Origin: Arenicella sp.
GTDB taxonomy: Bacteria; Pseudomonadota; Gammaproteobacteria; Arenicellales; Arenicellaceae
Direction of reading: 5' to 3'
Assembly: GCA_023301745.1 (NCBI GenBank)
Contig: JALZVW010000013.1
Span: forward strand, 1-62,885
DNA: 62,885 bases
Of the stretch, positions 1 through 62,885 are shown one piece after another. The first letter of the stretch is position 1. Each line of letters begins with the position of its first letter. Made by a program: the position numbers and the translations under genes. Below the pieces are notes generated by a model. The model did no database searches and had not been told where the DNA came from. It was given only the letters and a program-made list of their open reading frames with translations.

Positions 1-671
1 CCGGTACTATTAACAATCGCGGTTCGGCCCTCTTTCGTCACCGACAGAAAGTGATGCGGATTGCTGGCCGCGCCGATCGCGTCGACGGCAATCTTCAAAT
101 TACCATTCGTGCCGTTTTTAAAACCAACCGGGCAAGACAAGCCCGACGCCAATTCTCGATGACATTGACTTTCAGTCGTGCGAGCGCCGATAGCGCCCCA
201 AGAAACAATATCGCCAGTATATTGAGGCGTTATTAAATCAAGATATTCGCAGCCGGCCGGCACACCCATATCATTGATCGATAACAATAAGTCGCGAGCG
301 ATGCCGATTCCTTTATTCACACTAAACGTGTTATCTAGGTCGGGATCATTGATCAAGCCTTTCCAACCAACCGTTGTGCGAGGTTTTTCAAAGTACACGC
401 GCATAACAATCACTAGATCGTCTTGAAGTTCCGCCTTCAAAGCGGCTAAACGCCCTGCATAGTCAAGTGCTGACTTAGGATCATGTATTGAGCACGGGCC
501 AACAATAGCGACTAAGCGGTCGTCATCACCAGCCATAATCGCCTGAATTTGAGAACGCGCCTCAGAGGTCGTGGCAGCGGCCGTTTCAGTCAACGGAAAC
601 TGTTCGTGAATTTGTACAGGAGCGATCAGCTCTTTAGTTGCGGCAATGCGCAGATCGTCGGTTTGTTTCAT
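1..671 (-). CDS. 3-deoxy-7-phosphoheptulonate (DAHP) synthase, class I, 3'-truncated by the window edge
   Basis: First enzyme of the shikimate pathway, condensing PEP and erythrose 4-phosphate to DAHP. The reverse strand reads from an ATG at 671 with MKQTDDLRIAATKEL and stays open to base 1, giving about 223 codons. Family motifs visible are GPCSIHD, the KPRTTVGWKGLINDP block and the GARTTESQ/HRELASGLS block that form the PEP and metal site. It lines up closely with the complete DAHP synthase at 10661-11734, so the window holds two isozyme paralogs. The C-terminal third lies outside the window. Which aromatic amino acid inhibits it (AroF, AroG or AroH type) cannot be read here, so no symbol is given. 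Confidence 0.95.
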   Translation of the reverse strand, partial: MKQTDDLRIAATKELIAPVQIHEQFPLTETAAATTSEARSQIQAIMAGDDDRLVAIVGPCSIHDPKSALDYAGRLAALKAELQDDLVIVMRVYFEKPRTTVGWKGLINDPDLDNTFSVNKGIGIARDLLLSINDMGVPAGCEYLDLITPQYTGDIVSWGAIGARTTESQCHRELASGLSCPVGFKNGTNGNLKIAVDAIGAASNPHHFLSVTKEGRTAIVNST

Positions 672-718
672 ACGTCTCTATCTTAGCCAGTACAGTTAGG
701 CATCTCTATTGGTCTATA

Positions 719-761
719 TTTATCATTCAAGCTATCGCGATTTATCATTCAAGCTATCGCG
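719..761. repeat. 22-bp tandem duplication
   Basis: The unit TTTATCATTCAAGCTATCGC followed by GA occurs at 719-740 and again, without the last base, at 741-761. The copies are identical. The repeat lies about 50-90 bp upstream of the DAHP synthase start codon, so copy number could change promoter spacing. Confidence 0.9.
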
Positions 762-907
762 CTTAGGGTCACGCAGATGCCTATCATTAACGGCTTAGCG
801 GCGCGCTATTACTGTTAAGGCAAAACGTTCAACAAGCGCGTTAACTTAAGCGTCTAATATAACATGGTATTCACATAATGCTTTGGCAAAACTTTGCCGG
901 CCACTAA

Positions 908-943
908 GGTGTTACCAAATATTTAGGTGTTACCAAATATTTA
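908..943. repeat. 18-bp perfect tandem duplication
   Basis: GGTGTTACCAAATATTTA is present twice head to tail (908-925, 926-943). It lies in the same intergenic region as the 719-761 repeat but has an unrelated sequence, so it is an independent duplication. Confidence 0.9.
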
Positions 944-1074
944 AATTGTCATACACCGCTAACCATTAAACCCGATAATAGTAAGTTATGATTAGCTAAT
1001 TACAGTGCATAATTAGCCTGTTAGCTTTAAGCAAGCTATCGCCGAATTAACTCGAAATCAAGCCCAGGAAACGG

Positions 1075-3144
1075 ATGAGCGATCAACACACACCATTATT
1101 TTTACATACTGAATTAAGTCTCTTAGCGTTCAACGAGCGCGTGTTGAACATGGCCGTCAACCCCAGCACCCCGTTACTTGAACGCTTAAAGTTCTTATGT
1201 ATATTTAGTGCCAACATGGATGAGTTTTTTGAAATAAGAGTCTCGGGGCTAAAAGCTAAAGCCGATAGCGTTGTATCGGGAGAAAGCTTCGACGGCTTAT
1301 CGCCTCAATTGGCGCTTGACGAAATCAGCGTTCGGGCCCATGCCCTAGCAAAACTTCAATACGAAACGTTGAACCAAAAAATATTCCCTCAACTGACCGA
1401 ATATGGCATTAAATTTCTGCAACGAGACGAATGGAACGAAGATCAAACGAAGTGGATCAAAAATTATTTTAAACGAGAAATTCTCCCCATTCTGACGCCA
1501 ATCAGGCTCGACCCCGCGCACCCGTTCCCGCTGACGATCAACAAAGGATTAAGCATTGTGGTCGATTTACACGACCCTGATCGCGACGAAAGACACAACA
1601 TAGCAGTGGTCCCGGCTCCACGTGCACTCCCTCGATTCATTCGCTTGCCCGATGAACTCTGCGACAGTGAATACGAATATGTGTTTCTATCGTCGATTAT
1701 TCACGCCAATATTAAACGCCTGTTCTCGAATGTTAAAGTTCTCGGCTGCTACCAATTTCGGATCACTCGTAATAGTGATCTCTATGTTGATTTAGAAGAA
1801 GTCGAAGACTTAGCGCGCACTCTCGAAGGCGAGCTGCCCTCACGACTTTATGGCGAGGCAATACGCTTAGAAGTGTCTGAAAATTGCCCCAAACGCATAC
1901 TTGAATTTCTCAAGAATCGTTTTCAAATCGATGATAAGTATATTTACCCAGTCAATGGCCCGGTTAACCTGAACCGACTAATTGGCTTACCTGAGATGGT
2001 TAATCGGCCACAAATAAAGTACCCAGTATTCACCCCGTCAACCCCCGACCACCTGGGGATTCAAGCCGACTTATTTGAAGCGATCACCAATGGCGACATA
2101 CTCTTACACCATCCGTTCCAATCGTTCGCGCCAGTGGTTGATTTACTGCGCCAAGCGGCCGCCGACCCCGATGTTTTAGTGATCAAACAAACACTCTATC
2201 GAACCGGTGCTAACTCAGTAATGGTTGAACACCTGACAAACGCCGCACGCTCAGGCAAAGAAGTCACTGTCATTATTGAGCTAATGGCTCGATTTGATGA
2301 ACAGAACAACCTTAGCACGGCTCAAAAGCTTCAATCCGCTGGCGCACATGTGGTCTACGGCATGGTCGGTAAAAAAACGCACGCCAAGATGTTGATGATA
2401 GTTCGCCGAGAAAGCAAAAAGCTACGCCGCTATGTGCATTTAGGTACGGGTAATTACCATCAAGCAAACACCCGCGTTTACACTGATTATGGGCTTTTGA
2501 CTAATAATAAAGAGATAACTCACGACGTGCATGAGATATTCATGCAACTAACCACACAAGGCCCTAACCCCGAGCTAAGTCGTCTATTTCAATCGCCCTA
2601 CGGAATAAGCGATATGTTTATTGATAAAGTGCAGCGCGAAGCACGCAACGCCGCCTTAGGTAAACCAGCACATGTTATCGCTAAGGTTAACGGCCTATCT
2701 AGCCCAGCGATCATCAACGCGCTCTATGAAGCCTCGCAAGCTGGTGTCAAAATAGACCTTTTGGTTAGAGGCATTTGCTGTTTACGACCAGGCCTAGATG
2801 GCTTATCAAGCAATATTCGAGTCAGATCAATCGTCGGTCGCTTTCTCGAGCATGCCCGTGTTTTCTACTTTGAAAATGCAGACGATGTAAATGAGTTATT
2901 TTTATCTAGCGCAGACCTAATGCCTCGTAACCTAAGAAATAGAATAGAACAATGCACCCCGATTCTAGACGACACACTAAAATCAAGAATTATCGAAAAT
3001 TTGCAGATATATCTAGAAGACGACAGCAATGCCTGGCTAATGCAAGCCGATGGCCAGTATCTGCAAGCACAAGCAGCAAATCAAGAAAGCAAGCCGCGTA
3101 ACGCTCAAAACACCTTATTAGATAAGTACTCGGAAAACTATTAG
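1075..3144 (+). CDS. ppk: Polyphosphate kinase 1
   Basis: Reversibly transfers the ATP gamma-phosphate to inorganic polyphosphate. At 689 aa it has the usual PPK1 length. The N-terminal domain begins LFLHTELSLLAFNERVL and is followed by two phospholipase-D-like catalytic domains. The autophosphorylated histidine is in KKTHAK (His436, equivalent to E. coli His435). The second conserved histidine is in FLEHARV (His593, equivalent to His592). The FLSSADLMPRNLRNRIE block is also typical. The ATG has AGGA upstream. The gene converges on the exopolyphosphatase at 3255-4799, so synthesis and breakdown of polyphosphate are encoded side by side. Its stop codon is the first triplet of a 19-bp tandem array. 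Confidence 0.97.
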   Translation: MSDQHTPLFLHTELSLLAFNERVLNMAVNPSTPLLERLKFLCIFSANMDEFFEIRVSGLKAKADSVVSGESFDGLSPQLALDEISVRAHALAKLQYETLNQKIFPQLTEYGIKFLQRDEWNEDQTKWIKNYFKREILPILTPIRLDPAHPFPLTINKGLSIVVDLHDPDRDERHNIAVVPAPRALPRFIRLPDELCDSEYEYVFLSSIIHANIKRLFSNVKVLGCYQFRITRNSDLYVDLEEVEDLARTLEGELPSRLYGEAIRLEVSENCPKRILEFLKNRFQIDDKYIYPVNGPVNLNRLIGLPEMVNRPQIKYPVFTPSTPDHLGIQADLFEAITNGDILLHHPFQSFAPVVDLLRQAAADPDVLVIKQTLYRTGANSVMVEHLTNAARSGKEVTVIIELMARFDEQNNLSTAQKLQSAGAHVVYGMVGKKTHAKMLMIVRRESKKLRRYVHLGTGNYHQANTRVYTDYGLLTNNKEITHDVHEIFMQLTTQGPNPELSRLFQSPYGISDMFIDKVQREARNAALGKPAHVIAKVNGLSSPAIINALYEASQAGVKIDLLVRGICCLRPGLDGLSSNIRVRSIVGRFLEHARVFYFENADDVNELFLSSADLMPRNLRNRIEQCTPILDDTLKSRIIENLQIYLEDDSNAWLMQADGQYLQAQAANQESKPRNAQNTLLDKYSENY

Positions 3145-3215
3145 AAAGGAAAAGCTTGGGTAGAAAGGAAAAGCTTGGGTAGAAAGGAAAAGCTTGGGTA
3201 GAACGGAAGAGCTTG
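3142..3215. repeat. 19-bp tandem array starting on the ppk stop codon
   Basis: The unit TAGAAAGGAAAAGCTTGGG occurs perfectly at 3142-3160, 3161-3179 and 3180-3198, then as a decayed fourth copy from 3199 (TAGAACGGAAGAGCTTG). The first TAG is the ppk stop codon. The array fills the space between ppk and the hairpin before the end of ppx. Confidence 0.95.
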
Positions 3216-3221
3216 ATCAGA

Positions 3222-3244
3222 TCGCAACAGTTTGGGGGTTGCGA
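3222..3244. terminator. Possible bidirectional hairpin between ppk and ppx
   Basis: TCGCAAC pairs with GTTGCGA around a 9-nt loop between two convergent genes. There is no T-tract on either side, so intrinsic termination is uncertain. It may instead protect mRNA 3' ends. Confidence 0.35.
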
Positions 3245-3254
3245 CCTGAGGCGG

Positions 3255-4799
3255 CTAACTAAAGCTGAGCTTTAAGCCTATCGATTTCAACCAAGAGTGC
3301 TCTTGCTTTAAATCGGCCTTTGTTAACGGGTGCTCACTAAGCCAATTCTCACTAAAAGTTAGTTCAAAATGCTGTCCATCAGCTCTGGCGATAACCTCAG
3401 TGCCCAATGTCGAGCCGCGGCCTCTATGCAGCAGTACGGCGATACGCAGCAACACCGCTACTCGCTTAGCCGGAGTTACCAAGGTCGACGGCAAAGATTC
3501 AAAAGTACTTAACGGAAATTTGCGTCTATGGCCTGAAATTAATGCCGCGAGCAACAATTGGTCGCGCTTAGCAAAACCCGCCATGTCAGCATTCGCAAGC
3601 AGGTACGCCCCATGTTTATGATAGCCATCGTGACTTATTTGCAGGCCAACTTCGTGTAATTGGGCAGACCACGCTAGCGTGCTTTGAAACAGTGTGTCTC
3701 TGATGTCCCAAGATGTCGCGACTTGCTCGAACAACATCGACGCCGTGGCCGTCACTTTATCACTATGCGCTTTATCTACCGCCCAGCGACTTAACATCGC
3801 TGAGACGCTGACATCACGAATATCTTCAGCCGACGAACGCCCAACTAAATCATAGAGCACGCCTTCTCTAAGCGCGATATCAGAGACCGACATATCCTGA
3901 ATATCAAACAGATCAAATAACGCAATTAAAATAGCTAAACCACCGGCAAACACGGGTAAACGATCGCGGCTGACCCCTGGCACTACAAGCGCATCCAAAT
4001 GGCCCGCTTCAACCGCGTGGTCAAGTAACTTACTTAAGCCCTCTTTACGAATGCTATCGGTAGACCAACCGCCCTCAACCATCGCTAAGGCCATTGACTT
4101 CATGGTGCCCGAGCACCCTATCGCATGATTCCAGCCTTGCATGCGAAATTGCCTAACAACCGGTTGAATTGCTAGCTCTGCCGCCAAAATGGCTTTGTCA
4201 AAACGTTTCTGAGACAGGTTGCCATCATCGAAAAATTGCTTACTAAGCACAACGCAGCCAACTTCTAAACTCTCTCGGCAATGGGCGGTATCTCCCTTGC
4301 CAGCGATGATCTCAGTACTGCCGCCGCCAATATCGATGACCAAGCGTGATTCATCTTGGCTGCCCGACCACTTTGAAACGCCTAAGTAGATTAACCGCGC
4401 TTCTTCACGCCCTGCAATAATTTCAATACTATGACCTAAAGATCGCTCAGCACGTTCAAGAAATTTATTTTTGCCGCGTAAGCGCCGTAAAGCATTGGTG
4501 CCCACCGCTCTTATATTCTCTGTTGGCAAACTCGCCAACAATTGACTGAATTCTGTAAGACAGGTTAAGGCTCGCTCAGCGACTTCGTCGGATAGGTTGT
4601 TATCTTGATCAAGGCCCGCAGCCAAACGTACAACCTTGCGTTGTCGATCGATTACCGTGAACTCACCATGGTTATACCTTGAAATAACAAGGTGAAAGCT
4701 ATTTGAACCCAAATCGACAGCCGCATAGCAGTCTCGGCCTAATTCAATAGTTGGTTTTTTTGGCGCCGATGAAGCTGTTTCTTGCTTATTAGTAATCAA
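3255..4799 (-). CDS. ppx: Exopolyphosphatase (Ppx/GppA family)
   Basis: Hydrolyses terminal phosphate from polyphosphate; GppA activity on pppGpp is the alternative within the family. The 514-aa protein has the ASKHA fold signatures: phosphate-1 motif AVDLGSNSFH (about residues 27-36) and phosphate-2 motif VIDIGGGSTE (about 154-163). A C-terminal HD-like helical domain with HEVGL follows. Length and domain order match the long Ppx/GppA form. The start is a TTG (3-base codon ending at 4799), because no in-frame ATG precedes the first conserved motif. Convergence with ppk makes Ppx the better name. Confidence 0.92.
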   Translation of the reverse strand: MITNKQETASSAPKKPTIELGRDCYAAVDLGSNSFHLVISRYNHGEFTVIDRQRKVVRLAAGLDQDNNLSDEVAERALTCLTEFSQLLASLPTENIRAVGTNALRRLRGKNKFLERAERSLGHSIEIIAGREEARLIYLGVSKWSGSQDESRLVIDIGGGSTEIIAGKGDTAHCRESLEVGCVVLSKQFFDDGNLSQKRFDKAILAAELAIQPVVRQFRMQGWNHAIGCSGTMKSMALAMVEGGWSTDSIRKEGLSKLLDHAVEAGHLDALVVPGVSRDRLPVFAGGLAILIALFDLFDIQDMSVSDIALREGVLYDLVGRSSAEDIRDVSVSAMLSRWAVDKAHSDKVTATASMLFEQVATSWDIRDTLFQSTLAWSAQLHEVGLQISHDGYHKHGAYLLANADMAGFAKRDQLLLAALISGHRRKFPLSTFESLPSTLVTPAKRVAVLLRIAVLLHRGRGSTLGTEVIARADGQHFELTFSENWLSEHPLTKADLKQEHSWLKSIGLKLSFS

Positions 4800-5111
4800 C
4801 TCAATTTACATATTTGTACTTAGCCATGGCTCTATTGTATCCAAGTTTCAAGCGAACCGCACTTCCAAGATACTTGCCCGTAAAATCACTCGATATTTGT
4901 TAAGAAATTACAAAATTTTGGCGAAATGACTTGAGTTTGTATGCAACCTTCCTTAAAGTCCGCGTAGCATTTTTAAAGACTATTGATGGCTCTTTTTGCC
5001 AATTGTTCACAGAATTAAACTGTGCTTACAATCAGCACATCAGAAGTCATCTAAAAAACGCGTTAAACTCACAACTTAAGCGCTTTTAAATCAAACCAGT
5101 GTGTTGAATTT
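4800..5111. other. Divergent intergenic region between ppx and the cytochrome c4 gene
   Basis: About 310 bp with no credible ORF. The rightward promoter candidate at 5003-5032 is listed separately. Nothing else was recognised. Confidence 0.6.
5003..5032 (+). promoter_or_regulatory. Candidate sigma-70 promoter for the cytochrome c4 gene
   Basis: TTGTTC (5003-5008) and TACAAT (5027-5032) are separated by 18 bp, about 80 bp before the start codon. The -10 matches 5 of 6 consensus bases and the -35 is weaker. This is pattern matching only. Confidence 0.35.
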
Positions 5112-5747
5112 ATGTTGAAAAATATCCGCAAGACAATCGTCAGCGCTGCTGCTCTAGTAGCCGCTTCACTTTTAAGCATTCAAGCCGTCAGCGCGGCCGA
5201 TGCAATTAACGGCGAAAAATTGTCACAAACGTGTCTTGGCTGTCATGGTGCGCCTGGTTTACGTAACCCTGGAACGGTTTACGCTATTCCAATGATTGGT
5301 GGCCAGCATTCGGAGTATATTGTTAGCGCTCTAAAAGCCTATAAAGACAAAACCCGCTCGCATAAAACCATGCAGGCTCAAGCATCAAACCTTAGTGATG
5401 AAAACATGGCCGATATTGCGGCATTCTTTTCACAAATGGAAGGTAACTCGAGACCGAGCCTAGTCAGCGCGGCAAAGGCAAAAATGGGCGAGAAAGTGTC
5501 GGCCTCTTGCGCAACATGTCATGGTAAAATCGGCGATGGCGATCAAACGAGCTTCCCTAAGCTCGCGGGGCAATACGAGAGCTATTTAGTTCAAGCGCTT
5601 AAGGACTACCGTTCAGGCGACCGAAACAACATTATCATGTCGGGTCAGGCAACAAACCTCAGTATTGGCGAAATTGAAGCACTTTCGGCTTGGTTCTCAT
5701 CTCAAAAAGGTGGTTTGTCAGCGCCTGAAACTAAAATATTCAAATAG
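5112..5747 (+). CDS. Di-haem cytochrome c4-type protein
   Basis: A periplasmic electron carrier. It has an N-terminal signal peptide (about residues 1-28, ending AVSA) and two cytochrome c domains, each with a CXXCH haem site: CLGCH at 41-45 and CATCH at 133-137. Each is followed by a candidate Met ligand (HKTMQAQ, IIMSGQ). Two similar halves in 211 aa are typical of cytochrome c4, which passes electrons to terminal oxidases. A strong terminator follows directly, so it appears to be transcribed alone. Confidence 0.9.
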   Translation: MLKNIRKTIVSAAALVAASLLSIQAVSAADAINGEKLSQTCLGCHGAPGLRNPGTVYAIPMIGGQHSEYIVSALKAYKDKTRSHKTMQAQASNLSDENMADIAAFFSQMEGNSRPSLVSAAKAKMGEKVSASCATCHGKIGDGDQTSFPKLAGQYESYLVQALKDYRSGDRNNIIMSGQATNLSIGEIEALSAWFSSQKGGLSAPETKIFK

Positions 5748-5762
5748 TCTTTGAGCTAATTC

Positions 5763-5796
5763 AAAAAAAGCCGGCACCTAGTGCTGGCTTTTTTTT
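5763..5796 (+). terminator. Rho-independent terminator after the cytochrome c gene
   Basis: AGCCGGCAC (5769-5777) pairs with GTGCTGGCT (5781-5789) around a 3-nt loop, followed by eight T residues. An A-tract precedes it. Confidence 0.9.
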
Positions 5797-5903
5797 GTTC
5801 AGAATTAAAAAATTACGTATTGTCCAATCAGTTTGACAAACTCGTTTGGCTAGTTAAAATTACCCCTTTACAACTATTAAAAAGATTCGCCGACGGAGGC
5901 ATC

Positions 5904-6248
5904 ATGACTCGATTTTCAAAAACGCTTATTGCGCTTGCTATCGCATTTGGCGCTAGTAATACTGCACTCGCTGATTGCACAGCACCTTCCGCACCAATCA
6001 TTCCGGATGGTAACGTTGCTAGCCAAGACGAGTTAATCTCAGCACAAGGCGCTTTCAAAGCATTTGAAAAGAATTTCTACGATTACCGTGACTGCTTAAA
6101 AGCTAAAGAGCTGGCGCTTGATACCAGTGATTCCGATATCGACACTAAAAAAGCCGCCATTGTGGCCGCCGATGATGTGGCGTTTGAGGAGTTAAATCGA
6201 GTTGCCGATGAGTTCAACACAGCCGTGAAAGCGTTTAAAGCCAGATAA
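5904..6248 (+). CDS. Small secreted protein of unknown function
   Basis: The likely product is 114 aa from the ATG at 5904, which has GGAGG six bases upstream. The open frame runs further upstream, but that part overlaps the preceding terminator. Residues 1-23 form a signal peptide ending ALA. The mature part is short and charged, probably helical, with only two cysteines (about Cys25 and Cys64) that could form one disulfide. No family was recognised. Export to the periplasm is the only supported statement. A bidirectional terminator follows. Confidence 0.75.
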   Translation: MTRFSKTLIALAIAFGASNTALADCTAPSAPIIPDGNVASQDELISAQGAFKAFEKNFYDYRDCLKAKELALDTSDSDIDTKKAAIVAADDVAFEELNRVADEFNTAVKAFKAR

Positions 6249-6287
6249 GGTTTGGTTTAATGCTATCAAATAGCATGCAGAGCACAA

Positions 6288-6325
6288 ACAAAAGGCGATT
6301 ACTCTACCGAGTAATCGCCTTTTTA
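6288..6325. terminator. Bidirectional Rho-independent terminator
   Basis: AAAGGCGATTACTC (6291-6304) pairs perfectly with GAGTAATCGCCTTT (6309-6322) around a 4-nt loop. There are A residues before it and T residues after it, so it can serve both the secreted-protein gene and the oncoming pckG. Confidence 0.9.
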
Positions 6326-6344
6326 ATGACTATCGAGTAGCAAC

Positions 6345-8087
6345 TTAGCCCAACGCAGCCCTAACCTGTTGATGTTGTTCACGTAACTTATTCGGCAGGC
6401 GATCACCGTAACTCTCTAAGTAATCACCAAACTCGTCCATTTCTTGACGCCACTGTGCGTTGTCGATCGATGTTAATGATTCCCAGACGTGAGGATCAAT
6501 ACCAAGATCACTAACATCAATGTCGCCATCGTTTGGCAAATGACCAATCGCCGTTTCTTTCGCCCCGACGGATCCGTCACAACGTTTGATTATCCATTGC
6601 AATACGCGCAAGTTTTCGCCGAACCCTGGCCATAGAAATTCGCCCTCGTCATTTTGACGAAACCAATTAACGTGAAATATCTTAGGCAGTGAGTCAGTGC
6701 GCTCAGTAAAGCTTAGCCAATGCGACCAGTAATCAGCAAAGTTGTAACCACAAAATGGCTTCATCGCCATTGGGTCACGACGAACAATACCGACTTCACC
6801 GGTCGCTGCAGCGGTTGTCTCAGATGCCACGCCAGCACCGACTAGAACGCCGTGCTCCCATGACTTCGCTTGGTAAACCAATGGCGCTAGTTCGCGCCGA
6901 CGACCGCCGAAAACGATGGCTGAAATAGGCACGCCTTCTGGCGATTCAGCCAAGCTCGAATAGGCTTTATTTTCAGTCGCCGAAACAGTGAATCGTGAAT
7001 TAGGATGTGCGGCCGGACCGGCTTCGCTAGAATAATCATTGCCTTTCCAATCAGTACTTGGGTGGCCGACCTTTTTGTCTTCCCACCAGGGCTGATTGTC
7101 GGCGGTGGTCCCCACATTGGTAAAAATAGTATTCTGCTGAATCATGTCGTAGGCATTACGATTGGTTTTAGCATTGGTACCAGGAACAACGCCAAAATAG
7201 CCAGCCTCAGGATTGATTGCTCGCATCTGCCCATCGGTATCCATATGCAACCAAGCAATATCATCGCCTAGGGTCCAAATCTTCCAGTCTTTGTACTTCT
7301 CTGGTGGAATCAACATCGCAAGATTGGTTTTACCACACGCTGAAGGGAACGCAGCGGCAATATAGTGCGTCTCGCCTTGCGGGCTTTCTAGCCCGAGAAT
7401 CAGCATATGTTCGGCAAGCCAGCCTTCTTTACGCGCTTGCCAACTGGCAATACGCAAGGCATGACACTTTTTACCGAGCAACGCATTTCCGCCATAACCA
7501 GAGCCATAGCTCATAATGCTCAGCTCATCTGGAAAGTGCATAATAAAACGGCGCTCGGGATCTAGCTCGCCGGTAGAGTGCAGGCCTTTGACAAACGAAC
7601 CTTCACGTTCAATTCGAGCCAACGCTTTAGAGCCCATTCTCGTCATCAATTTCATATTGATTGCGACATAGGGGCTATCGCTAATCTCAACGCCACAACG
7701 AGAATATGGCGACTCTATCGGCCCCATGCAATAAGGAATCACGTACATAGTACGGCCTTGCATGCAGCCTTGATAAAGGTCGTTCATCTTCTTCTTAGCG
7801 TCTGCAACTGGCATCCAGTTGTTATTGTCGCCAACCGTTGCTTGCTCGTCAGAACAAATGAAGGTTAAGTGTTCGACCCGTGCTACATCTTGTGGGTCGG
7901 AGAGGTGTAGATAGCAATTTGGGTGCGTCTCCGAGTTCAACGATGACAATGAGCCATCATTAACCATCAGATCAACGATCTGTTGGTACTCTTGTTCGCT
8001 ACCATCACACCACACAATATTTTGCGGTTGTGTGAGCGTAGCGACATCTGACACCCAAGCTGCCAATTCTTGATTTTTCGTGGTCAT
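6345..8087 (-). CDS. pckG: Phosphoenolpyruvate carboxykinase (GTP)
   Basis: Converts oxaloacetate plus GTP to PEP in gluconeogenesis. The 580-aa protein is the GTP-type enzyme, not the ATP-type PckA usual in enteric bacteria. The kinase-1 loop FPSACGKTN (about 247-255) contains the reactive cysteine specific to GTP-PEPCK (Cys251). The kinase-2 motif LGDDIAWL follows. The N-terminal SDPQDVARVEHLTFICS and YVIPYCMGP blocks are also diagnostic. It stands alone between two intergenic regions and shares a terminator with the convergent secreted-protein gene. Confidence 0.96.
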   Translation of the reverse strand: MTTKNQELAAWVSDVATLTQPQNIVWCDGSEQEYQQIVDLMVNDGSLSSLNSETHPNCYLHLSDPQDVARVEHLTFICSDEQATVGDNNNWMPVADAKKKMNDLYQGCMQGRTMYVIPYCMGPIESPYSRCGVEISDSPYVAINMKLMTRMGSKALARIEREGSFVKGLHSTGELDPERRFIMHFPDELSIMSYGSGYGGNALLGKKCHALRIASWQARKEGWLAEHMLILGLESPQGETHYIAAAFPSACGKTNLAMLIPPEKYKDWKIWTLGDDIAWLHMDTDGQMRAINPEAGYFGVVPGTNAKTNRNAYDMIQQNTIFTNVGTTADNQPWWEDKKVGHPSTDWKGNDYSSEAGPAAHPNSRFTVSATENKAYSSLAESPEGVPISAIVFGGRRRELAPLVYQAKSWEHGVLVGAGVASETTAAATGEVGIVRRDPMAMKPFCGYNFADYWSHWLSFTERTDSLPKIFHVNWFRQNDEGEFLWPGFGENLRVLQWIIKRCDGSVGAKETAIGHLPNDGDIDVSDLGIDPHVWESLTSIDNAQWRQEMDEFGDYLESYGDRLPNKLREQHQQVRAALG

Positions 8088-8409
8088 AATCAGCGCTGTA
8101 TTGGGTTATTTTAGTGAACAAGTTTGCTCTTTCGTGGAAAGCATTCAGTGTTCAATTGTCTTGGCACTAACCTTCACGTTGTGGCGGCCGCTATGATAGA
8201 TGTTTGGAATTCACCTAAACCACTATCATTGACTCGTGTGTTGGACGAGCGCAAGCGACAACCTTCCGTATGCCTATCATTATCGTTAAGAGTTTAACAA
8301 TGTATCCATGTAATACCTACCCTTATGCGCAACTACTGTTCATTCACGATATTAATTAAGCGGCCAGGCGAGCTAAGCGTCGGCAATAGCCACGATAAAA
8401 ACAGTCTAT
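8088..8409. other. Intergenic region upstream of pckG
   Basis: About 320 bp between the end of the transglycosylase gene and the pckG start, both leftward. It should hold the pckG promoter, but no convincing -35/-10 pair was found. A weak inverted pair (CTATGATAG near 8192, CTATCAT near 8223) is the only structure noted. Confidence 0.5.
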
Positions 8410-10224
8410 TCAATATCGCTGAGAAGGAACCCTCAAGCGTTGGCCAACCTTAATACTTGAGCGCCGAGTCAAACGGTTCGCGTCGAGTAGCAAACTGCAT
8501 TTAACACGATAGTCTTCAGCGATACCGCAAGCCGTTTGCCCGCCCCGAACCACGTGCCAGCTATTCTTAGAGGAAATTTTGACCGATTGCCCAACTTTGA
8601 TCACGCTGCTTCGGCGCAGACCGTTAATCGCTAAGAATTCACTGCACCGCATTCCGGATCGCTCGGCGATCGAGCATGAGGTGTCGCCGCGCTTAACTTG
8701 ATAGCGCTGGAGACTCGACTTGCCACTGTTATGATTGTTTGATGAGGTCACTGAGGAACTAGCGGTCGCTTGACTACCGGCCGTCGATGCAACACTTATT
8801 CCGCCTGACGTTGAGGGCACCTTAAGCCGTTTACCGACATAAATGACGGCCTTGCGGTTCAACTTATTCAATTTCTTCAAAGCACGGCACGAGGCGCCAT
8901 ATTTTTCAGCAATACCGCAGGCTGTTTGCCCTCTTTTGACTTTATGCCACACGAACCCGGGTTTCTCAACTTCTCGGGGCAGTCGATTCATCTTGGCTAC
9001 CTCGGCGCTCCAGCCTCGCTCGCGGTAGGGAACTTTGAGCTTGTAGCCTTTGGGTATCAGAGCCTTATGCCGCCAAATGATCTTCTTAAGTGCTGGGTTT
9101 AATGTCTTCAATTGGCTGCTATCGACGCCAAGTTCCTTAGTCAAACGTTTCGCTGACGTGGCTCTTGAAAGTGCCACGGTATTGAATGATTCGAATCGAT
9201 TTGTCTGATCGGAGTCGACTACACCAAAGAATTTTTCGGAATTTTTGGCGACATGCCTTGCCGCTAAAAAGCTGGCGTAAAAATTTTTCACTGCGGTCTG
9301 AAAACTAGGCGACTTATATTCGAGTAATAAACGTTCATAATCCAAACCGACTTGCTTAATGGCTCGCTGCATGCCCCTCACGCCATAGTTATATGAGGTG
9401 ATGACAAATGGGTTTAGATCTTTGGCCTGAACCACGCCGCCGTTTTCAAAAGCCTCTTCGCTTAGTGTATCAACACTATTACGAAAGTACTTAGCCGCCG
9501 CATAGGTAGCCGCTCGCGGGTCATAACGTTCGTCAACTTTGTTATTAACAGTCAACCCGAGAGTTCTCCCAGTGCTAGGCATGATTTGCCATAAACCAGC
9601 CGCGCCAACGTGCGACAACGCTTGTGGGTTAAACGCCGATTCGACAAATGGCAAGTACTGCAATTCAGGCGTTAAATTTTGAGATTCCAACGCATCTAAG
9701 ATTGTCGGTCTGTACACATGAAACTGTGTTAGCGCTTCGCGCATTCGATCCTTATTCCCAGACTGACAACGAATTCTCTCTGAAGCCGCTTGGACCTCCT
9801 TCGCCGAACCACCCTTGAATGATGCGTACAAGCGCGATTGTGTATCGTTTAAGGAACTACCTCGACTGAGTTTCTCGGACAAGCCTTGAAGCTGACGCTT
9901 TAAACGTTTGCGCTCTTTATAAATAGAATCGCCCTTGCGGCTTTTACGGCAGCCTCCTTTGCGACTCAGGGTCGAGTAAACTCTTTGTGGATTTTCCTTA
10001 TCGTGAAATATTGCGGTATTAGTGTCCCAACGACTAAATACTTCTACCCAAAACCCAACTCGAGGCAATAATGATTCTGGACATGAAAACGTCTCATCAC
10101 ACTCTATCGGATAGCTCGAAACTGGCTTAGACAAGGTAGACGCGGCAAGCGAAACTTGAGTCACCCCGAATATCAAGCTCGAATACATAAGGCTTTTGGC
10201 GAACCGCTTTAACGAGTTTTTCAT
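8410..10224 (-). CDS. mltD: Membrane-bound lytic murein transglycosylase D-like protein with three LysM domains
   Basis: Cleaves peptidoglycan glycan strands to 1,6-anhydro ends. From the ATG at 10224 it has 604 aa and begins with a signal peptide (MKNSLKRFAKS to SLA). The frame opens 14 codons earlier at 10266, but that would bury the signal peptide. The SLT domain shows the catalytic Glu in LPFVESAFNP and the GAAGLWQIMPSTGR block. A weak LysM-like stretch follows, then three C-terminal LysM domains. Each LysM has a Cys pair exactly ten residues apart, suggesting intradomain disulfides. No lipobox was seen, so the MltD assignment rests on domain order. Confidence 0.88.
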   Translation of the reverse strand: MKNSLKRFAKSLMYSSLIFGVTQVSLAASTLSKPVSSYPIECDETFSCPESLLPRVGFWVEVFSRWDTNTAIFHDKENPQRVYSTLSRKGGCRKSRKGDSIYKERKRLKRQLQGLSEKLSRGSSLNDTQSRLYASFKGGSAKEVQAASERIRCQSGNKDRMREALTQFHVYRPTILDALESQNLTPELQYLPFVESAFNPQALSHVGAAGLWQIMPSTGRTLGLTVNNKVDERYDPRAATYAAAKYFRNSVDTLSEEAFENGGVVQAKDLNPFVITSYNYGVRGMQRAIKQVGLDYERLLLEYKSPSFQTAVKNFYASFLAARHVAKNSEKFFGVVDSDQTNRFESFNTVALSRATSAKRLTKELGVDSSQLKTLNPALKKIIWRHKALIPKGYKLKVPYRERGWSAEVAKMNRLPREVEKPGFVWHKVKRGQTACGIAEKYGASCRALKKLNKLNRKAVIYVGKRLKVPSTSGGISVASTAGSQATASSSVTSSNNHNSGKSSLQRYQVKRGDTSCSIAERSGMRCSEFLAINGLRRSSVIKVGQSVKISSKNSWHVVRGGQTACGIAEDYRVKCSLLLDANRLTRRSSIKVGQRLRVPSQRY

Positions 10225-10307
10225 TGTCGAATGACTATCAGTGAACTGCAATCTTTTAACTACCATTAATTTTGTTACTTACTTGTTGCCCAGTGCTAGG
10301 TTTACGT

Positions 10308-10385
10308 TGAGTTATTGGATGTAACTATGAGTTATTGAATGTAACTTAAGGTTTTAAGGTTTTATAAAAAACGGATTTTATAAAA
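10308..10385. repeat. Cluster of small direct repeats
   Basis: A 20-bp unit (TGAGTTATTGGATGTAACTA) is duplicated with two changes at 10308-10327 and 10328-10347. It is followed by a tandem 8-mer TTAAGGTT (10346-10361) and two copies of the 10-bp palindrome TTTTATAAAA 16 bp apart (10360-10369, 10376-10385). Confidence 0.85.
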
Positions 10386-10483
10386 CACATGCTTCGCAGA
10401 TACATGAGAACATGAGTAAATTCAGCGCCTCAATTAAGCTAAATATTAGGCCAAATCTATACCCCACTCGATAAGCGTCTCTA

Positions 10484-10499
10484 TGTGATTAAAATCACA
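10484..10499. promoter_or_regulatory. CRP-type operator palindrome
   Basis: TGTGATTAAAATCACA is an exact TGTGA-N6-TCACA site with 7-bp arms. It lies about 160 bp before the DAHP synthase start and about 260 bp before the transglycosylase start. The motif matches the established consensus of CRP/Vfr-family regulators. Which gene it serves is inference. Confidence 0.6.
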
Positions 10500-10660
10500 A
10501 ATCGTATCTTGATAATAACCACAGATCCCTGTGATTGATATCTACATTGCCAACAATTTAAATTAACTAATAACATTTAATCTTGGCGCTGCCATCCAAG
10601 CAGTATCTATGTTTAAATAGCAATGTTATCAAACTGAATAAGCGAATTTAACGCAGTAGC

Positions 10661-11734
10661 ATGAGCCTCGAAAATACCAATATTACCAGCCTTGAGCGCT
10701 TGGTAACTCCTCAGCAATTCAAACAAAAATTTCCAATTAGCGCCGATATAACATCGCATGTTGAACGCAGCCGGAAAACATTGCGTGATATCTTAGACCG
10801 CAAAGACAACCGCCTTATTGTGGTGGTCGGCCCATGTTCTGTTCACGATACTAACGCCGCTATTGAATATGCAGAACGCCTAGCCAAGCTCGCGAACGAC
10901 CTTAAAGAGGATCTGTTCATTGTCATGCGTGTTTATTTTGAGAAGCCACGAACCACGGTTGGATGGAAAGGCCTGATCAATGACCCCTTTTTGGATGGCA
11001 GCTTTCAAATTGAAAACGGCATGTCTTTGGGGCGCAAATTGATGATCGATATCAATCAAATGGGCCTGCCTATCGCGAACGAAGCACTAGACCCTATTTC
11101 GCCGCAATACATGCAAGATTTAATCAGCTGGTCGGCCATTGGTGCGCGCACTACTGAATCACAGACACACCGCGAAATGGCCAGTGGCCTATCGGTTCCG
11201 ATTGGGTTTAAAAACGGCACCGACGGCGGCCTAGGAGTCGCCATAAATGCATTAGAATCAGCCAGTAATGGTCATAGTTTCTTAGGCATTGATGCCGAAG
11301 GAAAAGTCTCGATTGTGCATTCCTCAGGGAACCAACATACGCATATTGTGTTGCGCGGTGGCGGCGGAAAACCAAACTACGACTCAGTTAATGTGCGACT
11401 CACCGAACGTGAACTACGCGCTTCGAATTTACCCGTAAACGTGATGATTGACTGCAGTCATGCAAACTCGAGTAAAGACCCAGAGCTACAGCCACTGGTT
11501 CTAGACAATATAGCCCAACAAATTCTTGAAGGAAATCAAAGTATTATTGGTGTAATGCTTGAAAGCCATTTAAAAGCCGGCAATCAAAAATTAACTGGCG
11601 ATAAATCTGAACTTGAATACGGCATGTCGATCACCGATGGATGCATTGATTGGGAAACAACCGAAAAGTCGTTGCGCCAACTTGCCAGAAAGTTAAATAC
11701 CTTTAAAAATTCTGTCGGTCAAAATTACGTTTAA
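10661..11734 (+). CDS. 3-deoxy-7-phosphoheptulonate (DAHP) synthase, class I
   Basis: Complete 357-aa class I (AroF/G/H-type) enzyme catalysing the first shikimate-pathway step. Motifs are GPCSVHD, KPRTTVGWKGLINDP, GARTTESQTHREMASGLS, GFKNGTDG and the metal-binding region around MIDCSHANSSKD. The ATG at 10661 has only a weak ribosome site. It is a paralog of the truncated DAHP synthase at the left edge; keeping two or more copies usually allows separate feedback control by different aromatic amino acids. A CRP-type palindrome lies upstream and a bidirectional terminator downstream. The isozyme letter cannot be assigned. Confidence 0.95.
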   Translation: MSLENTNITSLERLVTPQQFKQKFPISADITSHVERSRKTLRDILDRKDNRLIVVVGPCSVHDTNAAIEYAERLAKLANDLKEDLFIVMRVYFEKPRTTVGWKGLINDPFLDGSFQIENGMSLGRKLMIDINQMGLPIANEALDPISPQYMQDLISWSAIGARTTESQTHREMASGLSVPIGFKNGTDGGLGVAINALESASNGHSFLGIDAEGKVSIVHSSGNQHTHIVLRGGGGKPNYDSVNVRLTERELRASNLPVNVMIDCSHANSSKDPELQPLVLDNIAQQILEGNQSIIGVMLESHLKAGNQKLTGDKSELEYGMSITDGCIDWETTEKSLRQLARKLNTFKNSVGQNYV

Positions 11735-11814
11735 GCTTGCTCTAGACTCCGACACATTGATTCAAGAAGAAACGCTATATCAAGCATTTAAATGTTTGGC
11801 CTTAAGAGCGCACT

Positions 11815-11853
11815 AAAAAAGGCTCGCACCAGCAATGGTACGAGCCTTTTTTT
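11815..11853. terminator. Bidirectional Rho-independent terminator
   Basis: GGCTCGCACC (11821-11830) pairs with GGTACGAGCC (11837-11846) with one mismatch. It is flanked by six A residues and seven T residues, and lies between the convergent DAHP synthase and SNF transporter genes. Confidence 0.9.
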
Positions 11854-11857
11854 GTCA

Positions 11858-13225
11858 TCAATTAAAAAAGCGGTTCAGTAACTCTACTAGATCAAAGCTT
11901 CTGACTAATAATGCCAAGACAATAACTGGGCAGACGAAGCGCACATAGGCCGGCCAGACCTTCCAGAAGAAGGTTTCTTCCATATCGGGCTTACCTTCTT
12001 TTAATTCGCCTAAGAGTTTGTCACGCTTCCACACCCAGCCAACAAAGAAGCAAAAGAGTATACCGATAAACGGTTCGCTAAATTGAGTCGCGAAATTAAC
12101 CACGCCATCAAAAAGCCAACCCATGTTAAAAATGATCAGTAGACTAAATGCAAAAATAGCCAAACCAACAAGCCAGGCCGACTTCTTACGCGAAACGCCA
12201 AGACTGTCATTGGCATAAGCGACGGGTACTTCTAGCATTGAAATTGATGAGGTCAATGCAGCAATACTCATTAATACAAAGAATAGAAAGGAAACGGTAT
12301 TGCCTGCGGCGCCCATTGTTTCGAATAACGATGGCAGTACATTAAAAATTAAACGCCCACTTTCGATTAAATTACCACTCTCATCGTAGATAACAACACC
12401 ATTGTGCTGTGCGACGTACATAGCTGGAATCACTAACATCCCGGCCAGAACCGCGATGCCAATATCCATGGCGGCGACCGTGGCACCTAATTTGGGTAAA
12501 TTCTCGGACTTACTAATATACGAGCCATAAACCATCATCGTACCAACGCCTAAGGATAATGAGAAAAAGGCTTGGCTTAACGCATCTAGTACAAGGTCGG
12601 GTTCAGTAACTTTGCTGAAATCGGGCTGCAGATAGATAGCCCAACCTTGAGACGCTCCCGGCAAGGTGGCGATGTAGATTATCAAACTAATAATTAGTAA
12701 GATTAGAACGGGCATTAAACGCGTCGACCACTTTTCAATACCACTGGCGACGCCGCTGGACACGATGCCAATCGTGAGAGTGAAAAATAAGGCGCAGAAA
12801 GCGATGCTTCGCCCCATTGACTCGGCAACAAACCAAGAATCCGGCAAGCCAAGCAAACTAGACAAAGAACCTACCGCATGCGACATCATCCAACCCGCGA
12901 CGATTGCATAAAAGCTAAGAATCAGACTGGCGGTCATCATACCCCAATAGCCGGTTAGAGCCCCAAGGCCGCGCGTCTTGGGCCCGCTAATGCTAAGCAT
13001 GGATTTAACCGTATCGGCTTTAGCGTGGCGACCAATAACCAGCTCCGCCATCAAAATTGGGTAGGCTAAAATGAACGTCAAAACAATGTAGGTGAAGACG
13101 AATGCGCCACCACCATTTGACGCCACTTTAATAGGAAAGCCCCAAATATTTCCGAGGCCGATGGCCGACCCTGATGCCGCTAATACAAATGCGGTACGTG
13201 AACTAAACTCGCCTCGGGCTGCCAT
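11858..13225 (-). CDS. Sodium-dependent transporter, SNF/NSS family
   Basis: Na+-coupled symporter of the neurotransmitter:sodium symporter fold, located in the inner membrane. The 455-aa protein is hydrophobic throughout with about 11-12 membrane segments. It begins with the family signature AASGSAIGLGNIWGFPI, where TM1 is unwound at the Na+ and substrate sites. The start ATG has GGAGAG upstream. Bacterial relatives carry amino acids such as tryptophan, leucine or tyrosine. Its position between a DAHP synthase and an aromatic-type aminotransferase hints at an aromatic substrate, but that is inference. Confidence 0.92.
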   Translation of the reverse strand: MAARGEFSSRTAFVLAASGSAIGLGNIWGFPIKVASNGGGAFVFTYIVLTFILAYPILMAELVIGRHAKADTVKSMLSISGPKTRGLGALTGYWGMMTASLILSFYAIVAGWMMSHAVGSLSSLLGLPDSWFVAESMGRSIAFCALFFTLTIGIVSSGVASGIEKWSTRLMPVLILLIISLIIYIATLPGASQGWAIYLQPDFSKVTEPDLVLDALSQAFFSLSLGVGTMMVYGSYISKSENLPKLGATVAAMDIGIAVLAGMLVIPAMYVAQHNGVVIYDESGNLIESGRLIFNVLPSLFETMGAAGNTVSFLFFVLMSIAALTSSISMLEVPVAYANDSLGVSRKKSAWLVGLAIFAFSLLIIFNMGWLFDGVVNFATQFSEPFIGILFCFFVGWVWKRDKLLGELKEGKPDMEETFFWKVWPAYVRFVCPVIVLALLVRSFDLVELLNRFFN

Positions 13226-13324
13226 TGGCGCTCTCCTCTATATTTTCTAGTTTTTATTTTTAAATGAAGTGGTTAAATTTCAAACATTATGCGATCTTCG
13301 ATCGACACACACCTTTGCTGACAA

Positions 13325-14521
13325 CTATCGTGTTATGACGTCAGCGACTCGATCAACGATAACAGGCAAGTTCTGCTCGGACAAGCCAGCAACATTGATG
13401 CGGGTACTCTCTAATAGGTAAATTCCAAACTCAGACCGAAGTGTTAACACATCACTTTGAGGGATACCTAAATAGCAAAACATACCTTTACTTTCGGCTA
13501 CAAATCCAAAGTCTATTTTAGATTGTGCGTCGTTTAACCCTGTTGCTAGACCTAGACGTAACCTATTCATGCGTGATCGTACTTGTTCAAGTTCGGCTTT
13601 CCACTCACTTGTTAACGACTCACTACTGAGTAAATGACCGACAATAGACCCACCATGCGATGGCGACATACTATAACAACGGCGTGCCGCTGATAAAATT
13701 TGCGACTTAGCCGCCGCCGTTTGGCTAGCTGTTGCCGTAATAACAAGCGCCGCGCCTGTACGCTCTCTATAAACACCAAAATTCTTAGAACACGAACTTG
13801 CAACCAACACCTCTGGGCAGCGAAGTGCGGCTTGGCGAAGACCATAGGCATCGTCAACTAAACTATCACCAAACCCTTGATAGGCAACATCAATAAAAGG
13901 CACGAGCTCACGCTCAGCCAATATATCAATAACCGTATCCCACTGCGGCTGAGTTAAATCAGCGCCTGTGGGGTTATGACAACAACCATGCAACAAAACG
14001 ACGTCGCCCTTCGGAATCGCATTCAATGACTCTACCATGGCGGCAAAATCAACCCCATGAGTGTCAGCGCTATAATAGTCGTAGGTTTTAAGCGTGAGGC
14101 CAGCACTTTGTAACAACGGAAAATGATTAGCCCACGTAGGGTTACTCACCCAAACGGTCGTGTTTGCGCTTGCTTGAACCAGCAATTCAGCATTCATTCG
14201 AAGTGCGCCACAGCCACCCGGCGTCATGACCGCGGCCAGGCGGTCGCCTAGGCTGGCAACCAGATCATTGCCTAATAGTAAGTTAGAAATATGTTCAATA
14301 AACGCCGGGTCGCCAGCTTGTGGCGCATAAGCTTTAGTGCTCTGCGAGTTCAACAACGCTTGCTCGGCTTTCTTAACCGCGGTAAAAATTGGCGTTGCGC
14401 CCTTGGCATTCTGATAGACGCCAACCGATAAGTTTATCTTGTCAGCATTGGCGTCTTGTTGAAATGTTTGGTTAAGACCAAGAATCGGGTCAGCAGGAAG
14501 GATTTTCAGTTGCTCGAACAT
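13325..14521 (-). CDS. tyrB: Aromatic/aspartate aminotransferase, class I
   Basis: PLP-dependent transaminase exchanging amino groups between aspartate or aromatic amino acids and 2-oxoglutarate. The 398-aa protein has family length. The PLP lysine is Lys246 in SCSKNFGVYRERTGA. Cofactor contacts HNPTG (about 182-186), DVAYQG (211-216) and the C-terminal substrate arginine in RINVAGLSE are all present. The N-terminal INLSVGVYQN motif is typical of the AspC/TyrB subfamily. TyrB is chosen over AspC mainly from the aromatic context, so substrate range is uncertain. Confidence 0.85.
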   Translation of the reverse strand: MFEQLKILPADPILGLNQTFQQDANADKINLSVGVYQNAKGATPIFTAVKKAEQALLNSQSTKAYAPQAGDPAFIEHISNLLLGNDLVASLGDRLAAVMTPGGCGALRMNAELLVQASANTTVWVSNPTWANHFPLLQSAGLTLKTYDYYSADTHGVDFAAMVESLNAIPKGDVVLLHGCCHNPTGADLTQPQWDTVIDILAERELVPFIDVAYQGFGDSLVDDAYGLRQAALRCPEVLVASSCSKNFGVYRERTGAALVITATASQTAAAKSQILSAARRCYSMSPSHGGSIVGHLLSSESLTSEWKAELEQVRSRMNRLRLGLATGLNDAQSKIDFGFVAESKGMFCYLGIPQSDVLTLRSEFGIYLLESTRINVAGLSEQNLPVIVDRVADVITR

Positions 14522-14612
14522 GTGATTGGCGAATAGTTAGGTGTGGTTAAAAAGTAGGCATTAAAGAGTGGATAATTCAGTAAACTAAATCAGCGATACT
14601 CGCTAGCAAAAA

Positions 14613-15164
14613 TCATTCATTACCACTGCCAGCAGGCAAACTGCTGTCGGCGCCGTCTTGCGAAGCCGGAGTGGTTCGTTTGATCTCAGACAAATATTTG
14701 AATAGTAGCCGATATGACTTGGGAGGCTTGTTACGCTTTTTCTCAGCCGCAGAATTGCGCACCAGCTGGCGAATATGTTGACGATCAATAACCGGAAACT
14801 GGTCTATTAATTCGGTCAGCAACTTATCATCACCTTCGATTAAACGGTCTCGCCATTGCTCTAACTGATGCATTTCAGCCGTTTGCTGTTTACTCGGCTG
14901 CTTCTGCCTTGCAATCTCAAGCTGAATCGCTTCAAGGTCTTCGTGAGCCATTAGACTCGCTATACGGCGAAGCTGCCGCTGGTATGCACCACGTTGAAAC
15001 CGCTGACCGTCTCTTATCTCGTGACGCATAGAGTCGCTAAGTGGCACTTTTTTGAGTGCAGACGGCGGCATGTCAATGAGCTCTTTACCGAGCTCATTCA
15101 GAACCTTGATTTCCCGTTTTAAGACGGTTTTATTTGGCCGAATCGCGTATATTTTTTCGCTCAT
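14613..15164 (-). CDS. darP: Ribosome biogenesis factor DarP (YjgA, DUF615)
   Basis: Cytoplasmic, highly basic helical protein that binds late pre-50S ribosomal particles. The ATG at 15164 gives 183 aa, the length of E. coli YjgA. The frame is open 20 codons further upstream, but that part lacks family similarity. Typical stretches are VLNELGKELIDMP near the N terminus and QHIRQLVRNSAAEKKRNKPP near the C terminus. It is encoded downstream of the sensor kinase at 15261-16604 on the same strand with a gap under 100 bp, so co-transcription is possible though the functions appear unrelated. Confidence 0.9.
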   Translation of the reverse strand: MSEKIYAIRPNKTVLKREIKVLNELGKELIDMPPSALKKVPLSDSMRHEIRDGQRFQRGAYQRQLRRIASLMAHEDLEAIQLEIARQKQPSKQQTAEMHQLEQWRDRLIEGDDKLLTELIDQFPVIDRQHIRQLVRNSAAEKKRNKPPKSYRLLFKYLSEIKRTTPASQDGADSSLPAGSGNE

Positions 15165-15260
15165 AGGGCAATCTATAAGGTGGTAGCTAAAGGTGAAAAC
15201 GTTAAACGAATTATGCGCCCGCAACGCAGCCTTTACCAGTATTTTTGATAGTTAAAGCGT

Positions 15261-16604
15261 CTACGCTTTATCGCCCTGCCCGCTAGCGACTTGTCGAGAT
15301 TCGTCAAAAAAGACTTCTATTCGAGTTCCGACATCGACTTCACTTTCAACTTCGACAATCCAATTAAACCGATTAGATAATCGTTTAACGATCGTCAACC
15401 CAACGCCATAGCCTTTTCGCGTTGTCTTACCTGAGTGTTCGGCGCGATAATACGGTTGAAAAATCTTCTTAGTTTGGTCGTCGCTCATACCAATGCCGGT
15501 ATCCTCAATGACAACAGAGTGCTCTTTAATAGTGACCGTAACTGAACCTTCATTGGTATATAAAACCGCATTTCGAATCAAGTTGCCCAAAACAATCGCC
15601 ACCACCTTACGAGCGGTAAAAATTTCAAGTGGGTATTGCTCATCGATTTCTATCAATAGCGATTTATTGCCCAAGTAGATATCAGCACTTCGAATTTCGC
15701 GTTCAACCACATTAACAATGACGGTCTGCTCATCTTCAAACTCTTTATCGGTTTCACGCGCAAGAATCAAAAACGCGTCAATCAGTTCTTCCATATCGCG
15801 AGCCGACCCTTTTATTCGAGTCACATATTTCTTCGAATAATCGTCAAGATCTTGTTCAGCGAGCAATAGATCACTGGCCATTTTTATCACGGTGAGCGGT
15901 GTACGAAACTCATGACTGGCATCGCGGGTGAATGCCCTCTCGCGTTCAACAAATCGTTGAATTCGGCGCGAGTAAGACGAGAAAGACGTTACTAATTTTT
16001 CCACTTCCCAATCAACGTCCCCTGGAATATTCGACAAATCTTCCAGACTTGCGTCAGCATGAGCTGGGTCAAAGCGGTCAAATTTATTGGCCAGCCAGAC
16101 AATCGGGCTCAATAGGTAATTTGATTCGCGGTAGACCCACCAAGCCGTGGTATAGATGAGCACGAGTACAATGGTCAATGGGAAAATGCCAAAATACAAT
16201 GCCAACCGCAGCACACTTTCGCCGTCAAACAAAAGGTAGAGCCGTTTGCCATGGCGCTCCGTCGTATACATTAGAGAATGTGCCGTCTGACCGTGCATTT
16301 TTTGAAACCCTAAGCCATAGCCCTGCAACGGCTTAGGCAAACCCGCACGGGAGTCTACGTTGGTCAAGTAGCCTTTTAAATTTTCCGTATTTGGAGGTTG
16401 AAAGCTTGAGTCTTGACTATAGCCTTCCCAGAAATGATCGGCTTCGCCAGTCAGCGCCTCTCTAACCAAAAACTGCTCAATCACGACACTAGCAAAGCCG
16501 ATACTAAGCACCGCTACCAGACCAATTAAGCAGGCTTGCAAGGTCATTTTTCGACTGAGCTTACTGCGAACAGTTGATTGACGTAGGTCTTTTTTATGCT
16601 TCAC
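15261..16604 (-). CDS. Sensor histidine kinase (two-component system 1)
   Basis: Inner-membrane sensor paired with the regulator just upstream. The 447-aa protein has two membrane segments (about 22-45 and 133-157) around a roughly 85-residue periplasmic domain. A HAMP-like linker and a HisKA domain with phospho-acceptor His231 in ASHEFRTPL follow. The HATPase domain has the N-box GNLIRNAVLYTN, DTGIGMS and GYGVGLTIVKRL. The start is a GTG. The sensed signal is unknown; the input domain matches no family I can name. Confidence 0.9.
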   Translation of the reverse strand: MKHKKDLRQSTVRSKLSRKMTLQACLIGLVAVLSIGFASVVIEQFLVREALTGEADHFWEGYSQDSSFQPPNTENLKGYLTNVDSRAGLPKPLQGYGLGFQKMHGQTAHSLMYTTERHGKRLYLLFDGESVLRLALYFGIFPLTIVLVLIYTTAWWVYRESNYLLSPIVWLANKFDRFDPAHADASLEDLSNIPGDVDWEVEKLVTSFSSYSRRIQRFVERERAFTRDASHEFRTPLTVIKMASDLLLAEQDLDDYSKKYVTRIKGSARDMEELIDAFLILARETDKEFEDEQTVIVNVVEREIRSADIYLGNKSLLIEIDEQYPLEIFTARKVVAIVLGNLIRNAVLYTNEGSVTVTIKEHSVVIEDTGIGMSDDQTKKIFQPYYRAEHSGKTTRKGYGVGLTIVKRLSNRFNWIVEVESEVDVGTRIEVFFDESRQVASGQGDKA

Positions 16605-16687
16605 TCAGTGAACTCTCTTACTTACGCTTCGATAAATGTACATCAATCGGAATTCTAAAATCTGAAATCGCCGACCAATAATGAGCC

Positions 16688-17377
16688 TTAAGGCGCGTCG
16701 CCAATTCGGTAGCCGCGAGATTGTATCGTTTGTAATAACGCCTGTTCAAAAGGCTTGTCTATTTGCTTACGCAGGTTATACATATGGCTGCGCAAGGTAT
16801 CACTGTCGGGCAATATATCTCCCCATATTTCATGTTCCAATTGATTGCGACTAACAACCTTGGGCGATTCTTTCATCAGGATAGTCAGAATCTTCAAACC
16901 GATCGGAGACAAATAAATTTGCTGCCCCGAGCGTTTAACTTCTAGGGTGCCAGTATCGAGTTCTAGGTCACCAACACTGAGCACTTCCTGTTGGGCAATT
17001 TGCCCCTTTCGGCGCATCAACGCTTTGATACGGGCCTCTAGCTCTAAAATTTCGAACGGCTTGACCAAGTAATCATCAGCGCCCATTTCTAAGCCATTTA
17101 CCTTATCTTCTAAGGTATCACGTGCGGTGAGCATTAAAATCGGCGTGCCAACTTTGGCTTCTTCGCGTAACTTTCGACACACATCTAGACCATCCATTTC
17201 TGGCAACATCAGGTCGAGAAGAATGACATCGTAGTCATTATGACTTGCTAAGTTATAACCCATGCGGCCATCACTGGCGTAGTCAAGTTCGTAATCTCGG
17301 CGCTCGAAATAGTCATATAACATCTCGGCGATATCTTTATGATCTTCGACAATTAAAACGCGGGTACTATTGGTCAT
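16688..17377 (-). CDS. OmpR/PhoB-family response regulator (two-component system 1)
   Basis: 229-aa DNA-binding regulator with a receiver domain and C-terminal winged helix. The phospho-acceptor is Asp55 in VILLDLMLPEMDG, with an N-terminal acidic pair ED and the lysine in DDYLVKPFE. The winged helix ends QSRGYRIGDAP. It lies upstream of its kinase on the same strand with a gap of about 80 bp. The divergent lipoprotein gene at 17436 starts 58 bp from this start codon, so a shared regulatory region is likely. Confidence 0.93.
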   Translation of the reverse strand: MTNSTRVLIVEDHKDIAEMLYDYFERRDYELDYASDGRMGYNLASHNDYDVILLDLMLPEMDGLDVCRKLREEAKVGTPILMLTARDTLEDKVNGLEMGADDYLVKPFEILELEARIKALMRRKGQIAQQEVLSVGDLELDTGTLEVKRSGQQIYLSPIGLKILTILMKESPKVVSRNQLEHEIWGDILPDSDTLRSHMYNLRKQIDKPFEQALLQTIQSRGYRIGDAP

Positions 17378-17435
17378 AATGTGTGTGTGGTTCTTTATAA
17401 TGAATCAAGTCTAGGAAACTATTAGTGAGGCCAAT

Positions 17436-17930
17436 GTGAAAAAAAAGCACCCACAAAGCTCGGCTGTTAATAGCGTTAGAGCAATAACGCTTTTACTTAT
17501 TATAGCGAGTTTATCGGCGTGCGTTAGTCGCACTCAACCTGTTTCTAAATCAAACAAACAACACCTCACTCCAGACCTGATTTGCCAATCAGCCGATAGC
17601 TATAAAAACAAAGTCGTTGGCGACGGCCACTGCGTAAGTTTAATAAAGCGATGTTCGGGCGCGCCTACAACAGATCAATGGAGACCGGGAGCGCCAGTAC
17701 TGAACTCGCAACTCCCAGCAGGTACCGTTATTGCGACCTTTAAGAACGGCCGGTACCCAAATACAAGCGGCTACCATGCGGCAATTTACATCAAGCATGA
17801 TCGCAATGGCATATGGGTGTGGGACCAATGGGTTGGCAAAGCGGTACACAAACGGCTAATTCGAATTAGAAACGACAATGCGAGCCCGGGCAACACCGCC
17901 CAAGATTATAGAGTGGTTCGTATCAACTAA
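17436..17930 (+). CDS. BPSL0067-family lipoprotein
   Basis: 164-aa protein with a lipoprotein signal peptide; the lipobox LSAC puts the lipidated cysteine at about residue 29. The mature part matches the BPSL0067-family pattern as I recall it: YKNKVVGDGHCVSLIKRC, then GTVIATFKNGRYP, then GYHAAIYIK. The Cys in GDGHC and the His in GYHAAIY have the arrangement of a CHAP/NlpC-P60-like cysteine hydrolase, so a cell-wall amidase or peptidase is plausible but unproven. The start is GTG with GAGG upstream; an ATG two bases earlier runs straight into a stop. It is divergent from two-component system 1. Confidence 0.72.
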   Translation: MKKKHPQSSAVNSVRAITLLLIIASLSACVSRTQPVSKSNKQHLTPDLICQSADSYKNKVVGDGHCVSLIKRCSGAPTTDQWRPGAPVLNSQLPAGTVIATFKNGRYPNTSGYHAAIYIKHDRNGIWVWDQWVGKAVHKRLIRIRNDNASPGNTAQDYRVVRIN

Positions 17931-17978
17931 GCTGTTAAACACCAAGTATGACTAAAAAGGCACATAATAGTTCTCTTT

Positions 17979-19412
17979 TTAGACCGCCTTGCGTCTATTT
18001 TTCTTAGCTTTACGTGCCTCAATCGAACCTTGTTGGCGCTCGGCTGCCGCGCTCACTCGCACACATAAGCCAGGTTTATTGTCAGAAAAAACCAGGTCTA
18101 GCTTATGTAATTTAAGTACCGCAAAGACTAAAGCCAAGCCCAGGCCACTTCCAGGGGTTGTGCGGCTTTGATCTAGCCGATAAAAGCGTTGCACTACTTT
18201 CTCATGTGCATCTTCGGGTATTCCCGGGCCATTATCAGCGATCTCGATATACCAGTTGACGCCTTCTTTAACCGATCGAATGGTAATCACCCCCTGATCC
18301 GGGGTGTATTTAATGGCGTTGTCCACCAGGTTCGCGAATGCTTGAAACAACATGTCTCTATCCGCTGAAATTTCCATTGTTTGGCTGATTTCAATGTTTA
18401 GTTGCTGCCCTTTCTCTTCAATCAACGGCTCATACAACTCCAACAAATCATAGAGCATGGAATTCAAATCAATCGACTTAAACCCTTTACGTTGCTCGCT
18501 ATATTCGATTCGAGCAATTCGTAATAGAGCATTAAAGGTCGCCAGCAAGCCGTCTGCCTCATGAATTATTTGATCCACAGCGAGTTCTTCTTCAGGCCGA
18601 CCTGCGACTCTGAATTTGAGTTCTTCAACTCTATTTTTCAATCTTGCTAACGGTGTTTTTAGATCGTGTGCAATGTTATCGGATACACGGCGTACACCTT
18701 CCATGCCGTGCTCTATTTGATCCAGCATGCCATTGAGATTGCCCGCAAGCTCATCGAATTCATCACCAGTTCCACTGGTCACAATTCGGCGGCGCAGATC
18801 GCCCTGCATGATTTTGCGGCTAGTCTGATTGATCGCGCCTAAGCGGCTGCTTAGCGTGCGCCTCATCATTAAACCACCAATGATGCCCAGAGCGACCGTT
18901 AGCAACAATCCCCATATTAGCGCCCTGCCGACTAAAGCCTTTAAGGTAGTCAGGTCTTTCATGCCCTGCCCGACCAAGAGGTTGTAGCGGTTATCTAATA
19001 ATACCGCTCTCGCTCTGGCACCAAATTCTGTGTCACCTTCTTCACCGATACGGCCAAGCTTAAAGTCAAGCCAACCACCTTTACGGTCTACCGACATCCT
19101 CGGCCATGCCGTCATATTACTAACGATCGGTTGAAACTGATAATCAGCAAGCAGGTAGAGCGACGAATCACCTGGGCGAGGTTGAACTCGTTCGGATAAT
19201 AAAATGGCTAACCCAGGGTAACCTTTACGCTCGTACACATCGGTCAGCTCTTGAATCTCGGCGTTGATATCAACGTCAGTCTGATTTGTTTTATAAACAA
19301 TGGTCGACCAATAAACAAACCCCAATATAATTGAGACCGAAAGGCCGAACAATAAAACATAAACCAGCGTGATACGAAACGCCGAGCTTTTAAATGGACT
19401 AATCTGGTTCAC
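17979..19412 (-). CDS. Sensor histidine kinase (two-component system 2)
   Basis: 477-aa inner-membrane kinase with membrane segments at about 14-37 and 163-183 and a periplasmic domain between them. A HAMP domain (about 184-240), a HisKA domain with His249 in NIAHDLKTPLARL and a HATPase domain (NLVDNAIKYTPDQG, DNGPGIPEDA, GSGLGLALV) follow. The GTG start lies inside the end of the regulator gene (14-bp overlap), implying translational coupling. The operon order is degP, regulator, kinase. Confidence 0.92.
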   Translation of the reverse strand: MNQISPFKSSAFRITLVYVLLFGLSVSIILGFVYWSTIVYKTNQTDVDINAEIQELTDVYERKGYPGLAILLSERVQPRPGDSSLYLLADYQFQPIVSNMTAWPRMSVDRKGGWLDFKLGRIGEEGDTEFGARARAVLLDNRYNLLVGQGMKDLTTLKALVGRALIWGLLLTVALGIIGGLMMRRTLSSRLGAINQTSRKIMQGDLRRRIVTSGTGDEFDELAGNLNGMLDQIEHGMEGVRRVSDNIAHDLKTPLARLKNRVEELKFRVAGRPEEELAVDQIIHEADGLLATFNALLRIARIEYSEQRKGFKSIDLNSMLYDLLELYEPLIEEKGQQLNIEISQTMEISADRDMLFQAFANLVDNAIKYTPDQGVITIRSVKEGVNWYIEIADNGPGIPEDAHEKVVQRFYRLDQSRTTPGSGLGLALVFAVLKLHKLDLVFSDNKPGLCVRVSAAAERQQGSIEARKAKKNRRKAV

Positions 19413-20094
19413 TCAACATATAACCTGCGCCACGAACGGTATGCAATAGAGACACTTCAAATTCTTTGTCAATCTTACCGCGCAATCGGCTGATGTGTAC
19501 GTCAATGACATTAGTTTGCGGGTCAAAGTGATAATCCCATACCTTTTCGAGCAACATCGTGCGCGTAACCACTTGGCCACTATGGCGCATTAAGTATTCA
19601 AGCAATCGAAACTCTCGTGGCTGCAAATCAACTTTTTGCTCATTTCGGCGCACTTCGCGCTTCAATAAATCCATTTCTAAGTCAGCGACTTTCAATACAG
19701 TATCAGGCGATTCTGGCTCGGCGCGACGCACTAATGCTTCTATGCGTGCCTGCAACTCTGAAAACGCAAATGGTTTAACTAGATAATCATCGGCGCCAGC
19801 TTTGAGGCCAACCACGCGATCATCAACATCACCCAATGCACTTAGCATTAAAATAGGTGTGCGATTGCCACTGCCTCGTAAAGTACGAGTCATCGTGACC
19901 CCATCAACTTTAGGCAGCATGCGGTCAGCTATTATCGCTTGATAGTCAGTCGAATCAGCCATTAACAGCCCTTCGCGACCATCAGCGGCGTGATCAGCAA
20001 TGTGGCCGCATTCTGTTAAACCTTTAACAATATATTTTGCGGTCTCATTATCATCTTCAACGATCAATACTCGGATCATACTTTTCTTATTCAT
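19399..20094 (-). CDS. OmpR/PhoB-family response regulator (two-component system 2)
   Basis: 231-aa regulator with receiver and winged-helix domains. The phospho-acceptor is Asp57 in AIIADRMLPKVDG, and the switch lysine is in DDYLVKPFA. The C-terminal domain contains the DVHISRLRGKID stretch of the TctD/QseB-like branch. It overlaps its kinase by 14 bp and lies 105 bp downstream of degP, with a 16-bp-arm hairpin in that gap. Co-transcription with a periplasmic protease suggests a role in envelope stress. Confidence 0.93.
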   Translation of the reverse strand: MNKKSMIRVLIVEDDNETAKYIVKGLTECGHIADHAADGREGLLMADSTDYQAIIADRMLPKVDGVTMTRTLRGSGNRTPILMLSALGDVDDRVVGLKAGADDYLVKPFAFSELQARIEALVRRAEPESPDTVLKVADLEMDLLKREVRRNEQKVDLQPREFRLLEYLMRHSGQVVTRTMLLEKVWDYHFDPQTNVIDVHISRLRGKIDKEFEVSLLHTVRGAGYMLSEPD

Positions 20095-20130
20095 ATTTTG
20101 TTTCTATCCATTTTACGCTATTTAGGATTT

Positions 20131-20174
20131 CGCTCCCACTAATTGCGCAACTTTCGAAGCAATTAGCAGGAGCG
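20131..20174 (-). promoter_or_regulatory. Long hairpin between degP and the downstream regulator gene
   Basis: CGCTCCCACTAATTGC (20131-20146) is complementary to GCAATTAGCAGGAGCG (20159-20174) with two mismatches around a 12-nt loop. There is no T-tract on the minus strand. It is therefore more likely an mRNA-processing, stability or partial-attenuation element than a full terminator. Confidence 0.5.
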
Positions 20175-20199
20175 CGTTCACTAATCAATGCTTTGTATG

Positions 20200-21822
20200 C
20201 TAGTCCAATTTAAATACTAAGAACCCTGGGTTACCTCGGCGATTAATCAGTACCGCAATCGAGCTTTGCTTCGCCTTCTTTGCGGCCTTTAGAACATTGG
20301 TAACTTGCTCTGGGCTTTCTATATTCTTATCACTACCGAACTGCACGATCACGTCTCCTGGGCGAAGATTGTTCTTAGCGGCGGTACCGCCTCGTTCGAC
20401 CGTCACCACCAGCACGCCTACCACGCCTTCAGCAATACCAAAGCGGCTTCGATTTGAATCAGTCAAACTGACCATTTCAGCACCCATTAGCTTATCCATT
20501 TCGGGCTCAATCTGTTCCTTAGGATCTTGCGCCGCGACTTCTTGGTCATCGGATGGAAATGGTTCTGTTTTTATTTTTATAGTCTTAGTCTTGCCGTCGC
20601 GCCAAACCTTCATGCTGTAGCTTTTACCAACTTTTGATTGAGCAACTTCTTTGGGCAGGTTTCGCATTTCCTTAATTCTCTCACCGTTAAATTCCAACAC
20701 GATGTCGCGTGCTTCTAGGCCTGCTTTTGCCGCAGGAGACCCATCCATCACACCAGAAATTAATGCGCCTTCTTCGTTTGGCCGCTCAAGCAATTCAGCT
20801 AACTCTTTCGATACAGGGCCGATCGAGACACCTATCCAACTGCGTTCGACTTCACCAGAGCTTTGCAATTGAGTTATCACGCCTTTGGCTAAGCTTGCCG
20901 GTATCGAAAAACCAATGCCAACACTGCCACCACTGGGTGAGTAAATCATCGAATTGATACCGATCACTTGGCCTTGCATATTGAATAAAGGGCCACCAGA
21001 GTTACCACGGTTAATCGCCGCGTCAACTTGAATAAAGTCATCATAAGGGCCGGCATTAATATCACGGCCAATCGCCGAAATGATACCTGTGCTGGCCGAA
21101 CCGCCTAAGCCAAATGGGTTTCCGATCGCCAATACCCAATCACCGACACGAGACTGCTCGTCATCGCCCCAAGGAACATAGGCTAAGCCACTTGCATCTT
21201 TAAGCTTAAGTACCGCTAAGTCAGTTTTAGGGTCACTGCCTTTGATTTCGGCTTCGTACTCAGTACCGTCGGTCAACGTGACAACGATTTCATCGGCGCC
21301 ATCGATCACATGATGGTTAGTCACGACATAGCCATCTTCGCTTATGATAAAGCCAGACCCGATACCTAGAGGGCGAGTTTGCTTATCTTGATCATCACTC
21401 TCACTTTCAGGTTCTTCTAACTCAGGCTGAGTATTGTTTGGTCCGCGCCGACCCAAGAAATCATTGAAGAAATCTTCTAGACCTGGAGGGCCTCCACGAA
21501 AGTCACGCCTATTCTGGCTCGCTCGGCGGCGTTCAATAAACCCAGATGTTGCGACGTGTACCACCGCCGGACTCACATCTTCTATCAGATCAGCAAAACC
21601 GTTTGCGGGAGTCCAAGGGGCAGAATTTTCTCGAGGGGTTACTAAGGCCGCGTTGGTTGGAACCACCGCCGCTAAATTTGATACAGGGGCGGCCTCGTGA
21701 GCCTCTCCGACTTTATGCCCATCGGCATTAGCTTGAATAGATATAACCGCAACCGCGGCAACCGCCGCCACCGATGTCCACTTGAGAGCGGGTACGAACG
21801 AGTTAGATATTGTTTTGAACAT
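20200..21822 (-). CDS. degP: Periplasmic serine protease DegP/HtrA (Do family)
   Basis: Protease and chaperone for misfolded envelope proteins. The 540-aa protein has a signal peptide (about 1-33) and a trypsin-like domain with catalytic triad His171 (VTNHHVID), Asp201 (KTDLAVLKL) and Ser275 (NRGNSGGPLF). Two PDZ domains follow (about 305-400 and 440-540). A Gly/Arg-rich then acidic loop (about 97-150) precedes the protease core, as in DegP LA loops. The start ATG has GGAGA upstream. It heads a leftward operon with the two-component pair at 17979-20094. Confidence 0.94.
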   Translation of the reverse strand: MFKTISNSFVPALKWTSVAAVAAVAVISIQANADGHKVGEAHEAAPVSNLAAVVPTNAALVTPRENSAPWTPANGFADLIEDVSPAVVHVATSGFIERRRASQNRRDFRGGPPGLEDFFNDFLGRRGPNNTQPELEEPESESDDQDKQTRPLGIGSGFIISEDGYVVTNHHVIDGADEIVVTLTDGTEYEAEIKGSDPKTDLAVLKLKDASGLAYVPWGDDEQSRVGDWVLAIGNPFGLGGSASTGIISAIGRDINAGPYDDFIQVDAAINRGNSGGPLFNMQGQVIGINSMIYSPSGGSVGIGFSIPASLAKGVITQLQSSGEVERSWIGVSIGPVSKELAELLERPNEEGALISGVMDGSPAAKAGLEARDIVLEFNGERIKEMRNLPKEVAQSKVGKSYSMKVWRDGKTKTIKIKTEPFPSDDQEVAAQDPKEQIEPEMDKLMGAEMVSLTDSNRSRFGIAEGVVGVLVVTVERGGTAAKNNLRPGDVIVQFGSDKNIESPEQVTNVLKAAKKAKQSSIAVLINRRGNPGFLVFKLD

Positions 21823-22220
21823 TAATTTCTCCGAAAATCATTGAATAGGCAGGCATTTTTAATTTGATTAGCAACTTTAATGCCAAACATTACTTATAAG
21901 ACAAGTGCTAAAGAAAAATCCTGACAAGGAGATAGTAAGGGCGAGTTGATTACCCTCAAGTGAACGGCTGATTACGTTTTAGTAATAGGGGCAAAAAACA
22001 ACGACTTGCGGGTCATACGTCTACTAAGACCGATTAAGGTCGGCCATAAAATTAAAAAATGCCGATGATATAGATTGTCAATTGTCTCGCAAACTAGAAT
22101 ATTACGGTTTCCTTACCGTTTAATAGTCAGTTTCAATGACGCCGAATTGACCAGAACACAAAAAGGCCTCAAATCTATCGCTATAAATTTGAGGCCTTAG
22201 TTTAAAAACAGAATTACATT
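21823..22220. other. Intergenic region upstream of degP
   Basis: About 400 bp. It holds the terminator of the downstream-facing enoyl-reductase-like gene (22162-22198) and the leader of degP. A perfect TTGACA is present on the minus strand near 22079-22084, but no matching -10 lies at 16-18 bp. No sigma-E or Cpx-type box was recognised. Confidence 0.5.
22162..22198 (-). terminator. Rho-independent terminator after the enoyl-reductase-like gene
   Basis: AAGGCCTCAAAT (22163-22174) pairs perfectly with ATTTGAGGCCTT (22187-22198). On the minus strand it is followed by a run of T residues. Confidence 0.88.
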
Positions 22221-23396
22221 CTATGATTCAAGTACAAAGCTCAAGCCAGCATTCTCTTCTAAGCGGGTGATCAATTTATCACCTAAGGCTGGTGCGGTAG
22301 TCCAGATGCCTCCAGGGGTATCATTTGCGTCTTTAAACAAGCAAATAGCACTCTCTGAAATCATTTTTGAGGTTGAACCATAGCCTGGGTCGCGATCACC
22401 TTTAACCGCTAACACCATTTTTGAGCCATCAACCGTGTCGCCGATGTACATGATGTCGTAAAAGCCACTTTCACGCTCTTCTTTGCTAGGGCCTTCACCC
22501 GGTTTTGGCGCATCAGGGCCAGCCATTGGGTTGCTAGTAGCAACGTGCTTTGCAATCGCTTCACCCGTCTCACCATCGCCGGTAAGCATCATTTCATCAT
22601 AAGTGAAATCTTCTCCGTATGAATGGCCCAATAACGCGTTACTACGGTGTACATTACGTGTGTTAATCGCCGCCATCACAAAAGGCGCAACCCAACTTTT
22701 TAGCTCTTCAGAATAGACAACCTTATCGCCATCGGGTTGCTTTACCCCTTCAAAACCTGGCACCAGCGAATATGGGTTAATCGCCAATTTAAAAACTTCA
22801 GGGTCGCTCTTGGCGGCTTTAACAGACTCAGTCAAGCTGGCTGCGGTGCCACCTGAAAAAGTGCCTTTCATAGCACGCACGCGACAACTGATATGCTTGC
22901 AAGTACTGCCTGTTTTCTCTTTTGCCAATTGCTGAAGGCGAAAAATACCCAAATCAGAAGGTATGGAATCAAAACCACACGAAAATACGATGCGCGCTCC
23001 CGATTTCTTTGCAGCGTCTTCATGGGCATCAATCATGTGCCGCATCCAGACAGATTCACCACATAAATCCACATAATCAGTGCCCGAATTAGCGCACAAG
23101 CCAACGAGTTCAGAACCGTATATTTGATATGGCCCCACGGTCGTGATTACCACCTTAGTGCTATCGACCAAGGCTTGCATTGACGCGGTATCATTAGAGT
23201 CGGCAACCACTAAGGGCGTGCTGCTTGGCAAGCCTATTTCATCACGCACTGATTCTAACTTGGTCAAACTTCGAGCGCCCATTGCCCATGTGACTTGGTC
23301 GCCATTGCCATAGCGTGAATGTAAGTATTCAGCGACCAATCGCCCGGTAAAGCCTGTAGCGCCGTATACGATGATGTCGAATTTTTTATCTGCCAT
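22221..23396 (-). CDS. Saccharopine dehydrogenase-like / trans-acting enoyl reductase family protein
   Basis: 391-aa oxidoreductase. The N-terminal Rossmann motif IIVYGATGFTGRLVAEYL (about 8-25) is that of the saccharopine-dehydrogenase NADP-binding family, including mycobacterial trans-acting enoyl reductases. DYVDLCGESVWMR and the FSCGFDSIPSDLG block are also typical. Members act on lipid or polyketide intermediates, or have no known substrate. It lies 40 bp downstream of the MAPEG gene on the same strand and ends at a strong terminator, so the two probably form an operon. The substrate is unknown. Confidence 0.82.
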   Translation of the reverse strand: MADKKFDIIVYGATGFTGRLVAEYLHSRYGNGDQVTWAMGARSLTKLESVRDEIGLPSSTPLVVADSNDTASMQALVDSTKVVITTVGPYQIYGSELVGLCANSGTDYVDLCGESVWMRHMIDAHEDAAKKSGARIVFSCGFDSIPSDLGIFRLQQLAKEKTGSTCKHISCRVRAMKGTFSGGTAASLTESVKAAKSDPEVFKLAINPYSLVPGFEGVKQPDGDKVVYSEELKSWVAPFVMAAINTRNVHRSNALLGHSYGEDFTYDEMMLTGDGETGEAIAKHVATSNPMAGPDAPKPGEGPSKEERESGFYDIMYIGDTVDGSKMVLAVKGDRDPGYGSTSKMISESAICLFKDANDTPGGIWTTAPALGDKLITRLEENAGLSFVLES

Positions 23397-23436
23397 GTTT
23401 CACCTAAATATTCAAAGTTAGTTATTTTTGTGGCCT

Positions 23437-23856
23437 TTAGCCAGCATTCACAAGGGCCAACAAAGTAACACCAAAGAGGGTAAACAACGTGATAACACCA
23501 AGCAGAAAGAAGATCATTCGCAACGCAATCGTATTACTGCTGACATGAACAATAGCGTGGGCCCAGCGGCTGATAGCAAAAAGCCAACAAAGCACAAGCA
23601 CCAAAGCGTTTACACCATCGAGGCTGTATAGAATAAAACTTAAAACGTAAAATATGACCGGCAACTGAAATTGATTTGCGAGTGCATTAGAGGTTAGCAC
23701 CACGGGCAAAGACCAGGCGGTATTACTAATCGCCGCTTCAGGCCGAGCGACTCCAGCACGCCGGTCTGAGTTCTTACGCTTAGCGTTGAGTATCAAAATA
23801 AAAACAGGAATCGCTAATACCAGCAATACCGGCCAAAAGATCTGTATAGGCTGCAT
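23437..23856 (-). CDS. MAPEG-family membrane protein
   Basis: 139-aa protein with about four membrane segments. The NQFQLPVIFYVL motif and the later SRWAHAIVH plus LRMIFFLLG pattern are characteristic of MAPEG proteins (membrane-associated eicosanoid and glutathione metabolism), which in bacteria can act as glutathione-dependent transferases or remain uncharacterised. It is co-directional with the enoyl-reductase-like gene downstream. Its upstream region contains an 11-copy heptamer repeat ending about 69 bp before the start codon, which could alter promoter spacing. Confidence 0.85.
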   Translation of the reverse strand: MQPIQIFWPVLLVLAIPVFILILNAKRKNSDRRAGVARPEAAISNTAWSLPVVLTSNALANQFQLPVIFYVLSFILYSLDGVNALVLVLCWLFAISRWAHAIVHVSSNTIALRMIFFLLGVITLFTLFGVTLLALVNAG

Positions 23857-23924
23857 AATATTTCCTTAAATAAACTAGGGGGCTAGTTCAGTGATCTTAA
23901 CAAAAGCTGGCGGTCGCAAATATT

Positions 23925-24001
23925 GCGCTGAGCGCTGAGCGCTGAGCGTTAAGCGTTAAGCGTTAAGCGTTAAGCGTTAAGCGTTAAGCGTTAAGCGTTA
24001 A
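23925..24001. repeat. Heptanucleotide tandem array, 11 copies
   Basis: Three copies of GCGCTGA (23925-23945) are followed by eight perfect copies of GCGTTAA (23946-24001). It sits between the hrcA stop codon at 24007 and the MAPEG gene start at 23856. Heptamer arrays of this purity are typical slippage-prone sites. Confidence 0.97.
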
Positions 24002-24006
24002 GCGCA

Positions 24007-25044
24007 TTAAGATTTTGAAAGCGCCTGACTCAATAGTTTCGCGGTAATATCGACTACGGAGATAACCTCGTCGTAGGCCATTCGCGTGGGCCCCACAACA
24101 CCTAATGTACCCAGCACTTTACCATCGACCTGATAGGGGCTCGCGATCACGCTGCATTCACCAAGAGCGCTATAGCCAGACTCCTCGCCAATAAAAACAC
24201 TGATGCCGTTGGCTTTCATGCTGCGATCAAGCAAGTCGAGCAAATCGCGCTTGGTTTTAAACGCATCAAACAATTTTTGAAGCGTTTCTATTTGGCACAA
24301 ATCGGGAACATCCAATAGTTTTTGCTCGCCGCTCAAGACAACATCACTTTGAGTCGACGCCTCTTCTTCTTCAGAGATAACACGGCTCGCTGCTTGCATT
24401 GCTTCTCGATTTAACTGGTGCATTTCATCGTTATCGTGATGCATATCGCTCAGCAACAAGCGCCGTACATCATCCAAGGTGTTGCCTTTGTATCGACTAT
24501 TAAAGAAGTTAGCCGCTGACACCAGCTCGGAATCACTAAAAGTGCTTGCGGTGGTTAATACTCTGTTCTGCACCCGGCCGTCTTCGGTTACTAATATAGC
24601 CAGTAAGCGTGATTCTGACAGCCGCATAAATTCAAGTTGATGAAACCGTGTCACCGAATGATTTGGCAAAACCACCACGCCGGCAAACTGAGTCAACTCA
24701 GAGAGCACGTCAGAGGCATGCGCTAAGAGCGCTTCTGGATCTGTTTCTTGTTGAAAACGCTCTGATAATTGCGTCACTACCGTTTGTGTTAGCGTCGACG
24801 CTTTGACCAGACTGTCGACAAACAGACGATAGCCTTGGGATGTTGGTATACGCCCGGCCGATGTATGTGGCGCGGTGATAAGCCCGAGTTCTTCTAATTC
24901 GGACATAACATTACGTACCGTGGCCGAACTGACGCTCAACTGCGGCAAATTGGATAAGGTACGCGAGCCAACCGGTTGGCCTTGTTGAATATAGGTTTCA
25001 ACGAGGTTCTTCAGTACATTTTCAGCTCTACTATCTAATGCCAT
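24007..25044 (-). CDS. hrcA: Heat-inducible transcription repressor HrcA
   Basis: Represses chaperone genes by binding CIRCE operators. The 345-aa protein has an N-terminal winged helix with the family motif QPVGSRTL and SSATVRNVMSELEELGLI, then the GAF-like inserted domain ending with GVVGPTRMAYDEVI. Length is normal. It is divergent from nadK. Neither grpE nor dnaK is adjacent in the window, and no CIRCE element (TTAGCACTC-N9-GAGTGCTAA) was seen upstream. The stop codon lies five bases from the heptamer array. Confidence 0.94.
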   Translation of the reverse strand: MALDSRAENVLKNLVETYIQQGQPVGSRTLSNLPQLSVSSATVRNVMSELEELGLITAPHTSAGRIPTSQGYRLFVDSLVKASTLTQTVVTQLSERFQQETDPEALLAHASDVLSELTQFAGVVVLPNHSVTRFHQLEFMRLSESRLLAILVTEDGRVQNRVLTTASTFSDSELVSAANFFNSRYKGNTLDDVRRLLLSDMHHDNDEMHQLNREAMQAASRVISEEEEASTQSDVVLSGEQKLLDVPDLCQIETLQKLFDAFKTKRDLLDLLDRSMKANGISVFIGEESGYSALGECSVIASPYQVDGKVLGTLGVVGPTRMAYDEVISVVDITAKLLSQALSKS

Positions 25045-25191
25045 TGGTTTTCTAATTTATTTGCCGTGTACAAGTCATCAGTTATTGCCCGTATTTAATC
25101 GGTTTTAGCACCAACGAATAATCTATCAGCTGGACAAGCCCAGTGTAAATTGGCGACAATGCATGATTAGTCATCATAAATCATATTTCGT

Positions 25192-26070
25192 ATGTTTAAA
25201 ACTATTGGCGTGTTCGGCAAGTATCAGGACGCGAGTGTTGAAAAACCGGTTAAAGCACTCACGGCGCATCTTGAAGCAAAAGGCTTAACGGTTAAGCTTG
25301 GCTATAATACGGCCACCGAAATCGTCAGAGATCTGCCACAAGAATTACTGCATGAAGAGCTACATCAGGACATTGACCTAGCGATTGTGATTGGTGGCGA
25401 CGGCACCATGTTACATGTGGCACGTCGAATGGCCGAAGTAAACATTCCAGTCGCTGGCGTCAACTTAGGCAGGCTCGGATTTTTAACGGATATTCCACAG
25501 GCCGACATGCTCAGTGAAATAGACGAAATTTTGGCCAGCAATTATGAAATCGAACACCGTATGATGCTCAAAGTTGAGGTATTTGACGGCGATCAAATCG
25601 TGCACCAACAAACCGCGTTAAACGATATCGTTATTGGCCGCCACTCATTAGAGAAGCTGATCAGCTGGCAAGTTCATGTGAATAATAATTTTGTAACCGC
25701 CGCGCGCTCCGATGGCGTGATTTTAAGCACCCCTACCGGTTCGACCGCCTACGCGCTGTCAGCGGGTGGTGCGATCATGCATCCAGGCACAGACGTAATT
25801 TCGATGGTGCCAGTGTCACCACACACTCTTTCCAACCGCCCGATCACCCTACCAGCCGCGTCAGAGGTATGCTTTTCTATACATAATCGCACCAAAAACT
25901 GTGCACATGTATCCTCAGATGGGCTGATAGGCTTCAATCTTGCAGGCCACGAAGTTGTTAAAGTCACACGTTCCGAGCACCCTGTTCAGCTAATTCACAC
26001 TGAAAATTATGATTATTTCGCTATGCTTCGTGCCAAATTAGGCTGGGGCGGAGCACAAGAGTCTCGATAA
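25192..26070 (+). CDS. nadK: NAD kinase
   Basis: Phosphorylates NAD to NADP in the cytoplasm. The 292-aa protein has the GGDGT motif (68-72), NLGRLGFLTD and STPTGSTAYALSAGG, all diagnostic of the family. It is the first gene of a rightward operon with recN 17 bp downstream, and is divergent from hrcA; this nadK-recN-bamE neighbourhood is common in gammaproteobacteria. No strong ribosome site precedes the ATG. Confidence 0.96.
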   Translation: MFKTIGVFGKYQDASVEKPVKALTAHLEAKGLTVKLGYNTATEIVRDLPQELLHEELHQDIDLAIVIGGDGTMLHVARRMAEVNIPVAGVNLGRLGFLTDIPQADMLSEIDEILASNYEIEHRMMLKVEVFDGDQIVHQQTALNDIVIGRHSLEKLISWQVHVNNNFVTAARSDGVILSTPTGSTAYALSAGGAIMHPGTDVISMVPVSPHTLSNRPITLPAASEVCFSIHNRTKNCAHVSSDGLIGFNLAGHEVVKVTRSEHPVQLIHTENYDYFAMLRAKLGWGGAQESR

Positions 26071-26087
26071 AGGTTTATACTCTAGTC

Positions 26088-27779
26088 ATGGCACTTACAG
26101 AACTTACAATTCGCAACTTTGCGATCATCAAACAACTCGAAATTGAAGTCGATGATGGTCTAACGGTGGTCACTGGCGAAACCGGTGCAGGCAAGTCGAT
26201 CGTACTTGATGCCCTGAACTTAATTCTTGGCTCTCGCGCTGAAGCCGAAATGATTCGCCATGGCGAAGACCAATGTGAAATCACAGCACTCTTTTCCATT
26301 GACGGCCTGAGAAACGTAAAATCATGGCTAGAACAGCGAGACTTGAATGAAGCCGCTGATGATCAGAACTATTGTCTAGTTCGCCGCGTGGTGAGGATTA
26401 ACAAGCCGACTAAATGTTATATTAACGACCAGCCAAGTACCTTAACGAGCTTAAGGGAGCTTGGTTACATGTTGGTAGATTTACATGGCCAGCATGAGCA
26501 TCAATCGCTAATGCGTCTGCCTGAACAACGTCGAATCATTGACCAATTTGCAGACCACAGTGACGCGCTCAAGGTCATGGCTAAGTTGGCATCGAAAATT
26601 CACCGAATCGAACGTGAACTCGGGACACTATCACAGAGCCAAACTGATAATGCTGACCGAATGGAACTACTGTCTTTTCAATTAAACGAATTAGACGAAG
26701 CGAGTATTTTGGATGGCGAATTCGAAGAACTGGAACAAGAGCATGGGCGCCTAAGCAATTCTCAAGAGTTAATAGACGGTATTGAAGCCGCCATTGACTC
26801 ATTATTTCACAATGAAGCGAGCAACGTTACCGCAGAGCTAGGCCGTAGCGTTAACCAACTGAGAACATTGGTGGAGTTTGATTCAAATCTACAAAGTGCA
26901 AACGATTTACTCAATTCCGCACTGGCCCAGGTTGAAGAAGCGCAAAGCGCGCTCGAGTCGGCCCGCGCTAAAATAGATCAAGACCCAGAGCGGTTAAAAG
27001 AAGTAGAACATCGCCGCGATACCTTAATTAATCTTGCGCGCAAACATCGTTGCGCAGAGAACGCCCTGCCTGAGCGCCATCAAGCGCTTCAAGCCGAGTA
27101 TGAACGCATCGAATCTGCGCATACTCAACCCGAAAAATTACAAAAAGAGCTGGTTGACTTAAAAGATCAATACATAAAAATTGCGAATGCTATCTCATTG
27201 AAACGTCAGGCGGTGGCAGAACAGCTGTCTAAATCCATCAGTGAGCAAATGCAAGATTTAGGGATGAGTGGTGGCGCATTATCGATCCAGGTTGAGCCAA
27301 GTATTAGCGATGAGGTGGTAATCTCAGAACATGGGTTAGACCATATTGAATTCTTAGTCAGCACTAACCACGGAATGCCGCTGAAATCGTTGAATAAAAC
27401 CGCGTCGGGCGGTGAAATGTCGCGTATCAGCCTAGCGATTCAAGTAATCACTAGCGAAAAATCTGACACACCAACACTAGTCTTCGACGAAGTCGATGTG
27501 GGTGTCGGTGGAAAAGTTGCACAAATTGTCGGTACACGCTTACGAAAACTAGGCTCAAGTGCACAAGTAATTTGTATAACACACTTGCCTCAAGTCGCCT
27601 CTCAAGGGCAACAACATATCTTTATCGACAAGGTATCGACAGATACTGAGACGTATTCAACGCTGATTAAACTTGATGATGAAATGCGTACGACAGAAAT
27701 TGCTCGTATGCTCGGCGGCGAAGTCATTACTGACCGCACTCGAGCTCATGCTCAAGAAATGCTGGCGGCGAGTTCTTAA
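26088..27779 (+). CDS. recN: DNA repair protein RecN
   Basis: SMC-like ATPase acting in double-strand break repair. The 563-aa protein has Walker A GETGAGKS (30-37), a long coiled-coil middle with helical turns around 160-370, the signature TASGGEMSRISLAIQV and Walker B TLVFDEVDVGVGG. It is 17 bp downstream of nadK. No LexA-type CTGT-N8-ACAG box was seen before recN or before nadK, so SOS control is not evident from this sequence. Confidence 0.96.
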   Translation: MALTELTIRNFAIIKQLEIEVDDGLTVVTGETGAGKSIVLDALNLILGSRAEAEMIRHGEDQCEITALFSIDGLRNVKSWLEQRDLNEAADDQNYCLVRRVVRINKPTKCYINDQPSTLTSLRELGYMLVDLHGQHEHQSLMRLPEQRRIIDQFADHSDALKVMAKLASKIHRIERELGTLSQSQTDNADRMELLSFQLNELDEASILDGEFEELEQEHGRLSNSQELIDGIEAAIDSLFHNEASNVTAELGRSVNQLRTLVEFDSNLQSANDLLNSALAQVEEAQSALESARAKIDQDPERLKEVEHRRDTLINLARKHRCAENALPERHQALQAEYERIESAHTQPEKLQKELVDLKDQYIKIANAISLKRQAVAEQLSKSISEQMQDLGMSGGALSIQVEPSISDEVVISEHGLDHIEFLVSTNHGMPLKSLNKTASGGEMSRISLAIQVITSEKSDTPTLVFDEVDVGVGGKVAQIVGTRLRKLGSSAQVICITHLPQVASQGQQHIFIDKVSTDTETYSTLIKLDDEMRTTEIARMLGGEVITDRTRAHAQEMLAASS

Positions 27780-27782
27780 ATT

Positions 27783-28274
27783 ATGACATTGTCCTTAGCA
27801 AGTGGTGTGGATTCTCAATATGTTGTTCAAGCAGCGACTAAAGATGATGTGTTAAACATTCAAAAACTATTGAATCACTACGCCTCGATGGGCGACTTGC
27901 TGCCACGAACTAAGTCAGACATTATCAATAACCTAGCGCACTTTCGGGTAATAAAACAAGGCGATGACATTATTGCCTGTGGCTCGCTAGAACACTTCAC
28001 TGAAGAGCTTGCCGAAGTTCGCAGCTTAATGGTCGCCTCTAACATTAAACGTGGCGGGCTGGGGCGAATGATTGTTGAAGACTTGATCAGAATAGCGAAA
28101 GCGCGAAAGGTTGGCCGAATTATGGCGCTGACCTATGTGCCAGATTTTTTTCATAAGCTAAACTTCATTACCGTTAACAAAGATATATTTCCCGAGAAAA
28201 TTTGGGGAATTTGTGTAAACTGCTACAAGTTTAATAACTGCGATGAAATTGCGGTACTTTTAAAACTAAAATAG
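27783..28274 (+). CDS. GNAT N-acetyltransferase, N-acetylglutamate-synthase-like
   Basis: 163-aa stand-alone acetyltransferase with the acetyl-CoA motif IKRGGLGRMIVEDL (about 89-102) and the C-terminal block FPEKIWGICVNCYKFNNCDEIAV. That Trp-Gly, Cys-rich ending resembles the acetyltransferase domain of short ArgA enzymes and of ArgH-A fusions, which make N-acetylglutamate for arginine synthesis. The ATG is three bases after the recN stop, so it is translated with recN. Other GNAT substrates cannot be excluded. Confidence 0.78.
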   Translation: MTLSLASGVDSQYVVQAATKDDVLNIQKLLNHYASMGDLLPRTKSDIINNLAHFRVIKQGDDIIACGSLEHFTEELAEVRSLMVASNIKRGGLGRMIVEDLIRIAKARKVGRIMALTYVPDFFHKLNFITVNKDIFPEKIWGICVNCYKFNNCDEIAVLLKLK

Positions 28275-28359
28275 AGACGAATAAAACTAAGGTCGACATT
28301 ATGAATGTCGACTCTTTGACAAAGCCTCACTATTACTCTGAACCAAATAATAAATACGT

Positions 28360-28893
28360 ATGAATAAGAAAGCGTCAATCATTCTAATCGCCTGTTCACT
28401 TGCATTAAGTGCGTGCATTAAGCCTTACCAGCCCAATGTTCAGCAAGGTAACATCATCAATAACAGCGATTTACGCGAAATTCGCTATGGCATGACTAAG
28501 CAAGAAATTCTTTTCATTCTAGGCACACCGATGGTGATTGACCCGTTTAACGAGCAACGCTGGGACTATTTTTATTCGAATAGAAATCCACGTAAAAGGC
28601 AAACTGATCAGCGCTTAATTACCGCAATTTTCGACGGCCAAAAACTGGTTCAGTTAGCGGGCGACATAGACCTAGCTAATGTTCAAGCGCTCGAGCCAAG
28701 CACCGAAGACAGACAACATGGTGGTACCGTTATCACAGAACCGACTCAAAAAGTTAAAGGTTTATTTAATCGGTTGGGCATATTCAAGAAAAAAGACAAA
28801 CACGCAATAAGAAAGGCAAAAGAAGCTAAGAAAAAAGCTAAAAAAGAGGCCAAGGAAGAAGCTAAAAGAAAGAAGGAAGAAGAATCTACTTAG
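28360..28893 (+). CDS. bamE: Outer membrane protein assembly factor BamE (SmpA/OmlA)
   Basis: Outer-membrane lipoprotein of the BAM complex that inserts beta-barrel proteins. The signal peptide ends in the lipobox LSAC with lipidated Cys19. The SmpA/OmlA core is clear: IRYGMTKQEILFILGTPMVIDPF and RWDYFYS. At 177 aa it is about 60 residues longer than E. coli BamE; the extra part is a C-terminal tail (from about residue 142) almost entirely Lys, Glu, Ala and Arg. It is the last gene of the nadK-recN-GNAT run. Confidence 0.93.
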   Translation: MNKKASIILIACSLALSACIKPYQPNVQQGNIINNSDLREIRYGMTKQEILFILGTPMVIDPFNEQRWDYFYSNRNPRKRQTDQRLITAIFDGQKLVQLAGDIDLANVQALEPSTEDRQHGGTVITEPTQKVKGLFNRLGIFKKKDKHAIRKAKEAKKKAKKEAKEEAKRKKEEEST

Positions 28894-28978
28894 CCACTAA
28901 ATCGACGCTGTCGATGAGACGATGCTAGCAACAACATCTATCGCTGAAACAAAAAATCTGAACGTCAGCTAACTATTA

Positions 28979-29002
28979 GGCCGAATACGAGGCCTAATAC
29001 GG
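28979..29002. repeat. 12-bp tandem duplication
   Basis: AGGCCGAATACG (28979-28990) and AGGCCTAATACG (28991-29002) differ at one base. They lie between the convergent bamE and DUF1499 genes, and a GGCCTC follows to give a local inverted pair with GAGGCC. Confidence 0.75.
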
Positions 29003-29038
29003 GCCTCATAAACATTCAGGCAATGAAAACTGCTGCCG

Positions 29039-29737
29039 TTAAAATTTAGCTAAGAATTTTTCGATACGTTTGGCGTTGGCACCAAGGTCGCTTGTACCAA
29101 TGCGTGACACTGACCGTAAATCGATGGCTGTTTTACCATTTTTCTCAGTAATTCTAACAACAATATCATCTTTAAAACCCCATATCGCTGTTGTCTCGGT
29201 TGCCTCAATAATCCCATTGGCGGCGTCAGAGTTAACCAGCTCTAAGCCCATTGACTCAATCACCGCCTTTGCGTTGGCATGCGCCTCGTTAAGCGATGAA
29301 TCGCTTATCAATGTTTTTACATTTGGGTAGGCTTTAGCTTGAATGCTCGCGAGTTCAGCAATATTGTAGGCCAATGGGTTATTCGCCTCACTACGCAGCG
29401 CAACAACCTTATCGAACGCCGGCGGGTTAACAAGGTCTGTTGAGATATTATGAATTGCAGGAACCGACTTAGCCGTAAACATCTGAGACCCTAAGCCAAT
29501 CAATGGCAGTAGCGCTATCATTGCCGCGGTTCTTGCCGATTTGGCTAAATCGACATTTTTTCTCATAATAAAAGCAGTCAACATACCGAGAAAAAAGACC
29601 ACCGCCGCCAACACGACGGTAGCGCCAAGTATTTTAAAGCTGCTGGTAAACGGGAATAAGTCTAAGCGAAAACCGACTACCGCAATTGGAAAGCCCAAAA
29701 CGGCCAAAATAGCCAGTAGTTTAAGTAATTTAATCAT
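29039..29737 (-). CDS. DUF1499 family membrane protein
   Basis: 232-aa protein with about three hydrophobic segments in the first 90 residues, then a soluble DUF1499 domain (TDLVNPPAFDKV, AIWGFKDDIVVRI, DLRSVSRIGTSDLGANA). The arginine/serine ending is the most conserved part of this family, whose function is unknown. The start has GAGAG upstream. It follows nagZ on the same strand with an 85-bp gap and may be the last gene of the long envelope operon. Confidence 0.85.
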   Translation of the reverse strand: MIKLLKLLAILAVLGFPIAVVGFRLDLFPFTSSFKILGATVVLAAVVFFLGMLTAFIMRKNVDLAKSARTAAMIALLPLIGLGSQMFTAKSVPAIHNISTDLVNPPAFDKVVALRSEANNPLAYNIAELASIQAKAYPNVKTLISDSSLNEAHANAKAVIESMGLELVNSDAANGIIEATETTAIWGFKDDIVVRITEKNGKTAIDLRSVSRIGTSDLGANAKRIEKFLAKF

Positions 29738-29822
29738 TATTTCTCTCTCTTATGGTTTTCATTATTTCTTTTAAATTCAATATCTTAGATAGTTGATCTT
29801 GATGTATTTCATCAAATGTAAT

Positions 29823-30815
29823 CTACGGTGACGCGACAAGCCTCGACAGTTTAGCCGATAAGACTTCGTTAGGTTCAAATACCAAACCTTCAAGTAATTC
29901 ATCAGCCAGTTCAGGTTTATTACACACCAACACCATATCGCAGCCGGCGTAGATTGCACGTTGGGCACTTTCAACAATCGAACCTGGCCCTTCACTAGCG
30001 TCAATTGCGCCTTGCATGGTTAAATCATCACTGAATACAACGCCTTCAAAACCGACCTCTTCACGCAGTACGCCTTGCAACCAATAACTAGAATAGGTGG
30101 GAATATCGACATCGCATTGATCAAACAAAACATGAGCGGTCATGACGCCCTGTATTTCATCAACAAGTTCTCGATATGGTATCAAATCATGCGAGCGAAT
30201 ATCATCTAAGCAGCGGTTGTCTTTTGGTAAACAATGGTGTGAATCACCGCTGACGCCACCATGGCCAGGAAAGTGCTTGGCGATTGCGACCATTCCAGCC
30301 GCATGCATACCGTCGATGTAGGCGCCTAATAACTCAGTGGCGGCATTTGGATTCGAATGAAAACATCTATCACCAATGACCTCACTACCTTTCGAGGTAA
30401 CGTCAAACACCGGTGCAAAGCTAAAATCAACCCCAACCGCAAGCAACTCAGATGCCATCGTCAAAGCCGATTGATACGCCAGCACCGGAGCGGCTTGTCG
30501 ATCAGCATTCCAATGATCGCCAAAGCTTTGAGCGGCGGGCAAGCGCGTAAACTCATCTTGGAAACGCTGAACTCGGCCACCTTCTTGATCAACAGCAATT
30601 AACAATGCAGGGGTTCTCAAAGCCTTGATATCGGCAATAAGCGAGCTCACTTGGGCCCTACTCTGATAATTTCTAGCAAACAGTATCACGGCGCCTACGC
30701 TCGGGTGCATCAGCCTCTGGCGTTCGTGGGCCGTCAACTCAAGGCCGTGTACATCTACCATTACCGGGCCGAGCGCTAAGAGTGCGCCGCTGTTTTCTTG
30801 TTTTTGTATTGTCAT
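29823..30815 (-). CDS. nagZ: Beta-N-acetylhexosaminidase NagZ
   Basis: Cytoplasmic glycoside hydrolase family 3 enzyme that removes GlcNAc from anhydro-muropeptides during peptidoglycan recycling. The 330-aa single-domain form lacks a signal peptide. The family stretch KHFPGHGGVSGDSHH holds the catalytic histidine and loop aspartate, and the nucleophile aspartate lies in VVFSDDLTM. Its ATG overlaps the stop of the YkuD gene (ATGA), so the two are translationally coupled. Confidence 0.95.
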   Translation of the reverse strand: MTIQKQENSGALLALGPVMVDVHGLELTAHERQRLMHPSVGAVILFARNYQSRAQVSSLIADIKALRTPALLIAVDQEGGRVQRFQDEFTRLPAAQSFGDHWNADRQAAPVLAYQSALTMASELLAVGVDFSFAPVFDVTSKGSEVIGDRCFHSNPNAATELLGAYIDGMHAAGMVAIAKHFPGHGGVSGDSHHCLPKDNRCLDDIRSHDLIPYRELVDEIQGVMTAHVLFDQCDVDIPTYSSYWLQGVLREEVGFEGVVFSDDLTMQGAIDASEGPGSIVESAQRAIYAGCDMVLVCNKPELADELLEGLVFEPNEVLSAKLSRLVASP

Positions 30816-31303
30816 AGTGATTCTAGAATATTGACGCTGGTACCAATCGTCACTTGCTCAAAGAGTTGGATAATATCGCTGTTTCGCATTTTGATGCACC
30901 CATGGGAACTTGGAACCCCCATAGGGTGAGAATCGGGTGCGCCATGAATATAGACATAACGACGCTGGGTATCAACGCCCCCTCCTCGATTAAAGCCTAC
31001 CTGATTACCACATAACCAAAGAATCCGGCTAAGAATCCAATCGCGATTTGGGTAAGCCGCCGCTAATGCTTCACTATAGGTTTCGCCACTCGGTCGGCGC
31101 CCTATAAACACGGTGTTAGCGATTTGGTCGGCACCAATTTTAGCTCGAATGCGATGCTTACCCAGTGGGGTACATTCGCTTCCATTAAGTTGCCCAACAC
31201 CGTTTTTGGCGGTCGAAATTCGAGCTTCAAATACTTGCTTTTTATCGCGATCAAAACCCAGCATGGCCTGATCGCTCACGCCTACTTCTAATAATTCAAT
31301 CAT
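30812..31303 (-). CDS. YkuD-domain protein without signal peptide, probable cytoplasmic L,D-carboxypeptidase
   Basis: 163-aa protein consisting almost only of a YkuD (L,D-transpeptidase) catalytic domain; the active-site motif is HPMGVPSSHGCIKMRNSD with nucleophile Cys in SHGC. There is no signal peptide or membrane segment, unlike periplasmic L,D-transpeptidases. Signal-less YkuD enzymes of the Acinetobacter ElsL type remove the terminal D-Ala of recycled tetrapeptides in the cytoplasm. The 4-bp overlap with nagZ and the presence of mpl in the same window fit that role. Substrate and direction are inferred. Confidence 0.8.
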   Translation of the reverse strand: MIELLEVGVSDQAMLGFDRDKKQVFEARISTAKNGVGQLNGSECTPLGKHRIRAKIGADQIANTVFIGRRPSGETYSEALAAAYPNRDWILSRILWLCGNQVGFNRGGGVDTQRRYVYIHGAPDSHPMGVPSSHGCIKMRNSDIIQLFEQVTIGTSVNILESL

Positions 31304-31787
31304 TGATCGGATGCTGATCTAAAATGTGATCGATCAAGGCATCACAGCCTAAGTCGACCAAATCAAAAACATGCTCAAAACCAGTGTCACCACCATAATA
31401 TGGGTCAGGCACCACGATCTCGAGCTTAGGCTGTGTTCGGGCCGCAAAATCTAAGAATAAGCGAACATCAGCGCTTGCTGATTGAGGAGCGTAATAGTGT
31501 ATCAAGTCTAAATTATCTTGGTCCATCGCCAGTACGTAGTCGAACTCGTCATGATCATGCACTGAAATTTTGCGCGCACGAATAAACTCCATATCAACGC
31601 CTTTTGACTTTGCCTTAGCACGCGACCTTGCATCGGACTTCTCTCCAACATGGTAAGCATGAGTGCCTGCCGAATCGACACTAATACGCCCATCTAGGCC
31701 TCGCATGGTCAGCTTGTGCTGCATCACGGCATGTGCCGTTGGCGAACGACAAATGTTGCCCATGCAAACAAAAAGAACCTTAATCAC
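31296..31787 (-). CDS. Low-molecular-weight protein-tyrosine phosphatase
   Basis: 163-aa cytoplasmic phosphatase. The catalytic P-loop CMGNICRS starts at Cys8 and obeys C-X5-R-S, and the general-acid aspartate lies in VPDPYYGG. The GTG start shares its last base position with the kdsB stop (TAGTG), and the 3' end overlaps the YkuD gene by 8 bp. This gene follows kdsB in many gammaproteobacteria, but its cellular substrate there is not established. Confidence 0.93.
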   Translation of the reverse strand: MIKVLFVCMGNICRSPTAHAVMQHKLTMRGLDGRISVDSAGTHAYHVGEKSDARSRAKAKSKGVDMEFIRARKISVHDHDEFDYVLAMDQDNLDLIHYYAPQSASADVRLFLDFAARTQPKLEIVVPDPYYGGDTGFEHVFDLVDLGCDALIDHILDQHPIND

Positions 31788-32518
31788 TAACCACTCACTA
31801 TTCTTCTAACGCGCTCTAAATCTTCAGCCGTATCGACACCAACGCCAGTATCATAGTCCACAATTTCCACCATTATCGAATCGCCATTATCCAGAACTCT
31901 AAGCTGTTCTAGACACTCAGTTTGCTCGATCGCACTGCGCACCAATTGATCATAGCGTTTTAAAAACGAAGCACGGTAGGCATAAATACCAATATGATGC
32001 CAGGCATTGGTGTAGCGTTCATCGCGGGCATAAGGAATTGGAGCACGCGAGAAATACAACGCTTTTCCGGCATGGCTAAACACCACCTTCACGACGTTTG
32101 GGTTCTCAATATCGGCTTCATCTTCGATCGCTTTGGCCGCGGTCGACATTACCGAGTCGCCGGCAATATCCAATGCCGCCGCCACTTGGTCTATAAGCGC
32201 CCCCGGAATCAACGGTTCATCACCTTGCACATTGACCACGATGTCATCATCGTCGAAGGCTAGTTTTTCCACCACTTCGACTAAGCGATCACTACCCGAT
32301 TCATGCTCACTGCTGGTCATGCATACTTCACAATTTAGACCGTCTAAGGCATCAGCAATGCGTTGGTCGTCGGTCGCGACGATGACCCTGCTGGCCGACG
32401 ACTCACGCGCACGGTCTACAACGTGGGCGATCATCGGTTTGCCGGCAATATCAGCAAGCACCTTGCCGGGTAAGCGATTAGAATCATAGCGCGCAGGAAT
32501 GACAACGATAAATGGCAT
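31787..32518 (-). CDS. kdsB: 3-deoxy-manno-octulosonate cytidylyltransferase
   Basis: Activates Kdo as CMP-Kdo for lipopolysaccharide inner-core synthesis. The 243-aa protein has family length, with the nucleotide-binding IPARYDSNRLPGKVLADIAG near the N terminus, then VATDD and VNVQGDEPLI. The start ATG overlaps the Trm112-family stop codon (TAATG). It belongs to the msbA-lpxK-trm112-kdsB-ptp run. Confidence 0.96.
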   Translation of the reverse strand: MPFIVVIPARYDSNRLPGKVLADIAGKPMIAHVVDRARESSASRVIVATDDQRIADALDGLNCEVCMTSSEHESGSDRLVEVVEKLAFDDDDIVVNVQGDEPLIPGALIDQVAAALDIAGDSVMSTAAKAIEDEADIENPNVVKVVFSHAGKALYFSRAPIPYARDERYTNAWHHIGIYAYRASFLKRYDQLVRSAIEQTECLEQLRVLDNGDSIMVEIVDYDTGVGVDTAEDLERVRRIVSG

Positions 32519-32688
32519 TAGCTAGCCTCCAATTCACGGGCTTCTTCTTCGAGCAACACCGGAATACCATCTCTGATTGGATAAGCCAATTTAGCCGAAC
32601 TTGATATCAATTCATTAGCATTTTTATCAAACACTAATGAACCTTTGGTCACTGGGCAAACCAACATTTCTAATAATTTATTATCCAT
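32518..32688 (-). CDS. ycaR: Trm112 family protein (YcaR-like)
   Basis: 56-aa protein from the ATG at 32688 to the TAA whose last A is the first base of the kdsB start. It reads [20 protein letters not shown] and later [18 protein letters not shown], matching the conserved Trm112/YcaR sequence. Only one cysteine of the usual zinc motif remains (CPVTKG), as in other gammaproteobacterial members. It lies between lpxK and kdsB in the usual order. The biochemical role in bacteria is unclear. Confidence 0.9.
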
Positions 32689-32702
32689 TTTTCAACATAA
32701 CC

Positions 32703-33686
32703 TCAATTTTCTTTTCTAATTTTATTAGCAACTGCATCAGCAAAACCCTCACCGATGACGGCATCAACCGGTAAATACCAGTGATGGTTAGCCGCAATGT
32801 CATTACATTTTACCGCGTCTTTCTCCGTCATCAAGACAGGTTTACCTGAAAACGATATATCATTTAGGCTGAAATGATGGTGATCGGCGAAACTGTGTGG
32901 CGTTATGCTATAGCCTAATGTTTGACAGGTATCGAAAAATCGTTGCGGATTACCAATGCCCGCCACCGCTTGCAGGTGAGAACCTTCAGGAAACACACTC
33001 TCGTTTTGCGGGTTAACAGCCATTGGCTTATTCGGTTTGAGGTGCATAGAAAACTGGTTTTCAGCATTTCCAACATCACCGCCGTGGCGCACAATAAAGT
33101 CGACACTCATTAAACGCGAAAGCGGTTCTCTGTAAGGCCCTGCGGGGAGCAAGTTATCATTTTGCTGTTCTGACGTATCGTCTATCATACATATTTCAAC
33201 ATCCCGCTCTAACGCTAGATGCTGCAAACCGTCATCACTTATGATTAAGTCGATCTGGTACTCACGCAAAAGCATTTCAATCGACGCTCGTCGGTCTGGC
33301 CCAACCGCCATAGGCACATTCGTTCTGCGAACGATCAAAGCCGGTTCATCACCCGATTCCTCGACAGAGGTATCAGCCTTAACCAACAGCGGGTAGCTCG
33401 GCGAGTCACCACTATAACCACGGCTAATCACACCCGGCGAAAAGCCACGTTCTTTTAGTTGCTCAACTAAATAGACCACTAAGGGTGTCTTACCCGTTCC
33501 GCCAACCGTCAGATTACCCACGATAACAACCGGTACAGGGGCGCGATAACAATCGAACATTCCTCGTTCGAAGGCCGTTTTGCGTAATGCAAACACACCC
33601 CGGTAGACACTCGAAAATGGGCGTAAAATGCCGGTAAGAGCATTCGGCTTAGTCCAACTTTTTAGTAAATATTTTTTGAGACCCAT
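32703..33686 (-). CDS. lpxK: Tetraacyldisaccharide 4'-kinase
   Basis: Phosphorylates the lipid A disaccharide at the 4' position on the inner membrane. The preferred start is the ATG at 33686 (MGLKKYLLKSW), giving 327 aa. The open frame extends to 33782 inside msbA, but that part is not lpxK-like. The Walker A-like motif GNLTVGGTGKTP and SDDGLQHLAL are family-typical. The gene starts 25 bp after msbA and is followed by the Trm112 protein. Confidence 0.94.
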   Translation of the reverse strand: MGLKKYLLKSWTKPNALTGILRPFSSVYRGVFALRKTAFERGMFDCYRAPVPVVIVGNLTVGGTGKTPLVVYLVEQLKERGFSPGVISRGYSGDSPSYPLLVKADTSVEESGDEPALIVRRTNVPMAVGPDRRASIEMLLREYQIDLIISDDGLQHLALERDVEICMIDDTSEQQNDNLLPAGPYREPLSRLMSVDFIVRHGGDVGNAENQFSMHLKPNKPMAVNPQNESVFPEGSHLQAVAGIGNPQRFFDTCQTLGYSITPHSFADHHHFSLNDISFSGKPVLMTEKDAVKCNDIAANHHWYLPVDAVIGEGFADAVANKIRKEN

Positions 33687-33711
33687 AGTGTCAATCGTTG
33701 AAATTAAAGAA

Positions 33712-35526
33712 TCAACGACTCCAAAAGAAAAAGCCTTTCTTAGGTGAGTTTGACTGGGCTTTATGTAAATCGGCGTACACACCGCCCATTCTCAATAGGT
33801 GCTTATGCGAACCTTGCTCGACGATCTTTCCGCGCTCGAGAACTAAAATTTTATCCGCATTTTCAATGGTTGAAAGTCGATGTGCAATAACCATAGATGT
33901 GCGCCCTTTCATCAAGGTCTCTAATGCATCTTGAACAAAACGTTCTGACTTATTATCAAGCGCTGACGTCGCTTCGTCTAAAATCAAAATCGGTGCATTT
34001 TTATAAATTGCTCGAGCTATCGCGACGCGCTGACGCTGACCACCGGACAATCGTAAACCACCCTCGCCCACCATAGTGTCTAAGCCAAGCGGCATTTCAT
34101 CCAGAAATTCACTGACGTGGGCGGCTTTGATTGCACTTTGCAAACGTGCTTCATCATACTGGTCAAGCATGCCGTACATAATATTTCGACCAATGGTGTC
34201 ATCAAACAAGGTGGTGTCTTGGCTAACCAAAGAAAATTGTGATCGCATGCCTTTTAAACAAAGGTCATTTATGTTGATGCCGTCAATCGAAATAACCCCT
34301 TTTTGGGGCTTATAAAAACGCAGAATAAGTGAAGTTATGGTTGATTTACCGCTGCCAGAGGAGCCGACCATGGCAACGCGCTCTCCTGGTTTAATCTCAA
34401 AATCTATATCTGATAGAACCGACGCTTCATCATCGTCGCGATACTTAAATTCAACTTTATCAAATTTAATACCGCCTTGAGTACTGTCAATTTTAACCTG
34501 ACCGTCATCCACTTCAGGCTTTTCATCAATCACTTGAAAAACACTATTTGCCGCCGTAACACCAATCTGAATTTTCTCATTAACTTTTGCCAAGCGCTTT
34601 AATGGGCTCATTAAGGCTAAGCACGCCATAATATAGATCGAGAACTGAACAACCGACTCTGGTCCAGTACGTAGATGGTTTAGAAAAATATATAAAATCA
34701 ACGCAATTGCGGGCGCTACCAACAGCATCGTCATGGGTACTAAGCCTGCTGAGACTTTGGCACGTCGGAGGTTCTGCTTTAGGTTAAACATATTAGCTTT
34801 AGCAAAATTTTCTTTTTCTTGAGCTTCACCATTATAAACTTTAATCACTTTATGGCCGGTCACCGCTTCTTTGACCGTATCGCCAATACCGCCCATCGAG
34901 GCTTGAATTTCTTTACTAGTCTTACGAAATCGCTTGTTAGTATAGGCGGCGACAAGAACAACTAAAGGAATCACGATGATAAAAATCAGTGTTAAACGCC
35001 AATCTGACCAAAACAACAAAATGATCAAGCCAAGCGCTTTAAATGATTCACGAAACATAATGGCTAAGGTATCGGTGATCGCCATCGACGTCGTTTCGAC
35101 ATCGTAAATTAACTTAGAGATCGTTTGAGCCGATGAATGATGATCGAAATATGGGGTTGGCAAAGAAATCATATTTCCGAAAATGTCTTGGCGTAACTCA
35201 AAAATCACTAAGCGGCCGGCTTTGGCTATTGTGTAATTGCCAATGTAGCCTGTTATGGCCCGAACCATTAATACTCCCATCAGAAGCACTCCTGACCAAC
35301 GGACAAACCAGTCGTCGCCGTTTAGGAAACCTTCTTTGAGTATTTCATCGATGAACTTTATAAACGAGGCTTCAATCGAGCCGGTTGCCATCAAGAAAAT
35401 TATCCCAACAATTAGCAAAGCTCGGTGTCGGAATAAATAGGACAATAAACGCCGCAAGGTCTGGCGTGCATCGAGGTCGACTTCAGGCACTGGTTTTGTA
35501 ACAGGTCGATCGGCTTTTTCTGACAT
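33712..35526 (-). CDS. msbA: Lipid A export ATP-binding/permease protein MsbA
   Basis: Flips core-lipid A across the inner membrane. The 604-aa half-transporter has six membrane segments in the first 330 residues. A nucleotide-binding domain follows with Walker [10 protein letters not shown], signature LSGGQRQRVAIARA, Walker B LILDEATSALD and the H-loop MVIAHRLST. Position between exbD and lpxK supports MsbA over a generic ABC exporter. It has an ATG start. Confidence 0.94.
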   Translation of the reverse strand: MSEKADRPVTKPVPEVDLDARQTLRRLLSYLFRHRALLIVGIIFLMATGSIEASFIKFIDEILKEGFLNGDDWFVRWSGVLLMGVLMVRAITGYIGNYTIAKAGRLVIFELRQDIFGNMISLPTPYFDHHSSAQTISKLIYDVETTSMAITDTLAIMFRESFKALGLIILLFWSDWRLTLIFIIVIPLVVLVAAYTNKRFRKTSKEIQASMGGIGDTVKEAVTGHKVIKVYNGEAQEKENFAKANMFNLKQNLRRAKVSAGLVPMTMLLVAPAIALILYIFLNHLRTGPESVVQFSIYIMACLALMSPLKRLAKVNEKIQIGVTAANSVFQVIDEKPEVDDGQVKIDSTQGGIKFDKVEFKYRDDDEASVLSDIDFEIKPGERVAMVGSSGSGKSTITSLILRFYKPQKGVISIDGININDLCLKGMRSQFSLVSQDTTLFDDTIGRNIMYGMLDQYDEARLQSAIKAAHVSEFLDEMPLGLDTMVGEGGLRLSGGQRQRVAIARAIYKNAPILILDEATSALDNKSERFVQDALETLMKGRTSMVIAHRLSTIENADKILVLERGKIVEQGSHKHLLRMGGVYADLHKAQSNSPKKGFFFWSR

Positions 35527-35584
35527 TATTAGTTTGGTTCTCGGTGGTCGTAGTATTCACCACTAACACAAATTAAAATTGTGA

Positions 35585-36019
35585 TTATTCAGTAAACTGC
35601 TTGGTAGCAAAGGTCACATTCGTTAAACCGAGCTCTTGAGCAACGTCCATCACTCGGATAACCGCCTCATGTGGCGCTTTTCGGTCAGCTCGAATAATTA
35701 ACAACAATTGCTGTTGAGATTGGTATTCCGCTAACGCCCGCTTTAGCGTGTCTCTATTTGAATTGATTAATGCCTTCGCCGCTCCATCAGACCCCGACGC
35801 AATGGCATACTGCGACTCAGCGCCTATTTGCACTTCGACACTCACAGGCTGTTGAGCAACGGCTTCACCGGTCGATTCTGGTAAGTTAATCTTTAACGAT
35901 GTCTCTTTAGTAAAGGTCGTTGAAATCATAAAAAAGATCAACAACAAGAACACCACATCGATCAATGGCGTTAACTCTATCCCAGTTTCGTCTTGTTCAT
36001 CTGAATTACCGAAGTTCAT
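35585..36019 (-). CDS. exbD: ExbD/TolR-family biopolymer transport protein
   Basis: 144 aa from the ATG at 36019, which has AAGGG upstream and follows the exbB stop by one base. An upstream TTG would add seven residues and overlap exbB. It has one membrane segment with the proton-path aspartate in LTPLIDVVFLLLIFFM and a periplasmic domain. It partners ExbB in using the proton gradient. The family also includes TolR, but the comEC-exbB-exbD-msbA order is the one where this pair is labelled ExbBD. Its periplasmic target here is unknown, since no TonB is nearby. Confidence 0.9.
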   Translation of the reverse strand: MNFGNSDEQDETGIELTPLIDVVFLLLIFFMISTTFTKETSLKINLPESTGEAVAQQPVSVEVQIGAESQYAIASGSDGAAKALINSNRDTLKRALAEYQSQQQLLLIIRADRKAPHEAVIRVMDVAQELGLTNVTFATKQFTE

Positions 36020-36020
36020 A

Positions 36021-36620
36021 TTAGCCCTTCTGCGTATCAAGCAATGCTAATGCGTTTTCTTCTAAAACAACCGCTAACTCGCTGATTTTGCCTCGAAAAT
36101 GGCGATAAAACATCAAACAAGGGATGCCGACCGATAAGCCTGCGGCCGTCGTAATCAACGCTTCGGAGATACCACCCGACAACACGGTTGGGTCACCGAC
36201 ACCGCTTGCCGTAATAGCGGTAAATACCTTGATCATGCCAATCACAGTCCCAAGCAACCCGATTAACGGAGTAATGGAGGCGATTGTGCCTAAGGTATTT
36301 AAATACCGGCCAAGTCTGTGCACAACCTTCTTGCCAGCCTCTTCAAGCGCTTCGCGCATGGCTTCTGGGCCATACTTCAAGTTATCTAGGCCCGCGGCAA
36401 ACACAGTGCCTAATGGCGAGTGATTACGAACCACATCAATTTTGTCAGGTGTAATATTTTTAGATTTAGCTAACTCTAAAATTTGCTTTCTGAGACTAGC
36501 CGGAGCTACCTGCTTGATTCGCAACGTTAAAATGCGCTCAAAAATAATGGTTAGAGCAACCAAAGAGCAAATCAAGATAATCCACATGAGTGGGCCACCC
36601 GCCCGGAATAATTCAAACAT
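36021..36620 (-). CDS. exbB: MotA/TolQ/ExbB proton channel protein
   Basis: 199-aa inner-membrane protein with three hydrophobic segments: an N-terminal one (LMWIILICSLVALTIIFERI), and two in the C-terminal half around ASITPLIGLLGTVIGMI and LITTAAGLSVGIPCLMF, the conserved TolQ/ExbB core. It is the proton-channel subunit working with the adjacent ExbD. A 14-bp perfect palindrome lies about 60 bp upstream. Confidence 0.92.
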   Translation of the reverse strand: MFELFRAGGPLMWIILICSLVALTIIFERILTLRIKQVAPASLRKQILELAKSKNITPDKIDVVRNHSPLGTVFAAGLDNLKYGPEAMREALEEAGKKVVHRLGRYLNTLGTIASITPLIGLLGTVIGMIKVFTAITASGVGDPTVLSGGISEALITTAAGLSVGIPCLMFYRHFRGKISELAVVLEENALALLDTQKG

Positions 36621-36679
36621 TGAGTACCTTTTAACTCCTTAGGGAGTTGTATGTTTAGCCTCTAAACTAGAGGGTTCGT

Positions 36680-36693
36680 TTAAACCGGTTTAA
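36680..36693. promoter_or_regulatory. 14-bp perfect palindrome upstream of exbB
   Basis: TTAAACCGGTTTAA lies between the comEC stop and the exbB start. Two small hairpins are next to it (AACTCC-TTAG-GGAGTT at 36633-36648 and CCTCT-AAACT-AGAGG at 36659-36673). It could be an operator for the exbB-msbA-lpxK operon. No regulator is assigned. Confidence 0.4.
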
Positions 36694-36763
36694 GGGTTTC
36701 TCGGTAAAGCCCAAAAACAGACCTTGTTTAACGTAATTATTGAAGTTCTGAAATTCTACCAAA

Positions 36764-39187
36764 CTATGGGCGATTATTGGGTAATTTTTGATAATGCCAG
36801 AAACGCATATACCGTTGACGATAGAGCACTTTGCTCCACCCTTGTGAATTAACTTTAAGCAATATAGAGCCATCATCGATGGTTGATAATAACTCGATAC
36901 CTTTTGATTGATAGCGTTTTACGACACTGGGGTGTGGATGGCCGTAATGGTTTTTATAGCCGGCGGCCAACATGGCCATCTCGGGTGATACCGCGTTAAC
37001 AAAACCCTCGGTAGATGAAGTCTTACTTCCTTGGTGCGGAACCAGCAATATGTCAGCGTCGAGTGAGTCCTTAGCATTTCTCACTAAAAATCGCTCTACT
37101 TGTTTTTCGATATCCCCGCTCAGCAATATCTTTGTACCATAATGTTCCATCATGATGACGCACGATAAGTTATTACTGCCGCTGGGGGTGTCAACTTGAG
37201 GGCTAATTACGGTAAATTGAGTCTGATCATATTGCCAGAACTGGCCTGCGAAGCACTCGTTTGCGTCACTAACCTTATCAAGTCGACTGGTTATCGTGCG
37301 AGCAACCGGAAACGCATCGCGAAGCGTCTCGAGCCCGCCAATATGATCGTTATCCGCATGGCTTATCACCAATGTATCGACTGACCGTATGCCTCGATAG
37401 CGCAAGAACGGAAGCAAAACAGCGCTGGCCGCGGTAAAACCGGTTCCGTAACGCGGCCCAGTATCGTAAACCGTCACTGAGTTGGCGGTTTCGATCACTA
37501 TGGCTAAGCCTTGACCGACGTCGAGCAAGGTTATACCCACTTCGTCTTTGTCGAAATTTGGCGAAGGCTTGGCGAAAATTGAGCTTATCAGCAGTAAGCT
37601 CAAAACGGCACTGCCTCGCAACCAAGTTCGGTAACAAAGGACAATCAAAATGAAGACCAGCCATTGCCACCACGTCAGCGCGGTGGCATGAATTTTAGCG
37701 CTCGGCCACTGGCTAGCGATCTCAAGCAGCTTAAAAACAAATTCGAACACATCATTCAATTGCATTAAACACCAGGCTCCAATGGTGTTAAAACCCAAAC
37801 AGAAAATCAATGTAGAAAGCAGCGTTGCAGGGATCAATAGCATGCAAAATAGTGGTACAGCAATTAGATTAATCAGTGGTGAAATCAACGATACTTGCCC
37901 AAAAAAAACGACGCTTAATGGCAGACTCCCAAGCCATAACATCGGCTGCAAGCGAAACAGCGAGAGTTTGCCAGTGCTTGACGTCGACGATTCAGGGTGC
38001 GTGGACGCCTCGCTCACTGACCCGTGACGTTGTGCGTTTTTGGTATTAGAAGATACCAGAGAAATAATGGCCACAGCGCCACAAGACAACCAGAAGCCAA
38101 TATCTAGAATCGAAAAAGGGTCAATAACTAATAAGACCACTACCGCGATCAAAAGTACTTTAATTAGACCGACATCGCGAGCCAAAAACTTACACGCCAC
38201 ATACACGACTAACATTATCAGTGCGCGCTGCGTCGAAACGGCAAAACCGGCCAGCGCAGCATAGAACACCGCTGCGCTAAGTGCGGGTAAAAGCACCAGT
38301 TGCTGTCGCGGGTAGAACTCAAAAATGCGTGCAACCGGCCACAGAAGCCACTTAAGAATGAAGGCCACTCCAATAAAGACCAAGCCGACGTGCAGACCAG
38401 AGATCGCCATTAAGTGACTAACACCTGTGGTCTGGAAAACCTGTTTCTGGTCGTTACTAAACCCGGTCTTTACGCCAATGGTTAAGGCCGCAATAATGTT
38501 TCCACCAACACCTCTGCCAACCACTTGCTGAAGCGCCTCGAGCAACCACTGGCGGCCTATGTGAATAGAACTCGAGATGACAGCAATACGCTGGTTGTGC
38601 GCTTTGAGGCGCACATAGCCTTTTGCCACCACTTGATGCCGAAACAGATATTTTTCATAGTCAAACGCTCCCCAACTCGCATAGCCATGAGGTCTCTTGG
38701 CTCGCAGAGTCAGTCGCCATTGGTCCCCCGCGCCGATCGAGAGAGTGCATCGGTAACAACTTAACTGGAGGCGCTTGTTAATAAGCATTGACAAGTTATC
38801 GTCATCAACAGCATTTACTCTGAATCTGAATTGAACATTTTCGTCTCGAGTCGTTGGCAGGCCCTCAATGGTGCCCAGAGCAACAAAATCGATGCGCTCG
38901 TAGGCATCGGGAAACGGTGTGTTCAAAAATGTTTGAAAATTAAAACACGCCCAGCTAAAGCCCAACAGCAAAAACACGACCGCACGAAGCTTAACTCGCT
39001 GTAGACTTAGTAATGATAGTGGCACACACACGGCCAGTGGCCATATAACGCTCGGTAGCGTGTGCAAATTGAGAGTAAGGCAGCAGCCAATGAAAAACAT
39101 CACCATGCACGACATTGAGGAACCACAAACAAGGTCCCAATCAAATCGCTTAGGCTGAAAAGAAACACACCATGACTTTAAGCTCAA
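36764..39187 (-). CDS. comEC: DNA internalization competence protein ComEC/Rec2
   Basis: Inner-membrane channel for single-stranded DNA uptake in natural transformation. The 807-aa protein has an N-terminal DUF4131 region, a multi-spanning competence domain (HLMAISGLHVGLVFIG, then the hydrophobic core) and a C-terminal metallo-beta-lactamase domain (LLDVGQGLAIVI, SHADNDHIGG). The start is TTG, supported by a very strong AAGGAGGT six bases upstream. It is divergent from the DUF2062 gene, as in several gammaproteobacteria. Confidence 0.93.
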   Translation of the reverse strand: MSLKSWCVSFQPKRFDWDLVCGSSMSCMVMFFIGCCLTLNLHTLPSVIWPLAVCVPLSLLSLQRVKLRAVVFLLLGFSWACFNFQTFLNTPFPDAYERIDFVALGTIEGLPTTRDENVQFRFRVNAVDDDNLSMLINKRLQLSCYRCTLSIGAGDQWRLTLRAKRPHGYASWGAFDYEKYLFRHQVVAKGYVRLKAHNQRIAVISSSIHIGRQWLLEALQQVVGRGVGGNIIAALTIGVKTGFSNDQKQVFQTTGVSHLMAISGLHVGLVFIGVAFILKWLLWPVARIFEFYPRQQLVLLPALSAAVFYAALAGFAVSTQRALIMLVVYVACKFLARDVGLIKVLLIAVVVLLVIDPFSILDIGFWLSCGAVAIISLVSSNTKNAQRHGSVSEASTHPESSTSSTGKLSLFRLQPMLWLGSLPLSVVFFGQVSLISPLINLIAVPLFCMLLIPATLLSTLIFCLGFNTIGAWCLMQLNDVFEFVFKLLEIASQWPSAKIHATALTWWQWLVFILIVLCYRTWLRGSAVLSLLLISSIFAKPSPNFDKDEVGITLLDVGQGLAIVIETANSVTVYDTGPRYGTGFTAASAVLLPFLRYRGIRSVDTLVISHADNDHIGGLETLRDAFPVARTITSRLDKVSDANECFAGQFWQYDQTQFTVISPQVDTPSGSNNLSCVIMMEHYGTKILLSGDIEKQVERFLVRNAKDSLDADILLVPHQGSKTSSTEGFVNAVSPEMAMLAAGYKNHYGHPHPSVVKRYQSKGIELLSTIDDGSILLKVNSQGWSKVLYRQRYMRFWHYQKLPNNRP

Positions 39188-39347
39188 CGAAACACCTCCT
39201 TGTGTTTACTAACTAGCTAGCAATAAAAATATAACACTAAAATAGTGGCTAAGCGCCTTTCTAATGCGCCGATTAACATCCTGTTAACCAAAAATTAATG
39301 ATCTCTATACCAAAGTATTATAACACTCATGACATTGACCGCCTATA

Positions 39348-39917
39348 ATGAACGCGCTCGTAAATGGAACAAATAAACGTCTTACTCCTTTGAAGCTTTT
39401 TAAGAACCTACGCAAACACCTCCCGACTGTTAAAGAGATACAGCAATATCGCTATTTGCACATTTTCGGCGACAGTTTAAAGCAGCAAGAGCTCTGGACT
39501 TTCAATCGCCAAAGTACGGCCAAGGGCGTTGCTATTGGTCTGTTTTGCGCGTTTCTTCCAATGCCCTTTGAAATTGTTCCCGCGATTTTTCTAGCGGCAT
39601 TGATGCGAGGCAACCTGCCCTTCGCAATCGCCGGCATTTGGATATCAAATCCGGTCACCTGGGTTCCACTATACACTCCGTGCTATTTACTTGGCGCGCG
39701 TATTCTCCAGATAGACCCTGTTGCGATTGATCAAATCACAATATTCCAACTTGGCTTGCACTACGTGGCTCTATGGCTAGGGTGCTTGATCGTCGGCATA
39801 GCGATTAGTGTGTCCGCGCACTTTACAATAAGCTTTGTCTGGCGATCACAAGTTCGCCAGCGATGGAAGCGACGCCAGCACCTGCGCTTACTGCGTAAAA
39901 AAGCAAAGGCGAAATAG
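39348..39917 (+). CDS. DUF2062 domain membrane protein
   Basis: 189-aa protein with the DUF2062 core: VAIGLFCAFLPMPFEIVPAI, RGNLPFAIAGIWISNPVTW and a further membrane segment, with a highly basic C terminus (KRRQHLRLLRKKAKAK). About three membrane segments. Function is unknown, but the family recurrently sits between the lol genes and comEC, as here. It is convergent with lolD 16 bp away. Confidence 0.88.
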   Translation: MNALVNGTNKRLTPLKLFKNLRKHLPTVKEIQQYRYLHIFGDSLKQQELWTFNRQSTAKGVAIGLFCAFLPMPFEIVPAIFLAALMRGNLPFAIAGIWISNPVTWVPLYTPCYLLGARILQIDPVAIDQITIFQLGLHYVALWLGCLIVGIAISVSAHFTISFVWRSQVRQRWKRRQHLRLLRKKAKAK

Positions 39918-39933
39918 CGCTTCGCGCGGTCAA

Positions 39934-40617
39934 TCAGCTTTCGCTTAGTGTGCCTTGTTCCAGATGGTAGCGCTTGTCCATTTTACTCGCCAAGCCGGTA
40001 TCGTGAGTCACCATAACCAAGGCCGTGCCGATGCGTTGGTTCAACGACATCATCATATCAAACACACTCTGTGCAGTGTTTTCGTCCAAGTTGCCGGTCG
40101 GTTCGTCGGCCAGTACAACGTTCGGTTCAGTCACCAAAGCACGAGCAATGGCGGCTCTTTGGCGCTCACCACCAGAAAGTTCAACCGGCCGATGCTCTAA
40201 GCGATGGCCCAGGCCTATTTCTTCAAGCAATTCCGACGCTTTGCGCTTCGCAAGTCGACTATCTTCACCGCGAATAAGCAATGGCATAGCCACATTTTCT
40301 ACCGCCGTAAACTCTGGTAGTAAGTGATGAAACTGATAGACAAAGCCTAAGTATTGATTGCGAATTAAGCCACGTTTTTTATCCGACATTCGTGATAATT
40401 CTTGGCCATCGACCCACACTGAGCCAGTGCTCGGCAAATCTAAGCCGCCAAGTAGATGCAGCAAAGTGCTCTTACCAGACCCAGAGGAGCCGACAATAGC
40501 GATACGCTCACCCTCGTCAATATGCAGGTTTATATTTGATAAAACGTCGACATCATTAGGGCCTTCGGTATAGGTCATACCCAATTGCTGACAACGTAAG
40601 ATTCCGGATTGACTCAT
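39934..40617 (-). CDS. lolD: Lipoprotein-releasing ABC transporter ATP-binding protein LolD
   Basis: ATPase that powers extraction of outer-membrane lipoproteins from the inner membrane. The ATG at 40617 (MSQSGILRC) gives 227 aa, the usual LolD length. Upstream in-frame starts would overlap lolC, and an AGG lies at the right distance before this ATG. Walker A is GSSGSGKST, the signature is [15 protein letters not shown] and Walker B is [13 protein letters not shown]. It follows lolC by 10 bp. Confidence 0.93.
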
Positions 40618-40627
40618 AACAGCAGAC

Positions 40628-41890
40628 CTATTCATAGCGAAGCGCTTCAGCGGGTTGAGTTTTAGAGGCACTCCATGCAGGATAAAGCGTTGCAAGCATG
40701 CTACAAATTAACGATACGACAACAATTACCCAAACATCGTCCCACCTCAATTCGGCTGGAAAGTCCGTCACAATGTAAACGCTTGCGGGCAATAACTCAA
40801 AGCCGACAATTCGCTCAATAAAATTAATTATACTGGATAAGTTAAGCGCCGTTAATACGCCCGCGATGGCGCCGATTATGGTACCAATAACGCCAGACAT
40901 AACTCCTTGGACGAAAAATATCCCCATTACCTTAGCCGGCGATAAACCAAGCGTTCTCAATATCGCGATGTCAGCGCGCTTATCAATCACGACCATAACC
41001 AAGGTCGAAACGATATTGAATGCGGCAATCAGAACGATCATGAACAGAACGATAAACACCATGCGTCGCTCAACTTCCAACGCACGAAAAAAACTCTTAT
41101 GTTGAGTAGTCCAATTGTCGACATAAAATTTATACTCTAACTTATCGGCTAACTCAGATGACACTTGCCGCACTTGAGCTGTGTCAAATGGGTCTTTAAG
41201 TTTGATTCTCAAGCCAGTAACGCTACCTTGAGTTTTATAAAGCTTAGCCGCATCGGCCATATGGATATAAGACAAAGCACTGTCGAATTCTTCTGGGCCG
41301 ATACCTCCAAATATTCCAACAACCGTAAAGCGTCTCAAGCGAGGGATTAAGCCGGCCGGAGTTGATTGACCCTGAGGCGAAATAAAAGTGACTTTATCGC
41401 CTATCACAGCGCCTACCTTTTCGGCCAAACCGCGACCAAGAACCACGTTGTATTTTCCTTTTTGCAATAACTCAAAGCGGCCGACATCCATATGATTGCC
41501 AACCTCAGAAACCTTAGCTTCTTCTTCGGGTAAGACTCCTTTAACGAGCGAGCCGGTAACAGCGCCATTTAAGGTAAGTAAGCCCTGCGCATAAATATAA
41601 GGAGCACGACCAACGACTTCACTATTCGCATCAACAACACTCGTTAGCGACTGCCAATCTTTTATACGATTGCCTTGACCGGTGACAGAGACATGCGGAG
41701 CGACATCTAAAATCCGCCCTCTTAGCTCATTGCCAAAACCATTCATAATCGAAATTACAGATATTAAAACCCACACTCCAAGTGCAATCCCGAACATTGA
41801 GATGGCAGAGATGAACGAGATAAATCCATTTCGACGTTTGGCCCGCGAGTATCGCGAGCCAATCATCATAGGTAAATTAGTTTTTGCCAT
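40628..41890 (-). CDS. lolC: Lipoprotein-releasing transporter permease LolC/LolE (possibly LolF-type)
   Basis: 420-aa inner-membrane permease with an N-terminal membrane segment ([21 protein letters not shown]), a large periplasmic domain and three C-terminal segments of the FtsX type ([21 protein letters not shown], and the PAEALRYE ending). It pairs with the adjacent LolD. Only one permease gene is present, not the lolC-lolD-lolE trio, so it may work as a homodimeric LolF. LolC and LolE are hard to separate by eye. Confidence 0.88.
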
Positions 41891-41931
41891 TCGTTAGCGT
41901 TTACTCTTTTTAATTTATGCGACGGTTATAA

Positions 41932-43455
41932 TTAACTTTGGTCTGCTTCAGGGCGCATATGGGGAAATAGTAATACATCGCGAATTGATGGGCTATCGGT
42001 AAAAAGCATCACCATACGATCAATACCAATGCCTTCTCCTGCTGTTGGGGGCATGCCATATTCAAGCGCCCGAACATAATCGGCATCGTAGTGCATCGCC
42101 TCGTCATCGCCGGCATCCTTTTCGGCAACTTGATCTTGGAAACGCTTCGCTTGATCTTCAGGGTCATTCAATTCAGAGAAGCCATTTGCGATTTCGCGAC
42201 CAGCAATAAATAATTCAAAACGATCAGCGACAAAGTCATTGTCGTCATTACGACGCGACAACGGTGATACTTCTACCGGATAGGCGGTTATGAAGGTCGG
42301 CTCAGCCAGACGCTCCTCGACGGTCTTCTCGAAGATTTCAATTTGAACCTTTCCTAAACCGTAACTGTCTTTGATCAACACCTTAAGTTCTTTAGCGTAC
42401 TCAACCAGTTTAGCTCGATCGTCTAAATCGGCCGCACTTAAACTCGGGTTAAAATGTAAGATCGACTCAGCTACTGTCATGCGGTTAAACGGTTGATTAA
42501 AATCAATATCTTGTTCTTGATAACGCACCACACCCGTCTCAGTCACCGCTTGAGCAATACCTTTAAACATCTCTTCGGTAATGTCCATTAAATCATGATA
42601 ATCGGCATAGGCTTGATAGAACTCAAGCATAGTAAACTCAGGATTATGGCGTGTGCTCAAGCCTTCATTTCGAAAATTACGGTTGATTTCGAAGACTCGT
42701 TCAAAACCACCCACGACCAAACGCTTTAAATACAGCTCTGGGGCAATACGCAAGAATAGCTTCATATCCAAGGCATTGTGATGCGTGACGAACGGCCTCG
42801 CAACAGCGCCACCAGGAATCGCTTGCATCATTGGCGTTTCGACTTCTAAAAATTCTTTTTTAATCAAGAAGTTACGAATAAAACCTACAATTTTAGATCG
42901 AGTAGTAAAAACCTTACGACTCTGTTCATTGATAATCAAATCGACATAGCGCTGACGATAAGATGTTTCTTTATCTTTCAGACCGTTAAATTTATCCGGC
43001 AGTGGACGCAATGACTTGACCAGCAATTCTATATGACTAACCTTAACGCTGAGTTCGCCTTTATTGGTTTTAAACAACACGCCTTTAACAGCAATGATAT
43101 CGCCGATATCCCACTTCTTAAATTCTTCATTATAAAAGCCGTCAGGCAATGAATCTCTAGAAACGTATACTTGCACGCGCTCGGTGCGATCTTGCACATG
43201 AGCAAAACTGGCCTTGCCCATAATACGCCGGCTCATCATACGGCCCGCTATCGCAACGCTCACCGATAGTTCTTCTAGGGCCTCTTTTTCGACCTCGCCA
43301 TATTTAGAAATCAAGTCACTAGCCAAATCTTCAGGCTTAAACGTATTCGGGTAGGCTTGAGTTGATTCACGCCAAGCATCTAGCTTTTCACGACGTTGAC
43401 GGATTAATTCGTTTTCATCAACGTGTGGTTGTTCTGGGGTATTTGTATCGCTCAC
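41932..43455 (-). CDS. lysS: Lysyl-tRNA synthetase, class II
   Basis: Charges tRNA-Lys. The 507-aa protein has an OB-fold anticodon-binding domain (about 60-170) and a class II catalytic domain. Motif 2 contains [18 protein letters not shown]; motif 3 is [18 protein letters not shown]. The start is GTG with AAAGAG upstream. It follows prfB by 29 bp, the same prfB-lysS order as in E. coli, suggesting co-transcription. Confidence 0.97.
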
Positions 43456-43484
43456 GGTGCTCTTTTCTTTAGGGTAGATAAAAT

Positions 43485-44580
43485 TCAGAGGCCTTGCTTT
43501 AGGCTGGCTTCAATAAATTGGTTTAAATCGCCGTCTAATACGGCTTGAGTATTACCAGTCTCAACACTGGTGCGTAAATCTTTGATTCGAGATTGGTCTA
43601 ATACATACGACCGAATCTGAGACCCCCAGCCGATATCGGACTTTTCGTCTTCGACCGCTTGTTGATCGGATCGCCGTTTTTGCATTTCATGCTCATAAAG
43701 CCGGGCTTTAAGCATAGACATCGCCGAATCTTTATTCCGATGTTGCGAGCGATCACTTTGGCATTGTACGACAATGCCGGTAGGCTCGTGCGTTAATCGC
43801 ACAGCGGAATCGGTTTTATTAACGTGCTGACCGCCAGAACCGCTTGCTCGATAAGTATCAACCCGTAAATCCGATGGATTAATATCGACATCAACTCGAT
43901 CATCGATTTCAGGGTAAGCAAACATAGATGCAAATGAGGTATGTCGTCGGCTGCCCGAATCAAATGGTGATTTGCGCACTAATCGATGCACACCGGTTTC
44001 GGTGCGCAGAAAACCAAACGCATAATCGCCAGAAATCTTAACCGTTGCGCTTTTAATACCCGCAACCTCGCCTTCCGAGAGTTCGATAATCTCGGCCTTA
44101 AACCCTTGTGAGTCAGCCCAGCGCAGATACATCCGCAAAATCATATTGGCCCAATCTTGGGCCTCGGTGCCACCAGAGCCCGACTGAATGTCAATAAATG
44201 CATTATTTGCATCCATTGGCCCAGAAAACATGCGTTGAAACTCCAGCACCGCCAAGTCAGCTTCAATCGAGTCCAAGTCAGTACTGACCTCATCGGCCAA
44301 GTCTTGGTCTTTTTCATCTGAGGCGAGCTCCAGCATTTCCATGCAGTCAGCCACACCCGTTGTCACCTTAGCAAGCGTTTCGACAATCTTTTCGAGTGCC
44401 GATTTCTCTTGGCCAAGCTTTTGAGCAAATTCTTGATCCTCCCAAATAGAAGGGTCTTCCATTTGGCGCAACACCTCTTCTAGACGTTCGGCTTTGGTGT
44501 CATAGTCAAAGGTACCCCCTGAGCAACGCACCGCGTTGATCGAGATCTTTACCTTTTTCGAATAATGGGTTGAGTTCCAT
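43485..44580 (-). CDS. prfB: Peptide chain release factor 2, with programmed +1 frameshift
   Basis: Terminates translation at UGA and UAA. Translation starts at the ATG at 44580, runs 24 codons ([15 protein letters not shown] ... LLRGYL) and meets an in-frame TGA at 44508-44506. A +1 shift on CUU-UGA-C enters the 43485-44531 frame, giving about 364 aa, the length of E. coli RF2. The recognition tripeptide SPF ([12 protein letters not shown]) and the catalytic GGQ ([17 protein letters not shown]) are intact. Low RF2 favours the shift, an autoregulatory loop. It precedes lysS. Confidence 0.97.
44505..44520 (-). promoter_or_regulatory. RF2 programmed +1 frameshift site
   Basis: On the minus strand the sequence is AGGGGGTACCTTTGAC. 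It combines an internal Shine-Dalgarno-like AGGGGG, three bases, the slippery CTT and the TGA stop followed by C, as in the classic prfB site. Confidence 0.96.
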
Positions 44581-44687
44581 GATGATTTTATTAGCTTTTT
44601 TACAGCTCCGAAAGATACCCGAAAACAAGCGTTTACACTAGAGATTCAATTGCACTATGGCATGAATTCGCTCTCAGTATGCCCTAA

Positions 44688-45464
44688 CTAGCGCTTAGTT
44701 AGCTCGTGCACACTCGACCAGGTTCGCAACCAAGGCCCATACTGTTGCAGTGTCGTTGGTAGATTTTGGCGAGCAAAACTGGCTTTATCTTTACTATTAT
44801 AAGACCCATAGACTAATTTATAAAATACTTGCCCTTCTTTAACTTCCGAAAAGTAAGCGGTATCTTCTTGTAATCGGTGTTCCTTAATAAACGCTACCAC
44901 CTGCTCTTTTCCTTTAAATGCAAGTAATTGAATAGTCCAATCTTGGCCGCGCTGGCGATTAATCCAATCATTAGATTGGTACCCATCCACGACTACGTTA
45001 GGCGTATCCTTAGTTTTTTCTGGCCCTCTTGGTAACCGCCCAATACCTAGATGGCGTATCGCCGGAGCATAGCCGTTTTGTGCCGCGCGCTGAATCAGCG
45101 CGATGGCATCATCATCTGACCCGCCTCTTTCTAGCATTCTTTGTGCCAGATGATAAGCCGCTGGGGCATAGCCATTGTCGGCAGCAAGTCGATACCAATT
45201 AAGCGCTTTATCGAGATTAAAGCTGTCTAATTTATTTTGTTCGTGGAGCAAACCAAGATTGAACATAGACTTGCCGTCTTTGTTGTTAGCCGCTCTAAGC
45301 CAATGCTCTTGCGCAAGACGAAAATCGCCGTCGATATACGCCGCTAAGCCATCTTTATAATCGTTAGCCCAGGCATTATTAAGCATAAGCAAACAAGCAA
45401 CGACCGCATAAGCGGCGGTTGCAATAGCATTCAGGAGGCTGGTTTTTAAATCGCCAGTAAGCAT
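44688..45464 (-). CDS. Sel1-repeat and SPOR-domain protein
   Basis: 258-aa exported protein with a signal peptide or anchor (about 12-33, ending AWA). Two or three Sel1-like repeats follow (GKSMFNLGLLHEQNK, ALNWYRLAADNGYAPAAYHLA, ALIQRAAQNGYAPAIRHLG). A C-terminal SPOR domain begins DWTIQLLAFKGKEQ and ends near GPWLRTWSSV. SPOR domains bind denuded septal peptidoglycan, so a division or envelope role is likely. It lies between amtB and prfB on the same strand with terminators and gaps on both sides. Confidence 0.85.
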   Translation of the reverse strand: MLTGDLKTSLLNAIATAAYAVVACLLMLNNAWANDYKDGLAAYIDGDFRLAQEHWLRAANNKDGKSMFNLGLLHEQNKLDSFNLDKALNWYRLAADNGYAPAAYHLAQRMLERGGSDDDAIALIQRAAQNGYAPAIRHLGIGRLPRGPEKTKDTPNVVVDGYQSNDWINRQRGQDWTIQLLAFKGKEQVVAFIKEHRLQEDTAYFSEVKEGQVFYKLVYGSYNSKDKASFARQNLPTTLQQYGPWLRTWSSVHELTKR

Positions 45465-45481
45465 AGTTGTTTCTAGTAGAC

Positions 45482-45511
45482 AAAAAAGAGGCTGGTCAAT
45501 GCCAGCCTCTT
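45482..45511 (-). terminator. Rho-independent terminator after amtB
   Basis: GAGGCTGG (45488-45495) pairs with CCAGCCTC (45502-45509). On the minus strand it is followed by six T residues. It ends the glnK-amtB operon. Confidence 0.9.
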
Positions 45512-45532
45512 CAATATTGAGATTAAAACCGA

Positions 45533-46813
45533 TTACATATTGTAGCCCGTTTCTCCGTGCTGGGCTACGTCTAAGCCTTGTAGCTCAGTTTCTTCGTCTG
45601 CGCGCAATGGCGTAACTAACCCAATAAGCTTTAACAAAATATATGAGACAATCGCCGCGTAAGCTCCGGTAGCAACAACCCCTAATACTTGCACGCTCAA
45701 TTGGCTTCCAAGGCCCATGTTTTCAGCATAGCCAGCCCCACCATAGATGGTCGAGACAAATACGGCCGCCAGAATAGTGCCCAATGCACCACCCACGCCA
45801 TGCACCGGAAACACATCTAGTGAGTCATCGATCTTCAGTCTGTTTTTAATCAACTGTGTAGCGAAATAACAGACCGTTCCACCACATAAACCGATGACAA
45901 CCCCACCGACTGGGCCAACATAGCCCGACGCCGGCGTAATGGTTCCTAAACCGGCGACCATGCCAGTGACAATTCCGAGCACGCTAGGCTTTCTAAAACG
46001 AATCCACTCAATGGTCATCCACGCCAATGAGCCTGCAGCCGCGCTCAAGTGGGTAACCAACATTGCCATACCGGCAGCGCCATTTGCGCCAAGCGCTGAG
46101 CCGCCATTAAAACCGAACCAACCAAACCAAAGCATTCCGGCCCCCACAACCGTCAAGGTCAAGCTGTGTGGCGTCATTGGCTTTTCAGGAAAGCCTTTAC
46201 GATTACCAATCACAAGCGCCGCCACTAAAGCACTTACGCCTGCGGTAACATGGACAACGGTACCGCCAGCAAAATCAAGCAAACCTTTGTCGGCCAGCCA
46301 GCCGCCGCCCCAGACCCAATGCGTCACGGGCACATAGACAATCAAACCCCATAATACCGAAAAGAGTAACATCGCAGCGAAGTTCATACGCTCGGCAAAA
46401 CCACCAACAAATAAAGCCGGTGTGATCATAATAAAGGTCATTTGAAACACCACGAAAACCGATTCGGGGATGCTGCCGTTCATTGAGTCAAAGGTGACCC
46501 CAGATAGAAAAGCCTTGTCTAAATTACCGATCAATGCGCCGTCGCCGCTAAATGCCAAACTATAGCCAACAGCGAACCAAAGCAGTGACATGGCACAAGC
46601 GATCGCAAAACACTGCATGAGCACTGACAATACATTCTTGGTTCGCACCAAGCCTGCATAAAACAGCGACAAACCAGGAAGAAGCATGAACAATACCAGC
46701 GCGGTTGACGCTAACATCCATGCCGTGTCACCCGTATCCAAACCCTGAGAAAATGCCGTTGACGGCAAAGCAAGACCAATTATGGTCGCTGTTAGCGCGT
46801 TGCTAAATTTCAT
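45533..46813 (-). CDS. amtB: Ammonium transporter AmtB
   Basis: Trimeric inner-membrane ammonium channel. The 426-aa protein has a cleavable signal peptide (ending AFS) and about 11 membrane segments. Typical blocks are LPGLSLFYAGLVRTKNVLSVLMQ, DFAGGTVVHVTAGVSALVAAL with the first pore histidine, and VFPVHGVGGALGTI with the second. It follows glnK by 60 bp in the standard glnK-amtB order, through which GlnK can block the channel. Confidence 0.96.
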   Translation of the reverse strand: MKFSNALTATIIGLALPSTAFSQGLDTGDTAWMLASTALVLFMLLPGLSLFYAGLVRTKNVLSVLMQCFAIACAMSLLWFAVGYSLAFSGDGALIGNLDKAFLSGVTFDSMNGSIPESVFVVFQMTFIMITPALFVGGFAERMNFAAMLLFSVLWGLIVYVPVTHWVWGGGWLADKGLLDFAGGTVVHVTAGVSALVAALVIGNRKGFPEKPMTPHSLTLTVVGAGMLWFGWFGFNGGSALGANGAAGMAMLVTHLSAAAGSLAWMTIEWIRFRKPSVLGIVTGMVAGLGTITPASGYVGPVGGVVIGLCGGTVCYFATQLIKNRLKIDDSLDVFPVHGVGGALGTILAAVFVSTIYGGAGYAENMGLGSQLSVQVLGVVATGAYAAIVSYILLKLIGLVTPLRADEETELQGLDVAQHGETGYNM

Positions 46814-46873
46814 TGTGATGTACCTAAAATTAAACTTTTCTTAACTATTTTCTAATTATTTTTTGAGACTTCT

Positions 46874-47415
<542 letters not shown>

Positions 47416-48375
47416 CTAACCGCAAATTCTTTTCTTTGCGACCACATATTCTGATTTTAATTGTGTTACCAGCTCAGAAACAGATTGTATTTCGTCAACG
47501 GCACCGATGCCTTGACCACAACCCCAGATGTCTTTCCATGCTTTAGCATCTGAGTCTTGATCCGTTAATTTCTGCATTGCGGCAATATCACCTTTAGGTA
47601 AGTTGCTTGGGTCAAGCCCAGCCGCCGCGATGCTTGGGCTTAAGTAGTTACCTGACACACCCGTGAAGTAATCCGAATACACAATATCATTAGCGTCGCA
47701 ATCGACGACCATTTGCTTATATTCCTGCGCTGCGTTGGCTTCTTTGGTGGCAATAAATGCGGAACCAATATAGCCAAAGTCGGCCCCCATCGCTTGAGCG
47801 GCTAACACCGAGTCTCCGGTAGCAATACAACCCGATAAAGCCAACGGTCCATCAAACCACTCTCGTGTTTCTTGAATAAGAGCAAAAGGAGACAAAGCGC
47901 CCGCATGACCACCCGCACCTGCCGCCACAGCAATTAAACCATCAGCGCCTTTCTCAATCGCTTTACGAGCAAAGCGTTGATTAATAACGTCGTGCATAAC
48001 CACGCCACCATAAGAATGTGCCGCCGAATTGACCTCTTCATTCGCACCCAATGACGTAATAATTATCGGCACTTTATACTTGGTGCACAACTCAACATCT
48101 TGTTGCAAACGAGCATTGGTTTTAAAGACAATCTGATTAACCGCAAATGGTGCCGCCGGTGAGTCAGGGTTAGCTTGATTAAATCGATCTAGTTCTTCAG
48201 TAATCTCTTGTAACCATTTTTCAAATTCGCCATCGCCTCGTGCATTAAGCGCCGGGAATGAACCAACAATGCCGGCCTTACATTGCTCTATTACCATTTC
48301 TTTGCCAGATAAGATAAACATAGGGGCCGCAATAACCGGCAGTTGAAGATTTTGAAATACTGAAGGAATCGACAT
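47416..48375 (-). CDS. Nitronate monooxygenase (NMO/2-nitropropane dioxygenase family)
   Basis: 319-aa FMN-dependent TIM-barrel enzyme that oxidises alkyl nitronates such as propionate 3-nitronate. Family features are LPVIAAPMFILSGKEMVI at the N terminus, GADGLIAVAAGAGGHAG at the FMN phosphate site and the phosphate-binding AMGADFGYIGSAFIAT. Start at ATG 48375 with GAGAG upstream. It is followed by glnK-amtB; a functional link through nitrogen is possible but not shown. Some family members act on other substrates, so the exact reaction is uncertain. Confidence 0.87.
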   Translation of the reverse strand: MSIPSVFQNLQLPVIAAPMFILSGKEMVIEQCKAGIVGSFPALNARGDGEFEKWLQEITEELDRFNQANPDSPAAPFAVNQIVFKTNARLQQDVELCTKYKVPIIITSLGANEEVNSAAHSYGGVVMHDVINQRFARKAIEKGADGLIAVAAGAGGHAGALSPFALIQETREWFDGPLALSGCIATGDSVLAAQAMGADFGYIGSAFIATKEANAAQEYKQMVVDCDANDIVYSDYFTGVSGNYLSPSIAAAGLDPSNLPKGDIAAMQKLTDQDSDAKAWKDIWGCGQGIGAVDEIQSVSELVTQLKSEYVVAKKRICG

Positions 48376-48598
48376 TAGGTCTCTCTAATTAAGTTAGCAA
48401 ACACTACTAGGTCAGGTTTTATAGCAGCTCTCTGCGTGGGTTAAAAGCAGATTAATGTCCTAGCTCGTGATTTGACACAATGTTCAGTATTTTACTAAGC
48501 AATGGTGATCCGTACTTGCTCAGCGACGGTTGCTGTTTTTTTACTAACCGGCCATTGTATTGGCCCTATTGCCGATAAAAAGCATGCGGAAAAAGCCT

Positions 48599-48630
48599 AA
48601 AAAACAAAAAGGTGAATACTTTTACTCACC
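48599..48630 (-). terminator. Leftward Rho-independent terminator with no assigned gene
   Basis: On the minus strand GGTGAGTA pairs with TATTCACC (one G-U pair) around an AAAG loop, followed by TTTTTGTTTTTT. The nearest leftward gene end is the PhoQ-like kinase 420 bp away, so this ends either a long 3' UTR or a separate small transcript. Confidence 0.8.
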
Positions 48631-48751
48631 GACGAGGCCATTTCAGTACACCGGCTAGACAAAATGATAGTAATTTATGCTCTAGCTCTTGATTTACTGT
48701 CCCCAGTGTGACAAATTATAGTCAGAGGTTATCGCGCAAACCTCAGTTAGT

Positions 48752-48801
48752 TCGAGCCGTATCCAGCATACCCCTACCCTAGTTTTCTGGGTACGGCTCG
48801 A
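48752..48801. repeat. 15-bp inverted repeat
   Basis: TCGAGCCGTATCCAG (48752-48766) and CTGGGTACGGCTCGA (48787-48801) are complementary with a single non-Watson-Crick position, separated by a 20-nt loop. Confidence 0.85.
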
Positions 48802-49000
48802 TATTCTATGTTGCCTATTTGAGCTTCCTTTTCCAGTACTCTCGCCGCCTTTCTTTAGTAATCTGCTTCTGTTGGCCCTTAGCGATAAAATAAGAAGCAT
48901 CGCAAGATCCCTTAATACAAATTTGGTTTTTATCTAGCAATCGCGCAATAGATCTAACAACTCTTGAACGTCGCGAGCTTAGCCATTGAATAGTTCTCGG

Positions 49001-49054
49001 AACCAGCGAATACCTCTGAACCAGCGAATACCTTGGAACCAGCGAATACGTTAG
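49001..49054. repeat. 18-bp tandem triplication at the 3' end of the PhoQ-like kinase gene
   Basis: AACCAGCGAATACCTCTG (49001-49018) is followed by two diverged copies (49019-49036, 49037-49054). The last copy includes the kinase stop codon at 49051-49053. On the minus strand the frame continues past the stop as repeated IRWF peptides. Confidence 0.9.
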
Positions 49055-50406
49055 TTCAGATAAACACTAAAACGTGCTCCAGCACCACCCTCAGTTATTT
49101 GAGCGTCACCAACAACAAAATCGCCGTTGTAAGCTTCGACTATTCCTTTAACGATATGCAGGCCTAAGCCATGACCTGGCGTTTGACTATCTAAGCGTAC
49201 TCCTCGTTGCGCAATCGTTGCCTTTAAGTCATTCTCGATACCAACGCCATTATCTTCAATAATCAACTTCAACGCCTGACGACGTGAATCCGTGTCATCA
49301 AGTTGAACATTCTCGACAGTAATCACCACCTGCGACCGTGTCCACTTAAATGCATTATCCAATAAGTTGCCGCACAGCTCCATCCAGTCGCCCTCATCTC
49401 CGTAAAACAAGGCATCTGCGCTCATAAACAACTCACACTTAATATTTTTCTCGGCATGTATTTTTTGCAAGGTATTAATGATTTTCTTAGTTTGTGAGTA
49501 AACTTCAATCGGTTTAGCAAACCGCCTGCGGCCAACCGTAGAGGCGCTTTGCAATTGGTAATCAATAATCGTCTGCATCACACCGAGTTGTTGTTTAGCT
49601 TCGCTATCGATTTCGGCCGAGTACTTCAAGCCACTAAGCACCGCAATCGGCGTTTTTAAACTATGAGCGAGATTACCGAGCACCTCTTTTTGGTGCACAA
49701 TTCTCTTCTCTTCAAAATTAAGTAATTGATTAAGATTCTTAGTTAAGCGACTGACTTCTAAAGGGTAATCCTCATCAAACCGTTGCCGACTACCTTCTTC
49801 AATTTCGCCCACCTGTTTGGTCACTCGGTGCAGTGGCTTTAATGCCCAGCCAAGCAACGCTAGCAGCAAACCAATTAATGCCCCGCCAAAAATCAGCAAC
49901 CAAAACCCCACTTGGCGCTGGTATCTCAATAGGCGTTTAGTATAGACAGCTGAATACTCAGCTACCTGCACAGTAAACGGAAAGTCGCCCTGTTCGGTTT
50001 CCCATTCAACACCTAAGGAGGTCGCATAGCTTGACGCGTTGTCGGGCCAATCAATATGGTCATAGAAGGCAAACTGCCCTAGCTGATTCGCTAAGGTAGG
50101 TAATTGCCGGTCTAACAGCGACGGCGATGTCCACACAACACCTTGATTTTCAACCCAAACTTGCGCAAACAGTGTCGAATCCATCTGCCCGAGGCGCGGT
50201 TCAGGTAAACCAGCCGAGACCACTACTTTATCCTCGACCACCTCAATATTAGCAATCAATAATAAAATCTGGTTACGTAAATTATCTTCGGCATTACTGA
50301 GCACACTTTTCTCAAAGGCGCGATTCAAGGCCACTCCCATGATGCCAAGAAATAACAACAACAATAACGTTGCAATAATCAGTAAACGACGGCGCAGTGA
50401 ATACAC
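49051..50406 (-). CDS. PhoQ-like sensor histidine kinase (two-component system 3)
   Basis: 451-aa inner-membrane kinase with membrane segments at about 7-28 and 168-187 around a roughly 140-residue periplasmic sensor domain. The phospho-acceptor His248 lies in NLAHSLKTPIAVL, the PhoQ-type version of the H-box. The ATPase domain has GNLLDNAFKWTRS, DNGVGIEND and GHGLGLHIVKGI. The start is GTG, 7 bp after the regulator stop. Name-giving PhoQ acidic metal-binding clusters were not clearly seen, so no symbol is assigned. Confidence 0.9.
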   Translation of the reverse strand: MYSLRRRLLIIATLLLLLFLGIMGVALNRAFEKSVLSNAEDNLRNQILLLIANIEVVEDKVVVSAGLPEPRLGQMDSTLFAQVWVENQGVVWTSPSLLDRQLPTLANQLGQFAFYDHIDWPDNASSYATSLGVEWETEQGDFPFTVQVAEYSAVYTKRLLRYQRQVGFWLLIFGGALIGLLLALLGWALKPLHRVTKQVGEIEEGSRQRFDEDYPLEVSRLTKNLNQLLNFEEKRIVHQKEVLGNLAHSLKTPIAVLSGLKYSAEIDSEAKQQLGVMQTIIDYQLQSASTVGRRRFAKPIEVYSQTKKIINTLQKIHAEKNIKCELFMSADALFYGDEGDWMELCGNLLDNAFKWTRSQVVITVENVQLDDTDSRRQALKLIIEDNGVGIENDLKATIAQRGVRLDSQTPGHGLGLHIVKGIVEAYNGDFVVGDAQITEGGAGARFSVYLN

Positions 50407-50413
50407 GTAGAGC

Positions 50414-51106
50414 TTAGCCGGCCTTAATTACGTCACGAGGAATACTAAAACGATACCCTCGCCCACGCTGAGTTTCTATTGGCTTTAAGGTATTTTGAGG
50501 ATCGAGTTTTTTTCTCAAGCGCCGAATAAAAACCTCGATTGTATTGCTGTCTCTATCGTCGTCTTCTTCATAGATATGATCAACAAGTTCACGCTTGGAT
50601 ATCACCTTACCGGTATGCATCATGAGGTACGAAAGCAAGCGATACTCATAGGCGGTAATGGTGGTTGTTTGACCGTCTAAAAACAACTGCTTCGACGAAG
50701 TATCAATTTTGATGGGGCCGCATACCAGAGAATTGTCAGCCAAACCAACGGCACGCCGAAGTAACACTTTAATTCTCGCTAACATTTCTTGAGGGTGAAA
50801 TGGTTTCGTCAAATAGTCATCGGCACCAGCTTCCAAGCCTTCAACTTTTTCTTGCCACCGATTACGCGCCGTCAAAATCAAAACCGGGTACGCCTTCCCC
50901 GCCGCTCTGAGCTGTTTAATTACCTCGACGCCATCGAGTTTGGGTAAGCCTAGATCAATAATCGCAAGATCAACCGGGTATTCTTTGGCGAAATAAAGAC
51001 CTTCTTCGCCGTCACTGGCAATATCAACAACATAGTCCTCTTGGCGCAATGTTGTTGCTAACTGTTCTTGCAAGCTCTGTTCATCTTCTATTATAAGAAT
51101 TCGCAT
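50414..51106 (-). CDS. PhoP-like OmpR-family response regulator (two-component system 3)
   Basis: 230-aa regulator with a receiver (phospho-acceptor Asp51 in LAIIDLGLPKLDGVEVI, DDYLTKPFH) and a winged-helix domain ending GRGYRFSIP. The sequence style (RILIIEDEQSLQEQLATTLRQEDY) resembles PhoP/QseB-type regulators. Its kinase follows with a 7-bp gap. The upstream neighbours on the same strand are a PepSY protein (42 bp away) and a glycine-zipper protein, a frequent arrangement for this type of system. Confidence 0.93.
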   Translation of the reverse strand: MRILIIEDEQSLQEQLATTLRQEDYVVDIASDGEEGLYFAKEYPVDLAIIDLGLPKLDGVEVIKQLRAAGKAYPVLILTARNRWQEKVEGLEAGADDYLTKPFHPQEMLARIKVLLRRAVGLADNSLVCGPIKIDTSSKQLFLDGQTTTITAYEYRLLSYLMMHTGKVISKRELVDHIYEEDDDRDSNTIEVFIRRLRKKLDPQNTLKPIETQRGRGYRFSIPRDVIKAG

Positions 51107-51148
51107 TGGTCGCCCCTGTGCCTATTATTGAATAAGTTAGTCGTGACG

Positions 51149-51481
51149 CTACCGCTGCGCACTAATTTCCAAGTTACGTACCTTACCGTTAGGCATCAGC
51201 ACTCTCACTCGATAAACCTGCTTGGACTCATCTAATGATATTTTCAATATTTCAGCTTTGTATGTTCGCTTAACCTCCTGCATCACATCGCTGCGTGACC
51301 GCAGCTTCGCTCTTGAGTTTTGGCTAAGTTGATATGAATCAAACCGAGCCGAGGTCGAAGACGGTTCTCGGCTAAACTCTGTGTTATTTCTCGTATCGCC
51401 CACAAATGCAAACACACCACTAACCGCCGAAAACTGCAGCGCAATGATGAGGGACAAACGAAAAATATTTTTTTTAAACAT
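51149..51481 (-). CDS. Periplasmic PepSY-domain protein
   Basis: 110-aa protein with a signal peptide (about 1-25, ending VFA), a serine-rich linker and a C-terminal PepSY domain (DVMQEVKRTYKAEILKISLD to LMPNGKVRNLEISA). PepSY proteins of this size often accompany PhoPQ-like systems and may act as periplasmic modulators of the kinase or of proteases. The start ATG has AGGA upstream. It is likely co-transcribed with the regulator 42 bp downstream. Confidence 0.82.
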   Translation of the reverse strand: MFKKNIFRLSLIIALQFSAVSGVFAFVGDTRNNTEFSREPSSTSARFDSYQLSQNSRAKLRSRSDVMQEVKRTYKAEILKISLDESKQVYRVRVLMPNGKVRNLEISAQR

Positions 51482-51532
51482 GAGATCCTGTATTAATTAT
51501 AAAAACAAATATTAAACATAGTAAAGCATGAT

Positions 51533-51556
51533 CAGAGCGAGCCAATACTCGCTCTG
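51533..51556. terminator. Perfect hairpin between glycine-zipper and PepSY genes
   Basis: CAGAGCGAG (51533-51541) pairs perfectly with CTCGCTCTG (51548-51556) around a 6-nt loop. There is no T-tract on the minus strand, so it may only partly terminate or may stabilise the upstream message. Confidence 0.5.
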
Positions 51557-51574
51557 AATACCAATACATTAATT

Positions 51575-52195
51575 CTATACTGGATTAACGCTTACCTTCA
51601 CTTTAATTTTATCGCCTGGGTGTTGACCCATTTGGGTGTGAAATACTTCGCCTCGATATTTGTACGCCACATCATAGGCAACCACCTGCTTTTTGGTAAC
51701 GTACGAGTCTTTTAGCTCGCATCGTTGAACTGACTCATAACGCGTAGTTTCATAACGGTCTGAATGACGACGATTGTTGTTACGCTTGGTATCATGTCCA
51801 ATTGAACCACCAAGTACAGCGCCAGCAACCGTGGCCACATCTCTGGCTCGGCCACCGCCATTTTTACCGACTCGGTTGCCAATTACGCCGCCAATGATGG
51901 CTCCTAATATCTCGGGAGTTCGACTCTTATTTTTATAATGTCTAGGGCGATCATAATCAGAGTGGTGAATTGCGACGTTCTCATTCCAACAATGCTTAAC
52001 GGGTTCGTTTACTTGATAGGTTTCAATCACTGGATCAACCGTTAGCACACGGGCGTAATCAAACGTGGCATTATCGTAGCCCGAACGCTGGTTTCCAGCG
52101 CTAACTGGTTGCGATATAGCGCCGATCATAACCGCGGCAACTAACGAAAGTGAGACGGTTTTACGAGTATTGTTAGTGTGTGACTTAGTCATCAT
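51575..52195 (-). CDS. Glycine-zipper 2TM-domain protein
   Basis: 206 aa from the ATG at 52195, which has AGGAG seven bases upstream; an earlier in-frame start at 52237 lacks one. It has a signal peptide ending SQPVSA and a glycine-zipper membrane hairpin in the middle (ILGAIIGGVIGNRVG, VATVAGAVLGGSIGHD), as in SlyB/17-kDa antigen relatives. The C-terminal domain is beta-rich. Likely an envelope protein; SlyB-type proteins are often PhoP targets, and a PhoP-like regulator lies 0.5 kb downstream. No lipobox was seen. Confidence 0.83.
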   Translation of the reverse strand: MMTKSHTNNTRKTVSLSLVAAVMIGAISQPVSAGNQRSGYDNATFDYARVLTVDPVIETYQVNEPVKHCWNENVAIHHSDYDRPRHYKNKSRTPEILGAIIGGVIGNRVGKNGGGRARDVATVAGAVLGGSIGHDTKRNNNRRHSDRYETTRYESVQRCELKDSYVTKKQVVAYDVAYKYRGEVFHTQMGQHPGDKIKVKVSVNPV

Positions 52196-52296
52196 TTGAC
52201 TCCTGGGTTTACCTAATAATGGTTTCAATGGAATCACTATAGGCTAACGAGACTGAATGGAAACTGAATGGGCATTCACGGACAATACTCGAATAG

Positions 52297-52324
52297 TTAG
52301 TAAACGCCTCTTATTAAACGCCTC
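52297..52324. repeat. 14-bp tandem duplication
   Basis: TTAGTAAACGCCTC (52297-52310) is followed by TTATTAAACGCCTC (52311-52324), differing at one base. It lies between rnd and the glycine-zipper gene, upstream of the latter. Confidence 0.8.
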
Positions 52325-52364
52325 TAAGCCTATTGCTCAAGGTTCAATGCCAGCACGACAGCAA

Positions 52365-53471
52365 CTAAACGCCCTGTGTTTCTAGTTGCCCTAATAACAC
52401 CTCACCTACATGCTTTTTGCGCCACCCATTCAATAATTTCTCTGATTGACGATGTCGAAACAAACTCTCAATGTCTTTGCGTGTACCCAAAAGCGCTTGA
52501 GCAACGCCTAGGCTCTTAGCAATACCACTGAGTTCTTTCATCAAGCCACTGCAGATCGCTTTTTCTTGCTTAGTCAGTGGCTCAACCTTGCGCCATAGAC
52601 GTTCTTTAGACACGGTAACATTGGACATAATTTCCAATGCCAATGGCGCCAAATACACCACGGATTTTCGTCCAAAGATCTCTAAATCCTTAATTTCTTG
52701 CTCTGTTGTCGGCTGTTGTATCACCAAGTCATAGAGTTTATCGTCACGCATAACCCACGAACGCGGTATATCTCGTTTTTGCGCGGTAGACTCTCGCCAC
52801 TCAGCCATTGCTTTTAATACATACTGCTGTTCAATTTTTAAAGCGCCGCCCGACAAGCGCTTATACGCCAATGCAGGGTCAATAATGTATTTATCAAGTT
52901 CGTAATAACTCTCTATTTCTTGTTGATACCAATCTGTGCGTTGATTTTCTTCGAGCAAGGCTTGAGTTTGACGGTATAAAGCCTCTAAATGAGCCACATC
53001 GTCACCGGCGTACTCGATCTGATCTGCCGATAATGGCCGCCGAGTCCAGTCAGTTCGAGACTGAGTTTTGGCTAGCTCAACCCCCGTACGTTCTAGCACC
53101 ATAGCGCCATAGCCTTGTTGCATATCGCCACCACAAAACGCACTGGCAAGCTGGGTGTCAAAAATTGGCTTAGGCAATACATTTAGGGTTTGATAAATCA
53201 CCTCCATGTCTTGGCGAGCCGCATGAAATAACTTGAGAATTTTCTCGTCCGCGAATAAACCAATCAACAATGAGAGATCGTCAATAACCAGCACGTCGAT
53301 ACAATACTGATGCTCGCCAATACCTAATTGAACCAAACAAAGCTTGGCGCTATAGGTTTTCTCTCGTAAAAATTCAGTGTCAACGGCAACGACCCCAGAT
53401 TGTTCGCTAAGTTCTCTAAACAGGGGCTCGAGATCATTAAGCTGCTGTTGTTTTTCAATCAGGTGATTCAT
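52365..53471 (-). CDS. rnd: Ribonuclease D
   Basis: 3'-5' exoribonuclease for tRNA and small RNA maturation. From the ATG at 53471 it has 368 aa, close to E. coli RNase D; the frame opens at 53543 only with a TTG and would add 24 unrelated residues. The DEDDy exonuclease residues are visible in VAVDTEFLREKTY, LKLFHAARQDMEV and the YAGDDVAHLEALY block. An HRDC domain follows (about 195-290). Confidence 0.94.
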   Translation of the reverse strand: MNHLIEKQQQLNDLEPLFRELSEQSGVVAVDTEFLREKTYSAKLCLVQLGIGEHQYCIDVLVIDDLSLLIGLFADEKILKLFHAARQDMEVIYQTLNVLPKPIFDTQLASAFCGGDMQQGYGAMVLERTGVELAKTQSRTDWTRRPLSADQIEYAGDDVAHLEALYRQTQALLEENQRTDWYQQEIESYYELDKYIIDPALAYKRLSGGALKIEQQYVLKAMAEWRESTAQKRDIPRSWVMRDDKLYDLVIQQPTTEQEIKDLEIFGRKSVVYLAPLALEIMSNVTVSKERLWRKVEPLTKQEKAICSGLMKELSGIAKSLGVAQALLGTRKDIESLFRHRQSEKLLNGWRKKHVGEVLLGQLETQGV

Positions 53472-53592
53472 ATTTTTTTCTGTAACACTTCTTATCTTAT
53501 TAGGCGATGATGCTAACATGCGCCTCATACCTGAGCTATTCAAATAATAATTCCAACTTACTATTCACAATTTGTTCCGCAGCAAAAAATCC

Positions 53593-54153
53593 ATGTTATT
53601 TATGCCAATAATTAAACAGCTATACCAAATTTCACTCCGAAAACGCGAGCCACAAGACCTAGACTACAGTTTAGAGGCGGCGATCGTCCTGACAATAGGC
53701 ATCGCATTTCTGCGGTTTACATCGTTCTCGACAATGAGCACATTGAGCAACCCTCTTGCGTATAGTGTTGTGTCCATTATCGGTGAGTCCGCTATCATTT
53801 ATGCGGTCCTTCGCAGCCAAGGCAAAGCCAACCGTTTTGTCCAAACAATCACCGCATTGTTCGGCATCACGGTGATTGCATCAGCCGCATCGGTATTGAT
53901 GACCCTGACACTCGTACTACAACTAGCGTTGCCGATACTGCTGATATGGACATTTTATATCATGATACTCATCATGCGTTCGGCGCTCGACTGCTCTACC
54001 ATTTCATCTTTGCTATTAACCGTCGGCTATAACGCAGCGGGCTACTTACTGGTGATATTATTGTTTCCAAAATTTCAGGTTGAATTACTCACCGAGTGGG
54101 AGACGATTAAGGCGACTCTAGAAGCCGCGCAAGCTGAGGCTCAATCGAAATGA
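53593..54153 (+). CDS. Multi-spanning membrane protein of unknown function upstream of mpl
   Basis: About 186 aa from the ATG at 53593; the open frame begins with a TTG at 53572. It has roughly four or five hydrophobic segments between residues 30 and 165, then a short charged tail ending with Ala/Glu residues. No family was recognised. Its stop overlaps the mpl start (ATGA), so the two are translated together. A role near the inner membrane in murein precursor metabolism is inference from that coupling. Confidence 0.72.
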   Translation: MLFMPIIKQLYQISLRKREPQDLDYSLEAAIVLTIGIAFLRFTSFSTMSTLSNPLAYSVVSIIGESAIIYAVLRSQGKANRFVQTITALFGITVIASAASVLMTLTLVLQLALPILLIWTFYIMILIMRSALDCSTISSLLLTVGYNAAGYLLVILLFPKFQVELLTEWETIKATLEAAQAEAQSK

Positions 54154-55499
54154 GATTACATATAATCGGTGTCTGCGGCACCTTTATGGGTGGCTTGGCT
54201 CGGCTAGCGAGAGATCTCGGCATGACTGTAACCGGTTCTGACGCCAATACTTACCCACCAATGAGCACGCAACTCGAGTCGCTCGGCATCACGCTTTTCG
54301 AAGGTTATAAGCCGAGTAACATTCCTAAAAATACAGATATTGTTGTGGTCGGGAACACCATATCGCGAGGTAATCCTGAATTAGAGTCAGTCCTCGATCA
54401 AGGCTTAAAGTACACCTCTGGTGCTCAATGGCTAGGAGAGCATGTGTTGCAAGGGCGCTGGGTTCTGGGCGTTGCCGGCACGCATGGAAAAACCACTACA
54501 AGCAGTATATTAGCTTGGCTGTTAGAAGATAATGACCTGGCTCCGGGTTATCTAATCGGTGGCGTTCCCGAAAATTTCGGTGAGTCGGCTCGCCTTGGAA
54601 GCACGCCTTTTTTTGTTATCGAGGCCGACGAATACGATACCGCCTTCTGTGATAAACGCTCAAAATTCGTTCACTACCAACCCAAAACGCTGGTATTAAA
54701 CAACTTGGAATTCGACCACGCTGATATTTTCGCTGATTTAGCGGCGATTCAAACGCAATTTAATCATTTATTGAAAACCGTGCCTCAGCACGGACAGATA
54801 ATCTACAACCAAGATTCACCGGCACTCGATGAAGTACTAGAAATGGGCTATTGGAGCGAACTAAAAAGTTTTAATACTGACTCTAGCGACTGGCGTACTG
54901 AAAAAATAGAAGATGACGCCTCGCGTTTTTATATCGAACACGACAATCAAAAATACGCGGTTAATTGGAGGCTAATTGGTGATCACAACATGGCGAATGC
55001 CGTTGCGGCGATTGCCGCCGCTCACCACGTAGGGATACCCATCGCGCACTCTATCGAGTCTTTAGTTACCTTTAAGTCGGTTAAACGACGCATGGAAGTC
55101 ATTTTTAATGACCGCCATGCGCGCGTTTTTGATGACTTCGCTCACCACCCAACCGCCATCACCGAAACACTCAATGGCTTACGTCGAAGTGTCGGCGATG
55201 AAAAAATCATCGCGGTGTTAGAACCGCGCTCCAACACCATGAAACGTGGTGTGCATAAGCACTTATTAACAACCGCACTAGCGGATGCCGATCAAGTATT
55301 AATTTTTGCTGACGACAATGTTAAATGGGATATTAGCGAATTAGAATCGGCGTCTATACGTGCCTTCGACAGCACTGAACTATTATTAGAACAATTGGCG
55401 AGCTTGATCGAAGACGACCTTGGCCGTACAAACATAGTAATAATGAGCAATGGTGCATTTGAAGGCCTTTACCAACGGCTCATAGACTGTTTAAAATAG
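54150..55499 (+). CDS. mpl: UDP-N-acetylmuramate:L-alanyl-gamma-D-glutamyl-meso-diaminopimelate ligase
   Basis: Reattaches recycled murein tripeptide to UDP-MurNAc, bypassing MurC, MurD and MurE. The 449-aa Mur ligase has an N-terminal nucleotide domain (HIIGVCGTFMGGLA), the ATP P-loop GTHGKTT (110-116), VIEADEYDTAFCDKRSKF with the metal site, and the C-terminal FDDFAHHPTAI motif. The GVCGTFMGGLA start distinguishes Mpl from MurC. It belongs with NagZ and the YkuD protein in the recycling route. Confidence 0.96.
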   Translation: MRLHIIGVCGTFMGGLARLARDLGMTVTGSDANTYPPMSTQLESLGITLFEGYKPSNIPKNTDIVVVGNTISRGNPELESVLDQGLKYTSGAQWLGEHVLQGRWVLGVAGTHGKTTTSSILAWLLEDNDLAPGYLIGGVPENFGESARLGSTPFFVIEADEYDTAFCDKRSKFVHYQPKTLVLNNLEFDHADIFADLAAIQTQFNHLLKTVPQHGQIIYNQDSPALDEVLEMGYWSELKSFNTDSSDWRTEKIEDDASRFYIEHDNQKYAVNWRLIGDHNMANAVAAIAAAHHVGIPIAHSIESLVTFKSVKRRMEVIFNDRHARVFDDFAHHPTAITETLNGLRRSVGDEKIIAVLEPRSNTMKRGVHKHLLTTALADADQVLIFADDNVKWDISELESASIRAFDSTELLLEQLASLIEDDLGRTNIVIMSNGAFEGLYQRLIDCLK

Positions 55500-55629
55500 C
55501 TCATGTTTACGGCCCTAATGTGCAGTCTAGAGCGTGTTACACATGAACGAGAGCATCACTGCATAAATATGCGTTAAGCTAAGGTTAATCTTTGCTAAGC
55601 TAATATGCCTATACACCATTTGATGAATG

Positions 55630-55646
55630 TGGCACATTCTGTGCCA
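55630..55646. promoter_or_regulatory. Operator-like palindrome upstream of the DsbA gene
   Basis: TGGCACA-TTC-TGTGCCA is a perfect 7-bp inverted repeat 60 bp before the start codon, nested in outer TTTGATG and CATCAAA arms. It has no T-tract, so an operator is more likely than a terminator. The regulator is unknown. Confidence 0.45.
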
Positions 55647-55706
55647 TCAAACGTCATAGCAATATCACTGCACTAAACTAATACGTATTAATATTTAGAG
55701 ACATCT

Positions 55707-56399
55707 ATGAAACAACTATCATCGACATTTAATTCATCGCCAGCGCTTAGCTCATCTAAGTTCAACCAAATATTGCGAGCCAGTGCGTTTGTGCTCGTCG
55801 CTACTGTACTTATGGCCTGTCAGGGTGAAACGATTGCACAAACCGTCGACGCAACTAAATACAAGCCAGTGCGCGAACAGATCACCGTTACGTCGGGCAA
55901 TAAAATAGAAGTCGCCGAACTGTTCTGGTTTGGCTGTGGTCACTGCTATTCATTAGAACCAGCAATTAAAGCGTGGACGAAAAACATTCCAGAAAATGTA
56001 GAGTTTAAAAAAGTACCGGCTTTGTTCAGTGCTCGCTGGGAGTTTCATGGCCAAGCTTTCTACACGATGCAATCGCTTGGTGTTCCAGAGCAAGCTTATG
56101 ACGATTTCTTTAGCGCCATTCACGTTAAACGCCAACCGCTAAACAATATGGACCGACTCGTTTCTTTTTTAAGGTCTTATGACATAACTGAAGAGCAAGT
56201 AGAGTCGGCCTTTAACTCATTTGATGTTAATAATAAGATGCGCGCTGCCAAGAAAATCACCCAGCAGTCGGGTGCCAGCGGTGTTCCAGCGATTATTGTT
56301 GACGGTAAATACCTTACCAGCCAACAACTTGGTGGCGGTACTGCGGAAATGTTCGAGGTTGTCGATCAATTGATTGGCAAAGCGGCTTCTGAACGTTAA
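55707..56399 (+). CDS. dsbA: Thiol:disulfide interchange protein DsbA, lipoprotein form
   Basis: Periplasmic oxidant that introduces disulfides. The 230-aa protein has the active site CGHC (77-80) in FWFGCGHCYSLEP and the cis-proline in SGVPAIIVDG, the DsbA fold signature. The signal region ends LMAC, a plausible lipobox with Cys38, so the protein may be membrane-anchored rather than soluble. A palindrome lies upstream and a UUCG-loop terminator downstream, so it appears monocistronic. Confidence 0.92.
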   Translation: MKQLSSTFNSSPALSSSKFNQILRASAFVLVATVLMACQGETIAQTVDATKYKPVREQITVTSGNKIEVAELFWFGCGHCYSLEPAIKAWTKNIPENVEFKKVPALFSARWEFHGQAFYTMQSLGVPEQAYDDFFSAIHVKRQPLNNMDRLVSFLRSYDITEEQVESAFNSFDVNNKMRAAKKITQQSGASGVPAIIVDGKYLTSQQLGGGTAEMFEVVDQLIGKAASER

Positions 56400-56420
56400 A
56401 CTTCGGTAAACAACGCTTTC

Positions 56421-56447
56421 AAAGGCTGTCTTCGGACAGCCTTTTTT
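56421..56447 (+). terminator. Rho-independent terminator after dsbA
   Basis: AAAGGCTGTC (56421-56430) pairs with GACAGCCTTT around a stable TTCG tetraloop, followed by T residues. Confidence 0.93.
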
Positions 56448-56494
56448 ATGGTTTTTCATTCGTTTAACTTAAACCACTAAGAGACATATCAATC

Positions 56495-57841
56495 ATGGTA
56501 GATGCCATCATCACCCCTAACGGCGACCTGGATATTTTATCCAAAAGTGAAATAGCCAGTTTACAAGATTCCAGTACCAGTGTTTACGCGGCGCTGTTCC
56601 GAAATTGCGCGCTTGCGGTTCTTAGCACCGGTGCTGATAGCGATGATGGTCACGAACTATTAGCCGCGCATGCCGACTTTAAGATCGAACTAATAAGCGC
56701 AGCCAGAGGGTTAAAGTTAAAAGTCAGCAACGCGCCTGAAAATGCATTTGTTGGTGATCAAATCATTGAAGGCATTCGAAGCCACCTCTTCGCGGTTTTG
56801 CGTGACATTGTTTTCTTACAAGACCAAGTCGAAATTTGGCAAAAAAATGGTGAGTCGATGACCGACATGGTGTTCAAAACATTGCGCCACGCCAAGGCAC
56901 TTAAACCCCGTCGCCACCCGAACCTAATAGTATGTTGGGGTGGTCACTCGATAAGCAATCTAGAGTATGACTACAGTAAAGAAGTCGGCTACCGTTTAGG
57001 GCTGCGGAGTTTAGACATTTGCACGGGTTGTGGCATTGGGGCAATGAAAGGACCGATGAAAGGCGCCGCCATTGCCCATGCTAAGCAACGGGTTACAGAC
57101 GCGCGATATATTGGCATCACCGAACCCGGCATCATCGCATCAGAAGCGCCGAACGCGGTCGTTAACGAGTTAATTATAATGCCAGACATCGAGAAGCGTT
57201 TAGAGGCATTTGTGCGTCTAGGTCACGGTATTATTGTGTTTCCAGGCGGTGCCGGAACCGCCGAAGAAATTCTTTATATTTTAGGCGTGCTGCTGAACGC
57301 CAAAAATAAAGGCATCACAGTACCCGTTGTATTCACAGGCCCAGAAGCAAGCAAAGCCTACTTTGAACAAATGGACGAATTCATTGGTAAAGCCATTGGT
57401 GCTCAAGCGCAATCCTTATACAAAATCATCATTGACGATCCAATAAAAGTCGCCGATCACATGTGTAAAGCAATGAAAGACGTCTATGAAAACCGCCGTC
57501 AGTCAGACGACGCTTTTTACTATAATTGGTTACTGACTATTGAAGAACCATTTCAGCACGCGTTTGATCCAACGCATGAAAATATGGCGGCACTTAATTT
57601 ACAAAAAAACCAAGATTCGGCAAGCCTAGCGGCTAATTTAAGAAGAGCATTCTCTGGAATTGTAGCGGGCAATGTAAAGCCCAATGGAATTAAAGCGATA
57701 CAGAAGCACGGGCCTTACACATTAGATGGGGACCCTGAGCTGATGGCCTCGTTAGATGCCCTTTTAGCAAGCTTTGTTGAGCAGCGTCGAATGAAACTCT
57801 CGGGCGAATATACACCCTGCTATAAACTGCTATCCGCCTAA
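56495..57841 (+). CDS. ppnN: Pyrimidine/purine nucleotide 5'-monophosphate nucleosidase
   Basis: PpnN (YgdH) cleaves nucleoside monophosphates to base and ribose 5-phosphate and is controlled by (p)ppGpp in E. coli. The 448-aa length matches. The central LOG-like domain has CWGGHSI, TGCGIGAMKGPMKGAA and VFPGGAGTAEEIL, preceded by an N-terminal DUF4478 region and followed by a DUF3412 C-terminal region. The ATG has AAGAGAC upstream. Confidence 0.95.
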   Translation: MVDAIITPNGDLDILSKSEIASLQDSSTSVYAALFRNCALAVLSTGADSDDGHELLAAHADFKIELISAARGLKLKVSNAPENAFVGDQIIEGIRSHLFAVLRDIVFLQDQVEIWQKNGESMTDMVFKTLRHAKALKPRRHPNLIVCWGGHSISNLEYDYSKEVGYRLGLRSLDICTGCGIGAMKGPMKGAAIAHAKQRVTDARYIGITEPGIIASEAPNAVVNELIIMPDIEKRLEAFVRLGHGIIVFPGGAGTAEEILYILGVLLNAKNKGITVPVVFTGPEASKAYFEQMDEFIGKAIGAQAQSLYKIIIDDPIKVADHMCKAMKDVYENRRQSDDAFYYNWLLTIEEPFQHAFDPTHENMAALNLQKNQDSASLAANLRRAFSGIVAGNVKPNGIKAIQKHGPYTLDGDPELMASLDALLASFVEQRRMKLSGEYTPCYKLLSA

Positions 57842-57946
57842 ATTTGTCGGCGCAAGACAGCCAAGCAAGCGCCGCCAAATCAAACAATTGCCGATCGCCT
57901 CATACTTGGGGTGGTTGGCGGCATTAACTGAGCGCCAGAGCCGACC

Positions 57947-58240
57947 TCACTTGCCGAACAGGTTAGGCGCATACTTCATTAGATAGCCGACCAATAACGC
58001 CAGCACAAAGCCAGAGCTGAACGCGAACCCTATCGCACTCCACGGTACTTTGGCTATTACGGCTTGGTCTGTGACTGTCGCGACGGGTATTAATTTAAAA
58101 CACACGAACGAAACAACGCCAGAGCAGACAGCCGCTAGGAAAGACGGCCAAAAAAAGGATTTTTTGTAAGCCCAGTGCAATGCAATCGCAATAGAGAAAG
58201 ACGCGCCTGTAATGAATATAGGGAGATACTCAATCATCAT
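57947..58240 (-). CDS. Small inner-membrane protein of unknown function
   Basis: 97-aa protein with three hydrophobic segments (about 5-23, 30-50 and 68-86) and few charged residues. No family was recognised. It starts 7 bp after the strictosidine-synthase-like gene on the same strand, so it is probably the last gene of that small operon. Two adjacent ATG codons are possible starts. Confidence 0.65.
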   Translation of the reverse strand: MMIEYLPIFITGASFSIAIALHWAYKKSFFWPSFLAAVCSGVVSFVCFKLIPVATVTDQAVIAKVPWSAIGFAFSSGFVLALLVGYLMKYAPNLFGK

Positions 58241-58247
58241 TAGATCG

Positions 58248-59345
58248 TTATTGAATGTCTAAATCAGTCTTTTTATAGCGTGCGATGAATGGCGCCGTCA
58301 AGCTGGTTACATAAATATGAGTCTGAGATTCTGCAACGCCGGTAGTCGCATAAACAGCGCCATTTGGGGCCTGTAGATTTTCGAGCACATTGCCCTCTTC
58401 GTCAATGGCCAGAACCATGCCATATGGTACAACTTGTGGTCTCATTACTGACGGCAATCGCTGAATCACGGTACGCCAAAATGGCTCGCCAGCAAGATCA
58501 TCTAAGACATCTGACCTCGGTGACGCCAAACCAACCCAATAGCGACCGTTTTTACCAATATGAACGTTATCTGGGAAGCCAGGAAGGTTTTTGATGATGA
58601 CTTCACTCTTACCCGTGTTTCGGCCTGAGATCCAGTGTTTCCATATTCGGTACTCGCCAGTCTCGGCAACAAGAATAAACCGCCCTTGTGGGTCAGCCGC
58701 AATTCCATTCGCAAAGGTCAGATTAGCTAACACAGTTCTCGCAACACCACTTACCGGGTCAAATTCGATAACACGACCATTGTCACTGTGCTCCATGATA
58801 TCGAGCAAGCTCGCCGCCAAGGTGCTGTCATACTCTTTAGCCGAAAAGCGTGTTGACGCATCACTAAAGTAAATCTTACCGTTAGGAGCAACGGCCACGT
58901 CATCAGCATAGCGAACAGCAATACCATCAACCTCGGTCACGACAGTACTAAGCTCACCTAAAGGCGTTAGCTTCATTAAACCGAGGTATGCATTTGCGAT
59001 CCACAAGTTGCCTGCCGCGTCAAAATCAAGGCCTAATGGCCGACCTCCAACGTCTACAAATGGCACTCCTTGGGTTTGATCACCGTCCCAGCGCACTAGC
59101 CAGCCTTCGTGGCTAGTCGCAATCAAACTTCCATCGGGGCTATGCACGGCGGCTTCAGGCCCAGAAAACTTACCCATGTTCAAACGCTCGAATGACTCAA
59201 GCTTCTGGTTGACTGCAAACTCGCCAACATACCCTAAATTAACCGGCACAACCCAACTAACCGGTTTAACCTCAACCGGCCAGGCGAATAAATACGCTAA
59301 CGCAAAAACGATGCTTAGGCCAAGGGTATTCAATAAGGCACGCAT
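58248..59345 (-). CDS. Strictosidine synthase-like / SMP-30-type beta-propeller protein
   Basis: 365 aa from the ATG at 59345, which overlaps the SDR stop (TGATG); an earlier frame opening would reach into the SDR gene. An N-terminal membrane anchor (about 3-20) precedes a six-bladed propeller with LGLDFDAAGNLWIANAYLGL, YADDVAVAPNGKIYFSDAS, GRVIEFDPVSG and FPDNVHIGKNGRYWVGL, all typical of the strictosidine-synthase-like family. Bacterial members are probably lactonases or esterases; the substrate is unknown. Confidence 0.84.
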   Translation of the reverse strand: MRALLNTLGLSIVFALAYLFAWPVEVKPVSWVVPVNLGYVGEFAVNQKLESFERLNMGKFSGPEAAVHSPDGSLIATSHEGWLVRWDGDQTQGVPFVDVGGRPLGLDFDAAGNLWIANAYLGLMKLTPLGELSTVVTEVDGIAVRYADDVAVAPNGKIYFSDASTRFSAKEYDSTLAASLLDIMEHSDNGRVIEFDPVSGVARTVLANLTFANGIAADPQGRFILVAETGEYRIWKHWISGRNTGKSEVIIKNLPGFPDNVHIGKNGRYWVGLASPRSDVLDDLAGEPFWRTVIQRLPSVMRPQVVPYGMVLAIDEEGNVLENLQAPNGAVYATTGVAESQTHIYVTSLTAPFIARYKKTDLDIQ

Positions 59346-60109
59346 CAGATGGTAAAACCGCCATCGACCACAATACATTCGCCAGTTGTATAACTACTCG
59401 CATCAGAGGCTAGATAAAGCACTGTGCCCGCCATTTCATCGGGCTCAGCATGCCGCCGCATTGGGATAGTCGCCATCGCCGCCTTGTGCATGCTCTCATT
59501 TTCGAACAAGGCACCGGCAAATTTAGTTTTGGTTAAACCCGGTAGTAATGCGTTACAGCGGATATTAAATTGCGCGCACTCTTTAGCAAATGACTTTGTC
59601 ATATTGATAACCGCCGCCTTGGTAATCGAGTAAATACCTTGCATGTCACCGGGTTGAAGGCCGTTAATAGACGCTGTATTAATGATCGATCCGCCACCAT
59701 TTTCTCGCATTAACTTGCCACCCTCGATAGACATAAAGAAGTAGCCACGAACATTCACGTCAACGGTTTTATTAAAAGCGGCCAAATCAGTATCTAAGAT
59801 GTGCCCAAAATACGGGTTAGCCGCCGCATTATTGACTAAAATATCGAGTTTTCCGTGTGCTTCTTTAATCTTAGAAAATGTTTCAACAATATTGTCCATA
59901 TCGCCAATATGGCATGCCATGGTCTCGGCTGAACCACCCGCTGCCCTAATCTCAGCGACCACCTCGTCGCACGACTCGGCTCGGCGGCTAGAGACAATAG
60001 CGTGCGCGCCTTGCTCGGCTAACAACATTGCGATGGATCTTCCGATACCTCGGCTAGCCCCAGTAACCAAAGCCACTTTCCCTTTTAAATCAAATAGTTG
60101 TGTTGTCAT
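59345..60109 (-). CDS. Short-chain dehydrogenase/reductase (SDR)
   Basis: 254-aa NAD(P)-dependent classical SDR. The cofactor motif GASRGIG is at 17-23, the NNAAAN block follows, and the catalytic residues are Ser147, Tyr160 and Lys164 (YSITK). DGGFTI closes the C terminus, as in FabG-like members. It is coupled to the strictosidine-synthase-like gene by a TGATG overlap, so the two probably act on the same alcohol or ketone substrate, which is unknown. Confidence 0.9.
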   Translation of the reverse strand: MTTQLFDLKGKVALVTGASRGIGRSIAMLLAEQGAHAIVSSRRAESCDEVVAEIRAAGGSAETMACHIGDMDNIVETFSKIKEAHGKLDILVNNAAANPYFGHILDTDLAAFNKTVDVNVRGYFFMSIEGGKLMRENGGGSIINTASINGLQPGDMQGIYSITKAAVINMTKSFAKECAQFNIRCNALLPGLTKTKFAGALFENESMHKAAMATIPMRRHAEPDEMAGTVLYLASDASSYTTGECIVVDGGFTI

Positions 60110-60129
60110 AGCTAATCCTCTTTAAATTT

Positions 60130-60651
60130 TTATACACCAATTCGCATTTGACCTAAGAAGTCGCCTTTGCCTAATGGCACGCCCTGCATTCTCAAAATAT
60201 CGTAGGCCGTAGCAGTGTGGAAATTCAGGTTTGGTAATGAAAATGACAAAATAAAATTCTCGGCCGTAAACGGAATTTCGCGTTTACCAAATTTAAATGT
60301 GACGGTCTTACCTTGAGCTGAGTTGACCTCATCAGCTGAGACCGCATTTAGCTCAGCAGTCGTATCAGCAATCATTTGTTGTAAGCCTTTGTAATCGCGT
60401 TGTGTTATCGACTTCGGTGGTGAAAATTCTCCACTTTTTAACGATTCAAGCGCATCAATCGTATGCATGCGAGCACAGTTGACTTGAAACAAAAACGGCA
60501 GCATATCGTCATGCAACTTAGCCGACACGAAGTCGTCTGCATTCAAGCCGTTATCGGCCGCAAATACCGCCCCTTTTTCTAACACGGTGGTCATCCCACT
60601 GAGTGCCTGAAGGTATGAGCCAACACTGATATCAAATAATGAATTACTCAA
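60130..60651 (-). CDS. DUF1993 family protein
   Basis: 173-aa soluble protein resembling DUF1993 (SYLQALSGMTTVLEKG near the N terminus; FHTATAYDILRMQGVPLGKGDF near the C terminus), a DinB-like helical fold of unknown function. The start is a TTG, supported by AGGAGA six bases upstream; no ATG fits. It is 20 bp upstream of the SDR gene and may be in the same operon. Confidence 0.85.
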   Translation of the reverse strand: MSNSLFDISVGSYLQALSGMTTVLEKGAVFAADNGLNADDFVSAKLHDDMLPFLFQVNCARMHTIDALESLKSGEFSPPKSITQRDYKGLQQMIADTTAELNAVSADEVNSAQGKTVTFKFGKREIPFTAENFILSFSLPNLNFHTATAYDILRMQGVPLGKGDFLGQMRIGV

Positions 60652-60692
60652 GTAATTCTCCTGCGTCGATACGCGATAAAGTTTTATACATA

Positions 60693-61037
60693 TTAATTTT
60701 TTTTGACCACGCTCGATTTTAACTTCATTGCACCAAAGCCATCAATTTTGCAGTCTATATCATGGCCGTCAACAATGTGGTCAGGGTCAAGCACCCGAAT
60801 GTTTTTGACTTTGGTACCGACTTTAACAACAGACGATGAACCTTTGATTTTTAAGTCTTTTATGACTGTAACTGAGTCGCCACTATGCAAAACATTACCA
60901 TTAGCACAACGAACCTCGAGCTCGTTCTCAACAACATCACTCGCCCATTCATTACCGCATTCTGGGCAACTAAATAGCCCTCTATCTTGGTAAGTATAAG
61001 TGGAGTTACATGAAGGGCATGGAGGCAATTCAGACAT
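60693..61037 (-). CDS. PhnA/YjdM family zinc-ribbon protein
   Basis: 114-aa protein with an N-terminal zinc ribbon (Cys7, Cys10, Cys24, Cys27 in [12 protein letters not shown] and SCPECGNEW) and the C-terminal PhnA domain ([17 protein letters not shown] to [25 protein letters not shown]). Despite the historical name it is not part of C-P lyase and its function is unclear. It lies just downstream of the acs terminator and upstream of the DUF1993 gene. Confidence 0.92.
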
Positions 61038-61060
61038 TCGTTCTATCCAGAGTCATAATA

Positions 61061-61093
61061 AAAAAACGCCAGCATGGCTAACCCATACTGGCG
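61061..61093 (-). terminator. Rho-independent terminator after acs
   Basis: CGCCAGCATG (61067-61076) pairs with CATACTGGCG (61084-61093) with one mismatch. On the minus strand seven T residues follow. Confidence 0.88.
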
Positions 61094-61175
61094 ATTACTA
61101 GTATCGCAGTAAACGCGATTATCTTAAAGTAAAAGCGGTGTCGGCTTTTACTTGTTATGACATAACACCGTTAAA

Positions 61176-62885
61176 CTAGGCACGGCTATCAATGAGGTCA
61201 TCGACTACACTCGGGTCAGCCAAGGTACTGGTATCGCCTAAGTTAGAATAATCATTTTCAGCTATTTTACGTAAGATACGCCGCATGATTTTTCCTGAAC
61301 GCGTCTTCGGTAAACCTGGAGCCCAATGGATCACATCTGGCGTCGCGATCGGCCCAATTTCTTTACGCACATGTTTAAGTAATTCGGCTTTAAGCTCCTC
61401 AGTGTATTTCTCGCCCGACATAAGGGTGACATACGCATAGATGCCCTGACCTTTGATATCATGCGGGTAACCCACAACAGCGGACTCTGCGACGGCTTTA
61501 TGCAACACTAAGGCGCTCTCCACTTCAGCCGTGCCCATTCTATGACCAGAGACATTAATAACGTCATCAACACGGCCGGTAATCCAATAGTAACCGTCTT
61601 CGTCTCGGCGACAACCGTCGCCAGTGAAATAGTAGCCTGGGTACATCGAAAAATAGGCTTCTTGGAAACGCTCAGGGTTATTATAAACACCGCGCATTTG
61701 CCCAGGCCACGAACGAGGAATCGCTAAATTCCCTGATGCAGCCCCTTCTAACACATTACCTTCATCGTCTAACAATACCGGCTCTACACCAAAAAAAGGT
61801 AAGGTTGCCGAACCCGGTTTCGCATCAACCGCGCCCGGTAATGGTGCAATCATGATTCCACCGGTTTCAGTTTGCCACCACGTATCGACGATCGGGCATT
61901 TTTCCTTGCCAACCTTATGAAAGTACCACTCCCACGCTTCAGGGTTAATCGGTTCGCCGACGGTACCCAGTATTCGAATACTACTGCGTGAGGTCGTTTC
62001 AAGAAATTGGTCGCCCGCCCCCATTAACGCTCTCAGAGCCGTCGGCGCGGTATAAAAAATATTCACTTGGTGTTTATCAACGACTTGCCAAAAGCGGCTC
62101 GCATCCGGATAGGTCGGCACACCTTCAAATACCACCGTCGTGGCGCCGTTAGCCAGCGGGCCGTACGTAAGATAAGTATGGCCCGTAATCCAACCCACAT
62201 CGGCCGTACACCAATACACTTCGCCTTCTTGATAGTCGAATACGTACTTAAACGTCATTGCCGCGGTCAGAAGGTAGCCACCAGTTGTGTGCAAAACCCC
62301 TTTTGGCGTGCCAGTTGAACCTGAGGTATATAAAATGAACATGGGGTCTTCGGCGTCCATCTGCTCTGGCTCGCACGTACTTGGCTGTGCACCAACCGCA
62401 TCGTCATACCAAACATCTCGACCTTCTTGCCACGCGACCTCATTACCCGTCACACGACAAACAAGAATACATTCAATCGATGGCGTGCCTTCACAAGCCT
62501 CATCAACATTGGCTTTCAAAGGAATCGGCTTAGCACCCCGTAAGCCTTCGTCAGCGGTGATCACCATCTTGCATTGAGAGTCATTGATACGACCTCGCAA
62601 TGCTTCTGGAGAAAAGCCGCCGAACACGACCGAATGAACCGCACCAATACGAGTACATGCCAGCATCGCGTAAACAGCCTGTGGAACCATCGGCATGTAA
62701 AGGCAAACGCGGTCGCCTTTTTCAATACCTTGCTGCTTCATTGCGTTGGCTAATCGACAGACTTCATCGTGCAGCTGCTGGTAGCTAATGTGTTGGCTTT
62801 GGTCAGGGCTGTCGCCCTCCCAGATAATCGCTGTTTGATTGGCTTTTGTTGCTAGATGACGATCAATACAATTGTATGAGACATT
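61176..62885 (-). CDS. acs: Acetyl-CoA synthetase, 5'-truncated by the window edge
   Basis: Activates acetate to acetyl-CoA via acetyl-AMP. The frame is open to the last base of the window, giving 569 visible residues that begin [15 protein letters not shown], roughly residue 80 of a full Acs. Motifs are the AMP-binding loop [51 protein letters not shown], and the regulatory acetylation lysine in [10 protein letters not shown]. With pckG it supports growth on acetate. A terminator follows. Confidence 0.97.

Follow-up and report, generated by a model that had tools for sequence, protein, structure and literature searches.

A leaderless ElsL-class protein coupled to NagZ in Arenicella, probably a cytoplasmic L,D-carboxypeptidase of murein recycling

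Few enzymes are closer to the one considered here than ElsL (LdtK) of Acinetobacter baumannii, which is reported to be cytosolic, to cleave tetrapeptides but not pentapeptides, to need C138 for this and to be functionally replaceable by LdcA of E. coli (PMC8649774, PMC9239154). ElsL orthologs are described as lying mainly in Gamma- and Betaproteobacteria, and LdcV of Vibrio as a zinc enzyme of the LAS superfamily (PMC8649774). Csd6, a YkuD protein, is described as an L,D-carboxypeptidase (PMC4599014). Then there is YejBEF-YepA of Agrobacterium, a muropeptide ABC importer said to take the place of AmpG in recycling, with YepA reported to be exclusive to Alphaproteobacteria (PMC9790009). The ElsL class, a known type on which few studies exist, has been in print since 2021, from Acinetobacter, and the protein described below very probably adds one member to it.

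That protein is encoded in a stretch of 62,885 nucleotides from Arenicella sp., called the window in what follows. The genes that matter to the argument are these:

29039 to 29737, minus strand: DUF1499 protein gene, downstream of nagZ, a place it keeps in Arenicella relatives
29823 to 30815, minus strand: nagZ, beta-N-acetylhexosaminidase (408 bits against a cut-off of 207)
30812 to 31303, minus strand: elsL-type gene, encoding a 163-aa leaderless YkuD-domain protein, predicted to be a cytoplasmic L,D-carboxypeptidase (Cys136, His120, His134)
31296 to 31787, minus strand: low-molecular-weight phosphotyrosine phosphatase gene
31787 to 32518, minus strand: kdsB, 3-deoxy-manno-octulosonate cytidylyltransferase
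32518 to 32688, minus strand: small open reading frame between the lpxK-like gene and kdsB, which I take to resemble UPF0434/Trm112
32703 to 33782, minus strand: presumably an lpxK-like gene, named from its sequence; start possibly over-extended; order the same in Arenicella relatives
33712 to 35526, minus strand: ABC gene that I take from its sequence to be msbA-like; upstream end of the conserved run
54150 to 55499, plus strand: mpl, UDP-MurNAc:tripeptide ligase (607 bits against a cut-off of 389); same pathway, separate locus

The elsL frame is intact, 163 codons beginning with ATG. Its start overlaps the phosphatase gene by 8 bases, and at its other end lies the 4-base overlap with nagZ that a first-pass annotation of the sequence had pointed out, with ATGA as the junction (nagZ ATG at 30815-30813, elsL TGA at 30814-30812). 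An in-frame stop 5 codons upstream of the ATG means that no N-terminal leader is hidden there, and residues 1-40 hold no signal-peptide-like hydrophobic stretch (the best 15-residue Kyte-Doolittle mean is 0.98). YkuD (PF03734) is the protein's sole Pfam domain, spanning residues 5-159 of 163, where its score of 74.5 bits clears the cut-off of 23.4. The same annotation had described a catalytic domain alone, with no signal, and that is what the gene encodes.

The assignment to ElsL, suggested at first pass, has support from the NCBIfam ElsL model, which is the best match by far (188.4 bits, E 7.6e-56, model positions 26-159 of 164) and which finds no other protein in the genome. The next-best family, an L,D-transpeptidase model, reaches 32.5 bits. 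Like Acinetobacter ElsL, the window protein is a leaderless lone YkuD domain with a catalytic Cys, of nearly the model's length (163 aa against 164 positions), in a genome without an LdcA match; unlike that reference it falls short of the 270 bits that NCBI requires for the name. Nor does any of 185 genomes of the same class reach 270, so I read that value as an Acinetobacter-type threshold rather than as the border of the family. I aligned the window protein to 34 relatives drawn from 51 ElsL loci, a set without Acinetobacter ElsL itself; L052, a fragment, was dropped, and other loci were dropped to obtain clean frames or to keep the set small. All 35 rows have Cys136 and His120, and 31 of them have His134.

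The other known systems differ more. LdcA of E. coli has the same predicted reaction and pathway step, but it is an unrelated serine peptidase (S66), and the window protein matches only YkuD in Pfam. LdcV, again with the same predicted reaction, is a zinc enzyme of another superfamily. Csd6, Pgp2 and Bd1075 have the YkuD fold but are exported and carry an NTF2-like C-terminal domain, and a classical exported L,D-transpeptidase has a signal peptide or membrane anchor where the window protein has neither. The AlphaFold model of the window protein is a confident YkuD fold (mean pLDDT 97.6); its top structural match is B. subtilis YkuD (Z 16.4, 111 residues, 1.8 A), and further neighbours are mycobacterial transpeptidases and Csd6 (Z 14.5, 130 residues, 2.8 A). 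The fold alone cannot tell a carboxypeptidase from a transpeptidase. The argument for cutting over cross-linking comes from the lack of a leader and from the genomic context.

What is that context? The window's genome (95% complete, in 191 contigs) has no match to LdcA (peptidase S66; PF02016, PF17676), the absence of ldcA having been named at first pass as something to check, and none to the VanY family (PF02557), which I take to cover LdcV. It does have partners in recycling: AmpG in two copies, AnmK, NagZ and Mpl. The two AmpG-type permease genes, at G000:C153:7619-9100 and G000:C141:259-1755 (L054, L055), score nearly equally. No AmpD (Amidase_2) match was found in the 191-contig assembly, which is likely an assembly gap, since 27 of the 31 genomes in the search of relatives carry AmpD over the cut-off (the window's genome being among the misses) and the draft is so divided; for the same reasons I do not count it as a real loss, a true loss being possible but less likely. 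AmpD acts between the NagZ and Mpl steps of murein recycling. The idea that the window encodes three successive recycling steps therefore survives in part: nagZ, elsL and mpl are all real, but the AmpD step must intervene, so the three are not strictly successive, and mpl lies 23 kb from elsL, outside its run of genes.

The genome's only other YkuD match, at C12:18244-18648, is not an ElsL but of Cds6/Csd6 type. This other YkuD protein (L002:1048-2292, on G000:C12) has 414 residues, an N-terminal hydrophobic stretch that is probably a leader, and a Cds6 NTF2-like C-terminus; its solved relatives are Bd1075 (7o21), Pgp2 and Csd6. No third YkuD protein was found in the genome. Because of this protein and its probable leader, the organism may also have a periplasmic trimming enzyme, and if it already made tripeptide stems there, an enzyme in the cytoplasm would be less needed, which counts against the reading proposed below.

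If ElsL stands in for LdcA, the two should seldom be found together. Among 185 genomes of the class (165 family codes), 137 have ElsL, 21 have LdcA, 30 have neither and 3 have both, where 15.6 would be expected (Fisher p 1.3e-9, uncorrected for the non-independence of the genomes). A match of at least 100 bits was taken as ElsL, 23 genomes with weaker matches only (best E 1.5e-7) not being counted, and LdcA was counted over its cut-off; two ElsL genomes, G032 and G056, have LdcA-model matches below it. ElsL and LdcA thus nearly exclude each other across the class, which agrees with the earlier view that ElsL-type enzymes are used where LdcA is missing.

The link to nagZ is equally a matter of counts. 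Coordinates of nagZ are listed for 150 of 168 genomes, and 123 genomes, the window's own included, have coordinates for both genes. In 26 of these 123 nagZ directly follows elsL (within 200 bases), and in 56 it lies no more than 5 kb downstream of elsL on the same strand, while in the control LdcA and nagZ are within 6 kb of each other in 0 of 14. On these figures, uncorrected for the non-independence of the genomes, chance adjacency is rejected. Closer to home, the run msbA-lpxK-kdsB-phosphatase-elsL-nagZ recurs in L033-L037 and L040, followed by DUF1499 in L033-L036; G110 and G057 have the run with no DUF1499 match. A genome of the same genus, G143, has the layout of the window at this locus (L103 and L034 being one locus). 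A separate observation concerns L087 (G129), L089 (G004) and L094 (G027), where a small open reading frame of about 110 residues, common to all three and marked by the motif YIPxHxIxRIDE, sits between elsL and nagZ.

I propose that the window gene very probably encodes an L,D-carboxypeptidase of the ElsL class that works in the cytoplasm in murein recycling and stands in for LdcA. Lytic transglycosylases would release anhydro-muropeptides and AmpG would import them. NagZ would then remove GlcNAc and an AmpD-type amidase would free the peptide. Before, during or after this trimming of sugars, Cys136, activated by His120, would remove D-Ala4 from the tetrapeptide stem, and Mpl could then reload the tripeptide onto UDP-MurNAc. 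The acceptor would be water and not a second stem peptide, so the enzyme would cut and not cross-link, and in this genome it would replace LdcA. That the enzyme sits in the cytoplasm, and which reaction it catalyses on which substrate, I infer, and the activity would follow by analogy with Acinetobacter ElsL. The first-pass annotation had likewise called the product a likely cytoplasmic L,D-carboxypeptidase, and it gains from the missing leader, the match to ElsL, the lack of LdcA and VanY, the partners in recycling and the near-exclusion across the class.

An alternative view is that this YkuD enzyme, though cytoplasmic, serves mainly to exchange D-Ala4 for other D-amino acids, or to trim UDP-MurNAc-tetrapeptide in the service of quality control, rather than to recycle in bulk. 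Some YkuD enzymes do perform D-amino-acid exchange, which speaks for this view. So do the Acinetobacter mutants, which are reported to accumulate aberrant cytosolic tetrapeptides and to have disturbed pentapeptide precursors (PMC8649774). The coupling to nagZ and, elsewhere, to import genes, together with the relation of replacement to LdcA, points to imported fragments as the main substrate, and I consider the alternative highly improbable as an account of the main role; exchange or quality control and recycling are not mutually exclusive.

It is harder still to believe that the protein is an L,D-transpeptidase, exported by some unusual route, that cross-links murein or anchors proteins in the periplasm. 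The YkuD fold and catalytic residues are indeed common to it and to true L,D-transpeptidases. But the protein lacks a leader and its frame leaves no room for any, which is ground enough for rejection, the L,D-transpeptidase models give it 27-33 bits against 188 for ElsL, and in many lineages its gene is coupled to that of NagZ, a cytoplasmic enzyme. Finally, that elsL is a degenerate or marginal gene, functionless in this strain, can scarcely be credited: the genome does have the Cds6-type YkuD protein as well, but the frame is intact, the active site invariant, a match of at least 100 bits present in 137 of 185 genomes of the class and the gene order the same in Arenicella relatives.

The preferred reading, of ElsL as a recycling carboxypeptidase, leads to the other genes found beside elsL in the class. 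In other Gammaproteobacteria there is a cluster which in full reads CYTH - SBP_bac_5 - elsL - oppB - oppC - nagZ - mscS, as at L041:3312-8461, and which occurs in full or in part in L042, L066-L076, L078-L084 and others. The gap between elsL and nagZ measures 1.7-3.1 kb in 22 sampled genomes; 20 of these gaps hold two permease genes similar to OppB and OppC of L041 (BPD_transp_1), and in 19 of the 22 genomes an SBP_bac_5-like gene precedes elsL. The two gaps without the permease pair are those of L077 and L085. In L085 (G109) an AmpG-like gene fills the gap, and the reading frame beside it, also between elsL and nagZ, is presumably rhodanese-like; one other locus of 136, L120 (G033), has an AmpG-like gene directly beside elsL.

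Those 136 loci are the ElsL genomes minus the window's own. Searched by tblastn within 6 kb of elsL, 44 of them have a DppA/Opp-like binding protein, both permeases, or all three: the binding protein in 40, both permeases in 33, all three in 29. A profile search puts the binding protein immediately upstream of elsL in 38 loci. The 44 include looser cases (L113, with the binding protein 3 kb from elsL, and L096, L097, L130 and L155, with the permeases 2-4.5 kb away), and short contigs can hide an importer link. At the window's own locus no importer genes were seen among the listed reading frames of at least 80 aa from 26 to 35.5 kb.

AmpG (TIGR00901, taken at E up to 1e-20) is present in 144 of the 185 genomes. 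It is absent from 23 of the 44 importer-linked genomes and from 7 of the 92 unlinked (p 1.6e-8, uncorrected for phylogeny). Counted over its cut-off only, it is absent from 28 of 44 and 14 of 92, and in the 95 good-quality genomes with 3.5 kb on both sides of the locus, from 16 of 29 linked and 2 of 66 unlinked. The association suggests that the importer linked to elsL is able to replace AmpG. On a FastTree phylogeny of ElsL, though, the test of linkage against absence of AmpG finds 3 independent supported pairs (4 when reversed), too few to reach 0.05, with a median p of 0.5. That 21 of the 44 linked genomes have AmpG (16 over the cut-off) counts against simple replacement.

Nor does the importer look self-sufficient, judging from the sparse ATPase genes. 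When the 44 linked loci are scanned with a strict motif for an ABC ATPase, L113 alone has one, and an MsbA query has matches in L113, L144 and L146. For most of the linked loci the ATPase gene would therefore have to lie elsewhere. As for what is imported, it again speaks against replacement that the L041 binding protein scores best with dipeptide-type proteins (about 118 bits, against 69 or less for murein-peptide-binding proteins). The L041 importer genes match several NCBIfam models for nickel, dipeptide and oligopeptide transport, of which only Opp2B passes its own cut-off, a permease model whose description is for a nickel ABC transporter. With names so ambiguous, an importer for nickel or small peptides is possible.

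The proposal that I would nonetheless put forward, at about even chances of being right, is that in many Gammaproteobacteria elsL belongs to an import-and-trim cluster, in which a DppA/Opp-like ABC importer, able to do the work of AmpG, takes up muropeptides or murein peptides and ElsL trims what is delivered. The lineage of the window would keep elsL-nagZ with no importer genes there, and use AmpG instead. Such an importer would resemble YejBEF-YepA as an ABC importer in AmpG's place, but in L041 both the binding protein and the permeases are of DppA/Opp-like kind. The main text of the Acinetobacter report contains none of the words 'nagZ', 'oppB' and 'synteny' (PMC8649774), and among open-licence PubMed Central papers, a weak negative, no published report of an elsL-importer cluster was found.

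The locus itself is a well-supported and otherwise ordinary member of the ElsL class; what is added is the pattern seen across the class, together with the hypothesis of an importer. An ElsL-class enzyme now has a place in an Arenicella-like lineage, with the pathway around it almost complete, and from the census it can be argued on genomic grounds that ElsL and LdcA solve the same step alternatively. If the importer hypothesis is true, the cluster would be a gammaproteobacterial counterpart to the YejBEF-YepA route in Agrobacterium, though built from different genes. The importer genes beside elsL are in any case candidates, open to test, for the muropeptide importer that genomes without AmpG are missing.
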